A DNA stretch of 64,000 bases from Heterohyrax brucei (Eukaryota > Chordata > Mammalia > Hyracoidea > Procaviidae): NCBI GenBank assembly GCA_028571685.1, contig CM053166.1:58056111-58120110 (forward strand). The letters run 5' to 3'. Both the position numbers and the translations under genes were made by a program. Positions 1 through 64,000 of the stretch are shown piece by piece. Under the pieces are notes generated by a model. It ran no database searches, was not told the DNA's origin, and saw nothing but the letters and a program-made list of their open reading frames with translations. How positions within the stretch are numbered: the stretch's first letter is position 1; the number at the start of each line of letters is the position of its first letter.

Positions 1-417
1 CTCCTTGCTTGCTTCCCTTTCTTTTTACCTCTTGTAGGATAAAAGGATAAAAGGTGGTGCAAGCCACACTCCAAGGAAATTCTCTTTACAATAGAGCAGG
101 GAAGTGATGTTAGGAAGTGTGTTACCAAACCAAAATCCAAACCCATTGCAGTCGAGTTGATTCTGACTCATAGCGACCCTATAGTTCAGAGTAGAACTGC
201 CCCACAGAGTTTCCAAGGAGTGCCTGGCGTATTTGAACTGCCAACTTCTGCTTTTGGTTAGTAGATGTAGCACCTAACCACTATGCAACCAGATTTTCCT
301 AATCCTCTTCAGCGTAATTTACTCTAAGAACTGCAGCCAACACAAAATACTGGGAATCATGGCCCAGCTAAACTGCTATATACATCTTAGGGCTGGGGAC
401 ACAATTCAATCCATGAC
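1..417 (-). mobile_element. MaLR-type LTR, cut by window start
   Basis: The right-hand part of a MaLR-like LTR (a mammalian ERVL-MaLR retrotransposon family) in reverse orientation. It shares the purine-rich segment, the 'actgggaatcatggcc' segment and the 'gacacaattcaatccatga' end with the complete copies at 3785-4283, 11862-12370 and 35520-36041. An AfroSINE is inserted at about 125-298. The left end lies outside the window. Confidence 0.8.
125..298 (-). mobile_element. AfroSINE
   Basis: Reverse-orientation AfroSINE, a SINE restricted to afrotherian mammals. It shows the diagnostic blocks 'gactcatagcgaccctat', 'agagtagaactgcccca', 'gtttccaaggag' and the end that reads on the sense strand as a variant of 'ggaaaccctggtgg'. 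It is non-coding and thought to use RTE machinery. It is inserted in the MaLR LTR above. Confidence 0.9.
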
Positions 418-510
418 GCTGAATAATGGACCACTCTTGAAGTGCACAGGGTCACTACAAGTCAGAATTAACTTGTTGGCAACGGGTTTTTTTTTTTTTT
501 TTTTGGTTTG

Positions 511-672
511 GCAGTGCCTATTCAGAATATACCACAGCTGCTAACTAAAAGGTCAGCAATTCAAATCTAGCAGTCACTCCTTGGCAACTCTATGGGGCAG
601 TTCTACCCTGTCTATAGGGTCGCTATGAGTTAGAATTGACTCGACAGCAGTGGGTTTGGGTTTGGGGTTTAT
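511..672 (+). mobile_element. AfroSINE
   Basis: Forward AfroSINE, preceded by a poly-T run at 487-504. Blocks 'cagctgctaac', 'actctatggggcagttcta', 'gggtcgctatgagtt' and the tail 'gtgggtttgggtttgggg' are visible. The tail resembles the 3' ends of the RTE elements at 53327 and 56784. Confidence 0.88.
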
Positions 673-1011
673 TTGGAACACAGAGGTTTGGGGGCTTCCT
701 GCTGATCTAGGAAAGATAGTGCATCATTTGGGACATAAAAGCCTTGGTCTGAAAACCTTCCCAGAGACCTGACGTTAGAGCTATGCTGCATAGCACTGTC
801 CCAGTTGAGAAGCGGCGTGGGCTGAGAGAAGCAGCAGCGGTAGCTGGCAGAGAACAGAGTGACACCAAGTGCAGGCATGGCCAGCTGGGAGTTTGTTCAC
901 TCTGGGAGAAGTACAAGGGCTGTTTTAGCCAGGAGCGTGTCTACTCCAAGGGCTGTGCAAGGGCCGATCTGATTGCTGAAAGGAGGAACATGTATGCTGT
1001 CTGTCTTGGAG
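673..1011. other. No recognised feature
   Basis: I recognise no repeat or gene here. The short ORFs on both strands overlap each other, lack family motifs and have no splice context that I can support. Confidence 0.5.
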
Positions 1012-1270
1012 ACAATTCCAGGCCTTGCCTGTGTACCTCTTCCTGACCCTGAACTTGAGTTATATCCTGTTACTTTCAGTTGTATCCTGTTAGTTCTGGT
1101 GTCCTTTGACTCTAATAAACTGCATAACTCTAAGCATTGTCTGCAAGCTCTGTGAGACATTGCAGCCAATTATGGAAACCAACAGCAAAAAGGAGAGCCA
1201 TGGGGGGAGCAGCTGGTATCAGAGACAATGGAGAAGTGAGAAAGCAGGGATATTCTTGAACTCCGCCTCA
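1012..1270 (+). mobile_element. Interspersed LTR-like repeat, copy 1
   Basis: This segment resembles 41338-42240. Both have repeated 'tcctgttcc/tcctgttac' phrases, a stretch ending in 'cataactctaagcattgtct' or its equivalent, then 'ctgtgagacattgca' and a 'gagcagctggt' region. An AATAAA-like signal (ctctaataaactg) lies near 1113-1125, which suggests an old LTR. The exact family is not known to me. Confidence 0.5.
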
Positions 1271-2240
1271 AAAGAACCAGCTTTATGCTGACTCTTATTC
1301 ATGAAATTATCTGTTCAACAAAGCTGGTTCCTATAAGGCAGAGGTTAGAGATGTCCCAAATGTCCAGCTTCTCCATACTGCTATACCACTCCATCATCTC
1401 TAACAGCAGCCACTTCCCCTCTCCTCAGCACTCTCTCCCGTCTTCAGGTTTCATAATCCACTGCAGCATCTCATAGCACTCATGAACCTTACTCACAGGT
1501 AAGTGGTTTATTGGGGAAGTAACAAGGTACAACTTGGAATCAGGGATGTCTCACAAGTAACCGAACAGCTCAGGATACAGTCCTTGAGCAGGATGGCTTC
1601 TTCTTGCCCTCTACTGCTGGGCCCTGCTTGGGGCATTCTAGGGCAAGTACTACCACTTAGCCCCATGGATTGGCAAGCCCTACCACAGCAGTCTCACACC
1701 AGTGTCCTGGGTCCTGTTGCCTCGTGTCACTATCTCACTCTTGTTACTGCTACACAGCAGCTTCTCGTTGTCTTTCATGTTACAGCTCTGTATTTCCTGG
1801 ATCTAGATGGTTCTCAGCACAGGGATCCTGAATTCAAAGGATGTACTCTACTCCTAGCTCTTCTTTCTTAGGGATAACGAGTTCACCCCTGCTCTGAGAT
1901 TATCTCTCTTTTAAACCTAGTGGGTTGGCAAAACTGACCAATCACCTTGTTAAGGTTTCATACACCTTATTCACATGGTCCCATCCCCACAAGGGTGCCA
2001 TGCACCTTATTTGCATTATTAACAAACTGTCCAATCCCTTTGGTGGGCTATGAGCACCTTATTTGCATAGTCCCACCTAATCATTTGATGAGAGTTACAA
2101 AAGCATAGCAAGAAAGACCATCTAAAAGCCATCCCTCATACCGCAACCCCAGAGCACAGAGATTCCTTTAGCTAGGGTAGTCGGTAGGTTGAAGCAAGTG
2201 CCTGAACACCTGCCCCCAGCTGAGCAGTAGCAGAATGCAC
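1271..2240. other. Degenerate LTR-like sequence
   Basis: Part of this stretch (about 1796-1872) resembles the 'ttctcagcacagggaccctg...caaaggatgcactcttctcctgg' portion of the reverse MaLR LTRs. The rest is AT-rich with repeated 'caccttatttgcat' phrases near 2005-2068. It is probably old LTR material. No coding evidence was seen. Confidence 0.35.
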
Positions 2241-2244
2241 TGGA

Positions 2245-2765
2245 CCTGAAGGGGGCTCAGGTGAGGGCAAGACTGACATAAATATACATGTGCCTCTATT
2301 CAGAATTGTCAAAAGGTGGGAAAAACCCAAGTGTCCACCAATGGATGGGTGGAGCAAAATTTGGTATATAAATCCAATGGAATACTGTATTATTTGGCCA
2401 TAAAAAGAAACAAAGTTCTGATAGATGCTATGACATGGATGAATTTTGACATTATCCTAAGCCAAGCCAAGTGCCATTGACAAAAGGCCACATGTTGTAC
2501 AATTCCATATATATGAAACATTGAGAACAGGCAAACCCATAGATACAGAAAGTGGATTAGTGGTTACTAGAGGTTGGAGGGCAAAGGGAATAGGGAGGAT
2601 TGCCAGTGGGTATAGGGTTTCCATTTGGGGTGATAGAATTGTTCGGAACTGGGCAGTGCTGATGGCTGCACAGTGTTGTGAACGTACTTAATACCATGGA
2701 ATTGTGCACTTTAAAATGGTGACTTCTACGTTTTATGTATTTTGCCATAATTTAAAAAGAAATGT
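2245..2765 (+). mobile_element. Old L1 3' end
   Basis: A classic L1M-type 3' terminal segment. It contains phrases equivalent to 'aagtgtccaccaatggatg', 'ggaatactgtattatttggcc', 'aaaaggccacatgttgtac' and 'gaattgtgcactttaaaat', and ends in an A-rich stretch near 2752-2762. L1 is an autonomous LINE; this 5'-truncated copy is non-coding. Confidence 0.85.
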
Positions 2766-2825
2766 ATGTATCATCCCCCTCACTCTCTACCCATACCTCA
2801 TGTCTGCTACAAAAATCTCTCTCTG

Positions 2826-2868
2826 TCTCTTAGACACACACACACACACATACACACACACACACTGA
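2826..2868. repeat. (CA)n microsatellite
   Basis: A CT-rich lead-in is followed by an interrupted CA dinucleotide run. Confidence 0.9.
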
Positions 2869-3784
2869 CTGGTACATATTGGTTCCACACACAGTCTCTT
2901 GTACCCTCTGTTTTGTCAAACTTTCCTGAAACATATTTACTCCTCCCTCAATCAGCAGCTATTTAAATTGAGCACTGAATTTGGCCATGACAGGAATGCA
3001 CCTGTGGGTTCTGCCCTCAAAAGGTCAGGCCTGCTGGCCTCACAGCCTAATCCAGAGGTATCCCAAGGTTCAACTGTGTGAGCTGACAACCGTAATTTTA
3101 ATTAGAGTGCTTTTCTCACCCAGACCTTTTGTCCTACTCCTCATCCTGACCCTCTTACCCCTAGACAGTGGGAGGAAAGCCCTGGATAGTCTCCCAGAGA
3201 CTCCTTCTATTCCCATAGCTTCCTAACTGAAGCCAGCCACCCTCTGAAGGGGCCACACAGCAGAGTCAGCTCTCCTCTTGGCTCTCCCGCCCCCCTTGTA
3301 TCCTGCCACACAGTGCAGGGAGGCGTCACTGACACAGGCTCTCCAGGACAGGAGCACAGAGAACAGCAGTTGGCAGAGGCCCTGTGCTGAGTTCTCTAGT
3401 TGATGTGGCCACCCTGGCCAGGAGCATTCCAAGATCACCTACTGAACATCCCATCCCAGACACCCCAAATCAGCAGAAGGGGTGTCCTGTGCACTTTAGG
3501 ATTCTGAAAGGTGGCAAAGTCCTCCATGGGAGGCCTGGTGGCAGTGAAGACGACCTTAACAGGTCTCAACTGGGCATCCCTCAGAAGGCCCAAGGCCCTC
3601 AGGGTCTTGAACAACATGGTTTGTTGTATATGGAGTCAATGGCACTCAAAGACATTGTGGTCGCATCACCTGACCCGCGGTTGTGAAGCCTGAGAACTCT
3701 TTCTTGCTTCCCTCAAGAGTCCATACCTGTAGCCAAAAGACCTTCTCTTTGGGGAGGGGGTCCGAGGAGTGAGAGTCTGGGGGC
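2869..3784. other. No recognised feature
   Basis: Moderately GC-rich sequence with no repeat that I recognise. Overlapping short ORFs on both strands (for example 3384-3686 and 3435-3617) show no known domain, so no gene is called. Confidence 0.45.
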
Positions 3785-4283
3785 TGTTTTAGTCACCTAG
3801 CACTGCTCTAACAGAAATACCACAGAGTGGAGTCCGGAAGGCTACAAGTCCAGATTCAGGATGTCTGCTCCAGGGGAAGGTTTTCCCCCTTGTTGGCTCT
3901 GGGGGGAAAGTCCGGTGTTGCATCAGTCTCTGTCCAGGGAGCATCTTGGCCCAGGAATCTCAGGTCTGAAGGACGCGCTCTTCTCCTGGTGCTGCTTTCT
4001 TGATGGTGTGAGGTTCCCAACTCTCTGCTTGCTTCCAATTTCCTTTTGTCTCTTGTAGGATGAAAGGATTAAGGGTAGTGCAAGCCATACTCCAGGGAAA
4101 GTCCCTTTACAGTGGAGCAGGGAGGTTATCCTATGAAGGGATTTACATTTCCCACCCTAATCCTTTAACATACAGCATAGGGAAATCACAAAATGGAGGA
4201 CAATCATAAAATATTAGGAATCATGGCCCAGCCACGTGGCCACACATATTTTGGGGGGTGGGGACACAATTTAATCCATGGCA
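3785..4283 (-). mobile_element. MaLR-type solo LTR
   Basis: A complete reverse LTR of about 499 bp, running from TGTTTTAG to CCATGGCA, so it has the TG...CA ends of LTRs. The flanks GGGGC (3780-3784) and GGGAC (4284-4288) match at 4 of 5 positions and look like a 5-bp target-site duplication, typical of ERVL-type integration. No internal region is attached. Confidence 0.85.
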
Positions 4284-4779
4284 GGGACTCTGTTCAGTAG
4301 GGAAGCCGGGATGCTCTCTGAGACTCCTGCTCCATTATGAGCATTTGTTTAAAGCAAAGTGGGATCTTCAGAAGGATATGTCTGGTCTACGTATTTTCTG
4401 CTGGCATAGACTTTTTGCATGGAGCACAGCTGCGTGAAACACTAAAACCCCAGGGAGTGAGTCAGACGCCAAGACTCCAAGTCCTCAGGCATCAAACACA
4501 GCTGCCATCCTCACTGTCAGGTCGCCGCCTGAGGTTTGCTGATGAATTAGGATGTGGTGCCCTCTAGAGGTCTTCAGGTTGCATGACCGATTAAGGAGTC
4601 AGGACTACAGGGTCCCATTACGTGATAGGAGGACCCCAAGTCAGACAGAGGATTCACTCATGTCACAAGGAGTCTGAGCTCAAGCACAGATACAGATCCA
4701 AGCCCTCCGAATTTGTCCCGTTGGTGTTCTGTTGCCCTTTGTTATTAAGGTAAAAAAAAAAAAAAATCCCACATAATAA
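4284..4779. other. No recognised feature
   Basis: A non-repetitive stretch with an A-run at 4752-4766 next to the mariner end. Nothing supportable is seen. Confidence 0.4.
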
Positions 4780-4940
4780 AGGGTCTACCAATAAGGGTAT
4801 CCATCTTTGAACGTGAATAAAACAAGTTGTGCAAATAATGCAGCTTTAATTGTTTTATTATTCTGAAATACATTTGATGGTATATGTGGAAAAGAACTTT
4901 AGGTAAATGCTTTCGGTGCCATCTTCCAAATGGGACCATA

Positions 4941-5095
4941 GCCAAGCCAAGTGCTGTCGAGTCGGATCCAACTCCTGGCGACCCTAGGGACCAGAGTAGA
5001 ACTGACCCTCAGAGTATTCAAGGAGCACCTGGTGGATTTGAACTGCTGATCTCGTGGTCAGCAGTGGTAGTACATAAGTAATCAGTTATCTATCA
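4941..5095 (-). mobile_element. AfroSINE inside the mariner
   Basis: A reverse AfroSINE beginning with 'gccaagccaagtgctgtcga' and continuing through 'gaccagagtagaactgac', 'aaggagcacctggtgga' and 'tttgaactgctgatc'. It interrupts the C-terminal part of the mariner transposase and is therefore younger than it. Confidence 0.88.
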
Positions 5096-5099
5096 TAGG

Positions 5100-5746
5100 C
5101 TGATATCTTTCGCCATTGACAGTCACAGCCTCTCTTCATTCATCCTGGAAAAAGTAACGGCCAATAAATCTGCCAGAATAAAATCCACACCAAATGGTAA
5201 CTTTGGGGGATGAAATGGACGTTCTTGAATTTCCTTTGCATCCTCATTGCTCCAAATGCTACAGTTTTGTTTGTTAACAAAACCATTCATCCAAAAATGG
5301 GCCTCATTGCTGAAGATGATTTTTTGACCCAAAGTAAGATCAACTTCCAGTTGCTCCAGAGTCCAGTCAACATATCTACAGTCATTGGATTTCAGTTCTT
5401 GAGTTAAAGCAATTTTGCAAGGGTAGAGCTTCAAGTCCATATGTAAAATCTGCCAAATTGTGGTTGGTGAAAGGCCCAGTTCTTGTGCTCAGCAAGAAAT
5501 TGATTGGGATGGAGTCTCGCATACACTCTGACAAACAGTGGCAATGTTTTCATTGGGTGTTGTTTGCTTAGCAACAGACCTGGTTGTCTCAAATTTTTCG
5601 CTTAAATGTTGCATTTTTCTCTCCGTGGTACAATCATGCGCATCGTAAATTTCACATAAGGCACAGAATGTTTGGCGAATGGAACATCTGTTTTGATAAT
5701 AAACATCAATGATTTCTACGCGTTGTGGAATCGGGTAACATTTCAT
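5100..5746 (-). pseudogene. Mariner-like transposase pseudogene
   Basis: Transposases of this type bind the terminal repeats and cut and paste the element with a DDD/E catalytic domain. Reading starts at 5746 (MKCYPIPQRVEIIDVYY). An N-terminal helix-turn-helix part runs to about 5489, where an in-frame TGA interrupts it. The frame resumes with 'QELGLSPTTIWQILH' and continues through 'LTQELK' to the catalytic block FSNEAHF near 5320, where the usual FSDEAHF aspartate is Asn. The motif 'GFVNKQNC' follows and is characteristic of mariner-like proteins common in insects. After about 5200 the frame shifts, and the last part ends at the SINE insertion. The third catalytic Asp region was not found. 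Inactive. Confidence 0.8.
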
Positions 5747-5882
5747 GGTTATTTGTCAAGACTAATGAAAAAAAACATGGTAAATATGGCCACTACAGCT
5801 TCAGAAATACCACCCTGGGGAGCTGTCAAAAATAGGACATCCTTATTGGAGGATCCTTCACTTACCAGTAAAAAAGCAAAAA

Positions 5883-6085
5883 ACAAAAGCAGTTACTTTG
5901 TAGTCAGTTCTGACTGACAGCGATCGTATGTGTGTCAGAGCAGAACTGTGCTCCATAGGGTTTTCAGTGGCTGATTTTTCAGAAGTAGATCTCCAGGTCT
6001 TTCTTTTGAGGCACATGTAGGTAGACTCAAGCCTCCAGCCTTTCAGTTAGCAGCATAACACTATTGCACCACCTAGAGACTTGAC
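5883..6085 (-). mobile_element. AfroSINE, longer variant
   Basis: A reverse SINE of a longer subtype. The common block with 'agagcagaactgtgctcca' is followed by an extra module 'gggttttcagtggctg' plus 'ttcagaagtagatctccagg', then 'agcctttcagttagcag' and 'gcaccacctagagact'. The extra module also occurs in the 5' region of the RTE at 50390-50460 and in the tRNA-Gly SINEs. Confidence 0.85.
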
Positions 6086-7277
6086 CCTACCAGGGGTCCC
6101 TGGCAGAACCCTGGAAAGGTATTCGCACGGTCATATGAAAAGTGGCAAATGTGAACAATTTTAACTGTAACTGCTTAAGATGGTGGGTGATCTCTTCACC
6201 CTCTGAGATCCCCTCTGTAACACATGACTTCAGGTCCTGTGGCACTATAGAGGCTGAGAACCTTTGGAATTTGGCTAAGGGGAAGTTGAGTTGGGGATAC
6301 ACTAAAGTAGGATATGTTTACAAATATAGTTATTACTGGCTATCTTGGGACAGGAATGACTCCCAGAAATTGTCCTTCTGCCCCCTGCAACACTCAACTG
6401 ACACTCTGACACCCGAACATTGTAGCATATAGGTATCCCTACAGTATCTAGGATGGGGACAGTGGAGGAGAAACAATATACAGAGCCAGAAGCTAGTCTG
6501 TGGGAGATTCTTCCAATGAAATGCATAAACCTGTATGCATTTCCAAAGGGAAGTTTGTCCTGTCAAGAAACTAATAATGCAGCAAGTATATAACCACAAA
6601 CTCACAATAAAATGAAATTACTTTTGAAAACTTCAGAGGTAAAATGCACAATTTTATTTTTCCTGATCACACAGAAGAGGTGACTTTTGTATAGAGCTGA
6701 TGTATGAGGTCCTGAAAACAAGTGAAGCAATATGAATAGACTGGTTAAAGATCTAAATTTTTTGCTGATTTGATCAAAATACTAACATTGACAAAGGTAA
6801 TATAAATTGCATAACAGGTCTCTAGAACAAAGACAGCAAGGTCAAACAGGTTAATGAGTATTATCACTTTCAAAGAGTATATAAGATTTGTCCCTGCAAG
6901 TGAAATTTGATATAGCTTGAAGACTGACAGCTATTATATGAAAGAAACTTGAGAGATTTCCCCAAATTTGACAGCAATTCTAAAACCATACATGTCATTA
7001 CCAATAACAAGTTGTGAAGAGGAAAGTTTTCTAAACTATCAAAAAGGAGAAACAGATCTCCATCAACTTTGCCAGTGAAAAGACCAAATGATTTGTTTCC
7101 TTTCATTGTATGTCAGCTAGTTGACAAAACTCTGTATTACTTTTCTGGGTTATGTGTTACTTACGGTATTTGTCATCACTTTAAATGTTCTGCATCATGT
7201 TTTCTTTCTGATCTTAAGTAAATATTCCTTCCCTGCCTCATTTTGTATTCATAATGTTGTGTTCTTTTTAAAAAAAC
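6086..7277. other. No recognised feature
   Basis: Roughly 1.2 kb of AT-rich sequence without a repeat or gene that I recognise. Short ORFs occur on both strands without known motifs. Confidence 0.45.
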
Positions 7278-7435
7278 CAAACTGTCACAGTTCAAGTCAA
7301 TTCTGACTCACAGCGACCCTATAGGAGAGAGCAGAATTGTCCCATAGGGTTTCCAAAGAGCAGCTGGTGGATTTGAATTACCAACCTTTTTGTCAGCAGT
7401 CAAGCTCTTAACCACTGCACCACCAGGGCTCCAAG
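7278..7435 (-). mobile_element. AfroSINE
   Basis: A reverse AfroSINE: 'tgactcacagcgaccctata', 'cccatagggtttccaaag', 'gtggatttgaattaccaac' and 'ccactgcaccaccagggct'. Confidence 0.88.
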
Positions 7436-8539
7436 GCCTCCAAATTGCACAGTTTTCAGGCACTACAAACCCCGGCTCCACCCCTGTGTGTGCGCACACA
7501 CACACAAATTCATTCATTCACCTCACATACACAAGCACCAGGAAAAAATGCAGGCTCATTGAATAAAAGGAGGCTCAAGATCCTTTCTCTAGAGGCATTT
7601 ATATTCTTTGAGGTAGCACTCATTATCAGTAAAAAGACAATGGAGAACAGCAGTCAGACTCCTACTGCTGAAAACTCAGAGACTCATAAAATTACTATAG
7701 ATTTATTGAAAGTTTGACCCAAAGAGAATTATTTTTTACTAACGAAGCTGATTTTGCTAATTAAGTTAATTTTTACTAATTGGGCTAATTTCCTGTTGGT
7801 CCCCACCCCCCCGCCTTGCATTCCTTTACTGTCGCTCCCAAAGAAATTACAAATGAGAGCTTTGAGCCCTTATTTCCTCATTCCTTCAGACAGAAGCAGT
7901 GTTTTTTCTTTTACTTGGGTATTTTAAAATTGTCATCATCTGTTACGTAAAAAACAAAAAAAATTCATATGTTAACCTTTTAAGGTTTCATCAGCTAAAC
8001 TTATGTTATTTAACTGACATCTGAAGGAAGAGTTCTTCAAGATAAGTTAATGACACCTGAAGAGATGGATGTACCTTACCTGCTTCGATATTCAATAATA
8101 TCCTTGGTGGCAGGGATGACACAGTCCCACAGTGACTTTTTTCCTGTCATGGCTCTACTAGAAGTAGAAAGATATGCCAGATGGTGAAAAATAGGTTTGC
8201 TGCACCAAAATAAGTGCTGTTTTATTAAAAACTAGGGTAGTACTGGATGCCAGAAGGTGTGAAACCCAGCTCTGAGTAAGAATCTCCACATTTAGTATTG
8301 ATATTGGCACGGTGGAACCTCCCACGAGGCAGAACAGGGTGGCAGCCTACCAGCCTGCACGGGGGTATCATTGCAGGCCTGGCTTCTACATTGCAGTGTG
8401 GCCAGTGCAGGATCCTAGAGGCTCAAAGGATAGTAGTGGGCCTGGTTCTTGGAAACTTGGCTTTCCATGTTCCTTGCTTTCCACATGATCCTACTACCAT
8501 CAAACTGGAAGTCCTTCAACCTGGCACTCTTTGACACAA
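7436..8539. other. No recognised feature
   Basis: Mixed sequence with a short CA run (7493-7506) and CATT repeats (about 7511-7520). No gene or transposon was recognised. Confidence 0.45.
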
Positions 8540-8834
8540 AAAGAATAAACACTGCATAATCCCATTATATGAAATAAACTAGAATGGCAAATATATAGAA
8601 ACAAAGTCTATTAGTGGTTACCAGGGATGAGTAGGAGGCAGAAGTGGGGAGATATTTCTTCAGGGACAGTGGGATTCTATTAATGGTGTTGAAATAATTG
8701 GAAAAAGGATCATGGTAATGGTTGCATAATATCATAAATATAGTCAATGTCACTGAATTGTACACGGAAAAGATGCTAAATTAACAAATGTTTTATTGTA
8801 CATATTTTTAGTACTAAATAATTAAATAAATAAA
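8540..8834 (+). mobile_element. L1 3' end fragment
   Basis: An old L1 3' segment with equivalents of 'cataatcccattatatgaaa', 'agtctattagtggttacca' and 'gtcactgaattgtacac', ending with AATAAATAAAT near 8820-8832. Confidence 0.8.
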
Positions 8835-10926
8835 GGGACCAGTTGGAACCCTGACTTTCAAGGTTTCTTTAGAACCAGTGAAGGTGACAGCCATCACCAT
8901 AATTTTGCCACAAATCATTAGCAATTGGTCTTCCTCAAGCTTTCTAGGAAACTCTGGTGGCGTGCCGAGGCCCGTCACCCACAAAGGTCTCTGTGAACAA
9001 AGTTACAAGCCTATGTGATGGTGGGCGGAGGCATCTCACCCGTGACATATCTTTGGCCATACTGTCCTTGATAATATTTTGCAACCTAATCAGACCTTCC
9101 TCAAAAATATCCTCTTAACTCCCGGCACAAGGATCAAAGAAGAAAGGTTTTACAACCCCCTCGGCTTAATGAATCCCGACACAGAATGCCCAGCCCGGGA
9201 ACGCCAAGGCCAGCCCAGCCCTGCTGGTTTCCCCCAACTGCACATCCCCCTCCACATGTGAGGTGCAGGATTGCAGAAGGGCCCTGGGAGGCTCCCCAGG
9301 GATGACACCCTGCACAGCTCTTGGATATAAACATCCCATTCCCTGCATCAGGAAGATGGATAGGCTCCCAAGTCTATTATACTTGGTATGGCAAATGAGT
9401 AAATGCTAAAGAAATACCCTTCTTAGAACAGTTTACGAAAGGTATAAGGTGGGGGATGGTAGGTATTTACTGTCCCCACAGGAAGAGATAAAATAAAGAC
9501 CCCTCCTCCTGTACCTTTTAACCTTGAAGCTCAAGGCATAACTTTGTTTTCACTGTTGATTATAACCACAATGTACTTGCCTCGGGCCATTACCTAAAAA
9601 AACCCTAACGATTAACGTGAAAAAAGGCCACAAGGTATCACTTCCTTGTTAGCCAACAGCTTGTGTGGTCAAGAGGGCAGGGTGAAATTATGCCACTGAT
9701 CATATAAAAAAATAAAGAAAAGCAGACCCTGGCAGGCGGCCGATCTCCAGATTCCTGGTTGTCTCAGTCTCATCATTTTCTCCTTCGCCGACACCACCCG
9801 TCCCTTCTGAATCCCAGACCCTGCCGAGGCTGGCTCCCGGCATGCGGCAGAGTCTGGCCATGTGCCACATAGTCCCCATAGATGACGAGCACAGTGAGTG
9901 AAAACTGACAAGCAAGCATGGCCAAGGTGTGCCCTGCCTTGGGACACTATTTCAATAGCTCCTTCCTATCGTGAACAAGGAGGGCCCGTGGACTTGCTGG
10001 GATTTCTTGTAGGTGCCCAAAGGCTCAGGGAAGACTAAGGTGTGGCTGACAGAGTGGCAGGCTGAGGTGGCCTGGTAGCACAGGGCCTTCACTCCATGTC
10101 TTGAATTGCTGTACCCACATACATCTGCTACTTCTAGCCCTTTGAGGCTGATTTTCAGTTTTCTGGTATCCAAGCCAATTGCAGGATGGCTGCTCTCCTA
10201 CTGCACATGCTTTCTGCAAGTTCAGCCTTTCTCTTTATTTTGAAATTACTGATAGGAAAAGATGTATTGGGATTCAAAATCTGTTCCTATTACCACAAGA
10301 CATTTCAACATTTCATTTGTCCACAAAAGAATTCTTTCACTAAAATTTCAATTGTTGCAAAAGTTTTGATAGATTATTAAAAAATGTCAGTCACTTAGCT
10401 TGTGCCACCAAAATTTCTCCTTGATGGTGGTAATCTAGAATCACTAAAATGGCTAGATCAGGAACCATGTGTGGTCACTGCAAGCATAATACCTTTTATA
10501 AAAAGTCATGTTCATGGAAGCAAACTGGTAGATTGTTTAAAGGTCACACAAATTCCTCCTTTCCCAGTGTGCACACTTCTTTGCAATGAACTGCATCCAG
10601 ATATGGGGTCTGTTTCTCCAACCCCCAGCATCCTGGCTGGCCTTATGACGTGCTTTGGCCAATAGGAGGGTAAGAATTAACTTGCTACTCCCATACCAAG
10701 GTCAGGAAGCTTTGAGATTTCTGTCTTCAATCTCTTGGAAAGTACACATAGCCAAGCCAAGCCAAGTGCCATCGAGTCGGACACCCATTTGATCTTCTAG
10801 TGGATGAGAGGCCATGGAGAAGAGAACTAAGGAGTCCTAGCCAACAGTCAGACATGGAAAACAAACCATCATGGACTTTCCGGCCCAGGTAATGCTTCCT
10901 CTGGAGTGAGTTCCATCAAAACCAGC
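8835..10926. other. No recognised feature, one LTR-like patch
   Basis: About 2.1 kb without a confident call. Around 9480-9860 an AT-rich stretch with 'catataaaaaaataaag' runs into a GC-rich segment ('ggcaggcggccgatctcc' and onward), which could be the TATA and R/U5 part of an old LTR. I could not find its ends. At 10751-10784 there is only a tail-like scrap of AfroSINE (gccaagccaagtgccatc). Confidence 0.4.
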
Positions 10927-11338
10927 TGTCTTAGTCACCTAGTGCTGCTCTAACAAAAATGCCAAGAGTGAATGGCTTTAACAAGGAGAAGTTTATTCTC
11001 TCACAGCCCAATAGGTTAGTAGTCTGAATTCAGGGTGTCAACTACAGGGGAAGGCACTCTCTCTGTCAGCTCTGGAGGAAGGCCTTTCTTTGGTCTGGGA
11101 GTATCTCAGCACAAGAACCTCAGGTCCAAAGGACATCTTTTGCTCCCAGTGCTGTTTTCTTGATGGTATGAAGTCCCCAGTGCTCTGCTTCCCTTTCGTT
11201 TTTATCTCTTGAGAGATAAAAGGTAGCACAGGCTACACTCCAGGGAAACTCCTTTTTCATTGAATCTGGGGTGTGACTTCAGTTAGAGTGTTACAGTCCC
11301 ACCCTAATCCTCTCTGACAAAATACAGTCTTGCCCTAT
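10927..11338 (-). mobile_element. MaLR-type LTR, 3'-incomplete
   Basis: A reverse MaLR LTR starting TGTCTTAGTCACC. It shares the 'ggctttaacaaggagaagtt' region and the 'cccaccctaatcctct' region with the other copies. The expected end with 'ccatgaca' is absent; the sequence passes into the flank of the LTR at 11365. Confidence 0.78.
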
Positions 11339-11364
11339 TAACCACAGGCAGGATTAGGATTTAC

Positions 11365-11831
11365 TGTTGAAATGAGACATAAGTAACTCCATTTAGAGGA
11401 AGAGTGCAGTGAAAACTTCAGGCTCCAGGAACCAATTTAGCAGGAAATAACAAGAAAAATATCATAGGATAATTACACCAAAACCAATAGAGCCCGGAGG
11501 CAGCCTCATAGAAAACCCCTGGGGCCAGCCTAGTAAAATATCCACTAACAGAAATTCCATGTGGTTAACACATTCACCCATAGCTAAATTTTACAACTTG
11601 CAGAAACTCCACCAACCTCAGCCAATCAATGCAAAGGTCAGCTCCCCCTTCCTACCTCGCAATTTTAGGGCTTAAATACTGGGTGCAAAGAAAGCTTGAG
11701 GTTGCCTCCTTACTCTGCATAGTTTGGAGTGTGTCCCTGGTGCACCAGTCTTTTTCTGATTGGGCATATTTTTAATTAAATTTAATCTTTAAAGAAATTC
11801 TGGGTCGCGTCTTGAAATCCGAGCCTCAACA
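11365..11831 (+). mobile_element. Solo retroviral LTR with 5-bp duplication
   Basis: A 467-bp LTR starting TGTTGAAATGAGAC and ending GAGCCTCAACA, flanked by a perfect TTTAC duplication (11360-11364 and 11832-11836). A TTAAATA promoter-like box lies near 11670 and ATTAAA-type polyadenylation signals near 11775, both in the plus direction. No internal region is present. The end sequence recalls class I endogenous retroviruses; the exact family is unknown to me. Confidence 0.82.
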
Positions 11832-11861
11832 TTTACAACACACGAAATCACATATGGTGGA

Positions 11862-12370
11862 TGTTTTAGTCAGCTAGGGCTGCTCTAATAGCAATACCAC
11901 AGAGTGGTTGGCTTTAACAAAGGAAGGTTTATCCTTACATAGTCCAGTAGGCTCCATGTCCATATTCAGGGTGTCCGCTCCGGGGGGGAAGGCTTTCCTC
12001 CTTGGAGGAAAGTCCATATTGCATCAGTCTTTGTCCAGGGAGCATCTTGGCGCAGGAACCTCAAGTCTGAAGGATGTACTCTTCTCCTGGTGCTGCTTTC
12101 TTGGTGACACAGGTTCCCAGTCCTCAGCCTGTTTCCCTTTCCTTTTATCTCTTACAGGTTGAAAGGATTATGGGTGGGGCAAGCCACACTCCAGGGAAAT
12201 TTTCTTTACAGTGAAGCAAGGAGATGATCTTATAAAGGGATTTACAGTCTCACCCCAATCCTGTAACACAGGAAAACCACAAAATGGAGGACAGTCAGAA
12301 GATACTGGGAATCGTGGCCTGGCCACAGAGCTACACATACTTTTGGGGGGACACAATTCAATCCACGACA
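11862..12370 (-). mobile_element. MaLR-type solo LTR
   Basis: A complete reverse LTR of about 509 bp (TGTTTTAG...CCACGACA) flanked by a perfect GTGGA duplication (11857-11861 and 12371-12375). It is one of the best-preserved MaLR copies in the window. Confidence 0.9.
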
Positions 12371-12454
12371 GTGGACAATCACACAATCATGCAAAAATTA
12401 TCTTTCGAGACTCCATAGAGAACAGCCTACATTGCTGTTGAGTCTGTGTTGGTA

Positions 12455-12570
12455 TCATAAACCAAAACCAAACCAAACTCACTGCCGCGAGTGGATCTGA
12501 CTCATAGCGACCCTAGAGGACGGAGCTGAACTGCCCTATGGAGTTTCCAAGGAGTGCCTGCCCTTGGTAT
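12455..12570 (-). mobile_element. AfroSINE fragment
   Basis: A partial reverse AfroSINE: 'aaaccaaaccaaactcac', 'gactcatagcgaccctaga', then 'ctatggagtttccaaggag'. Sequence after about 12570 does not continue the SINE. Confidence 0.8.
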
Positions 12571-12734
12571 TACACCGTCTGATAAACCTTCTGTCTCTTT
12601 TTGACTTGGAGTATGTTTCACTGACTGACTGCTTCGGGGCACGGACCCTAATCGGACAACATTGTTCTTTCTACGATTATGTAACACACAGAAAATGAAA
12701 TACATTTTTTTCTCCCATCAGGTCCCATTTTTGA

Positions 12735-12845
12735 CTCCTGCGCAACAGTTTAGCGCTCAGCTGCTAACTGAAAGGTTGGTGGTTTGGACCAGCCAGCCGC
12801 TGGGGAGGGGGAAGACCCGGTGATCTATGGCAAATCATGTGGGGT
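12735..12845 (+). mobile_element. AfroSINE-related fragment
   Basis: A forward partial copy with 'agcgctcagctgctaac', 'aaaggttggtggtttgg' and 'agccgctggggaggggg'. It lies head-to-head with the reverse fragment at 12455-12570. Confidence 0.65.
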
Positions 12846-12879
12846 AGTTATATTCTGTCACATGGGGCCACAACCACCA

Positions 12880-13850
12880 CCACTACCAGTCCCCCCACGG
12901 GGTGCTGCAGAAATGTTCTGGGTGCACCACGAGGTGAGTAAGGATGGGGAGTCCAGCCGGGCTCCAAAGGCAGAGCACACTCCCACCAAGCAGGTTTCCA
13001 ACAGGGCAGGAGCCCCAGCAGCCCGGTCCTAGAGGAGCGGGAGAGACAGAGAAGATCCTCGGATCCTGGGAAGTCAGCCTCGCGTTGGAAACTGTGTAAA
13101 CGAATGCGGTGTCTGAGTGGTCGCGCAGGTCTCCGGGGGAGCGTGTGAGAGTATTGGGTGAGGCGCCTAGGGGCCCCGTCACTGCCCTCGGATCAGAGCC
13201 ACCGTGAGGGGCAGAGCCCCTCTGCTCCGCCTTGATGGCGGTCCTGCCAGCTTTTCGAACCAAGCCGGCCCTCACTGCTCGGGCCGCTGGGCGCGCCAGT
13301 CTTGGAGGAGCCCGACTCCTCCGCCCTGCCGACACCGTAGCATTACCTTTTCTCAGTGGAGATGGCCCGGGTTTAAAGCCCTCTCGAGCACCCCTGAAGG
13401 GGAGCATCTCATGTAATTACGGGATGGGAGGTGGCGGACCGGCCTCCAGCGAGATGCCCAGGGTCCCGTCGCGGGTGAGAGGGGTAGATCCTGGGCCCTG
13501 CTAGGTTAATCTCCCACCTCGACCATCTACAAGCCAAGGTTCGACCGCCTTGTTGGTCCTGTCCCCACTTCCTAAAGACGTTTGCGATGATTGTGGCCAG
13601 TTCACCGACCACGAAACCTCCCTCTTCGGAAGCCCTTTTTTCTTCCAAGGAAGTAGACAACTCGCCTAGCAGGGGTGGAGAAGCGCGGGAGGAGGAGGAG
13701 GGAGCGAGGAAAAGAAAAGGGGTAGGAAGGGGGAGAGGAGTGTGTGGCATTGGCCGGTGGCAGCCGCAGCCTAAAATGCTGATATCTTTTATCCCAGCCC
13801 CTCCCCTGGGGGCCAAACCATTTGGTTAGGAATGCTAGGCTGCAGAAAAA
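12880..13850. promoter_or_regulatory. CpG-rich, repeat-poor island
   Basis: This interval is markedly GC-rich with many CG dinucleotides (dense near 13095-13350 and 13560-13640), while most of the window is CpG-poor. I see no repeat in it. Such islands often mark promoters. Long ORFs on both strands (for example 12883-13407 and 13409-13816, both minus) are expected in GC-rich DNA and have no known domain. Whether it is a functional promoter, a first exon or a chance CpG-rich stretch cannot be decided from the sequence alone. Confidence 0.5.
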
Positions 13851-15002
13851 TGAGCACACAAATAACGCAGACTGGAACATAAGGTTATTTTATTACCTCA
13901 CTATTATATTTTTTTTGTACGCGAATTAATAAACGACTGCATCAGATAAACAAAACAATCCAAACGGCCAGGCAGTTGCTATTGTTACATAAGTGAGACG
14001 AATTAAGGCTAGCTAGTGGTAAAAGCATTCCTCCAAAGCCACGCTGTTAATCAGAGAGCCCTGCAAGGGCCTTAAATCATAAGGGGAAGCGGCAGAACCA
14101 GCAGCACGCAACTGGCCCCAGCACAGAAACTGGGGCAGAGTGCTGGCAGCAGCTCCCTTAGAACATTCCTGCTCTTAGGGGCCACCGAACGCCGCCAGCC
14201 CCACCCCACGCTCCTTCCACAGGCACGTTCACTTCCTTGCAGGGATGGGCCCCAGGGAGCTTCCTTTGTGCGGAGCCCCACCCACATGCCCTCTAGCCAG
14301 AGTGAGACCTGACACAGAGTCCTGAGCCACCAGCGTCTCTTTACCGGGAAATTATGGATTGAGAATAAAGAAAACAGTGTTTCCGAAGGACGGGAGGCCA
14401 TTCTGTGTAAACAGGGGGAGCTGCGGGGAGGCTGCAGACCTCGGAAGGGGGAGGGAGCAGCCTGTGGGAAGGAAAGGAGAGAACAAAGAGAAGCAGGCAC
14501 AGAGGGGAGCAGGCGACAGGAATCTGTCAATGCTCCCTGCTGCCTTTAGGCTTTCTCGAGGCCCAATACACCAGCCTCCCGTTCCCCATAATCATAACTA
14601 CTAGCTCTGGTTTATGAGGCATCTATCGACAGCACTTGGCTGCATGGCCTTATCACATAACCTTTTGTCTATGGTTCAGTGAGCCCGACATTTATGTTTC
14701 TTACAACCAGAGGAGTCCTAAACAATATGCCCTCAAGTCAAAGTTTTCTTTCTCATTTTGCTGTTATTAGAGTTTTCTGTCTACAATTTTCCAAGCCTTC
14801 TCTCATTTAGTGCCTTCCAATTGAGGATGAAGTTTTATTTAAGGTCCAAATAATTCAGATCAAGTGTTTTTCCTTTGGGAAAATGGAAAATAATATTTGC
14901 TGAATACTAGAAGTATCATTTCCTGTCCCCCCCCCATTTCTAGTTTCAGCTTCCATCCAACCTGTCCAAAGCCTTCTCTTGACTTCCTCTTCCAGAATAA
15001 GG
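13851..15002. other. Repeat-poor flank of the CpG island
   Basis: No recognised transposon is present. An AT-rich segment at about 13880-14010 with scattered CG (including 'gtacgcgaattaataaacg') directly follows the CpG island and could be conserved non-coding DNA. The remainder is unremarkable. Confidence 0.4.
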
Positions 15003-15214
15003 GTTTCGAGGTACTATATGACCCAGCAATCGCAATTCAAGGTATATAAGTAAAAGAATTGAAAGCAGGAATGCAAACAGAAGCTCATAAATGTTCACTG
15101 CAGCATTATTCACAATAGCCAAAACATAGAAACAGACTAAATGGATAAACAATATGTAGTACAAAAACACACAATGGAATGTTAACTCAACCATAAAGAG
15201 AAATGAAGACCTGA

Positions 15215-15373
15215 TTTTAAAAACCCAGTACCATCAAGTTGAGGCCGACTCATAGTGACCCTATAGGACAGAACAGAACTGCTACACAGTTTCCAAGGAG
15301 CACCTGGTAGATTTGAACTGCCAATGTTTTGGTTAGCAGCCATAGCACTTACTGACTACGCCACCAGGGTTTC
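15215..15373 (-). mobile_element. AfroSINE inside L1
   Basis: A reverse AfroSINE with 'gactcatagtgaccctatag', 'tttccaaggagcacctgg', 'ttggttagcagccatagca' and 'cgccaccagggtttcc'. Confidence 0.9.
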
Positions 15374-15378
15374 CATAC

Positions 15379-15957
15379 TGTCTTAGGCTGGGTTTTCTAG
15401 GGAAGCAAAACCAGTAACATGTGTAGGTACAAGGAAAGATTTATAATATAGATAGATAGATACAAATATAGGAAACAGCTCATGTAATCACAGAAGCTGA
15501 ATGTCCCAAGCTCTGGCAGAAGCCTCACGTGGCCACAGAAGCTGAGGAACCCACAGTCAGCAAGTCAGAGGCCAGAGTTCTAGATCACCAGTTGTGTAGG
15601 TCAGTGGATCCCAAGCTGGTGGCAAGATGAAGCGACAGAGGCTGGCAAAACCAGGATCAGCAGGTCAGGGAGCAGGAGTAGGCAGAGGCTGGCGAACCCA
15701 GGATTGGCAGGTCAGGGAGCAGGACTCTCAAGTGCTGACTGTAAGAACTGATGAGTCCAACAGCTGCTAGTTAAGTCCCGGAACCAGACACTGGAACAAG
15801 AGAGCAGGAGCTCCTGGCCATGTGAGCGACCAGCAGCCATAGTAAAAGGTCGCGAGATGAGAGCCGAGGGGCAGGGAGCCACCACAAACCCCGCCCTGCC
15901 ACTTAATACAGCAGCCAAATATGTAGTAGACAAGTTGACATAATCCTGACCACCACA
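15379..15957 (-). mobile_element. ERVL/MaLR-related LTR
   Basis: A 579-bp TG...CA element (TGTCTTAGGCTGG to CACCACA) with a perfect CATAC duplication (15374-15378 and 15958-15962). Read in reverse it starts like MaLR-type LTRs. It resembles the element at 62011-62596 in its first bases and in repeated 'agaagctgag' and 'ggcaggtcag' phrases. A short GATA run sits near 15451-15462. The exact family is unknown. Confidence 0.75.
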
Positions 15958-16069
15958 CATACATATGGGTTATATAACATGGATAAATAGAAAACATGTT
16001 AAGCGAACTAAGGACAAATATTATATAATCCCACTCACATGAAATACACAGAATATGCAAATGCATAGA

Positions 16070-16551
16070 TGTTATAGAAAAATGCGGAGGTGAATGACAC
16101 CCTGGAGGAGGCAAGAGGCTGTTTATTGCGCCGGAGGGCCAACGGGACCTTCACAGGTTCCAACAATTGGCCCCGAGTAGGGTTTCGGGAGGGTAGGTAT
16201 AGTGCAGTTTGAGGATGTCATGGTTGAGACAAATGGGGTGAGCGGGTGGGGTTCTGAGGGGGGGTGCATCCTGCTAGGCAGGAATGAGGCTTTGAAGGGG
16301 CGCATCCTGCCAGGTGGGAGTGAGGCTTATCAAAGGGAAATATCCTGTCAGGCGGGGGGGCCGGGCTGAGAAGGGGGGAAAGGGGAGTATCCTGTCAGGC
16401 AGGCTCCGGGCTTATCAAAGGACAGTGTCGGAGAGTGTCCTGTCAGGTGGGAGCTGGCTGAGAAGGGGGAAGGGAGTATTGTATCCTGTCAGGTGGCGGC
16501 AGGGGCAGCAAGGAGGGGGAGGAAAATTTTTCAGTCTCAGTTATCCATATT
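16070..16551 (-). repeat. 3' LTR of the provirus
   Basis: A 482-bp LTR. On the element strand it begins AATATGGATAACTG and ends CTATAACA, so the canonical 5' TG is not at the edge. A polyadenylation signal (AATAAA on the element strand) is at 16122-16127. The U3 part holds several copies of a CCTGACAGGATA-like motif. Confidence 0.9.
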
Positions 16552-16563
16552 ATTCCCCCCTTT
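16552..16563 (-). promoter_or_regulatory. Polypurine tract of the provirus
   Basis: On the element strand AAAGGGGGGAAT lies directly before the 3' LTR, in the position expected for the plus-strand DNA primer. A second G-run with the same 'tatcaaaggggggg' context lies just upstream (about 16568-16582). Confidence 0.8.
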
Positions 16564-16599
16564 GATACCCCCCCTTTGATAAAGGTGGGTATCACAACT

Positions 16600-17583
16600 C
16601 TCCAACGTCGGCTTGGGGAAGTTGTTGATAAGTTCAGAGGGTCAGGACTCTGGAGATGATTTTGTTGAGTAAGTTCTGTTCTAGTTGGTCTCACAGATGG
16701 CGCAGGAGGCAGGGTCTGAAGGTCAGGACTATGAATCCGAAGGCGGGTGGCCCCATTTGACATGAGTCCCCATCCAGACTGGGTAAGTTCATGTCATCTC
16801 TGTTCAATTTGGCTTTTGAGTTCTGTAACCTTACGTGTGACAATGTTAGAAACATTTACAAAATAACAACATTCTTCACCTAGCGCCATACAGGTCCCAC
16901 CCTTCTATGCTAGTAATAAGTCTAATGCTCGTCTGTTTTCTAAAATAACTGTTGTCAGGGAGTTAATTTGATTCTGAAGTATAAGAAGTGTGTCAGCAAC
17001 TTGGTCCATGTCCGCATTGTGTGTCTCTGATAGCTTTTTATAGAGGGTACCTGATGTGGCGACTCCACCGGTGCCTGTGGCGAGTCCAATGAGTGAAGTG
17101 AGTCCTAATACAGCTACGCCTATGGCCCTTCTTAGGTTAGGTGTGGGGAGGAAGAGAGACTCAAAATCTTTTGGTGAGTAAATGTGATAATTGGGGAAAG
17201 TATATACCAGAGTGCAGGTATGGTTGGTGGGGAGGCACTTGTGCAGGTTAGAGTCACACCACAGGAAGGTGGTATTGTCAGTACAGGTTAGGTTGGTGGG
17301 TGTGCTGGAGGTTTGTGTTTGTAGGTAGTTCAGTGTGGAGGTTTGGATAGTACCAGTGTGTTTCCAGCAAATGGAGACAGTGGAGTTAAGGAGGGGAACC
17401 TGTGTTGTTAAAGTCCTGATGTGTGGAGGAGATGACCCTGTTACGGCAGGCCAAGGAGTCTCCTGTGTACAGAGTGACACGGTGTTGTAGGCCACCCCGG
17501 GTTACTTGGGGAAAATATAAAAGGTAGTAAATGAGGCAAATAAGAGGGTTATAAGGAGGAAGCACCTTAGGAGTGCGGCTCAA
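16600..17583 (-). pseudogene. env: env pseudogene (shortened SU, TM remnant)
   Basis: Retroviral envelope remnant. On the element strand it opens near 17583 with a hydrophobic leader-like stretch (LICLIYYLLYF). It shifts frame near 17500 and continues as a 196-codon frame to an in-frame TAG at 16905-16907. A basic LRRA sequence precedes a glycine- and alanine-rich fusion-peptide-like segment (AIGVAVLGLTSLIGLATG). A heptad region and the conserved CX6CC cysteine motif follow, the latter just beyond the stop (about 16870-16893). That motif identifies a gammaretrovirus or D-type TM. The part before the cleavage site is only about 150-180 codons, much shorter than a normal SU, so a large internal deletion is likely. 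Non-functional as seen. Confidence 0.85.
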
Positions 17584-17591
17584 GCAGGATA

Positions 17592-18100
17592 TTGAGGTTG
17601 AGTTTGGATTCTATTTGGAGCAGTTATCAAGCCTCTAGCTTTCAGGGCAGAGGTGAGTGTCATTGAGCACTCCTGTAAAAAGGAACGATCAGGGTGAGCT
17701 AACAAAATGTCATCCATATAATGAATGAGATAAACAGAGTGAAATTGTTTTCGAACATTCTCTATCGCAGCATCTATAAATTTCTGACAGAGTGGGATTG
17801 TTTTTTATTCCCTGGGGGAGGACTTTCCACTGATATGGCTAGAAAGACCGTTTGAAATTCTCTGATGGCAGATTAAAAGCGAAGTGTAAAGAAGTACTTT
17901 TGTAAATCAATTCAGTAACAGCATGGTTCATTGGAATAACACTTTAGAGGAGGGAGCTCAGGTTGTAAGGCTCCTGCGCTTCTATTGTTGCATTGATTGC
18001 CCTTAGGTTCTGTAACAGACGCTATTTGTCCGACTTCTTTTTGATAGGGTATAAGGGGAAATAGTCACTTGTCCGATTTTTTAAGAAACTTGAAAAGAAG
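17592..18100 (-). pseudogene. pol: Betaretrovirus-like reverse transcriptase fragment
   Basis: A partial reverse transcriptase (copies RNA into DNA) on the element strand. Visible motifs are 'RLLQNLRAINA', the LPQG block (17809-17820) followed by 'IKNNPTLCQKF', and the catalytic YMDD (17709-17720) in 'HYMDDILLAH'. LPQG-x-x-N-PT-x-CQ together with YMDD is the class II (betaretrovirus/ERVK-like) style; gammaretroviruses usually have YVDD. Stops and frameshifts occur upstream (for example a stop after 'KKKSDK'). It ends abruptly before env, and no RNase H follows. Its place after the integrase piece is out of the normal gene order. Confidence 0.8.
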
Positions 18101-18446
18101 AGGTTCTCAAACGGCTTCAGGTTTTGACTCTGAGTTAGAATCGTCCCTCAATACTTAACAGCACAGAAAAGAGGTATCCTCCTGGAGAATCGCCTGGTGG
18201 AGGGCACGGCGAGAACCCACAAGACTGAGAGCAGAAAGGGAATAGGTAGCCTGTTCCTTTAAGTTTTCCGTGCGGCTGTGGCCACCAGGCAGCGGCTGCT
18301 GCTGGCGCAAAAGCCGCAGAGGTGCCCGTGAGCGGAGAAAAAAAAATGAGTAGCCTGTTCTTTTAAATTCTCTGCAACTGCGGAGACTGGCTCATCAGGC
18401 TTCCCAGGTTTCTCAGGTTTTGACTCCGAGCCAGAGTCGTCCCTGA
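18101..18446 (-). other. Junction segment between integrase and RT pieces
   Basis: Two similar acidic-coding phrases occur here on the element strand: 'acgactctggctcggagtc' near 18421-18440 and 'acgattctaactcagagtc' near 18125-18145, each followed by 'aaaacctga'. A 'gaacaggctac' phrase also occurs twice. This looks like an internal duplication, perhaps of a class II Gag-like region, but I cannot identify it. Confidence 0.4.
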
Positions 18447-19095
18447 TTAAATTCTAACAGGCTCTTCAGGTTTGATTTTATGTACAGGATTTATCAGGGC
18501 TATAGGGATTCTTTCTAGGATATACTGTGAGAGGCTTTTGAGAGTACTGCCAAAAGCTATTAACTGCTGATCTAGCTGTGTTTCTCTTAATTCTTTGGAC
18601 GGGCTTAGGCGAGGTATTATTGGAGGGGGTCTTCCAAACATGATTTCGAATGGGGAGAAACCTAATGGCCCCGGGGTTCATCTTATTTTTAGTAAGGTTA
18701 TCGGTAGGAGAGTTATCCAGGGAAGTCCTGTTTCTTGTGTTAATTTGCTTAGGTGGCTTTTAAGGGTTCTGTTAATTCTTTCTACTTTTCCTGAACTCTG
18801 GGTCTCCATGTACTATGGAGTTTCCATTTTATCTGCAGGGTTCGTGAGATTTCTTGTATGATGGTGGCTATGAAGGCTGGCCCGTTGTCACTCTCTATGG
18901 TGAGGGGGAGCCCGTATCGGGGAATAATTTCTTTTAGTAGTATTTTAACTACTTCTCTGGCTGTTTCAGTGTGTGGGGGGAAAGCTTCTATCTACCCAGT
19001 GTGTGTGCAGACGAGGACTAGAAGATAGTGGTATCCATTGCATTTAGGGAGTTCAGTGTAGCCTATTTGTATATCTTCGAATGGAGTTGTTCTAA
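18447..19095 (-). pseudogene. pol: Gammaretrovirus-like integrase fragment
   Basis: The integrase joins retroviral DNA to the host genome. On the element strand the catalytic-core part shows 'YHYLLVLVCTHTG', a stop in place of the usual Trp, 'IEAFPPHTETAREVV' and 'PLTIESDNGPAF', which carries the second catalytic Asp. It continues to a C-terminal block containing 'FEIMFGRPPPI', typical of gammaretroviruses. The zinc-binding N-terminus is absent. Upstream the frame joins protease-side sequence directly near 19100, so RT, RNase H and the integrase N-terminus appear deleted. Confidence 0.85.
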
Positions 19096-19194
19096 TGTGC
19101 TGTACTCTGGGAGGCCCAAGGGGGCCCTGTCTGGGGAGAATAATGTCCATTCACCTTCTCAGTTCACAGTCACAGTCAGTATTAGTGGGCTCTG

Positions 19195-19530
19195 GTCCGA
19201 GATTCTCATGGTGGGTTCCTGGGGATTAGTGAAAGAAATGGTGGTGTCCAGCTTTGTGAGGAGGTCTCTCCCCAGAAGGGGCGCTGGGCATTTGGGGATC
19301 AGGAGGAACTCATGTTGGACCTTATGTCCTCCCAGGGTGTACGTTCGAGCTTGGAGGAAAGGCCTCTTAGTCTGGTTCCCGGTGGCTCCCGTGATCGTGA
19401 CCTGTCACCCGCTGAGAGGACTTAGTTGGCTTGTTAGGACAGAATGCTCGGCTCCAGTGTCAACTAAGAAGTCCACCGGCTGGCCCCCGACTTTCATCTG
19501 GACCATGGGTTCCTGGGGGCCCAGTCTGTA
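19195..19530 (-). pseudogene. pro: Retroviral protease pseudogene
   Basis: An aspartic protease that would cleave Gag-Pol. The active-site triad DTG is at 19453-19461 within '[12 protein letters not shown]'. Downstream are 'VTITGATG' and the conserved 'CPAPLLGRDLL' block, both typical of gammaretroviral proteases. An in-frame stop interrupts the part between them. Antisense ORFs over this region, including one of 173 codons at 19028-19549, are shadows. Confidence 0.85.
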
Positions 19531-19679
19531 TGAACCTGGTCATCCCTAGTCCGAGTCCTCACCCGCCAGGGCCAATGTCGTGGTCGGTGGTTCCAGTAGA
19601 TATCCTTCGGTGTGTGCCGTTGTGGGCTTTCTGGGTCAGACTTTGTCCTCCGCTGTCTGCTTCCTTGGTGGCCTGGTGG

Positions 19680-21042
19680 GATAGTCATGCATCCAATGTC
19701 CTTCTAGTTTGCAGTAGGCGCACTGATTCTGGCCCAGTGGCGGTCTGGAGGACTTCATGGACTTCTGGGGGTGCTCAGTAGTCGGGGTGGGGGGCCTTGC
19801 CAGTCAGGGCCGCTGTGATGAGATGAGCATGTCGCCTGGCCTTTCGTTCGTCCTCCCTACGGGCCTCTCAGTCCCGGTTCATGAAGACCTTATTAGCTAT
19901 ATCAATTAATTGGGAGCTGTTCATACCACTAAATCCCTCTAGTTTCTGTAATTTCCTGCAGATGTAGGCAGCTGACTGGGCGACGAAGGCTGCATTTACA
20001 AGGGTCTGACTTTCGGGGGCTTCGGGATTGAAGGGGGTCCAGATGCAGAAAGCTTCACAGAGTCTCTCATAAAATTCTGAGGGAGGCTCCTGGGGTCCTT
20101 GAAGGACTGCTTGGGTTTTAGACAGATTAGTTTGTTTCCTTGCTCCTTGCCTGATTCCATGTAGTGGTGTCCTTTGATAGACCTGGAGTCGGTGGAGTCC
20201 CTCGGGAGTGTTGGGGTCCCAGTCGGGTCTGGTGTCGGGGAGTGCCTGTTGAAGGTAACCTTCAATATCTATGATGCCAGTAGGCAGGTTGTCCCTCAAG
20301 TACTGTTGGGCCCCTTCTAAGATTTGGCATCTTTCATCGGTGGTGAAGAGGCTTAGAAATAGCTGTCGGATGTCGTCCCATGTGGGGTTATGGGTATTAA
20401 AAATCGCCTCGCACATATTTATAAGTGCCTGTGGTTTTTCGGAGTATGAGGGACTGTGGTGTTTCCAGTTCAGGAGATTGGTGGTGGTAAATGGGACATA
20501 GGTAAAGACGAGGGCTCCTGGGGTAACGGTCCCATCAGTTTCTATTTTTCCTGATCCCCGAGTCTCCCTTAAAGGCAGTTGTAGTGTCTTATTCTGGGAC
20601 CTCGTGACCGGCAGTTATGGAGGGGCTAGTGAGGCTGTTGGGAGTTCCAGGCCGAAATATGGGGGTGGGCCTTTTTCAGGCTGGTCTTGGAAGATTTTTG
20701 GAACTTTCTTCGAGACCCCAGAAGTGTTCAGGAGGACTCTTCTGGGTCCTGACTTATTCAAACAGAATCTGACCTAGCTATTTCTAATCACTGGTCTATG
20801 TAGGGGAAGTGGTTGGGATGTCCCCCTGGTTTGGCAGTGACCCTATTCCAAACTGCCTGAACCAGGTGGGTGTCTAATGTTCCTGCAGGTGGCCAGTTGG
20901 TGTCAAAGGAGGGCCATTGGACTTGGCACAGGGTTTTTAATCTCTTGGGGCTAAGCTTAACTCTATAGTTTCCCTTGAAGCCCTTATCAAGATTTTTCAA
21001 CATGCAGTCTAAGACTGTAGGTTTGCTGTGTGTCCCACCCAT
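19680..21042 (-). pseudogene. gag: gag pseudogene (MA, CA, NC)
   Basis: Gag forms the particle core. The start at 21042 gives MGGTHSK, with Gly2 suitable for myristoylation as in gammaretroviral matrix proteins; this frame stops after 84 codons. A capsid frame (20416-19868, 182 codons) carries the major-homology-like block 'QGPQEPPSEFYERLCEAF' and ends at a TGA where the reading otherwise continues into a charged region. The nucleocapsid knuckle at about 19681-19725 reads [14 protein letters not shown], so the fourth zinc ligand, normally Cys, is Tyr. Confidence 0.88.
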
Positions 21043-21626
21043 GCTGACGGTGCCGCAAGTGAGACGAATGACTTGTCCCGAGGACCACTAAGATGCCCTT
21101 CTGGCCATTCCCCTCGCAGGGACTTAGGTGGGCTCTTGGCTAAGGTGTTCCCGTATAAACCCCGGGGCGGAGGAGGCTTGGCTTACACCATTATGTCTTA
21201 TGAGTCCACAAAGAACCGCAAGAGAGGGCCCACTCAGCCTCCGTGTGAACTTGGAGGCACAGATACAATCACACAACACAAAATATATTCACTCACACAG
21301 ACTGAGACTTCCACCTGGAGGGGGAATCCTGAACTGGGGCTCAAAGGCTGGGAGATGATCAAGCTCCCCTTCACCCTAGAGAGGGCGGTCCTGACTGGGT
21401 TTGGGTGGCCCCGGGGCCTTACCTGGACTGAAGTCTTCTGATGCCTGTTACCTGATCCCTTGAGGGTCCTGCGTCTTCGGAAATCTCTCTGGCGGGTACG
21501 AGGCGGAGAGGTGGAGGGACCTCGTTAACCGGAAAACGAGTGGCATCTGTCCTTCCTAGCCTGTCCGCCCTGGCCAATGGCCAAGGTCCCGAGAGGCAGG
21601 TGACAGCAAGGGGTCAGCTTATTCGC

Positions 21627-21644
21627 TTCCCGGTCAGGGAACCA
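21627..21644 (-). promoter_or_regulatory. Primer binding site, tRNA-Glu
   Basis: On the element strand TGGTTCCCTGACCGGGAA lies 5 bases inside the 5' LTR. It is the exact complement of the 3' end of mammalian tRNA-Glu including CCA. Use of tRNA-Glu is the hallmark of the ERV-E group. Confidence 0.92.
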
Positions 21645-21649
21645 AAAAC

Positions 21650-22128
21650 TGTTATAGAAAATGCGGGGGCGAATGACACCCAGGAGGAGGCAAGAGGCTG
21701 TTTATTGCACTGGCGGGCCAACGGGACCTTCACAGGTTCCAACAATTGGCCCCGAGTAGGGTTTCGGGAGGGTAGATATAGTGCAGTTTGAGGATGTCAT
21801 GGTTGAGACAAATGGGGTGAGCGGGCGGGGTTCTGAGGGGGCACATCCTGCTAGGCAGGAGTGAGGCTTTGAAGGGGCGCATCCTGCCAGGTGGGAGTGA
21901 GGCTTATCAAAGGGAAATATCCTGTCAGGCGGGGGGGCCGGGCTGAGAAGGGGGGAAAGGGGAGTATCCTGTCAGGCAGGCACCGGGCTTATCAAAGGAC
22001 AGTGTCGGAGAGTGTCCTGTCAGGCAAGAGCTGGCTGAGAAGGGGGAAGGGAGTATCGTATCCTGTCAGGCGGTGGCAGGGGCAGCAAGGAGGGGGAGGA
22101 AAAATTTTCAGTCTCAGTTATCCATATT
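21650..22128 (-). repeat. 5' LTR of the provirus
   Basis: A 479-bp LTR that is the promoter side of the provirus. The polyadenylation signal is at 21701-21706 (reverse AATAAA). U3 carries an array of CCTGACAGGATA-like motifs and CCTTTGATAAGCC-like motifs. Forward ORFs across both LTRs are repeat artefacts. Confidence 0.9.
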
Positions 22129-22361
22129 ATAGAGACCAAAGTATTTCAGTGGTTACCAGGAGCTGGAGAAGACAGGAAGGGGGAGATATTGCTTAAGGGG
22201 AATGAGCTTCTGCTAAACATGAGGAAGCTTGGAAATGGGTAGTGGTAATGGCATTGTACAATCATTGGGAATGTAATGCTTGTGTACAACATGGGGAATT
22301 TAAATGATGTCAGTGAATTGTACACACAAAAATGGCTGACATATGACTGATATGTATGTAT

Positions 22362-23115
22362 ATGGGGAAACCGTGGCAGTATATTCGTTGAGTGCTACAG
22401 CTGCTAACCAAAAGGCCTGCAGTTAGAATCCACCAGGTGCTCTTTGGAAACTCTATGGAGCAGTTCTACTGTCCTGTGGGGTCGCTATATCAAAGTTAGC
22501 TAGGGAACCCGATCTCTGCTGCCACATACTAACATATTTTACTCCAGAATCTAACATTTTCTAGGGATAACAAAGGTCATGGATTGCATTGTAGAACACA
22601 CACAGTATTGATAAGACTATCACAGGAACGTGATCTGCCAGGCATCAACAGTTCTGCCTGGCAGTTTGTGATGCAAATACCAGTTCTTCCTGGCAGTTGT
22701 GATGCAAATATAACAATTCCTCCTGGTAATTGTGAAGGAGCAGCAGTAGCCTCAAATACAATCGAAAACCAAGTTACTACCTCCCCTCCCACCTATGACA
22801 TTGTCCCTTGCTTTTACCAATAAAAAGCACCCCAAAAATGTATAGTGGGTCTTTTTCCACTCTTGGAGACTGGCCCGTTCCCTCTTTGGAACATACTTTC
22901 CCTTAATAAACTTTTCTGTCATTTGCTACCAAAAAGGATGCATCCTCGTGTTCTTCGGGGGAGGGGAATCCCAGTTTGCCACCAGTCAGGAGGCTGAACT
23001 TGCTAGCTTGATCTCTAGAACCCGAATCAGGTCATTCGGGGTCTAATCAGCTGCATGACCTCAACAGCTATGAGTCAGAATCGACTCAATGGCAGTAGGT
23101 TTGGGTTTGGTTTTT
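22362..23115 (+). mobile_element. AfroSINE split by an LTR
   Basis: A forward AfroSINE in two pieces, 22362-22488 ('gaaaccgtggcag' to 'gtggggtcgctat') and 23067-23115 ('gctatgagtcagaatcgac' to 'ggtttgggtttgg'). An LTR is inserted between them with duplication of GCTAT. Confidence 0.9.
22489..23066 (+). mobile_element. Solo LTR, copy a
   Basis: A 578-bp LTR with a perfect GCTAT target duplication (22484-22488 and 23067-23071). It ends in CCTCAACA; the 5' TG is mutated. It holds repeated 'tgatgcaaata' and 'cctggcagtt' phrases near 22640-22710, 'ccaataaaaagc' near 22818 and 'taataaac' near 22904 as polyadenylation signals. It is the same family as 23298-23858, in opposite orientation. Confidence 0.85.
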
Positions 23116-23126
23116 GTGTATGTATA

Positions 23127-23292
23127 TGGAACCCCAGAGGCACAGTGGTTAAAAGCTCAGCTGCTAACCAAAAGGTTGGCAGTTAGAATCCACCAGTCAC
23201 TCCTTGGAAACTCTACAGAGCAGTTACGCTCTGTCCTATAGGGTCTCTATGACCTGGACTCCACTGGGCAGCAACAGGCTTCCTTTTTTTTG
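23127..23292 (+). mobile_element. AfroSINE
   Basis: A forward AfroSINE: 'ggaaccccagaggcacagtg', 'cagctgctaaccaaaaggtt', 'cactccttggaaactcta' and 'gggtctctatgacctgga'. It ends in a T-rich tail that received the next LTR. Confidence 0.88.
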
Positions 23293-23297
23293 GTTTG

Positions 23298-23858
23298 TGT
23301 CAAGGTCACATAACTGATAAGGCCCCAAGTGTTCCTGATTCGGGTTCCAGAGATCAAGCTAGTAAGTTTGGTCTCCTGACAGGTGGCAAACTGGGCTCCA
23401 TCTCCCCTAAAGCACACAAGGATGCACCTTTTTGGTACCAAATGAAGGAAAAGTTTATTAAGGGAAAGTATGTTTCAAAGTACCCAGTCTCCATGAGTGG
23501 AAAAAGACGCAGCATAGATTTTGGGGGTGCTTTTTATTGGCAAAATTAGGGGGCGATATCACAGACAGGAGTCAGAGGTAGTAACTCAGTTTCTGACTGG
23601 GTTTGAGGCTACTGTAGCCACCTCACAACTGCCTGTATTTGCATCACAACTGCCAGGAAGAACTGATATTTGCATCACAAGCTGCCAGGGAGAACTGTTG
23701 ATATGTTGCACATCAGGTTCCCTAGGTAACCTCATCAATACTGTGCTTGTTCTATAATGCAATCCACAACCTTTGGTATCCCCAGGAAATGTTAAATTCT
23801 GGGGTAAAATATATTAGTATGTGGCAGCAGAGATCAGGTTCCCCAGCTAACCTTGACA
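23298..23858 (-). mobile_element. Solo LTR, copy b
   Basis: A 561-bp LTR, read in reverse as TGTCAAGGTTAGCTGGGG to GACCTTGACA, with a perfect GTTTG duplication (23293-23297 and 23859-23863). Its ends form the inverted pair TGTCAAGGT/ACCTTGACA. It carries reverse AATAAA signals. It lies 231 bp from copy a in the opposite orientation, with a different duplication, so the two inserted independently. Confidence 0.88.
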
Positions 23859-23869
23859 GTTTGTATATA

Positions 23870-24429
23870 TGAGGACTGCCAATTAAATTCACAAACTCAT
23901 CCTAGAAAAAGTGCTACATATCTCATTGCTGAATATCACTAGAGTCACCTTTTAAGTACTTCCCTTGGAAGGCTATACATCAATGCCAGCACCTAGTCTA
24001 CTCTTCGAAGCAATTTTGGAACTCTTTTCTGGAATGGCCATCAGAGCTATTGTTGTATTGCCCTTGGTGTCCTGAATGTCAGCAAAATGTCTTCTTTCCA
24101 ATATTTCCTTTATCTTCAGGTAGGGAAAAAAGTCACTGGGGTCAGATCAGGTGAGTAGAGAGGATGTTCCAATACAGTAATTTGTTTACTGGCTAAAAAC
24201 TCTCTCACAAACAAGTATACAATTAAGTTTGCAAATTTGCCATCTTGTCAATGTATGCAATGGCTGTTCCAGAAAGAGTTCCAAAATGGCTTTGAAGGGA
24301 GGACTAGGCAATGTCTTCAGTGTACAGCTTCCCAAGGGGAGTACTTTGAAGGTGACCATAGGGATATTCAGCAGTGAGATATGTAGCACTTAGAACAATT
24401 AAGTTCATAGACTTAATTGTCAGACCTCC
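23870..24429 (-). mobile_element. Foldback mariner derivative, copy 1
   Basis: A 560-bp element with mariner-type ends. The left end TGAGGACTGCCAATTAA and the right end (reverse) GGAGGTCTGACAATTAA are inverted copies. The left flank is TA; the right has TG in its place. The first and last ~180 bp are inverted copies of the same mariner 3' part. The long arm (left, antisense) extends into transposase sequence; the short right arm is sense. A third, internal end-like sequence 'acaattaagtttgcaaa' sits near 24220-24236 at the junction. It is non-coding. A second copy with the same junction is at 42349-42909. Confidence 0.85.
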
Positions 24430-24442
24430 TGTGTAAATTAAA

Positions 24443-24625
24443 AAACTAAACCCAGTGCCATCGAGCCAATTCTGACTTTTCACAGTCTAGTAGAATACAA
24501 GTCCAAATTCAGGGTGTCAGCTCCAGGGGAAGTCTCTTTCTCTTTGCTAGGTCTAGAGGAAGGGCCTTCTTGTCAGTCTTCCCCTGGACTAGGAGCCTCT
24601 GCACACAGGGACCTGTTTAAACCTG
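24443..24625 (-). mobile_element. AfroSINE scrap and MaLR LTR fragment
   Basis: 24443-24476 is a short AfroSINE piece ('cagtgccatcgagccaatt'). 24478-24625 is a reverse MaLR LTR piece ('cacagtctagtagaata', 'agggtgtcagctccagggg'). Confidence 0.7.
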
Positions 24626-24647
24626 CTCAAAATAATGGCTGCCTCAC

Positions 24648-25167
24648 TGTCATGGACTGAATTATGTCCTCCAAGAATATGTGTCAACTTGGTTAGGCCA
24701 TGACTCCCAATATTGTGTCATTGTCCTCTACTTTGTAATTGTAATTTTATGCTAATGAGGATTAGCGTGGGATTATAATCCCTTTACCCAGGTCACATCC
24801 CTGATCCAATGTAAAGGGACTTTCTCTGAAGTGTGGCCTACTGCACCACCTTTTCCCTCTCAAAAGAAGAAAGAAAAAGAGAAGTGAGCAGAGAGAGAGG
24901 GGAACCTCATACCACCAAGAAAGCAGTGCTGGGAGCAGAGCGTGTCCTGTGCATCAGAGTTCCCCCTTGTGGAGAAACTCCTAGTCCAGAGGAAGACTGA
25001 TAAGCAGGACCTTCCTCTAGAGGCAGCAAAGAGAAAAACCCTTCCCCTGGAGCTGATACCCTGAATTTGGACTTGTATTCTACTAGCCTATGAGAAAATT
25101 AATTTTTCTTTGTCAAAGTCATTCACTTGAGGTGTTTCTGTTATAGCAGCACTAGATGACTAAGACA
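24648..25167 (+). mobile_element. MaLR-type solo LTR
   Basis: A forward LTR of 520 bp (TGTCATGGACTGAATT to GACTAAGACA). The flanks CTCAC and TTCAC match at 4 of 5 positions. Confidence 0.85.
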
Positions 25168-25414
25168 TTCACTCATGATGGGCATGACCTTCTACTCCCC
25201 TTGAGAGGATGGTCCCATCTATAATAAGTAGACATCTGCAGTGCTCTGCATTGGGGCAAAATCATGGGGCCCTATTTCAGGAGCCCCCACAACCACTCAT
25301 TGCCCTTCATTTCTGGGGAGTTCATGATCATTGTGCTATTTGTAGAGTTTTCCCTCAGTTAATCCCACACTGTTTTTGCATCATCCATAATGACAACAAC
25401 AAAAATAGCAATTT
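25168..25414. other. No recognised feature
   Basis: A short non-repetitive stretch. Nothing supportable is seen. Confidence 0.4.
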
Positions 25415-25762
25415 AAATGTTTTTGTCAGTGCCCATTGAGTTGGCATTCAACTCATGGTGAGCCCATGCACAACTCTTGGAAACACTGCCCAGCCCTGGA
25501 TCATCTCAATGAGTAGCTGCAGACTGGACCACTGTGATGCATAGGGTTTTCACTGGCTGATTTTCAGAAATAGACCACCAGGCTGTTCTTCCTACTCCCT
25601 TAATCTAGAAGCTTTGCTCAAACCTGTTCAGCATCATAGCAACAACATACAGCTTCCATTGATGGACAGATGGTAGCTGTCATGAGGTACATTGGCTGAG
25701 AATCAAACCAGGGTCTCCCTCATAGAAAGTGAGACTTCTACCACTGAACTACCACTATCCCC
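25415..25762 (-). mobile_element. tRNA-Gly-derived SINE with RTE-like tail
   Basis: On the minus strand it starts near 25762 with a tRNA-like head: 'gtggtagttcagtggtagaa' as A box and 'ggtttgattctc' as B box, resembling tRNA-Gly(GCC). The body contains 'ctatttctgaaaatcagcc', the module also seen in the long AfroSINE. The tail 'ctcaccatgagttgaatgcc' resembles the RTE 3' end. The internal RNA polymerase III promoter would drive its transcription; reverse transcription would depend on RTE. Confidence 0.8.
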
Positions 25763-26019
25763 TAAATTCAATTACTGACTACTTATTTTGTGAGACACTT
25801 TTCTAAACACTGCATGAATTTATTTAATCCTTAAAACAACTCCATGAGATAGATATTATTATCTCCTTATTTAATAATTGAGGAAGATGAAGCACAGAAA
25901 AATTAAGTTATATGCTCACGGTCACACAGCTTTGAAGTAGCCTAACCAGGATTTGAAACCCAGGCAGCCTAGTGCCAACATTTAGCCATTAATCACTGCA
26001 CTGTGACAGGCAGTTATTA
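25763..26019. other. Possible old repeat (MIR-like)
   Basis: 'tttaatccttaaaacaactc', 'attattatctccttatttaa' and 'gaggaagatgaagcacagaa' resemble the core of an ancient MIR or related SINE. The match is partial and was made by eye. Confidence 0.45.
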
Positions 26020-26535
26020 GTCATATATTGCTGAGTAACAAATTACTCCAAAATTTAGCAGCATAAAACTATAAACATTTATTGTTGCACATGGTTTCTA
26101 AGGGCTGGAAATTGGAAGTGACTTTGTTGTATGCTTCTGGCTCAGCGTATCTTCTGGGGAAAGTTGTGGTCAAGCTGTTGGCCAGGGCTGTAGCCTCTGA
26201 AGTCTTGACTGGGACTGGAGCATTGGCTTCTGAGGTCATTCACGTGGTTGTTGCAGGAAGCCTCACCAAGGAGGGTTCTCCATAGGGCTGCTCAGGACAA
26301 GGTTTCTCCTAGAGCAAGTGATATGAGAGAGTGACAGAGAAACAAAAAGAGAGAGCCATGCACCACTCTGCTTTTTATGACCTAGTCTCCCAGTCATACA
26401 CCATTACTTCTGCTTTATTCTATTTATTCATTAAATTCACCCCACACTCAATAGAAGGTGACTACACAATCCAGATATCATTGGGTACTATCTTTGAGGC
26501 TGGCTACCACAGGTATGGGGAGAAGCCACGTAGAA
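26020..26535 (+). mobile_element. Old mammalian interspersed repeat
   Basis: A recognisable widespread mammalian repeat ('tattgctgagtaacaaatta', 'gcataaaactataaacattt', 'gtcaagctgttggccagggc', 'gaggctggctaccacagg'). I do not assign a name. The same family forms the outermost layer of the nest at 46240-61505. Confidence 0.65.
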
Positions 26536-26654
26536 AATGACCTTGGCTTTCAGAAGACTTGTTTTTGAGGTGACAGCAAAAAGCTACCTAGCCCAGTACT
26601 AATGTCAGCCACCACTCAAGCCCTTGCCCTGTGTCTGATACATTTTCCCAGGTG

Positions 26655-26820
26655 CTACAGCACCCTGGGGGCATAGTAGTTAAGATTTCAGCTGCTAACC
26701 AAAAAGCTGACAGTCTGAATCCACCAACTGCTCCTTGGAAAGCCTATAGGGTGGTACTATTCTGTCCTATAGATTCACTAAGAGTCAGAATTGATTTGAC
26801 AGCAATGGTTTATTTCTTTT
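26655..26820 (+). mobile_element. AfroSINE
   Basis: A forward copy with 'ccctgggggcatagtagtta', 'cagctgctaaccaaaaagct', 'ctccttggaaagcctatag' and 'gagtcagaattgatttgac'. Confidence 0.85.
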
Positions 26821-27082
26821 AAAGGACAGGTGTAACAGACTCATCTAGTACAGGAGCTCTGTGAGGCCAAGTCTTACTTTTTGTATGCCATACGGTTGTC
26901 AGGACTTTGTGAATTTTTAAAATTGTTTTACTGTCATAAAAAATATAACAAAACACTTGCCAGGTTCACATTTTTTATGTATACAATTCAGTGACATTGA
27001 TTATATTCATCATGTTGTACAACCATTATCACCAATCCAAACCAAACACATTGCCACTGAGTTGATTCCAACTCACAGAGAT

Positions 27083-28051
27083 TGTCATGGATTGCACTGT
27101 GTCCCCCCAAAAATGTGTGTAGCCATTTGGCTGGGCCATCATTCCCAATATTTTGAGATTTTCCTATGGTACACATCCTAATCTCTGCCTGTGGCTAATA
27201 GACAGGATGATAATGTTAAAAGAGGATTAGGGTAGGACTTCAACACCCTTTGCTAAGGGAATTTCCCCGGAGTGTGGCTTGTACCACCTTTTACCCTTTC
27301 CTCCTATGGAAGATAAAATGAGAGGGAGGCAACACAAGAATAAAAAGGGGTGCATCCTGAGATCTCCACTAAAAGACTGCAATTGATGGTCCAGCGGTTT
27401 CAGGGTTCCCCTGAGAGCACGGCCCCTGGCCCTGATGCTGCCCTTGCCCATAAATCATAACGCAGGTCCACTCTTTGGACACGAATGGATGGGACTTGGC
27501 AATGCAGAGTGACCATATATTGGATACACTTTATGGTCCTATACATCTATAGAATATCATCCTGCTGACCTCTGGCTGGAGGAAGGAGAGTGGGTGGAGA
27601 GGAGGGGAAAGGAGGCTGTTGGGAGGATGAGACATGTATGGAGCAGAGAGGAATAATGTGCTGCCACTGGGCAGGGAGAGCAGTGGAAGCTGCATATAGG
27701 TGGGCATGTAAATTTATATGGGAATGTACATTTTCACTCAGTTATATTAAATAAAAAATAAAAAAAAAGAGAGGGAGGCAAGCAGAAAATTGGGAACCTC
27801 ACACCATCAAGAAAGCAGCACTGGGAGTACAGGGTGTCCTTCAGACTCGAGATTCCTATAACAAGATGCTCACTGACCACAGACTGATGCCATACAAGGA
27901 CTTTCCTTCAGAGCCAACAGAGCCTTTGCCTGGAGTGGACACCTTGAATTTGGACTTGTAACCTACAGGACTGTGTAAGAATAAGCTTTCCTTTGTTAAA
28001 GCTATCCACTTCATGGTACTTCTATTAGAGTAGCACTAGATGACTAAAACA
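27083..28051 (+). mobile_element. MaLR-type LTR with L1 inserted
   Basis: A forward LTR (TGTCATGGATTG to GACTAAAACA) with a perfect GAGAT duplication. An L1 3' end was inserted inside it at 27333-27768. Confidence 0.88.
27333..27768 (+). mobile_element. 5'-truncated L1 3'UTR insertion
   Basis: A 436-bp L1 3'UTR ending in an A-rich tail, flanked by a perfect 13-bp duplication GAGAGGGAGGCAA (27320-27332 and 27769-27781). It is nearly the same sequence as 60607-61030, so it belongs to a relatively recent L1 lineage. Confidence 0.92.
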
Positions 28052-28639
28052 GAGATCCTGTAGGACAGAGTAGAACTCCATAGAGTTTCCAAGGAGCTCC
28101 TGGAAGATTCAAACTGCTAACCTTTTGGTTAGCAGCCACAGCACTTAACCATGATACCACCAGGGTTTCCACCATCATCACCATCCCTTCCTGTGTCATT
28201 CCACCACCATTAACAGAAACTCAGTGCCCCCTCAGCCATGAATCTCCCTTTCTCCAACTCCCGCCCATGGTAACTACCAATAAAAATTTGCTTATTTCAT
28301 GTAAGTGAAATTATGCAGTATTTGTCCTTTTGTGACTGATTTTACTCAGCATAATAGTTTCAGGGTTCATTCATGTTACAGAATGTATCAAGATTTCATT
28401 TCTCTTTACAGCTGAGTAATATTCCATTGTATGTATGTATTACATTTCTGTAAACCCTGTTGAAGGATATTTGGGTTATTTCTACTTTTTGGCTATTGTG
28501 AGAAGTACTTCAGTCAATACTGATGCGTGGGTTTCTGTTTGCATTCCTGTTTTCAGTTCTTTTGGGTATATACTGAGGTTTGGGATTGCTGGGGATTTTT
28601 AAGTGGCTGACTGACAGTAAAGAAATAGAAGATGCATGC

Positions 28640-28912
28640 ACTGATAACTGCTGCTAGTTTTTATTTGTTGTGTCTTATACAAAGTTTTACAGAGCAAATT
28701 AATTTATCATTAAACATTTAAACACGTTATTTTGTGACATTAGTTGCCAACCCCATAACATGTTAGCACTCTCTTCTTCTCAACACTGGGTCCCCCATTA
28801 TCACCTTTATTGTCCCCTCCTGCTTTCATGTCCTTGCCCCTGTGTTGATGTGCCCTTTAGTTTCATTTCATTTTATGTGCCTGTCTAATCTTTGGCTGAA
28901 GGTGAACCTCAC
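28640..28912 (-). mobile_element. L1 3'UTR fragment
   Basis: A reverse copy of the 3'UTR type seen forward at 58830-59095: 'gtgccctttagtttcatttc' and 'gcctgtctaatctttggctg' here correspond to the reverse complement of that region. Confidence 0.75.
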
Positions 28913-29288
28913 ACTGCCAGTTTTTAGACTACTATGCTAAGCTCTTTGCATACTTTCTCTGAAACCAACAGTAAGTACAATTATTCTCAGTTTTCAAGGG
29001 ATTAGTTAACTGGCTTAATGTCACACAGCTAGTTGGGAGACTAAGTCGACACAGATGGATCACTTAGTAAACCAAATGTCTGCAAGTCATCAAGCTTGAT
29101 ATAGCATACATTCAGTCCAAGAACCTTGAGATGATGGAATGTATAATGCAGCTACTTATGGAAAGATTCCTAGAAGCAAGTGGTAAGCCAAGTTTTGAAG
29201 ATATTCCATCATCAGGCATCCAGTGGGGAAGCTAGGAGCAAAACTGGCTGCAAAAGAGAGCACTACTTTGTCTAAAATCCTGGCAATT
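28913..29288. other. Possible MIR-like remnant
   Basis: 'ttaactggcttaatgtcaca' and 'cagctagttgggagactaa' near 29000-29045 look like the tail of an ancient SINE. No other feature is seen. Confidence 0.4.
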
Positions 29289-29510
29289 GGGAGGCAAGAC
29301 CAAGATGGCAGACTAGTCACATGTCTCCTCAATTCTCTCTGAAAACTAAGACCTAGAAAAACAGTTGAATGGAGTAGAGCAGATATTCTGAGAGCCCTAA
29401 GATCAGGTGTGGGGTTATGAGATCAGACTGGGCAACAGGAAGGGAAAAACTACCTCTGGCAGAGGCGAGACAGCAGCACAAAGAGTCCTGCTTCTGCTGG
29501 CACAGCATCT

Positions 29511-30717
29511 GAGAGGCTTACAGGTATGAGTGCCATCTTTGTTAACTGGGAGACTGGGATTCGGAATGCCAAACCTGAGACCTGGCAGGAGCTGGCTGCC
29601 ATGGTGAGCTGTAGTGCCTAAGTAAATAGTGTCTTTTGCAGCAGAAAGGCTGTGCTTAAGACAGTCACATCTAGAGAATCTAGTAGGGCTGATGACTGAG
29701 GATACCAGTGCCCCTCCCCCTTCTCTTCTCTGAACTGCACCATAGATACTGCTGGCTCAGCGCAAGAGAGGTAGCTTGGGCAGGATGTCATCTTAGTCAG
29801 CTGAGAGGCTAAGTCAGACACATCCAAGGGCCCAGTTGGGGTAGGGTGCCACATTCAACAACAGTACCTGACTGAACAGTGTCTCTCCCAGTAAGAAAGC
29901 TGTTTCTAATACAGAGAACATAGTGGTAGCTGGTGACAGAGTATGCCAGTGCCTGTACCTCTCCCTTCTTTGAGCCACATCGTAGCATCTGTGGATGCAG
30001 CCCCTGAGAGACTCAACAAGTAGGTCACCATCTTTGTCATCTAGGAGGCAGGGCCTGCCACCCCTGAGGGCCCAGCTGGTAGTGGCTTTTGCTGGACAGT
30101 GCTTCTCTCAGCAGAAAAGCAGTTTTCAAGAAAATTGCATCTAGAGAATGCAATGGTGGTTGCCAGCTTAGTGTGGTGGTGTCATTTCTCCCTCCCTTCA
30201 CTGGGCCATGCCAGAGCATCTGCTGAAAGGACCCTTAAAGATTCCATAAGTAGGGTACCATCTTTGTCAGCCAGGAGGTGGGGCCTGCCACCCCAGAAGT
30301 CCCAGCTCCTACCACCTGTCACTGAATGGTGCCTCTCTCATCAGAAAAGAGTTTTTAAGATAGGGACATCTAGAGAACACAGCAGTGGCTAGGAGCTGAG
30401 TGTGGTGGCACCCTTCTCTCCTCCCCTCTCTGAGCTCCACCATAGTGTCTGCTGGTGTGACTCTGGAGAGTCAGTATGAGTAGTTCACCATCTTTATCAG
30501 CCAGGAGGTGGTGCCTGCCACCCCTAAGGGCCCAGCTGGGGCCAGCCACCAAGACGAGCAGCATCATGTGGCTGGACAGCATCTTTCTCATGAGAGAAGC
30601 TGTACACAAATCAGGTGCAACTAGAGAATGCAGTGGCGGCTGGCAGCCAAGTCTAGTGGTGCCCTTACTCACTCCATTCTTAGAGTTATGCCATGGCTCA
30701 TGTTGGTGCAACACCAG
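29511..30717 (+). repeat. Five tandem L1 5'UTR monomers
   Basis: Five diverged units of about 230-255 bp: 29511-29766, 29767-30006, 30007-30237, 30238-30465 and 30466-30717. Each has a 'ccatctttgtcagccaggag'-like start, 'gggcctgccacccc'-like and 'cagaaaagc'-like middles, a 'catctagagaatg'-like block and a 'ctctctgagccaccatag'-like end. Tandem 5'UTR monomers act as the promoter in some L1 lineages, as in rodents, so this is likely the L1 promoter. A partial unit precedes the first monomer. Confidence 0.8.
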
Positions 30718-30788
30718 AGAAGCTGAACAGCTTTTTGATGGCATGAAGACAGCAATCAATATTTAACCATTTGAAGAAGCAGACCACC

Positions 30789-31764
30789 ATGGCTCTGGAA
30801 TACTCCCAAAATAAAGAATCAAGAAACTTCCCAGATGAAGAAGCCTTCCTGAAATTATCAGAGGTAGAGTACAAAAGAATTATGCATAGAGTCCTTCTAG
30901 AGATTAAACAAGGTGCAGCAGAACAAACTGAAAAATTAAGCAAGCTATATGAAGTGCTAGAACATCAATGATCTGAAATTCAGCAGATTCACAATAAAAT
31001 TACAGAGTTAGACAATTCAGTGCCAAGCCGAAAGAGCAGGATTGAGGAAATGGAATGCAGCATTAGTGAGACTGAAGATAAAGCAACTGGCACCAGCATT
31101 TATGAGGAGAAATCAGATAAACGAATCAAGAAAAATGAATAAGCAGTAAAAAGCATGTGGGACTCTATCAAGAGGAATAATTTACAATTAATTAGAATTC
31201 CTGAATGGGGGGGACAGCAGAAAATAGAGAGAGAATTGTTGAAGAGTTTCTGACCGAAAACTTCTCTGACATCATGAAAGAAGAGAACATAGTTATTCAA
31301 GATGTTTATTGAACTCCTCAAATGGTAGACCCCAAAAGAAAGACACCAAGACCTATTATAATCAAGCTTAATAAAATGACTCATGGCCATTTGGCTGGCA
31401 TGGCCATTAGTCATTCCAATTCAACAGCGCTTGGCCTTTGGCTAGCTAATAAAATGAAACATAAGGAGGAGCTCTTAAAGGCAGCTAGGCTTAAATAAAA
31501 ACTAACATACAAAGGGAAGCCTTGTAGGCTGTCCTCTGACTTCTTGGCAGAAACCACATTGGCAAGAAGGCAGTGGGATGACACATACACAGCCCTGAAG
31601 GAGAAAAATTTCCAACCAAGAATTATATATCCTGTGAAACTGTTTCTCAAATATCATGATGAAATCAAGACATTATCAGATAAACAAAAACTTAGAGACT
31701 TTCCAAAAACTAAACCAAAATTACAAGAAATACTGAAAGAATCTCTTCAGTTAGAAAGTCAATA
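30789..31764 (+). pseudogene. L1 ORF1 pseudogene
   Basis: ORF1p is the RNA-binding trimeric chaperone of L1. The ATG at 30789 gives MALEYSQNKESRNFPDEEAF. A coiled-coil-prone part follows with stops (first at about 30969). An RRM/C-terminal part ends with 'ADFLAETTLARRQW'-like sequence, 'NFQPRIIYPVKLF' and 'LRDFPKTKPKLQEILK', finishing at 31764. Frames change several times. Length and order match mammalian ORF1p. Confidence 0.82.
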
Positions 31765-33382
31765 ACATCAGATGTATACTCAACGATGCCATGGTGGACA
31801 CAGCATCTAGAGTCCTACTCAGGGAAATCACAAAGCTCAATGAAAGCTAAAATATTAAAATTAGGGAAACAGATTTTAACATATAAATTATGATACCATT
31901 ACACTGTAAAGAGGGATATGTTACAGTATAGCCCTTTCAGATGGGGAGGAAGTTAAGGAGATACCCAGAAGTTAAAGATTGGTTGAAACTTAGAACATTT
32001 AGGAGGAAAAAAGGGGTACCTGAAAAGGAAACTAACAGTACTACATATCAAAACCAGAAACATAATACAGGAATCTCAACAGACACAAAACCAACACTGA
32101 AAAGGTCGAAACGAAAACCTATAAAGAAAAATGACCCAGAACAGAAGATTAAGTGGAACAAAGAAAACATCAACAACATAAAAATAAAGGCACTAAAATG
32201 ACAGCACTAAATACACATCTATCAATAATTACATTGAATGTAAATGGACTGAATGCTCCAATAAAGAGATAGAGAATAACCAGTTGGATCAAAAAACATG
32301 ATCTGTCTCTATGTTGCTTACGCGAAACACATCTCGCACTCAAAGACATGAACAAACTGAAAATCAAAGGATAGAAAAATATCTACCAAGCTAACAACGT
32401 GCAATAGCATGAGTGGCAATGCTAATCTCAGAAAAGATTGTATTTTAAAGTAAAATCCACCATCACAGATAAAGATGGTCACTATTGCTGAAAGGTTCAA
32501 TACATAAGGAGGATATAACAACATTAAATATTTATGCACCCAATACCAAAGGATCTAAATACACTGAACAAATGTTGACAACATTGAAAAATGAAATAGA
32601 TCACTCCACCATAACAGTAGGAGACTTTAACACTCCACTTTTAGTAATGGACAGATCATCCAGAAAAAAGCTCAGCAAAGATACAGAAGATCTTATTGTG
32701 ACAACCAGCCAATTAAACCTCATTGAAATATACAGAACTTTTTATCTAACAACAGATAAGTACACCTTCTTTTCCAATGCACATGGAACATTCTCCAAAA
32801 TAGAACATATATTAGGCTATAAAGCAAGTCTCAACAAAATCCAAATCACTGAATTATTGCAAAACATATTCTCAGACCATAAAGCCATAAAGGTTGAAAT
32901 CAATAGCAGAAAAAAACATGGGCAGAAATTCAAACACATGGAAACTGAACAACACCTTGCTCAAAAATTCTTGGGTTGCAGAAGAAATTGAAGATGCATT
33001 AAAGAAATTCATAGAAGCAAACAAGAATGAAAACACAACCTACCAGAATCTGTGGGACACAGCAAAAGCAATGGTCAAAGGTAAATTATCTCTATAAATG
33101 CACACATCCAGAATGAAGAAAGGGATCAAACAAAGAATTAACCTTACAACTTGAACAAGTAGAAAGAGAACAACAAAAGAACTCTTTGGGCACCAAAAGA
33201 AAACAGATAATAAAGATTAGAGCAGAGCTGAAAGACTTAGAGAATAGAAAAACAATTGAATCAATAAAACCAGAAGCTGGTTTTTTGAAAAGATCAATAA
33301 AATTGATAAACCATTGGCAAAACTTACAAAAGAAAAACAGGAGATGAAACAAATAACCTGAATAAGAAACGAGAGGGGAGCA

Positions 33383-35306
33383 AAAACTGAAACACTCATA
33401 TCTCATATCTTACTCAAAAATTAGCTCTAAATTAGTCAAATATCTAAACATCAAACCTAAAACTATGAAGATCATGCAAGAAAAAGTAGGACCAACAATG
33501 GAAGCTGTAATACATGGCTTAGACAGCCTTCAAACTCTGACAAACAAAGCATAAACAACAGAAGAGAAAATAGATAAATGGGAACCACTAGGAATCAAAC
33601 ACTTTTGCTCATCCAAAGACTTTATCAAAAGAGTTAAAAGATCAGCTACTGAATGGGAAAAAATATTTGCCAACTACATGTTAGACCAACGTCTGGTATC
33701 CATAATCTACATAGTACTGCAAAATGTCAACAAGAAAAAGGTAAACAACTCAATTAAACAATGGGCAAAGGACATGGACAGACACTTCACTGAAGAGGAC
33801 ATCCAGGCAGCCAAAAGACACATGAGGAAATGCTCACAGTCATTAGCTATCAGAGAAATCCAAATCAAAACTACAACAAGATACAATCTCATACCAACAA
33901 GGTTGGCTATAATCCAAAAAAATGCAAAACAACAAATGCTGGAGAGGCTATGGAGAGATGGGAACTCTCCTGCACTGCTGGTGGGATTGCAAAATGGTAG
34001 AACCTCTTTGGAAAGCCATATGATGTTTCCGTAAAAAGCTGGAAGTAGATATAGCACTTGATCTAGTAATCCCACTGCTCAGAATATATCCTACAGATAC
34101 ACAGATACATACACATGAATGTTTACTGCAGCACAGTCCACAGTAGCAAAAAGATGGAATCAACAGATGAATGGATAAACAAACTATAGTACATATACTC
34201 TGTGGAGCACTATGCAATGATAAAGAACTATGATTTTAGGAAGCATCTCATAACTGGGTTTCAATTAGAAGACACGCTGAGTGAAATCTGTTGGCAGCAA
34301 AAGGACAAGGGCTGTGTGAGGTCCCTGCTATAAGGACTCACAAATAGACTTATGCACAGAAGAAAAGACTCTTTGATGGCTACAAGAGTGGGGAGTGAGG
34401 GAGAAGGTTGATCATAGATTAGATAGTTGATAGAAATTTGGTTAGGTGAAAGCAGTGACAGCAGAAAGTAGATCAACTTAACTGGACTTCATCATAAACT
34501 GAAAGCTCTTCTAATCTCAATTCAAGACTGCAAGGATAGAGTAGCAGGGGTGGGGGTCTGGAGACCACGTTCTTGGAGGACACTGAAGCCAATTGGCATA
34601 ACTAGCCTATTGCTAAGAGAGTCTTCTGCACCCCATATTGGGGAGTGGTAACTGGGGTCTTAACAGCTAGCAAGCTGCCATCTGAGGCACACCAAATGGT
34701 CTCAACTCAACTGGAATAGATGATAACTGAGAATAACAAAGACACAAGATAAAAAAAAGCTCAGGAGACAGAAGGACCCACGTGAATGGGAGATTAGATT
34801 ATCATGAGACCAGAAGAACCAGATGGTGTCTGGCCACCACCGAAGACAACCGTCATGGGCACACAATATTGAGTTCCTGTAGCAACATGAGAAAAAGAGG
34901 AGTGCAGCTCAAGAACTCTGATGGTCTAATGGCCTGGAGGATTCCCTGGGAATGTGGCCCCTAGACCTGCTGCCACCTCTGACCAGAAAACACTACTGAG
35001 GTTAACTCTTTGGACAAAAACGGACTGGACCCAGGGACACAGTGTGACCATATGGTGTGTGTGTACTTTATGATTCTATGCATTTATAGGAGGTTGTCCT
35101 CCTGGTCTCTTTCTAGATGGGAGAGAAGAGGGTGGAGAGGAGGGGACAGGAACTTGTTAAGAGGATACTACAAGTATAGAATCAAAAGGAGGGGTGTGCT
35201 TTCACCGGGCAAGGAGAGCAGAAGGAGCTGCAGATAGGTGGGCACACAAAACTGGTTTGCATTGTATACTTTCACTCAATCACAATAAAAAAAGAAAAAG
35301 AAAGAA
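33383..35306 (+). mobile_element. 5'-truncated L1 inside L1 ORF2
   Basis: A second L1 begins within the ORF2 C-terminal region ('catatctcatatcttactc' onward, matching about 37480 in the host L1). It carries ORF2 C-terminal remnants (33678-34034), a 3'UTR and an A-rich tail near 35283-35306. The flanks 'aagaaacgagagggga' and 'aagaaatgaaacagga' are diverged copies of host ORF2 sequence, consistent with a target duplication; host ORF2 resumes at once. Confidence 0.85.
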
Positions 35307-35519
35307 ATGAAACAGGAAATGTCACAACAGACCCAAATGAAATTAAAAGTATCATAACAGAATACTACAAAAAATTGTACTCTAACAGATTTGAAAACCT
35401 AGAGGAAGTGGACAAATGTCTAGATTCATGTCACCTACCAAAATTACCACAAGGAGAAGTAGAACAACTTAATGAACGCATCACAAAAGAAGAGATTGAA
35501 AAAGTAATTAAAACACTAC

Positions 35520-36041
35520 TGTTTTAGTCAGCTAGGGCTGCTCTAACAGAAATAATACAGAGTGGATGGCTTTAACAAAGGAAGGTTTATTCTTACACAG
35601 CCCGGTAGGTTGCAAGTCCATATTCAGAGTGTCCGCTCCAGGGGAAGGCTTTCCCCTTGTCAGCTCTGGAGGAAAGTCTGGTATTGCATCAGTTTTGTCC
35701 AGGGAGCATCTTAGTGCAGGAACCTCAGGTCTGAAGGGCGTGCTCTTCTCCTGGTGCTGCTTTCTTGATGGTAACAAGGTTCCCAATTCTCCTTGCTTCT
35801 CTTTCCTTTTATCTCTTGCAGGCTGAAAGGATTAAGGGTGGGGCAAGCCATACTCCAGGGAAACTCCCTTTACAGCAGAGCAGGGAAGTAATCCTATGAA
35901 GGAATTCACAGCCCCACCCTAATCCTTTAACATACAGTTTAGGGAAACCACAAAATGGAGGACAGTCACAAGATACTGGGAATCATGCCCCAGCCACACG
36001 GCTACACATATTTTTGGGGGGACACAATTCAACCCATGACA
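35520..36041 (-). mobile_element. MaLR-type solo LTR in L1 ORF2
   Basis: A 522-bp reverse LTR (TGTTTTAG...CCATGACA) with a perfect ACTAC duplication (35515-35519 and 36042-36046). The L1 coding sequence reads across the insertion point once the LTR is removed. Confidence 0.93.
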
Positions 36042-39000
36042 ACTACCAACCAAAAAATGTCGTGGCCCAGACACTTTCACCAAAGAATTCTACCAAACTT
36101 TTTGAGACAAGTTAATTCTAGTACTACTGAAGCTATTTCACAACATAGAAAAGGACAGAATATTCCTACATTGATTGTATGAAACTAGCATAACCCTAAT
36201 ACCAAAGCCAGGGAAAGGTCCCACAAAAAAGGAAAATTACAGATCAATATCACTCATGAACCTAGATGTAAAGTTCTTCAACAGAATCCTAGCCAACAGA
36301 ATTCAACAACACATTAAAAAAATGGTTCGTCATGATCAAGTTAGATTTATGCCACAGATGCAGGGCTGGTTCAACATCAGAAAAACAATTAATGTGATCA
36401 ACTACATAAAAAACACAAAGAATAAGAATCACTTGATTTTGTCAAGTGATACAGAAAAGGCATTTGACAAAGTCCAACACTGATTCATGTTAAAAACTCT
36501 CAGCAAAATAGGAATAGAAGGGAAATTCCTGAATGCAGTAAGGGACATCTATGCAAAGCCAACCACTTACATCATCCTGAATGGAGAGAGACTGGAAAAA
36601 TTCCCCCTGAGAAAGGGAACTAGACAAGGATACCCACTGTTACCACTTGTATTCAACATTGTGCTACAGGTTCTGACCACAGCAATCAGACAACACAAAG
36701 AAATAAAGGGCTTCTGCATCAGTAAAGAAGTAAAAATATGCCTATTTACAGATGATATGATTGTATACACAGAGAAACCTAAAGAATCCATAAATAAACT
36801 ACTAGAGCTAATAGAAGAGTTCAGCAAAGTATTAGGATATATGAAAAACATAAATAAATCAGTAGGATTCCTTTATATCAACAAAGAGATTATCAAAGAG
36901 GAACTCAATAACATTTACTGTAGCCCCCAAGAAGATAAAATACCTAGGCATAAACCTAACCAGAGAAGTAAGAGACCTATACAAAGAAAATTAAAAGACC
37001 CTACTGCAAGAAACCAAAAGAGACTTACATAAGTGGAGAAATCTACCTTGCTCATGGATAGCAAGACTTAACATTGTCAAATGTTTGTTTTACCCAAAGC
37101 AATCTACATATATGATGCAACCCCAATACAAATTCCAGGGTCATTTTTTAATGATATGGAGAAACAAGTCACCAACTTTGTTTGGAAAGGGAAGAAAGCT
37201 TGAATAAGTAAGGCACTACTGAAGAAGTGGAACACAGTGGGAGGCCTGAGGCTACCCAACCTTAGAACCTAGTACACTGCCACAGTAGTCAAAACAGCCT
37301 GGTACTGGTACAAAAAGAGACATATAGACCAATGGAACAGAATAGAAACCCCAGAAATATCACCATCCTCTTATGAACAGCTGATATTCAACAAAGGCCC
37401 AAAGGTTGTAAACTTGGGTAAAAACAGTCTCTTTAACAAATGGTATTGGCAAAATTTGAAATCAATCTGCAAAAAAACCCCGTATCTCACACCTTACACA
37501 AAAACTAACTCAAAATGAGTCAAAGACCTAAATATCAAGCCTAAAATGATAAAGATTATGCAAGAAAAATGGGGCCAACAGTGGAAGTTCTAATACATGG
37601 CTTACACAGACCTCAAAATCTTACCAACAATGCACAAACAACAGAGGAGAAAATAAACGGGAACTACTGAAAATCAAATACTTACGCTCATCCAAAGACT
37701 TTATCAAGAGAGTTAAAAGACTACCTATAGAATAGAAAAAAATATTTGGCAACTATGTATCCGATTGATGTCTGATTTCCATAATCTACAAGGGACTGCA
37801 AAATATCAACAAGAAAAAGACAAATAACCCAGTTAAACAATGGGCAAAGGACATACACATTTCACTGAAGATGACATCCAAGCAGCCAAAAGTTACATGA
37901 GAAAATGCCACAATCATTAGCTATAAGAGAAATCCAAATCCAAATTACAATGAGATACCATCTCACCCCAGTGAGGTTGGCAATAATCCAAAATACACAA
38001 AACAACAAATGCTGGAGAGGCTGTGGAGAGATTGGAACTCTCCTACACTGCTGGTGGGAATCCAAAATGGTACAACTTCTTTGGAAAGCAATTTGGCGCT
38101 TTTTAAAAAATCTAGAAATAGAAATACTGTATGATCCAGCAATGCCACTGCTCGGAATATACCCTACAGAAATATAGGCAGTTGCATGAACAGATACATG
38201 CACATGAATGTTTATTGTAGCACAGTCCACATAGCAAAAATATAGAATCAACCTAAGTGCCCATCAACAGATGAATGGATAAACAAACTATGATACATAT
38301 ATTCAACAGAACACTGTGCAATGAGAAAGAATAGTGATGATTTTAGGAAGCATCTCATAACCTGGTTTCAACTAGAATACAGTATGCTGAGTGAAGTCAG
38401 TCAGCTGCAAAAGGCCAAGTATTGTATGAGACTTCTGCTATAAGGACTTAAAAATGGACTTATGTACAAAAGAAAAGACTAATGGCTGCAAAGGTGGGGA
38501 GGGAGGGAGAGAGATGTTCATAGATTACATAGTTGGTAGGGGTTTGATTAGGTGAAGGGAATGACAGCACACAGACCAGCATAAGTGGACTAAACCATAA
38601 ACTGAAAGGTTTTCTAAACTCAACCCAATATTTCAAAGGATAGAGTAGCAGGGATGGGGGTCTGGGGACCATGTTTTCAGAAAACATCAAGGTCAATTAG
38701 CATGATTTGTCTTTTACTAAAAGAGTCTTCTGCACCCCATATTGGTGAGTGGTGTCTGGAATCTTAAAAGCTAGCAAGCTGCCATCTGAGGAACACCAAA
38801 TGGTCCCAACCCATTTGGAACAGATGACAACTGAGAACATCAAAGACATGAGGCAAAATGAGCGAGCCCAGGAAACAGAAGGACCCATATGAATGCGAGA
38901 CTGCACCAGCGTGAGACCAGAAGAACCAGATTATGCCCAATTACCGCCAAAGACAGCCATGATGGGAAACACAATGTGGAGTCTCTGAGGTAGCATGAGA

Positions 39001-39420
39001 AAAAGAAGTGTGCAGTTCATGAACTCTACTAAAAGATCAGAATTGATGGTCTGGCAGCCTAGAGGGTCCCCTGAGAACATGGTCCCTAGACTTGCTGCTG
39101 GCCCTAACCTGAAACCAGTACTGAGGTCAACTCTTCAGACAAGAATGGACAGGGACACAGAGTGAGCATGTGGTGTATGTACTTCATGGTTTTATACATT
39201 TGTAGGAGGCTGTCTTACTGGTTTCTTTCTAGATGGGATAGGAGAGGTTAGGGAGGAGGGGACAAGAGTTTGTTAAGAGGATACTAGAAGTAAAGAGTGA
39301 AAAGGAGGAATGTGCTGTCACAGAGTAAGGACAGCAGATGGAGTTGCAGACAGGCAGGCATGCAAAATTGATCTGGATTGTATACTTTCAATTAATCATA
39401 ATAAAAAATAAAACAAAAAA

Positions 39421-39689
39421 CCTGGAAGTCTGTGTGTGGTTCCCCCAGTGGAGCTTACCAGGGATACAGCACTCCTATTCTGCTGGAGAACTCAAAAATT
39501 CTAGAGATTTTTGAGTTCTCTAACAGATCTGCTGGTCATATGGCCCAAGTGGCAGATTTGTTTGTACTGAGTGCTGAAGCCTTCACCACTTCAGAGCCAT
39601 TATCTTGCCCTGGGTCTCCTCTTGTCACTTCCCTCAGAACTGGAAGCCTCAGAGTTTCTTGGTAAGCAGGTGAGAGAACCTATTCGAAT
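39421..39689. other. No recognised feature
   Basis: Contains a small palindromic stretch, 'actcaaaaattctagag' and 'atttttgagttctc' (about 39489-39522), able to form a hairpin. Otherwise unremarkable. Confidence 0.4.
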
Positions 39690-39907
39690 TATCATGGAAA
39701 GACCAGTTACTAGAAAAGATCATCATTTTTGATAAAGTAGAGGGCCAAAGGAAACCTACCAGTGAGATGGATTGACATAATACCTGCAACAATGGGCTGA
39801 AACATAACAATGATCATGAATATGGCCCAGGACTGGGAAACATTTTGTTCTGATACACACAAGGTCGCCGTGAGTTGGAGCTGGCTCAATAGCAACTAAT
39901 AACAACT
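39690..39907 (+). mobile_element. RTE (BovB-like) 3' end fragment
   Basis: Matches the 3' ends of the RTEs at 53210-53327 and 56660-56784: 'gatggattgacataatacct', 'gcaacaatgggctgaaacat', 'ggcccaggactgggaaac', 'ggtcgccgtgagttggagct' and 'aacaac' repeats. Confidence 0.82.
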
Positions 39908-40247
39908 CCCTCCATTAGAATGGGGTGTATGCTGCCTCTGAAAACTTGTGACAACCTATCTTTCACTTCAGAAAAGACATTCCACTGAACTCCTACAAAC
40001 TTCCCCAAGGTGGCAGAGATTTCTCTAAAGTGAACAGTGACCTATATGTTGGGGAAGAGATCAGGGAGGCAAGGGCAGTGCACTGAGTTTCTACTTACAT
40101 TTGGTCTTTCTGGCTTTGGGTTTATAATTCTGCCAAAAATAATAGGTTGGGCTGCAGCCTGCCCTGTGATTGGCCTATTTTAGAAACCTTGCAGGGATTG
40201 GTCAGTCTACAAAAGAGAGAGTGTGAGAAAAAAGAAAGAAAGAAAAA

Positions 40248-40385
40248 AAAGAAGTTACTGAGTTAATAGGTCTGACTCATAGTGACCCTGTAGGACAGAG
40301 TAGAACTTCCTCATAGGTTTTCCAAAGTGGAGCTGGTGGATTTGAACTGCCAACATTTTGGTTAGCAGCAGAGCTGTGCCCTACC
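40248..40385 (-). mobile_element. AfroSINE
   Basis: A reverse copy: 'gactcatagtgaccctgtag', 'gacagagtagaacttcct', 'gtggatttgaactgccaac' and 'tttggttagcagcagagc'. Confidence 0.85.
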
Positions 40386-41337
40386 AAATGGTCCTGGTGA
40401 GAGAAGCACACTTTGAAATTAACAAGGGATTCCCTCACATAAGGGCCAATCCCACAGTGGTTGAGGAGGACCTTGCTGTTATCAAGAACAGCCTGGAGTC
40501 AAGTGTGACCTTTGGACCTAGGGTCCCTGCACCAAGAATCTGCACACAGCAAAGAAGAGCTATGATACTAAAGATAGTAACAGACTGCACAAGAAGTCAC
40601 AGAAGAGAGGCAAAGGAATGGTAGCAGCAGTATGAGCAGTGGGTACCAGAGAACTGGCTGTGAAATGGCCAGTGGTGTCACCCAGTGCAGTAACTCACAA
40701 GCAGGATAGGGTTGGCACAGTAGCCGCTAAACCCCTTTCTGGTGGGCTGAGTGGCCCAGCCTGCCCTTGTCCCCCTCCCACAAGGCTAACACCATGCAGG
40801 GTGACCCTGCCCCTCCTGGTCCCACCCCTATGGTTCCCTACCATTTCTCCCCTCTCCCATTGGCACGGACAGAGACCCTCCTCTCTGCCTAATGGCAACT
40901 GCATAGCCCAGCTAGCTGTACCCTGACTGGCAGATGCAGGGACTGGGGGCGGGTGAGTGGGTGCACTTGGTAATAGGGGTGGCAAGTTACCACACTGAGT
41001 GACATACGGAGGGATGAGTTACCGCACTGGGTGACGAATCACTGCACTGGCTGACAGGAAACACCAACTGTAGCAACGCCACTGCCTTGGTGGCCCCACC
41101 TCCCAGTAGTTTCAGCTTGCTTCTGCCTAGGACTCTGGGGTCATTTCGGTAGTAACACCTTCTGACAGTATTGAGGGTGTGGTCTGCATCCTTTGTATCC
41201 CCTTAGTGATGCCACTGGAGGTGGCTGAGTGTGCTTACTGACCTACAGAGAGAGAACTGAGCATCTTCTTACAAGAAACTTGGAGGATGTGGGTGTCGCA
41301 GGGCATTTGTCTGTGGAACTACTGAGTTGTAACACAG
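40386..41337. other. No recognised feature
   Basis: Moderately GC-rich with 'gagtgacatacggagggatg'-type phrases repeated near 40995-41065 (gag-t-tacc-gcactg units), suggesting an old tandem repeat. The overlapping ORFs at 40639-40985 lack motifs. Confidence 0.4.
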
Positions 41338-42240
41338 CCAAGGTGGAGGGCACAGCCAAAAAGAAGCTGACAGCTGTGTTAGTTGGAAGCTATCCTAATT
41401 GAAGAACTGTATCCTGTTTCCTGAGTTGTATTCTGTTCCAAGTTGATGCTGATCCTGAGTTACAGTGTTACTTCCTTAAAAAACCACATAATAATGACTA
41501 TGGTCTGTGTCATGGATTGAATTGTGCTCCCCCAAAATGTGTGTAGCAGTTTGACTGGGCCTTGAATCCCAGTATTTTGTGGTTGCCTTTCATTTTGTGA
41601 TTTTCCTATGCTGTAAATCAGCATGTCTGTCTGTGGTTAATACACTGGATTATGTTAAAGAGGATTAGGGTGGGACTGTAACACCCTCTGTAAGGTTACC
41701 TCCCTGCTCCAGTGTAAAGGGAGTTTCCCTGAAGTGTGTCTTGCACAATCTCTTATCCTACAAGAGATAAAAGGAAAGCAAGCAGAGAGTTGGGGAATCT
41801 CATACCACCAAGAAAGCAGCACCAAGAGCAGAGTACATCCTTTGGCACCAGAGGTTCCTGTGCCAAGATGCTCCCTGACTAAAGAGAGACTGATGCAACA
41901 GAAGGACTTTCCTCCAGAGCTAACAAAGAGGAAAAGCCTCCCCCTGGAGCGGACACCCTGAATTCAGACTTGTAGCCAACTGGACTGTGTAAGAATAAAC
42001 TATTTGTTAAAGCTACCCACTTTGCGGTATTTCTGTTAGAACAATACCAGATGACTTAGACAGTCTGTGAGTTCTGCGAGGCCACTGCAAAGAACTCTGA
42101 ATTCAGCAGAGGAGCAGAGAGTGCTGTGGGGAGGACGGCTGGTGTCAGAAATGGTAAAAAAAGTTGGGGAGTGGAGGTATGCCTCACCTCTACCTCACAG
42201 GAATCAGCTTTGGGCTGATCCTGTTTCTCATCCTTCCTCC
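41338..42240 (+). mobile_element. Interspersed LTR-like repeat, copy 2, split
   Basis: The same repeat as 1012-1270. The pieces 41338-41507 ('atcctgagttacagtgttac') and 42063-42240 ('gtctgtgagttctgcgagg', 'ggtgtcagaaatgg') are separated by a MaLR LTR. Confidence 0.6.
41508..42062 (+). mobile_element. MaLR-type solo LTR
   Basis: A 555-bp forward LTR (TGTCATGGATTG to GACTTAGACA) with a perfect GTCTG duplication (41503-41507 and 42063-42067). Confidence 0.92.
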
Positions 42241-42348
42241 TGAAATCAGAGGAGGTCTCATGCTACTATATTACAGTGGGTGGAATGGCATTCTAGATAG
42301 AGTATGGGCAGCAGCACCACCGTGATACAAATATGCAAATAACAAATA

Positions 42349-42909
42349 CGAGGTCAGGCAATTAAGTCTGCAAACTTAATTGTTCTAAGTGCTACATACC
42401 TTATTGCTGAATATCCCTAAGGTCACCATCGAAGTACTCCCCTTGGGAAGCTATGCCTTGTTACCATCACCTAGTGCACCCACCAAAGCAATTTTGGAAC
42501 TCTTTCTGGAATGGCCATTGCACACGTTTACAAGGTGACAAGTTCGTAAACTTAATTGTATAATTGTCTGTGAGCGAGTTTTAGCTGGTAAACAAATAAC
42601 TGTATTGGAACACCCTCCTCACTCACCTGATCTGGCCCCCAATGACTTTTTTCTTTACCCAAAGATAAAGGAAATATTGAAAGGAAGACATTTTGATGAC
42701 ATTTAGGACATCAAGAGTGATACAATGACAGCTCTGATAGCCAGTCATTCCAGAAAGAGTTCCAAAATTGCTTTGAAGAGTGCAGTAAGTGATGGCGTTG
42801 GCATAGCTTCCCAAGGGGAGTACTTCAAAGATGACCATAGTGATATTCAGCAATGAGGTACGTAGCACTTTTCCTAGCCTGAGTTTGTGAACTTAATTGT
42901 CAGACCTTG
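42349..42909 (+). mobile_element. Foldback mariner derivative, copy 2
   Basis: A 561-bp element flanked by TA on both sides (42347-42348 and 42910-42911). Ends CGAGGTCAGGCAATTAAG and (reverse) CAAGGTCTGACAATTAAG. The short antisense arm (about 42349-42525) and the long sense arm (about 42570-42909) are inverted copies. The internal junction carries the end-like sequence 'aagttcgtaaacttaattg' near 42540-42558. The long arm still encodes a transposase C-terminal piece, 'LEHPPHSPDLAPNDFFLYPK', which includes the usual third catalytic Asp, followed by stops. Confidence 0.9.
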
Positions 42910-43663
42910 TAGCTAACTGAGTTGATATATGAAGAGAAAAAAAAGAAGACCACAGGAAAGAGGTTGGAGAGATGGAAGGGAAGAAAGGGAAAGGGGAACA
43001 AGGAGGTGGCCTACAGGAGGTAATGAGCTTTAGTATGTGCAATTTTTTTTTTTTTGGTACAACCCAATGATGTTTATGCAAATTAAAAATATATGCATAC
43101 AAAGAAGTATGTGCATACAGGTGGGTGCCATCTATATAAATTTTGAGATCAGAAAAATGAATTTATGCTGTTAGAAGTCTGGATACAAATTACCCTGGGG
43201 AAGCAGTGGCTAGAAGGGGCACAAGGAAGCTTCTGGAGTGCTGGCTACACAGGTGTGTCAGCTTTGTGAAAATTTACCAAGCTGCGCAGTTAAGATATGC
43301 ACACGTCTTTCCTCATATGTATGTCAAATGTTATAATAAAACACATTCATGCAACACAATACTCATTTTATGCAAGTATATAGAAAGGACAAGACACACA
43401 TTAAAACAATGGCCTCTGGGGAGAAGGAAGTGTGGTGGGAATGGAGATAAAATGAAATACACACACATATACAAGCCTTGTATGGATCAATGTTACTAAT
43501 ACACCACAAACAGAGAAATGTTATTCATTTAACTCTCCTCACCTGAGGTTTAAAACAAAAGGAAAATACAGAAAAGCTCTAATTATGGTCCCACCATTCA
43601 AAAGGACCCACTGTAGAATTTTATGCCTTTGCTCACGAATCTGTCACTACTTATCCAGTCTTC
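42910..43663. other. No recognised feature
   Basis: A purine-rich patch (42935-43015) and a T-run (43041-43051). No repeat family or gene was recognised. Confidence 0.4.
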
Positions 43664-44012
43664 TGCAGTGATGGCTCAGTGGCAGAATTCTCACTCTCCA
43701 TGCAAGAGACAGGGTTTGATTCCTGACCAATATCCTCCATGCAAAGCCATCACTCATCTGTCACTGGAAGGTGGTGTGTTGCTAGGATGTTGAACAGGTT
43801 TCAGCAGAACTTCCAGATGAAGCTGGACTAGGAAGAAAGGCCTGGCAATCTACTTCTGAAAATCAGCCTATGAAAATCCTATGGATCACAGCAGACTTAT
43901 CCACAGCTGATCATGGGAATGGCGCAGGACTGGGCACTGTTTTGTTCCATTGTGTGTGGGGTCCTCATGAGTCAGGGGCTGACTCAAGGGCAGCCAACAG
44001 TGAGCCCCATCC
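43664..44012 (+). mobile_element. tRNA-Gly-derived SINE with RTE-like tail
   Basis: Forward copy. The tRNA-like head 'gatggctcagtggcagaatt' (A box) and 'gggtttgattcctgacc' (B box) resembles tRNA-Gly(GCC). The body has 'ctacttctgaaaatcagcc'. The tail has 'aatggcgcaggactgggcac', 'gttttgttccattgtgtg' and 'cctcatgagtcaggggctga', closely resembling the RTE 3' end at 56660-56770. Confidence 0.88.
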
Positions 44013-44337
44013 TTACACTCTCCTGGTTGAAGAAGAGTCCTAGGTGTTCCCAAAACTGCCTGAGATCCCAGTGGGCCTGCTGAGTCAGCCTTTGGAACTG
44101 CAGAGCCTTACTCTGGTCAACAACTACTCCTGACTGACCGACTGACTTCGTGATAAGGAAGAGGTACTCTAATCAAATCAGGGAAAACACCTATGAGCCA
44201 ATAGAGGGTTGAAGAGCACTGAAAGTTCTCATACTTGAGAGGCATCAGAATGCCCTAGAGAGCTTGTGAAAGTTCAAATCGCTGGTCCTACTCCAGGGTT
44301 TGATTCAGTAGGTCCGAGGTGGAGCCCAACAGACACA

Positions 44338-44455
44338 AAAACCTGTTAAGGTTGAGTCAATTCCTACTCAAAGTGACCAGAAGCACCTGGTGGATTCCAA
44401 TCGCCAACCTTTTGGTTAGCAGCTGTAGCTTTTAACCACTGTGCCACTAGGGTGG
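44338..44455 (-). mobile_element. AfroSINE
   Basis: A shortened reverse copy: 'gagtcaattcctactcaaag', 'agcacctggtggattccaa', 'ttttggttagcagctgtagc' and 'ccactgtgccactagggt'. The middle segment with 'gtagaactgcccc' is deleted. Confidence 0.85.
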
Positions 44456-45089
44456 GGTCCAGCAGTTAGCATTTCTAACCAGCTCACAGGAAAAGCTGAT
44501 GCTGCTGGTCCTGAGCTCTCACCTAAGAACAACAGATGCTAAAAGGAGAAGGAGTAGCACAGTTATTAGCCATTTCTGATTAGGGAGCCCTCCTTCCAGG
44601 GGGCCTACCCCAGGTTCCAGGACTAACCACAGCCCATGCTGCCACCTGACCAGGTGGTATGGGCTGAGAAGTGGAACTAATTCCCACAGACAATAGGGAA
44701 AGGTTTGCAAAGGGGAGACATGTGGCCGCTGGACTATGAAATTTGGAGACATCAACTGGAAGTTTTGAGAATCAGCCTACACCTCCTTGCCATGCAAGAG
44801 GTGATGGTATGAGATTTCAGCTGAGAAATTTGGGCCATAGCTAAGTTCACTTGAGGTCATCATGGGGTAGTTGTGGGGAGGGATGTTGAAAGAGTCATTC
44901 GAGGAAAGAATATGTTAATAGGAGACAGTCATCAGTATGGAGTCTAAACCAGCATCTTTTCACATACAGAAAATGATAATAATTGTATTGTTTGCATGAG
45001 AATATCCATTAGTATTATACCTATGGGAGTGTCTATAACAGGCTTTGTTAAAAAAATGGTATTTCCTTTATAGCATATAATTATGGTAA
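44456..45089. other. No recognised feature
   Basis: No repeat or gene was recognised. Confidence 0.4.
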
Positions 45090-46006
45090 TATTTCAGTCA
45101 GCCAGTGCTGCTCTAACAGAAATACAACAGACTGGATGGCTTTAACAAAGGAAGGTTTATTCTTATATAGTCCAATAGGCTACAAGTCTGAATTCAGGAT
45201 GTCTGTTCCAGGGGAAGGCTTTTCCCCTTGTAGGCTGTAGAAGAAAGTTCTCGTGCTGCATCAGTCTTTGTTGAGGGAGCATCTTGGTGCAGCAATCCCA
45301 GGTCTCAAAGACGTGCTCTTATACCGGTGCTGCTTTCTTGATGGTGTGAGATTCCCAAATCTCTCTAACAGATTATTCCCTTTATAACTCAGGAGACAGC
45401 CTCAAGGCACAAAACAAACTTACACATTGAATCTTGTTCTACCAACACAACTGCTGCCCATCCATCCTTACTAACATCATAGAGATAGGAATTCCAACAG
45501 GGAGGACCATCACACAATACCAGAAATTATGGTGTGGTAAGCGGGACATGCTGGCGCCCAGCGCCAGAACAGCACACCTTCCTTTTCCTGATTGCTACCA
45601 TGCATCAGGATTCAGAACAGCTGTCGTTTCCCAACCACACCCTTGTTTACCAGACCTAGGGCTTTCATGGCGCATGCCTGTGGGCAGTGGCTTCCCGCTA
45701 GCCTATTGTGGGCCTCCTTCTTGGGAGAGTGTGGCACATGAGGATTGGAGGAATCTAGGTTATATATTGAGCAAGCACCAGGACGTGGGGTACGCGGAAG
45801 GAGACGGACGGACGAGGACTGACGGACAAGGACAGACGGGCGAGGACGGACGAGAACAAACGAGGAGAGAGAAGAATAGAGAAGCATTGCAAGCGGCTCA
45901 AATCCGTGTGTCCTGTCTTCTTTCCGCCGGCGGACAGTTAGGCAGGGACATTATGGCACAGCCAAATTGTTACAGAATTTTTAGGGAACACATTCAATCC
46001 ATGACA
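45090..46006 (-). mobile_element. MaLR-type LTR containing a solo LTR
   Basis: A reverse LTR (mutated start TATTTCAG, end CCATGACA) whose flanks GGTAA and GCTAA match at 4 of 5 positions. A retroviral solo LTR is inserted at 45533-45950. Confidence 0.83.
45533..45950 (+). mobile_element. Solo LTR, relative of the 48167-49938 element
   Basis: A 418-bp LTR (TGTGGTAAGCGGG to GGCAGGGACA) with a perfect 6-bp duplication TTATGG (45527-45532 and 45951-45956). It shares about 130 bp with the LTRs at 48167 and 49570 (the 'cctagggctttcatggcgca' to 'ggaggaatctaggttata' region) and the terminal 'ccgccggcggacagttag'. It differs between them, with a GACGGACGAG-type repeat at about 45804-45860. The 198-codon frame across it is incidental. 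Confidence 0.9.
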
Positions 46007-48166
46007 GCTAATGAAAAGTATTGGTTATGACAGAAAATATTGGGTTTGTATAAAAGGCCAAATGGAATGACTGTACAATTTACAAACCTCAGTATCTGTG
46101 GCTTTCCTACAATCCATTCCCAGCACTGAGTTATGACATGTGGCTGGGAAGCTGTGGTCCAGAGACCACCAATCCTAAAAGCAGGGATCTGGCAGTATCC
46201 AACCTATCAAGAACAGGAGACTACACTAGCTGAGCGGTCTATATTATGGTGTGTTATTTACCTGTTGCTGGGTAACAAATTATCCCCTAACATAGCAGCT
46301 AAACCAAGAGTAAACATTTATTCTCTCTTAGTGTCTGAGAGTCAGGAGTCTAGAGCACCTTAGCAGAGTGGTTCTCACTTGAGGTCACTCAACGGGTCAC
46401 AGTGAAGCTGTTAACCAGGCTGTACTATCTGATAACCTGACTGGGGCTGGAGAATCCACTTCCAAGATGGTTTATCCATGTGGCTGGTAAGTTGGTGCTG
46501 GTTGTTGGCAAGAGGGCTCAGTTTCTCACCACATGGGTTTCTCCAGAGGACTGCTTGAGTGTCTTAGTTATCTAGTGCTGTTATAACAGAAACACCACAA
46601 GTGGGTGGCTTCAACACACAAGTTTGTTCTCTCAAGTCTAGTAGGCTAGAAGTCCAAATTCAGGGTGCTAGCTCCAGAGAAAGTCTTTCTGTGCCTGTTG
46701 GCTCTGAAGAAAGATGCCTGTCACCAATCACACCCTAAACTAGAAGCTTCTCAGCACAAGGACCCTGAGTTCAAAGGCCATACTATTCTCCTGGCTCTTT
46801 TTTCTTGGTTGTATGAAGTCCCCACGTTTCTGTTCACCTCTCTCTTTTATATCTCAGAAGAGACTGGCTCAAGACATTTCACCAAAGATATCCCAGCAGC
46901 CAATAGACACATGAGTAAATGCTCTTGATCACTAGCCATTAGAAAAATGCAACTCAAACCCACAACGAGATACTATCACACTCCAGCATTATGGGCACGA
47001 ATCACAGAAACAAGAAATAACAAATGTTGGAGATAATATAGAGAAATCAGAACTCTAATGAACTGCTGGTCAGAATGCAAAACAATACAACTGTTTTGGA
47101 AAACAATATGGTGCTTCCATAGAAAGCAAGAAAGAGAAATACCATATGATTTAGCAATCCCACTCCTAGGAATATATCCTAGAGAAATAAAAGTCATCAC
47201 ATGGTTAAACATGTGTGCTCCCATGTTCATTGCAGCATGCTTCACAATTGCAAGAAGCTGGAAACAACCTAGATGCCTATTAACAGAGGAATGTATAAAT
47301 AAAGCTTGGTATATACATAAACTGGAGTATTAACAATAAAGAACAACAATGAATCTGGGAAGCATCTTATAACATAGAGGAGGAGGCAGAGCCAAGATGG
47401 CAGAGTAGTCAGATGCTTCCTGTGATCCCTCTAAAAACAAAGATCCAAAAGGACAAACGAATTGGTTACATGTGACATTCCAGGAGTCCTGAACAACAAA
47501 GGGAAAGTTCAGAAATCAGACTAAATGGTGGAGGAAGGAAGACTAAGTCCACAAGTACCTAAGACTGGCCAAACCTGACCAGTGGGGATTGGCTACAGGC
47601 AGGGTGGTGAGCAGAGTAGTGGTGTTCAGAGGGCATCCTCCTCAGAGGGAGAGACAAAACAGTGGAGAGCCCACTCACACCCCCAAACCAGTGAAAACTG
47701 GCCTTCTATCATCAAAAGTTAAGTGGCTTACATCTAACTTATCATGCACCGATTTAAAACTTTCCTGCCAGATAAACCTCTCTCTCTTTCTCCAGAACTT
47801 CCCATCCTTTTTCTGCACTGCCCTGGATTCCATAGACTGACCCATTCCTAGGCTGGAAGTAAGAGTCTTTATACGAGCTCTAAGCCATTCTCCTAGACTT
47901 GGAGAGGGAATAATTTAACAAACAGGAGGAAGGAAAAAAAAAATCTGCAGACTCCTGTGAGCCAGAAATTTGCAGCAGAAACGGTTCCTTTGCTTAGGGT
48001 CATGCATAAAGAAACAACCTTCCTCACAGACACTGAGGGATGGCTGTCAGCCCCATGACTTTCTCAGCACATGCAGCCAAATACCTGTGCCTATGCTAAT
48101 CAACCCTGCCCATCTAGGACTGTAGGGGAGATCATTCACCACACACTTGATTACTGACTACCTGGA

Positions 48167-48572
48167 TGTCGCTGCCTAACTGTCCGCCGGCGGAAAGAAG
48201 ACAGGACACACGGATTCGAGCCGCCTTGCCGGTTGCTTACTTTATTCTCTCCTCTCTCTTGCTGGTCCCTGGTGCTTACTTTATTCTCTCCTCTCTTGCT
48301 GGTCCCTGGTGCTTACTTTATTCTCTCCTCTCTCTTGCTTCTCCACAAGCTGGTCCGAGCCGAGCCTTGCAGGTTGCTTGCTCAATTTATAACCTAGATT
48401 CCTCCAATCCTCATGTGCCACGCTCTCCCAAGAAGGAGGCCCACAATAGGCTAGCGGGAAGCCACCGCCCACAGGCATGCGCCATGAAAGCCCTAGGTCT
48501 GGTAAACAAGGGTGTGGTCCGGCTTTGTCAAAGGGCCCAGGCGCCATCTTGGGCCCCTTTCCGCCTTCCACA
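48167..48572 (-). repeat. 3' LTR of the tRNA-Ile element
   Basis: On the element strand TGTGGAAGGCGG to GGCAGCGACA. It has three copies of a ~37-bp unit ('ttgctggtccctggtgctta' plus 'ctttattctctcct') against two in the 5' LTR, which explains the 37-bp length difference. Confidence 0.9.
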
Positions 48573-48590
48573 TCTCCCCCTTTTTGTTTT
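48573..48590 (-). promoter_or_regulatory. Polypurine tract
   Basis: On the element strand 'acaaaaagggggaga' lies directly before the 3' LTR (TGTGGAAGG), as expected for the plus-strand primer. Confidence 0.8.
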
Positions 48591-48882
48591 TATAAATGCA
48601 GTCATGGGAAGGGGTCTGTCTTAGGTCACCCTTGGCTGGGATACTCCTTACCCGTCTTGGGGTTACAACACAGCTTGGTGTTGTCCCTGTCTTAGGTTGG
48701 TAGCACCCCCAAAGGGAGTTGCCCGTCCTTGACTACCCTTCCAGCATGCTAAGCCAGACGCTTGCCGAGGGCTGTTCATACCTCCCGCGTCCGCCACAAT
48801 GAGGTCCTGCCCTAATTTATAAAAAAAAAACTTTCAAGGGTAGCCTGTTTTATCCCTATGCCCCTCTGTTTCAATAAGCCTA

Positions 48883-49508
48883 CCTTCGCCCCTACTCCCG
48901 GGTCCTACTTAAAATGACTTTCTCTTCGCCCCTACTTCCGGGGTCCTACCTTCGCCCCTATTCCTGGGGTCCTAACTTTCTCTTCGCCCCTACTTCCGGG
49001 GTCCTTCCTTCGCCCCTTTTACCTGGGATCCTTCCTTTGCCCCTTTTTTCCTGGGGTCCTTCCTTCACCCCTTTTTACCTGGGGTCCTTCCTTCGCCCCT
49101 TTTTACCTGGGGTCCTTCTTAAAATAACTTTCTCTTCGCCCCTTTTTACCTGGGGTCCTACTTAAAATAACTTTCTCTTCGCCCCTTTTTACCTGGGGTC
49201 CTACTTAAAATAACTTTCTCTTCGCCCCTTTTCACCTGGGGTCCTACTTAAAATAACTTTCTCTTCGCCCCTTTTTCCCTGGGGTCTTACTTAAAATAAC
49301 TTTCTCTTCGCCCCTTTTTACCTGGGGTCCTTCTTAAAATAACTTTCTCTTCGCCCCTTTTCACCTGGGGTCCTACTTAAAATAACTTTCTCTTCACCCC
49401 TTTTTACCTGGGGTCCTTCTTAAAATAACTTTCTCTTCGCCCCTTTTTACCTGGGGTCCTTCTTAAAATAACTTTCTCTTCGCCCCTTTTTACCTGGGGT
49501 CCTACTTA
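48883..49508 (-). repeat. Leader minisatellite, 43-bp and shorter units
   Basis: Between 49105 and 49508 about nine units of 43 bp follow each other. On the plus strand each has 'ttcgcccctttttacctggg' then 'gtcctacttaaaataacttt'. From 48883 to 49105 shorter units of about 23-25 bp lack the 'ttaaaataactttctc' part. On the element strand most units contain CCCAGGTAAAAAGG, which resembles a splice donor. The array lies just downstream of the primer site, in the 5' leader. Confidence 0.92.
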
Positions 49509-49549
49509 CGCTAGCGAATCAACTCTTCGGGCTCCTTCTGAGATGAGGT

Positions 49550-49567
49550 TCCCCGTACGGGCCACCA
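49550..49567 (-). promoter_or_regulatory. Primer binding site, tRNA-Ile
   Basis: On the element strand TGGTGGCCCGTACGGGGA lies 2 bases inside the 5' LTR. It is complementary to the 3' end of mammalian tRNA-Ile(AAT), including CCA. Confidence 0.88.
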
Positions 49568-49569
49568 CT

Positions 49570-49938
49570 TGTCGCTGCCTAACTGTCCGCCGGCGGAAAT
49601 AAGACAGGACACACGGATTCGAGCCGCCTTGCCGGTTGCTTACTTTATTCTCTCCTCTCTCTTGCTGGTCCCTGGTGCTTACTTTATTCTCTCCTCTCTC
49701 TTGCTTCTCCACAAGCTGGTCCGAGCCGAGCCTTGCAGGTTGCTTGCTCAATTTATAACCTAGATTCCTCCAATCCTCATGTGCCACCCTCTCCCAAGAA
49801 GGAGGCCCACAATAGGCTAGCGGGAAGCCACTTCCCACAGGCATGCGCCATGAAAGCCCTAGGTCTGGTAAACAAGGGTGTGGTCCGGCTTTGTCAAAGG
49901 GCCCAGGCGCCGTCTTGGGCCCCTTTCCGCCTTCCACA
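49570..49938 (-). repeat. 5' LTR of the tRNA-Ile element
   Basis: A 369-bp LTR almost identical to the 3' LTR apart from the unit-number difference and a few substitutions (for example 'cgccatctt' against 'cgccgtctt'), so the insertion is recent relative to its surroundings. Confidence 0.9.
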
Positions 49939-50310
49939 CCTGGACACCTGAGCTGAATCCACATAACAAAAATAAACGGCCTCATGGGCCTACATGCCTA
50001 ATAGCAGCTCTGACTACCTGATGGCAGGATGTTAGAGCTTCAGATGTGCCAAGAACAAAACTAGTACACATGACCAGCCTATTTAGACAGTACAAAACAA
50101 GAAGCTAGAACATAGCAAACAAAAAACCACAACAGCTTACCGAAGGCTCAAAGACAACAGTCAATACAAAATCACTTAAAGAGGCAGACCATGATGGTTT
50201 CCGAAAGTTTTCAAAACAATCAATCAAGTAATTTGATTCTTTGAAGAGAGCTTCCTGGAATTCCCAGAGGTAAAATACAAAAGATAGATATTTACAATTC
50301 TTGAGATAAG

Positions 50311-53300
50311 CTCTTCCCAAGTTGTCTTCTGAGTGACTTCCAACATGGGGGGCTCATTTTCTGGCAGTATATTCGACAGTGTTTTCCCTACTATTCATAA
50401 GGTTTTCCCTGGCTAATTCTTTTCAGAAGTAGACTGCTGGGTCCTTCTTCCTAGCTGTCTTAGTCCGGGGAAGAGCTGCCTCCTCAATGTAGAGTTGACC
50501 TTAATGATGTGGATGGAGTAAAGCCTTCAGGACCTGATGTGGCATGACTCAAAATGAGAAGAAACAGCTGCAAACATTCATTAATAATTGGGACATGGAA
50601 TGTACAAAGTATGAATCTAGGAAAATTGGAAATCATCAAAAATGAAATGGAACGCATAAACATAGATACCCTAGGCATTAGTGAGCTGAAATGGACCACT
50701 TTGGGCCATTTTGAATCCAACAATCATCTGGTCTACTATGCTGGGGACAAAAATTTGAAGAGGAATGGTGATGTGTTCATCATCAAAAAGAACATTTCAA
50801 GACCTGTCCTGAAGTACAATGCTGTCAGTGATAGGATAACACCCATATGCCTACAAGGAAGGCTAGTTAATACAACTATTATTCAAATTTACACACCAAC
50901 CACTAAGGCTAAAGATGAAGAGACTGAAGATGTTTACCAGCTTCTGCAGTCTGAAATTCATCGAACATGCAATCAGGATGCACTGATAGCTACTGGTGAC
51001 TGGAATGCGAAAGCTGGAAATGGAGAAGGATCTGTAATTGGAAAATACAGCCTTGGCGATAGAAATAATGCTGGAGATCGCATGATAGAACTGTGCAAGA
51101 GAACGACTTCTTCATTGCAAATAGCTTTTTTAACCAACACAAACAGCAACTGTACACATGGACCTTACCAGATGGAATACACAGGAACCAAATTGATGAC
51201 ATCTGTGGAAAAAGACGATAGAAAAGCTCCGTATCAGCAGTCAGAACAAGACCATGGCACAGATCATCATTTTTCTCATATGCAAATTCAAGCTGAAACT
51301 GAAGAAAATGAGAACAAGTCCACAAGAGCCAAAGTATGACCTTGAGTATATCTCTCCTGAGTTTAAAGACCATCTCAAGAACAGATTTGACGTGTTGACC
51401 ACTAATGACTGAAGACCAGATGAATTGTAGAATGATGCCAAAGACATCATGCACAAAGAGAGCAAGAAGTCATTAAACAAACTTGCTCTCAAATGTTAAG
51501 TAGCTAAAGCAAAAGGAAGGAATGGTGAAGTAAAAGACCTAAACAGAAGATTTCAATGGGCAGCTCAAGAAGACAAAAGAAAGTACTATAATGACATGTG
51601 CAAAGAGCTGGAAATGGAAAACCCAAAGGGAATAACATGTTCAATGTTTTTTAAACTGAAAGAACTGAATAAAATTGCAATAGTGAAGGATTCCACAGAG
51701 AAACTATTAAACAACTCAAGGAGCATCAAAAAAAGATGGAAGGAATACACAGAGCCATTATACCAGAAATAACTGGTTGATGTTCGCTATTTGAAGAAGT
51801 AGCATACAATCAGGAACAGTGGTTTTGAATGTAGAAGTCAAGGCTGCATTCAAAGCATTAGCGAAAAACAAGACTCCAGGAATTGATGGAATATCCACTG
51901 AGATATTTCAACAAACAGATGCAGTGCTGGAATGCTTAGTTGTCTATACCAAGAAATTTGGAAGACAGCTACTTGGCCAACTGACTGGAGGAGATCTGTA
52001 TTGATACCCACTCCAAAGAAAGATGATCCAACTGAATGCAGAAATTACCAAACAATATCATTAATATCACATGACAGTAAAATTTTGCTCAAGATTATTC
52101 AAAAGCAACTGCAACAGTATGTTGACAAGGAACTGTCAGAAATTCCAGCTAGATTCAGAAAAAGACATGGAACCAGGGATATCGCTGCTGATATCAAATG
52201 AATCCTGGCTAAAAGCAGAGAATACCAGAAAGATGTTTATCTGTGTTTCATTGACTATGCAAAGGCATTTGATTGTGTGAATCATAACAAATTATGTCTA
52301 ACATTGTGTAAAATGGGAATTCCAGAACACTTAATTGAGCTCTTAAGGAATCTGTATACTGACCAAGAGGCAGTCATGCAAACAGAACAAGGGGACACTG
52401 CACGGTTTAAAGTCAAGAAAGGTGTATGTCAGGGTTGTATCGTTTCACTATACCTTTTCAGTCTGTATGCCAAGCAAATAATCCAAGAAGCTGGATTAAA
52501 TGAAGAACAAGGAATCAGGATCAGAGGAAGATTCATTAACAACCTGTGTTACGCTGATGACACCACCTTACTTGCTAGAAGTGAAGAAGATTTGAAACAC
52601 TAAGTGATGAAGATCAAGGACCACAGCCTTCAATATGAATTGTACCTCAACATCAAGAAAATAAAAATCTTCACAACTAGACCAGTAAGCAACATCGTCA
52701 TAAATGGAGAAAGGATTCAGGTTGTTGAGATTTTCATTTTACTTGGGTCCACAATCAACACCCATGGAAGCGGCAGTCAAGAAATCAAAAGATGCATTGC
52801 AATGGGAAAAATCTGCTGCAAAGAATCTTTAAAGTATTGAAAAGATGTCACCTTAAAGACTAAAGTGTGCCTGACCCAAGCCACGTATTTTCAATCACAT
52901 CATATGCATGTGAAAGCTGGACAATGAACAAAGAAGGTAGAAGATGAATTGATGGCTTTGAATTGTGGTGTTGGAGAAGAATGTTGAAAGTACTATGGAC
53001 CACCAAAAGAAGAAACAGATCTGCTCTTGAAAATGTACAACCAGGGTACTCTTTGGAAGCAAAGATGGATGGCAAGACTGCGTTTTACATACTTTGGACA
53101 TGTTGTAAGGAGGGATAAGTCCCCGAAGAAGGACATCATGTGTGGGAGAGTGGTCAGCAAAAAAGAGTAAGACCCTCGATGTGTTGGGTTGACACATGGC
53201 TGCAACAATGAGCTTAAGCATAAAAATGATTGTGGACATGGTACAAGACCTGGCAGTGTTTCATGCTGCTGGGCATAGGTTCACTATGAGCCAGAACCTA

Positions 53301-53327
53301 CTTGATAGCACTTAACAACAACAACAA
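50311..53327 (+). mobile_element. RTE LINE (BovB-like), near full length
   Basis: A 3.0-kb RTE element inserted in the half-L1 ORF1 with a perfect 8-bp duplication GAGATAAG (50303-50310 and 53328-53335). It ends in 'aacaac' repeats instead of poly-A, as RTE/BovB elements do. BovB-like RTEs occur in ruminants, squamates and afrotherians and are known for horizontal transfer. The 5' region (50390-50460) contains a module shared, in inverted sense, with the long AfroSINE. Confidence 0.9.
50554..53270 (+). pseudogene. RTE endonuclease-reverse transcriptase pseudogene
   Basis: One protein in RTE supplies an APE-type endonuclease and an RT. An open frame of 261 codons (50554-51339) covers most of the endonuclease: 'IIGTWNVQSMN' near the N-terminus, 'DTLGISELKW' and 'ALIATGDWNAKAG' (the GDWNA core motif). 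The later 'SDH' region is in a shifted frame (near 51262, 'GTDHHFSHMQI'). RT pieces follow: 51819-52200 ('LAKNKTPGIDGISTEIF'), then a 'DYAKAFDCV' region near 52253, 52277-52603 with the catalytic YADD at 52550-52561, and C-terminal pieces to about 53270. Frameshifts and stops disable it. Confidence 0.9.
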
Positions 53328-54437
53328 GAGATAAGGAAGGAGATATGGCAAAATGCAGCAGAGCATAATGACAACTTAAACAGGATGCAAGAAAGCATAC
53401 AAAGACAAGAAGTAGACATTCAGAAGAATAATAATAAAATTATAGAATTAGACAACTCAATAGAAGGTCACAGGAGAAGATTTGAGGCAATGGATGGCCA
53501 AATTAGTGACACTGATGACAAAAAATGTAACACCAACACATCTGAGGAAAAATCAGATAAAAGAAGTAAAAAACAAAACCTCAAGAAACACTAAGAATTA
53601 TGGGGACTCTATCAAGTGATTGGACTACCAGAATGGTGGGGGGGGGGTGGATAACAGAAAATACACACAGAATTGCTGAAGATTTATTGACAGAAAACTT
53701 CCCTGATATCACAAAAGATGAGAAGATATCCATCCATGACACTTATCGAACTTCACATAAGGTAGACCTCAAAAGAAAGACATCAAGGCATATTATAACC
53801 AAATTTGCCAAAACTAAAGATACACAGATAATTTTAAAAGTGGCTAGGGAGTCTGAATCAACCTGACTGCACAGGAGGGATAAACAAAAATAACCTACGA
53901 AGGAGAGTCAATAAGACTAAGCTCAGGCTACTTACTCAGCAGAAACTCTGCAGGCAAGGTGGCAATGAGACAACATACACAAAAGCCTTGAAGGAAAAAA
54001 ACTGCCAACAAGAATTATATGTCCAGCTAAACTGTCTCTCAAGTATTATGGTCAAATTAGGACACTTTCAGATAAATGGACATTGAGGGAATTTGAAAAA
54101 GTCAAACAAAAAAGAAATATTAAAGGGAGTCCTTTGGTTAGGAAATCAATAGCATCAGATAACAACCCAAGACCAGAACACAGAACAGAGCAAGCAGGTA
54201 TCAACCCAGAAAGGTAAATCACAAAAATAAATCAAAAACAAAACACTGAATGTAGGGAAACAGAGATGTTATTATGTAAAAGATGATAACATTATAACAG
54301 AAAACACAAAATGTAGTCATAGATCTTTCATATGGAGAATAAGTCAAAATGATAGAAATAATAAACTGGGTTAAATTTAGAAAAATAAGGGTAAACATTA
54401 AGGTAACCACAAGGGAAATTAACAATCCCATACATGA

Positions 54438-56784
54438 AAATTGGTAGTTGAAAAATACGGCCCTGGTGATAGAAATAATGCTGGAGATCACATTATAGAA
54501 TTTTGCAATTTAACCAACACAAATGGCGACTGTACACATAGACCTCATCAGATGGAATACACAGGAACCAAATTGATGACATCTGTGGAAAAAGACCATG
54601 GAAAAGCTACATATCAGCAGTCCAAACAGGACCAGGTGCTGACTGTGGCACAGATCACCAATTGCTCATAAGCAAATTCAAATTGAAACTGAAGAAAATT
54701 AGAATAAGTCCACATGGGCCAAAGTATGACCTTGAGTATGTCCCTCCTGAGTTTAAAGACCATCTCAAGAACAGATTTGATGTGTTGATCATTAATGACT
54801 GAAGACCAGCCGAATTGTGGAATGACATCAAAGACATCATCCATGAAGAAGTCAAGAGGTTATTATAAAGACAGGAAAGAAAGAAAAAACCAAATTGGAT
54901 GTCAGAAGAGACTCTGAAACTTGCTCTTGAACATCGAGCAGCTAAAGCAAAAGGAAGGAATGGTGAAGTAAAAGAACTAAACAGATGATTTCAAAGAGCA
55001 GTTCGAGAAGACAAAAGAAAGCATTATAACAACACATGCAAAGAGCTGGAAATGAAAAAACCACAAGAGAAGAACACGTTCTGCATTTCTCAAGCTGAAA
55101 GAACTGAAGAAAACATTCAGGACTAGAGTTGCAGTACTGAAGGATTCTACAGGGAGACTATTAAACAACTCAGGGAGCATCAAAAGAAGATGGAAGGAAT
55201 ACACAGAGTCATTATACTCGAAAGAACTGGTCGATGTTCAGCCATTTGAAGAGGCAGCAGATGATCAGGAACCAATGGTACTGAAGGAAGAAGTTGAAGC
55301 TGCATTGAAGGCACTGGCAAAAAATAAGACTTCAGAATTGATGGAATATCAATTGAGATATTTCAACAAACAGATGCAGTGCTGGAAGTGCTCACTTATC
55401 TATGTCAGAAAATTTGGAGGACAGCTGCTTGGCCAACTGACTGGAAGAGACCCATATTTATATCCATTCCAAAGAAAGGTGATCCAACCAAATGTGGAAA
55501 TTACTGAACAATATCATTGATAACACACACAAATAAAATTTTGCTCAAGATTATTCAAAAGTGACTGCAACAGTATATTGACAAGGAACTGCCAGAAATT
55601 CAAGCTGCGTTCAGAAGAGGATGTGGAACCAGGGATATCATCACTGATGTCAGATGGATCTTGGCAGAAAGCAGAGAATACCAGAAAGATGTTTACTTAT
55701 GTTTCACTGGCTATGCAAAAGCATAAGACTGTGTGGATCATACTAAATTATAGCTAATGTTGCAGAGTATGGGAATTCCAGAGCACCTAGTTGTGTTCTT
55801 AAGCAATCTTTAAACAGATCAAAAGGCAGTCGTGCAAACAGAACAAGGGGTCACTGCATGGCTTAAAGTCAGGAAAAGTGTGTGTCAGGGTGTACCCTTT
55901 CACCACATCTTTTTAATGTATATGCCAAACAAATAATCCAAGGAGCTGGATTATACAAAGAAGAACTAGGAATCAAGATTGGAGGATGACTCATTAACAA
56001 CATGTGTTATACAGATGACACCACCTTACTTGCTGGAAATGAAGATCTGAGACACTTACTGATGAAGATCAAGGACCACAGCCTTCAGTACGGATTGCAC
56101 CTCAACATCAATAAAACAAAAATCCTCACAACTGGACCAGTAAGGAACATTGTCATAAATGGAGAAAGGATTCAGGTTGTCGAGGATTTCATTTTACTGG
56201 GGTCCACAATCAATGCCCATGGAAGCAGCAGTCAAGAAATCAAAAGATGCATTACATTGGGAAAATCTGCTGCAAAGAACTTCTTCAAAGTATTGAAAAG
56301 TACAGATTGTCACCTTGAAGACGAAAATGTGCCTGACCCAAGCCATGGGATTTTCAGTCGCATCACATGCATGTGAAAGCAGGACAATGAACAAAGAAGA
56401 CAGAAGAACTGATGCCTCCAAATTGTGGTGTTAGAGAAGAATGTTGAATGTACCATTGACTACCAAAAGAAAAAACAGATCTGTTCTGGAAGAAGTACAA
56501 CCAGGGTGCTCCTTGGAAGCAAAGATGGCAAGACTTCATCTTACATACTTTGGACACATTGTTAGGAATGATCAGTCCCTGAAGAAGGACATCATCCTTG
56601 GCAGAGGGGAGGGTCAGGAAAAAAGAGGAACACCTTTGACGAGATGGGTTGACACAGTGGCTGCAACAACGACCTTAAGCATAAAAACAATAGTGAACAT
56701 GGTGCAAGACTGGGCAGTGTTTCATTCTGTTGTTCATAGGGTCGCTGTGAGTCAGAACCAACTTGACAGTACCTAACAACAGCA
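54438..56784 (+). mobile_element. RTE LINE (BovB-like), 5'-truncated
   Basis: A second RTE copy that begins within the endonuclease region ('ctggtgatagaaataatgct', equivalent to about 51055 in the first copy) and ends with 'cctaacaacagcaacac'. RT remnants include 55275-55520 and 56002-56376, where the catalytic motif reads YTDD (56008-56019) for the usual YADD. Many stops. It is more diverged than the first copy. Confidence 0.88.
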
Positions 56785-57393
56785 ACACACATTAAAACAA
56801 AAAATGAGAAAAACATGAAGTCTCATAACATGGAGGAAACTAGAGGGCATTGGGCTGAGTGAAATAAGTCAGTCACAAGAGGACCACTACTTTGAAAACT
56901 TGTGAAAAGGAAGGATCCACATGATTAGGAGAGTACATCAGCAAATAGACCAGAAAAACTAGACGGTTCCCAGCCACATCAGTCTCAAAAGGTATGGCCA
57001 TGACTTCAGGGTACTGAAAGGGTGGAGCTATGGCTCTTGATATTTCTAACTGTGGAGTTGCCACTCAGGTGGATTTGGAAAATTGTGTGCCTGAAGCCAA
57101 GGGAGCAAGAGTTGCTGTCCCAGTGGGCCTGGAAGGCACAGCTATAGTACAGGGCCAGGGAGCATCCACTCAAAATGTGGAGAGCACGGCCAATACCTAG
57201 AGTCTGGAGGGCACAGCCATTGTGTAAAATGTCTCAGAAAATGGAGGATTATTTTCAAAGTTTTGAGGGCTACTGTAATGTGTTTTTCTAACTTGCTTAT
57301 TGCCTGTTTTGCCTTCTCTCTCCATTTGTAATGGAAATATCTAGTTTGGGCCTGCCTGTTCTACCACTGTATTTTAGAAGCAGATAACCTGTG

Positions 57394-57901
57394 TGTCATG
57401 GTTGGAATTGTGTCCCCCCAAAAATGTGTGCAGCCACGTGGCTGGGATATGGTTCCCAGTATCTTGGAAATGTCCTCCATTGTGTGGCTTTGCTAACTGT
57501 GTGTTAAAAGATTAGAGTGGGGCTACGAATTCTGCATAGGATTACTTCCCTGTCCTGCTGTAGGGGGAGTTTCCCCGGAGTGTGGCTTGTCCCACCCTTA
57601 ATGCTTTCAAAAGGAAAAAGAAACAAAGGACAATTGAGAACCTCGCTACCATCAAGCAAGCAGCACCGGGAGCAGAGCGCGTCCTTCAGACCAGAGGTTC
57701 TTGCGTCAGGATGCTCCCTGGACAAAGACTGATGCAATACCAGACTTTCCTCCAGAGCCGACAAGGGGAAAGCCTTCACCTGGAGTGGACACCCTGAATA
57801 TGGACTTGTAACCTACTGGACTGTGTAAGAATAAATCTTTCTTTGTTAAAGCCATCCACTCTGTGGTAATTCTGTTAGAGCAGCCCCAGCTGACTAAAAC
57901 A
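57394..57901 (+). mobile_element. MaLR-type solo LTR in MaLR internal sequence
   Basis: A 508-bp forward LTR (TGTCATGGTTGG to GACTAAAACA) with a perfect CTGTG duplication (57389-57393 and 57902-57906). Confidence 0.92.
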
Positions 57902-58033
57902 CTGTGTTCTAGATTTCACAGTTAAAGAGGAATTTTTTATTTTGGACTTGGAATTTAAGACTTTCATTATAATGGGATGAATATGTTTTACATGTTTCAA
58001 AGATGTGATTTTTTTAGAGAACAAAGAGTGGGA

Positions 58034-58490
58034 TGTTATGGATTGAATTGTGTGCACCCCCCAAATCTGTAGCAATTTGGCTAAGCCTTGGTTCCTGGTA
58101 TTTTGTGATGTTCCTCCATTTCAGAATTACTGCCTCTGCGATGTTAATGAGGGTATAAGGGCTGCAGTAGAGTAGGTGGGAAGAATTTAGTGTTTGGAAT
58201 TCTATAGTTGCTTGGGGAAGGCTCTCAGGATCTATAAGGGAATGTGAGGCAGGCTGAGATTTGTGAACCTCATACCACTGAGAAAGCAGCACTGAGAACA
58301 GAGCATGTCCCTTGGATCTGAGATTCCTCCAACAGGATGCTGTCATCTTGAATTTGGACTCTTAGCCTACTATGTTAATTTCTCATATTAAATTTGAATT
58401 TGTAGCTTACTAGACTGTAACAAATATATTTCTCTTTTTAAAGCCATCCACTTGTGGTATTTCTGTTAAAGCAGCACTAGATAACCAAAA
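58034..58490 (+). mobile_element. MaLR 3' LTR
   Basis: A forward LTR starting TGTTATGGATTG and ending near 'gcagcactagataacc'. It has a deleted or diverged middle and is the 3' LTR of the internal sequence upstream. Confidence 0.8.
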
Positions 58491-59269
58491 GAGCCATCTA
58501 ATATATTCCACTGGTCTTACCCTTCTGGGAGCAATGAAGAATGAAGATAACTAAAGAAATAAGGGAAACATTAATCCAAAGGACTAATGGACCGCATGTA
58601 CAATTGCCTCCAGCAGACTGGACCGAGTACAACTAGATGGTGCCAAGTTATCACCTCTGACTACTCAGACAGGGATCACATTAGAGGGTCCCAGACAGAA
58701 CTGGAGAAAAATGTAGAAAAAAATTCTGAATCAAAAAGAAAGACCAGACTTGCTGGTATGACAGAGACTGGAGAAACCCTGAGAGTATGGCTCCTAGACA
58801 CCCATTCAGCTCAGTAACGAAGTAATTCCTGAAGTTCACCTTTCAGTCAAAGATTGGACAGGCCCGCAAAACAAAATGAGACTAAAGGGGTACACCAGCC
58901 CAGAGGTAAGGACTACAAGACAGGAGGAGACAAGAAAGCTGGTAATAGGAAACCTCAACTTGAGAAGAGAGAGTGTTGACATGCTGTGGAGTTGTTAACC
59001 AGATGTCATGTATACTAACTGTTTAATGAGAAACTGGTTTGTTCTATAAGCCTTCATCTAAAGTGCAAAAAAAATAATAAGTTTATCATAACCCACACAG
59101 AGAAAAAGAGATTGGTTCAAAAACAATCTAATCTTACAGATTGATTCCTGCCTCATTAACATAATTGCCACTAACCCATTCTCATCAACATCATAGAGAT
59201 AAGATTTACAACACATAGGACAATCACATCAGATGACAAAACGTCAACAATCACATAAAACTGGGTATC

Positions 59270-61038
59270 AGATGGAATCAACCCAGATGCCCAACAACAG
59301 AGGAATGGATAGGTAAACTATGGTATATATACTCAATGGAACACTATGCAATGATAAAGAACAATGATGATTCCAGGAAACATCTCCCAACCTGGTTTCA
59401 ACTGGAAGACATTATGTTGAGTGAAAGTAGTCAGCAACCAAAGGACAAATATTGTATGAGACCCCTACAATAAGAACTCAAAAACAGACTTATGTATAGA
59501 AGAAAAGACTCTTTTTTTTTTATTTTTATTTTTATTTAACATAACTGAGTGAAAATGTACATTCACATGTAAATTTTTACATGCCCCCCTATATGCAGCT
59601 TCCGCTGCTCTCCCTGTCCGGTGACTGCACACTATTCCTTTCTGCTCCATACATGTTTCATCCTCCCAACAGTCTCCTTTCCCCTCCTCTCCTTCCACTC
59701 CCCTTCCTCCAGCCAGAGGTCAGCAAGATGATATCCTATAGATGTATAGAACCATAAAGTGCTTCCAACATATGGTTACTCTGCATTGCCAAGTCCATTC
59801 CATTTCTGTCCAAAGAGTGGACCTTTGTTATAATTTATGGGAACGGGCAGCATCAGGGCCAGGGGCCATGCTCTCAGAGGAACCCCAAAACCGCTGGACC
59901 ATCAATTGAGGTCTTTTAGTGGAGATCTCATGATGCACCTCTTTTTATTCTTGTGTTGCCAGTGAGGCTCCTCTCTGTGACCTCCGTCATGGCTATCACT
60001 GGTGGTGGCCGGGCACCATCCGGTTCTTCCGGTCCCAGGTCGATGTAGGTACCCACTCTTGTGGGTCTCTCTGTAGAAGAAAAGACTCTATGATGGCTGC
60101 AAGGGAAGGGAGGGAGGGAGGGCAAGGGGGGAGGGTTTAGATTAGATAGTTGGTAGAAATCTGGTTGGGTGAAATCAGTGACAGCACACATTAGAAACAA
60201 GAACAATATTAAGTGGACTTCAACATAACTTGAATACTCCTTCCATCTTAACCCAATATTGCAAGGACAGAGTAGCTGGGGCGGGGGGCAAGTGACCATG
60301 CTCTTAGGCGAAATTGAGGCCAGTTGGCACAACTAGCATTTTGCTAAGAGGGCTCTCTGCACCCCACATTGGTGAGTGGCATCTGGGGTCTTAAAAGCTG
60401 CCAAGCTGCCATCTGAGGCTACAGCAAATGGTCCCATCTCTGCAGGAACGGATGCTCACCGAGGACCAAAATGACATGGGGTAAAGACAACCCAGAAGAT
60501 AGAGAGACCCACATGAGTGGGTGCCTACACAGACTGGGGACCAGAAGAACCGGATGGTGCCTGGCCACCACCAGTGATAATCACGATGGAGCTCACTAAG
60601 TTGAGTCTCACTGGTAACACAAGAATAAATAGGGGTGCACCCTGAGATCTCCACTAAAAGACTGCAATTGATGGTCCAGCAGCTTTGGGGTTCCCCTGGG
60701 AGCATGGCCCCCGGCCCTGATGCTGCCCTTGCCCATAAATCATAATGAAGGTCCACTCTTTGGACACGAATGGATTGGACTTGGTGATGCAGAGTGACCA
60801 TATGTTGGATGCACTTTATGGTTCTATACATCTATAGGATATCATCCTGCTGACCTCTGGCTGCAGTAAGGGGAGTGGGTGGAGATGAGCGGAAAGGAGG
60901 CTGTTGGTAGGATGAGACATGTATGGAGCAGAGAGGAATAGCGTTCTGTCACTGGGCAGGGAGAGCAGTGGAAGCTGCATATAGGTGGGCATGTAAATTT
61001 ATATGGGAATGTACATTTTCACTCAGTCATTAAAAAAA
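59270..61038 (+). mobile_element. 5'-truncated L1 containing another L1
   Basis: It starts in the ORF2 end and 3'UTR ('ggaatcaacccagatgccca') and ends in an A-run at about 61031-61042. The flanks AAAACTGGGTATC (59257-59269) and AAAACTGGGAATC (61039-61051) are a 13-bp duplication with one mismatch. It is inserted in the MaLR LTR. Confidence 0.88.
59513..60073 (-). mobile_element. L1 3' end inserted in L1 in reverse
   Basis: A reverse L1 3'UTR with a poly-T start (59513-59521) and a perfect 16-bp duplication TAGAAGAAAAGACTCT (59497-59512 and 60074-60089). Its sequence is the reverse of 60500-61030, so the same L1 lineage inserted into itself. Confidence 0.93.
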
Positions 61039-61667
61039 AAAACTGGGAATCATAGCCTAGCCAAATTGATACACATATTTTTGAGGGATGCAATTGAATC
61101 CATGGGTGCCTCACAAAATGGCAGCTGGCTTCCCCTGGAGTAAGTGATCCAAGAGACAGCAAGGAAGGAGCAGCAGTACCTTTTATGGCCTAATGGGGAA
61201 CATGGATATTTCTGGTCCATGTAAGCATAGGGTCAGTGTTAAGGAATATGGCCTTCCTTAAGTCAATACACTAATGTTGGAAATCATTTCAGCGGCCTCA
61301 GATTATTCAAAGACAGTGGTTTGACAGATGGTCGCAGTCTAGGAATATTTTTCAAAAATCACAATTTTTTTTTTTAAGTCACAAACTGTCATTTTCTTGG
61401 CAATCTATCAGTTACACAAGTCAGCCCTGTTCAGTGTGGAAGGGATATACACAAGGGAGTAAACATGAACAAGCCATCTATGAGGCTGCTTACCACAGGT
61501 GGTCTCTGTGGTAGACAACAGATGCTCTGTATTTATACCCTGATCAGTGTGAAATAGTCTTCCAGGCTATTCTCCTTCCTAAGCTCTGATTCTGTGCTTG
61601 GGTAGGACTGGGTAACTGCCCCCACCCCCAAAAAGAAGCAAAAAAAGAATAAAAATAAAAAAGCCCA

Positions 61668-61820
61668 AACCCATTGCAGTCAAGTTGATTCCCACTTATA
61701 GCAACACTACAGGACAGACTAGAACTGCCCATAGGGTTTCCAGGAACAGCTGGTAGATTTGAACTTCTGATCTTTTGGTTAATAGATAAGCTCCTAACCA
61801 CTGTGCCACCAGGGTTCCAC
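61668..61820 (-). mobile_element. AfroSINE
   Basis: A reverse copy: 'gcccaaacccattgcagtca', 'gacagactagaactgccc', 'ttttggttaatagataagct' and 'gccaccagggttcc'. Confidence 0.9.
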
Positions 61821-62010
61821 AGGATTAGATATGGCTTATAAAACAGAAAACAAATAAATGTTTTAACAAGATACTTGTTCTGTTTCACTTAAAAGAAGTC
61901 CAGGGATAAACAGACCAAGGTTGATCTAGTGGCTCCACAGGCATCAAGGATCCAGGTTTTTTTCTGTGTTTCCATTCATTCATTCATTCATAGTGCACGG
62001 CTTTCACCTT

Positions 62011-62596
62011 TGTTTTAGGCTGGATTCTCTGGAAGACTAAAACCAGTGAAGCGTGTCTATATACATATATATATGTGCATGTAAACACACATACGTGTGT
62101 ATATAAATATATATGTACACATATATTTATATCACATATCTATATATATGGAGACAGAGATTTGAAGGAAATGACACAATTGTGGAAGCTGGCAAGTTCT
62201 AAATCTGTGCATCACACATCGTGCTAGAGGCTTCTCCTGACTCATGTGGTTGTGGGGCCAATGAACTCAAAATCAGCAGGTCAGGTAGAAGGCTGCTGGT
62301 TCATGGGACTGTGGGAGCTGGCAAATCCCCAAATATGCAGGTCATGTGGCCGGCTGCTGACTTACATCCCAAGAAATGTAGGTCAGAAGATGTGAGTCAG
62401 ATGTGGGATCCAGAGAGAGGATGCTTTGCCAGAATATCTGTATATATTGGATGAAGGCAACTCTCCCAAGGAAATTCCCCTTTTAAAACATTGGCTGTTC
62501 ATATCCAATCATAAAATGGAAGATGATTACATAATATCTGCCAAGCCACTGAGAACTGTGGCCTAACCAAGTTGACACAGAAACTTAACCATCAAA
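62011..62596 (-). mobile_element. ERVL/MaLR-related LTR with TA/TG microsatellite
   Basis: It starts TGTTTTAGGCTGGATTCT, like 15379-15957, and ends near 'acagaaacttaaccatca', the reverse complement of a typical ERVL/MaLR-type LTR start. A TA/TG microsatellite occupies about 62059-62150. No clear duplication was found. Confidence 0.6.
62059..62150. repeat. (TA/TG)n microsatellite
   Basis: Alternating 'atatat', 'acatat' and 'gtgtat' stretches over about 90 bp. Confidence 0.85.
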
Positions 62597-62931
62597 ATCC
62601 TTAAGATCACAAAATGGCTTTTGGAGGTCTAGCATCACACCCACATTCCAGGCAAGAAGGAGGGTAAAGGCAAGGACAAAAGCATTTTCCTAGAAACCTC
62701 ATCTGCCAGTTTTCATTTACAGACATCTCAATGGACAGCTGTAGCTACAAAGGAGGCTGGGAAATGTCATTTTATATCTGGGTACATTACTACCCCCAAT
62801 AACATAAAGGTGCTATTAGTAAGGGAGAAGAAGTGAATAGAATGGGTAAGTATGTCTACCACTTTTGCTAAGCCAGATGCCGACAAACAAATTTAGCCTC
62901 CCAGGTTCCCTCAGTCAGAGCTAAAATCAAA
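62597..62931. other. No recognised feature
   Basis: Nothing supportable was seen. Confidence 0.4.
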
Positions 62932-63087
62932 CCAAACACACTGTCATCAAGTTGATTCCCACTCACAGTGACCCTACAGAAAGAGTAGAACTGCCCCATA
63001 GAGTTTTGAAGGCGCACCTGGCAGATCTGAGCTGCTGACGTTTTGGTCAGCAGCTGTAGCACTTAATGACTATACCACCAGAGTTTC
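62932..63087 (-). mobile_element. AfroSINE
   Basis: A reverse copy: 'accaaacacactgtcatcaa', 'gtagaactgccccataga', 'ttttggtcagcagctgtagc' and 'taccaccagagtttcc'. Confidence 0.9.
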
Positions 63088-63104
63088 CTTAATCAGAGCA
63101 GGAG

Positions 63105-63280
63105 GACTCTAATAGTGAACATGAATATTTCTGGTCCATATAAGCTTATGTTCACTGTAAAGGAATATGGCCTTCTCTAAGTCAGTGTGCTAACCCTACA
63201 AATCATTTCAGGGGCCTTGGGTTATTCCAAGACAGTGGTCTGATGCATGGTCCCAGTCTAGGAATTTTCAGACTTGGAGT
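63105..63280 (+). repeat. Copy of the 61176-61376 segment
   Basis: 'gaatatttctggtccatata', 'aaggaatatggccttctcta', 'ttattccaagacagtggtct' and 'cccagtctaggaattttca' match 61190-61345 in the same orientation at about 85-90% by eye. It may be an unnamed interspersed repeat or a local duplication. Confidence 0.7.
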
Positions 63281-63593
63281 CCTGGAGCCTGCAGTCCAGC
63301 CCACAGGTGTATCACACAGCCAACTTTCCCAGCTCTTTCTACCTTCTCAGGGTATGGCCACAGAGCAGAGCCCAACCTCTATGTCCACCTCTGTCTTTGG
63401 TATTCTCTGCTCCCTCCTTTCCTCCTTTTCCCTTGTCACCTAGAAGGACCAAACCGTTTAGCCTATACCTTCTCTAAAGACTATAAAGAGAACTTGCCTT
63501 GAGCAGCTCAGCTTTCTCCCACTGAAAGCCCTTGAGGCAAAGAACTACACAAGGTGTAGCAGAGCCTAGTTAAAGAGAAAAACATAGGGACCG
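63281..63593. other. No recognised feature
   Basis: A CT-rich stretch with two overlapping short ORFs and no motif. Nothing supportable was seen. Confidence 0.4.
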
Positions 63594-64000
63594 TGTCTTG
63601 GATATCTAATACTGTTAGAACAGAAATAGCCAAGTGGATGACTTCAGTAAATAGAAGTTTATCCTCTCACAGTCTAGTAGGCTAGAAGTCCAAACTCAGG
63701 GTGTCAGCTTCTGGGAAAGCCTCTCTGTCACTGTAGAGCTCTGGGGGAAGATCCTTATCATCAATCTTCCCCTGGACTAGGAACTTCTCAGCATACGGAC
63801 CCTGGGTTCAAAGGATGCACTCTTCTCCTGGCAGTACTTCCTTGTTAACATGAGGTCCCTCTGTTTCTCTGCTTGCTTCACTCTTTTATATCTCAAAAGA
63901 GATTGGCTTTAGATAAAACCTAATCTTGTAGATTGAGTCCTGCATCATTAATATAACTGCCACTAATACTGCCTCATTAACATCATAGAGGAAAGATTTA
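63594..64000 (-). mobile_element. MaLR-type LTR, cut by window end
   Basis: A reverse LTR starting TGTCTTGGATATC. It shows 'cagtctagtaggctagaagt', 'agggtgtcagcttctggga' and 'ctcaaaagagattggcttta'. It shows the middle part that is split between 46872 and 59103 in the other copy. Confidence 0.85.

Follow-up and report, generated by a model that had tools for sequence, protein, structure and literature searches.

The window, a 64,000-nucleotide stretch of Heterohyrax brucei DNA, holds a provirus (16070-22129, minus strand) that we assign, with a probability of roughly 0.87, to a family, A, whose members are non-autonomous recombinants between a gammaretroviral parent family and a chimeric family (B). 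With the same probability, A would have arisen from the parent and B by a double crossover within the integrase C-terminal coding region, followed or accompanied by deletions, with the two RNAs presumably co-packaged and the proteins supplied in trans. The order of parts in its relatives suggests that the genes of one virus came to lie between the ends of another, and that a piece of them was then spliced into the latter. Parent, chimera and recombinant all survive within one genome, and the crossover points are therefore readable to a few bases.

The layout of the window provirus is given in Table 1. Its LTRs, gag, protease, integrase and env are all gammaretroviral, a class II (betaretrovirus-like) RT fragment sits between integrase and env, and the gammaretroviral RT/RNase H is missing between protease and integrase near 19130; the mosaic described in an earlier note on this DNA is thus borne out. 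Several marks of a class I ERV are present, namely Gag_MA and Gag_p30 together with a TLV_coat env (Pfam) and a 4-bp target duplication (TAGA); another, an RT-RNase H between protease and integrase, is absent from the six A loci aligned. The deletion junction at this point has removed the RT, the RNase H and the zinc finger of the integrase. The primer binding site TGGTTCCCTGACCGGGAA is of the tRNA-Glu type, as in the HERV-E group. Depending on where the edges are set, the two LTRs differ at 19 of 480 aligned sites (K2P 0.041) or at 21 of 483 (0.045).

Table 1. Parts of the window provirus, listed from its 5' to its 3' end (window coordinates)
Feature	Position	Strand	Remarks
Target site duplication TAGA, right copy	22130-22133	none	
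5' LTR, gammaretroviral shell	21650-22129	-	95.5% identity with the other LTR
Primer binding site TGGTTCCCTGACCGGGAA	21627-21644	-	
Leader	21100-21626	-	common to parent, A and B loci
gag matrix piece	20788-21087	-	Pfam Gag_MA 1.6e-10
gag capsid p30	19868-20614	-	Pfam Gag_p30 1.1e-50
Protease piece	19159-19404	-	Pfam RVP 1.4e-6
Deletion junction, protease/RT start to integrase	19126-19137	-	CAGACAG flanks both sides
Gammaretroviral integrase, core and start of C-terminal domain	18468-19125	-	Pfam rve 18782-18991, 3.8e-8
Crossover 1, gammaretroviral integrase to class II chimera	18460-18470	-	between bases 18467 and 18466
'pre' tract, chimera-derived, imperfect internal repeats	18078-18466	-	upstream of Gag p10 in chimera L032
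Class II RT fragment, fingers-palm, frame-broken	17580-18077	-	Pfam RVT_1 17580-17804, 7.9e-9
RT to env region junction	17573-17580	-	about 280 nt lost between AGCC(A/G)CA-like repeats
Internal env surface-unit deletion	17412-17425	-	about 470 nt relative to parent loci L054 and L057
Gammaretroviral env, SU remainder and TM	16905-17501	-	Pfam TLV_coat 1.2e-16
Polypurine tract adjoining the 3' LTR	16553-16564	-	
3' LTR	16070-16552	-	
Target site duplication TAGA, left copy	16066-16069	none	

The best match of the RT piece at 17580-17804 is 7sr6 (2.7e-9), an entry titled 'Polymerase' that is presumably the HERV-K RT; HIV-2 RT follows (0.03 and 0.04), with no others at E ≤ 1, and for the piece at 17713-17838 the same entry scores 0.036 against 1.4 for MLV RT. 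Because 7sr6 outranks both HIV-2 and MLV RT, the RT of the window is class II in style by match ranking. The earlier note was right about this style, but the class II tract runs from about 17580 to 18466 and so exceeds the RT, of which only a frame-broken fingers-palm fragment is left, probably a passenger that polymerises nothing. The RT piece found no match in a large protein database or in a set of viral contigs, both presumably poor in vertebrate ERVs, and a single weak one (0.0026) in PHROGs; 'pre' has a single weak match in Pfam at E ≤ 10, under the cut-off of that family.

Family B consists of a betaretroviral gag-RT-integrase-env remnant (Gag p10, RT, an MMTV-like integrase and a HERV-K-like env) held between a gammaretroviral LTR, leader and gag start on one side and a polypurine tract and LTR on the other, its LTRs belonging to the LTR family of the window. 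The class II parts present in B and absent from A are Gag_p10, RVT_thumb, an rve domain near MMTV integrase (1.5e-27) and GP41; L032 carries Gag_p10 (3.1e-16) and GP41 (8.1e-37), and the integrase of L031 is nearest to chains, at that same 1.5e-27, that we take to be MMTV integrase. The donor of the RT thus has betaretroviral gag, integrase and env (L032, L031), while the chimera as a whole has neither the 6-bp duplication nor the LTRs of a betaretrovirus. 'Pre' adjoins the RT in nine B loci, as it does in A, the sequence having been compared in L007 and L009. In a class II family lacking the shell, primer-site patterns presumed to be those of tRNA-Lys were scanned; among the matches listed (100 of 242 and 100 of 229), inspection by eye places one at 5.5 kb upstream of an env locus (C27:158262117; 17 such loci considered), and no listed match lies close to any of the 30 Gag p10 loci.

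Where both ends of an A or B locus are available (15 loci), the target duplication is an exact 4 bp at 13 (4/5 A, 9/10 B) and nowhere 5 or 6 bp; the remaining two loci match at three of four bases. MLV integrase makes 4-bp target duplications and MMTV integrase makes duplications of 6. As B has 4-bp duplications despite a betaretroviral integrase, its spread would have depended on gammaretroviral proteins acting in trans; the length of a target duplication may in this way record which integrase acted. On balance we lean towards a history in which the LTRs, leader and polypurine tract of a betaretroviral genome were replaced by gammaretroviral ones. This genome would thereby have become a passenger that gammaretroviral proteins copied, packaged and integrated across the genus boundary; it would have multiplied to dozens of copies and, at a later stage, contributed a class II RT fragment to gammaretroviral proviruses.

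The gammaretroviral parent family, whose RNase H, integrase and env follow one another as usual, survives in the genome. Both parent loci examined upstream of the integrase, L055 and L068, have RT_RNaseH and RNase_H matches there, so that their gammaretroviral RNase H stands where A is deleted; L068 additionally has an H2C2 zinc finger match, and the piece from L055 has RT/RNase H p80 chains among its matches at 1.9e-69 and, lower in the list, an XMRV RNase H entry. The gap between protease and integrase is shorter in L054 (0.5 kb) and L057 (1.3 kb), and some parents are therefore incomplete. An integrase related to that of the window occurs at 34 places among those scored, and a class II match was sought in the 23 fetched integrase-only loci and found in none (0/23).

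Alignment of these families places both crossovers at 8-9 similar bases within the part of the integrase gene that encodes the C-terminus. The A sequence at crossover 1 is ACCTGAAGA, against ACCTGGAGA in five parent loci and ACCTAAAGA in the B locus L007; three B loci were aligned, and L031 and L032 differ there from L007. The sequence at crossover 2, AACCACCC, occurs in B (L007, L031) and in the parent loci L054, L055 and L066. Such short similar stretches agree with recombination between RNAs, one of the causes proposed earlier. In the mechanism that we favour, an RNA of B and one of an RT-deleted parent would be co-packaged by means of their common leader, reverse transcription would switch template twice within the integrase C-terminal coding region, and the recombinant would spread on Gag, RT and integrase from intact parent viruses. 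The approximately 280 nt gone at the RT-env junction of the window persist in L010 and L013, and would have been lost afterwards in the lineage toward the window.

A search for other copies, in which scoring was confined to the 40 best candidates of each query, recovered the A-type mosaic at eight of the 30 RT loci fetched (40 scored); the tally of copies and of architectures is accordingly incomplete. Of 91 PPT-LTR sites, 29 lack a match upstream among those scored, and the counts by place derive from capped lists. These copies form a single clade in the RT tree (support 93/92; 94% of 200 bootstrap trees), and the family with one order of parts that had been supposed thus exists. Several independent captures from B instead of one are unlikely, although L010 exits the integrase into a different point of 'pre', so that its first junction is its own (either a second crossover or a later deletion would account for it), and A does not form a clade in a tree of the leader. 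Most branches of that tree have low support, and its 21 rows comprise the window, five other A and 15 of 21 B loci (six B omitted). Against several captures stand the single A clade by RT and the protease-integrase deletion common to the six aligned A loci, which include the window and L010 (as L034). Within the clade, L006 clusters with L010 and L013 (97/94) yet carries the RT-env junction of the window type; this deletion therefore happened twice or was exchanged.

The reverse order of events, in which A formed first, out of the parent and an unmixed betaretrovirus, and later gave rise to B, would also explain why 'pre'-RT and the shell are common to both families, and the LTR age ranges of A and B overlap. 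It is nevertheless highly improbable: class II gag, RT thumb, integrase and env are in B and absent from A, and the LTR pairs of B are older overall, with a median divergence of 0.091 (n=10) against 0.057 in A (n=5; p 0.019) at the 15 loci with both LTRs in hand. The 'young' family of the earlier note is young only in relative terms, the window provirus with its K2P of 0.041 being followed by four other A copies at 0.049-0.071.

D-type viruses combine class II pol with gamma-type env, and a contiguous RT-env block acquired from a D-type betaretrovirus had been put forward as a source. Exchange of env between classes I and II is known (accessible part of PMC10536682). Here, however, the env is that of the parent family itself, in which env comes next after integrase, within 1.5 kb, in 23/23 fetched integrase-only loci, and in L010 and L013 the gammaretroviral integrase C-terminus resumes between RT and env. 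The class II pol is not contiguous with a gamma-type env of its own, and its donor is a chimera whose integrase is MMTV-like and whose env resembles that of HERV-K; the evidence from L010, L013 and the parent loci speaks against a D-type block, to which we give hardly any credence. Least credible of all is a later, separate insertion of the RT piece (a nested betaretroviral provirus or a retroposed fragment) into an ordinary gammaretroviral provirus here, since its one recommendation, an imperfect 37-nt repeat within the class II tract (18117-18153 and 18413-18449, 84%), lies inside 'pre' and does not flank the RT, while several loci carry the same tract with identical edges, those edges are crossovers at short common sequence, and junctions so shared speak against nesting.

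VL30 and ETn/MusD are non-autonomous LTR elements with foreign bodies. Like them, A and B retain LTR, leader and polypurine tract and probably depend on helper proteins; what sets B apart is that its gammaretroviral shell encloses a betaretroviral remnant running from gag through RT and integrase to env. A literature search over titles and abstract openings, with limited access to subscription papers, found no description of such a family. Recombination between retroviral classes is described, in the accessible sources, mainly for env. The env-exchange recombinants BaEV, RD-114, PyERV and XtERV-S, as described in the accessible part of PMC10536682, likewise join distinct retroviruses, in several cases across classes, but they swap env, whereas A has its foreign tract inside the integrase and keeps the env of the parent. 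The mosaic human ERVs such as Harlequin are also recombinant proviruses, some of which integrated after recombination (Vargiu 2016, PMC4724089, accessible part); they are, in the same part, mostly intra-class, whereas in the present case the class boundary was crossed by pol and, in B, by a gag-to-env remnant. Assigning class by RT only would misfile the proviruses of families A and B.

The window provirus carries, in its reading direction, a 5' LTR, a primer site (presumably of tRNA-Glu type), leader, Gag_MA, Gag_p30, RVP and rve, followed by RVT_1 within a class II tract, then TLV_coat, a polypurine tract (PPT) and the 3' LTR, and its two LTRs show 19 differences in 480 sites. At E<=1 its RT piece matches only 7sr6 (2.7e-9), which we take to be a HERV-K RT, and then HIV-2 RT (0.03); a second RT piece, searched separately, again places 7sr6 (0.036) ahead of MLV RT (1.4). 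The earlier note's account of a gammaretroviral provirus with a class II RT between integrase and env was correct. The SINE-like repeats surrounding the provirus are presumably AfroSINE copies, which would point to an afrotherian host.

Features of the window
Feature	Position	Strand	Remarks
Provirus	16070-22129	minus	TAGA on both sides
Non-LTR retrotransposon remains	32473-37032, 50548-52603		endonuclease and RT matches
SINE-like repeat copies around the provirus	15237-15374, 22398-22465, 23158-23225	both orientations	

A genome search with window 17500-18460, in which the best 40 of 469 candidates were scored and 30 loci fetched, yielded two main architectures when window pieces were mapped onto the fetched RT loci. 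Type A, the mosaic family of the window copy (L001), accounts for 8 of the 30 (L001-L006, L010, L013), in which gammaretroviral env comes after the class II tract and RT; the gammaretroviral integrase is directly joined to the tract in six (L001-L005, L010), for which 5' LTR, leader and gag were seen as well, the 5' LTR of L004 being incomplete. L006 gave no integrase match, and for L013 one lies 7.3 kb upstream; as the 5 kb fetched between it and the class II tract (L039) holds no provirus piece, we infer that L013 is an interrupted provirus. The protease of one A copy (L034, also numbered L010) is interrupted by a repeat (L034:3795-4379) resembling window 15500-15960 by eye.

Type B, an older chimeric family in which a betaretroviral remnant lies inside a gammaretroviral shell, accounts for 21 of the 30: within the fetched flank, a gammaretroviral leader and gag start (the first 90-213 nt) lie upstream of the class II RT, and the mapped window pieces gave no gammaretroviral protease or integrase match in these 21. 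One further locus, L025, matches the body of B and has no shell within 1.5 kb. The bodies of L031 and L032 contain RVT_thumb and rve (L031 also RVT_1); the L031 integrase core matches PDB chains that we take to be MMTV integrase (5cz2, 1.5e-27), its env piece matches 9nnd, whose entry name refers to endogenous retrovirus group K (1.3e-5), and L032 has GP41 (8.1e-37) and Gag_p10 (3.1e-16), presumably the betaretroviral matrix. No class II capsid or protease was found in 16 scanned pieces of B bodies. The last parts of both L031 and L032 are gammaretroviral (env 3' sequence, PPT and LTR), and in 7/7 further B loci fetched on the 3' side class II env-region sequence gives way to gammaretroviral env end and LTR. 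The tract upstream of the RT in A, derived from B, has imperfect internal repeats (18078-18458; SESKPEKP / NLKEQATHF-like), and similar repeats flank Gag p10 on both sides in L032.

The other contributor is a gammaretroviral parent family. Among the best 40 of 195 candidates from an integrase query, the protease-integrase join marked 7 places as A, and 27 others had integrase only; in the 23 of the latter that were fetched, env always follows within 1.5 kb and a class II match never occurs. A protease-end match lies 2.2-2.3 kb upstream of integrase in 5 of the 27, and the gap is shorter in parents L054 (0.5 kb) and L057 (1.3 kb). RT_RNaseH and RNase_H precede integrase in both parents examined there (L055, L068), as does an H2C2 zinc finger in L068, and the L055 piece matches RT/RNase H p80 chains, presumably MLV/XMRV-type, at 1.9e-69. 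The protease-integrase deletion in A is joined at CAGACAG, identically in the six A loci aligned, and env has lost ~470 nt relative to L054 and L057.

The sequence of A at the first junction is ACCTGAAGA, against ACCTGGAGA in the five parents aligned and ACCTAAAGA in the B locus L007, from which L031 and L032 differ slightly; these sequences place the first switch between 18467 and 18466. The class II RT of L010 and L013 ends at AACCACCC, which B (L007, L031) shares with parents L054, L055 and L066, and is followed by parent integrase C-terminus and env. A short part of the region coding for the integrase C-terminus has thus given way to the class II tract. About 280 nt kept by these two copies are missing from L001-L006, between AGCC(A/G)CA-like repeats.

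Exact 4-bp target duplications occur at 13 of the 15 loci having both ends (A: window, L003, L005, L010; B: 9/10), three of four bases agree in L007 (B) and L002 (A, read by eye), and none of the 15 has a 5- or 6-bp duplication. In PMC3790719, MLV is grouped with 4-bp and MMTV with 6-bp duplications, and Rev-A, a gammaretrovirus, makes 5 bp. It therefore looks as if a gammaretroviral enzyme integrated B, though B's own integrase is betaretroviral, and, with a leader and ends that are gammaretroviral too, B is most plausibly a passenger. A was probably likewise copied in trans, since it lacks a gammaretroviral RT and its class II RT is only a frame-broken fragment. Human mosaic ERVs are mostly recombinant within one class, a small number across classes, and env exchange crosses classes, according to PMC4724089; our literature searches turned up no account of a betaretroviral body enclosed by a gammaretroviral shell.

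A forms one clade in the RT tree (93/92) and none in the leader tree, which suggests that A and B shells kept recombining. LTR-pair divergence is 0.041-0.071 in A (n=5) and 0.058-0.118 in B (n=10; p 0.019); assuming 2.2e-9 substitutions per site per year, the age of the window copy would be ~9 million years, or more if the host rate is lower. A genome scan with a PPT-LTR pattern returned 91 sites (reversed control, 0). Matched by place to the scored loci, 6 of them have class II RT together with gammaretroviral integrase upstream, 26 have integrase alone, 30 have class II sequence with no integrase within 9 kb (L006 and L013 included) and 29 have neither.

There also seems to be a distinct class II family that lacks the gammaretroviral shell. 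The PPT-LTR pattern is absent within 9 kb downstream of 31 of the best 40 scored Gag p10 places (B locus L032 and 30 at 85-88% identity) and of 20 of the best 40 env places (L020/L032 and L022, both already known as B loci, a place at 93% and 17 at 84-85%); known B loci being among them, the pattern misses some shells. This putative shell-less family is high-copy, and nine Gag p10 places score identically against the query, which suggests near-identical copies and a recent burst.
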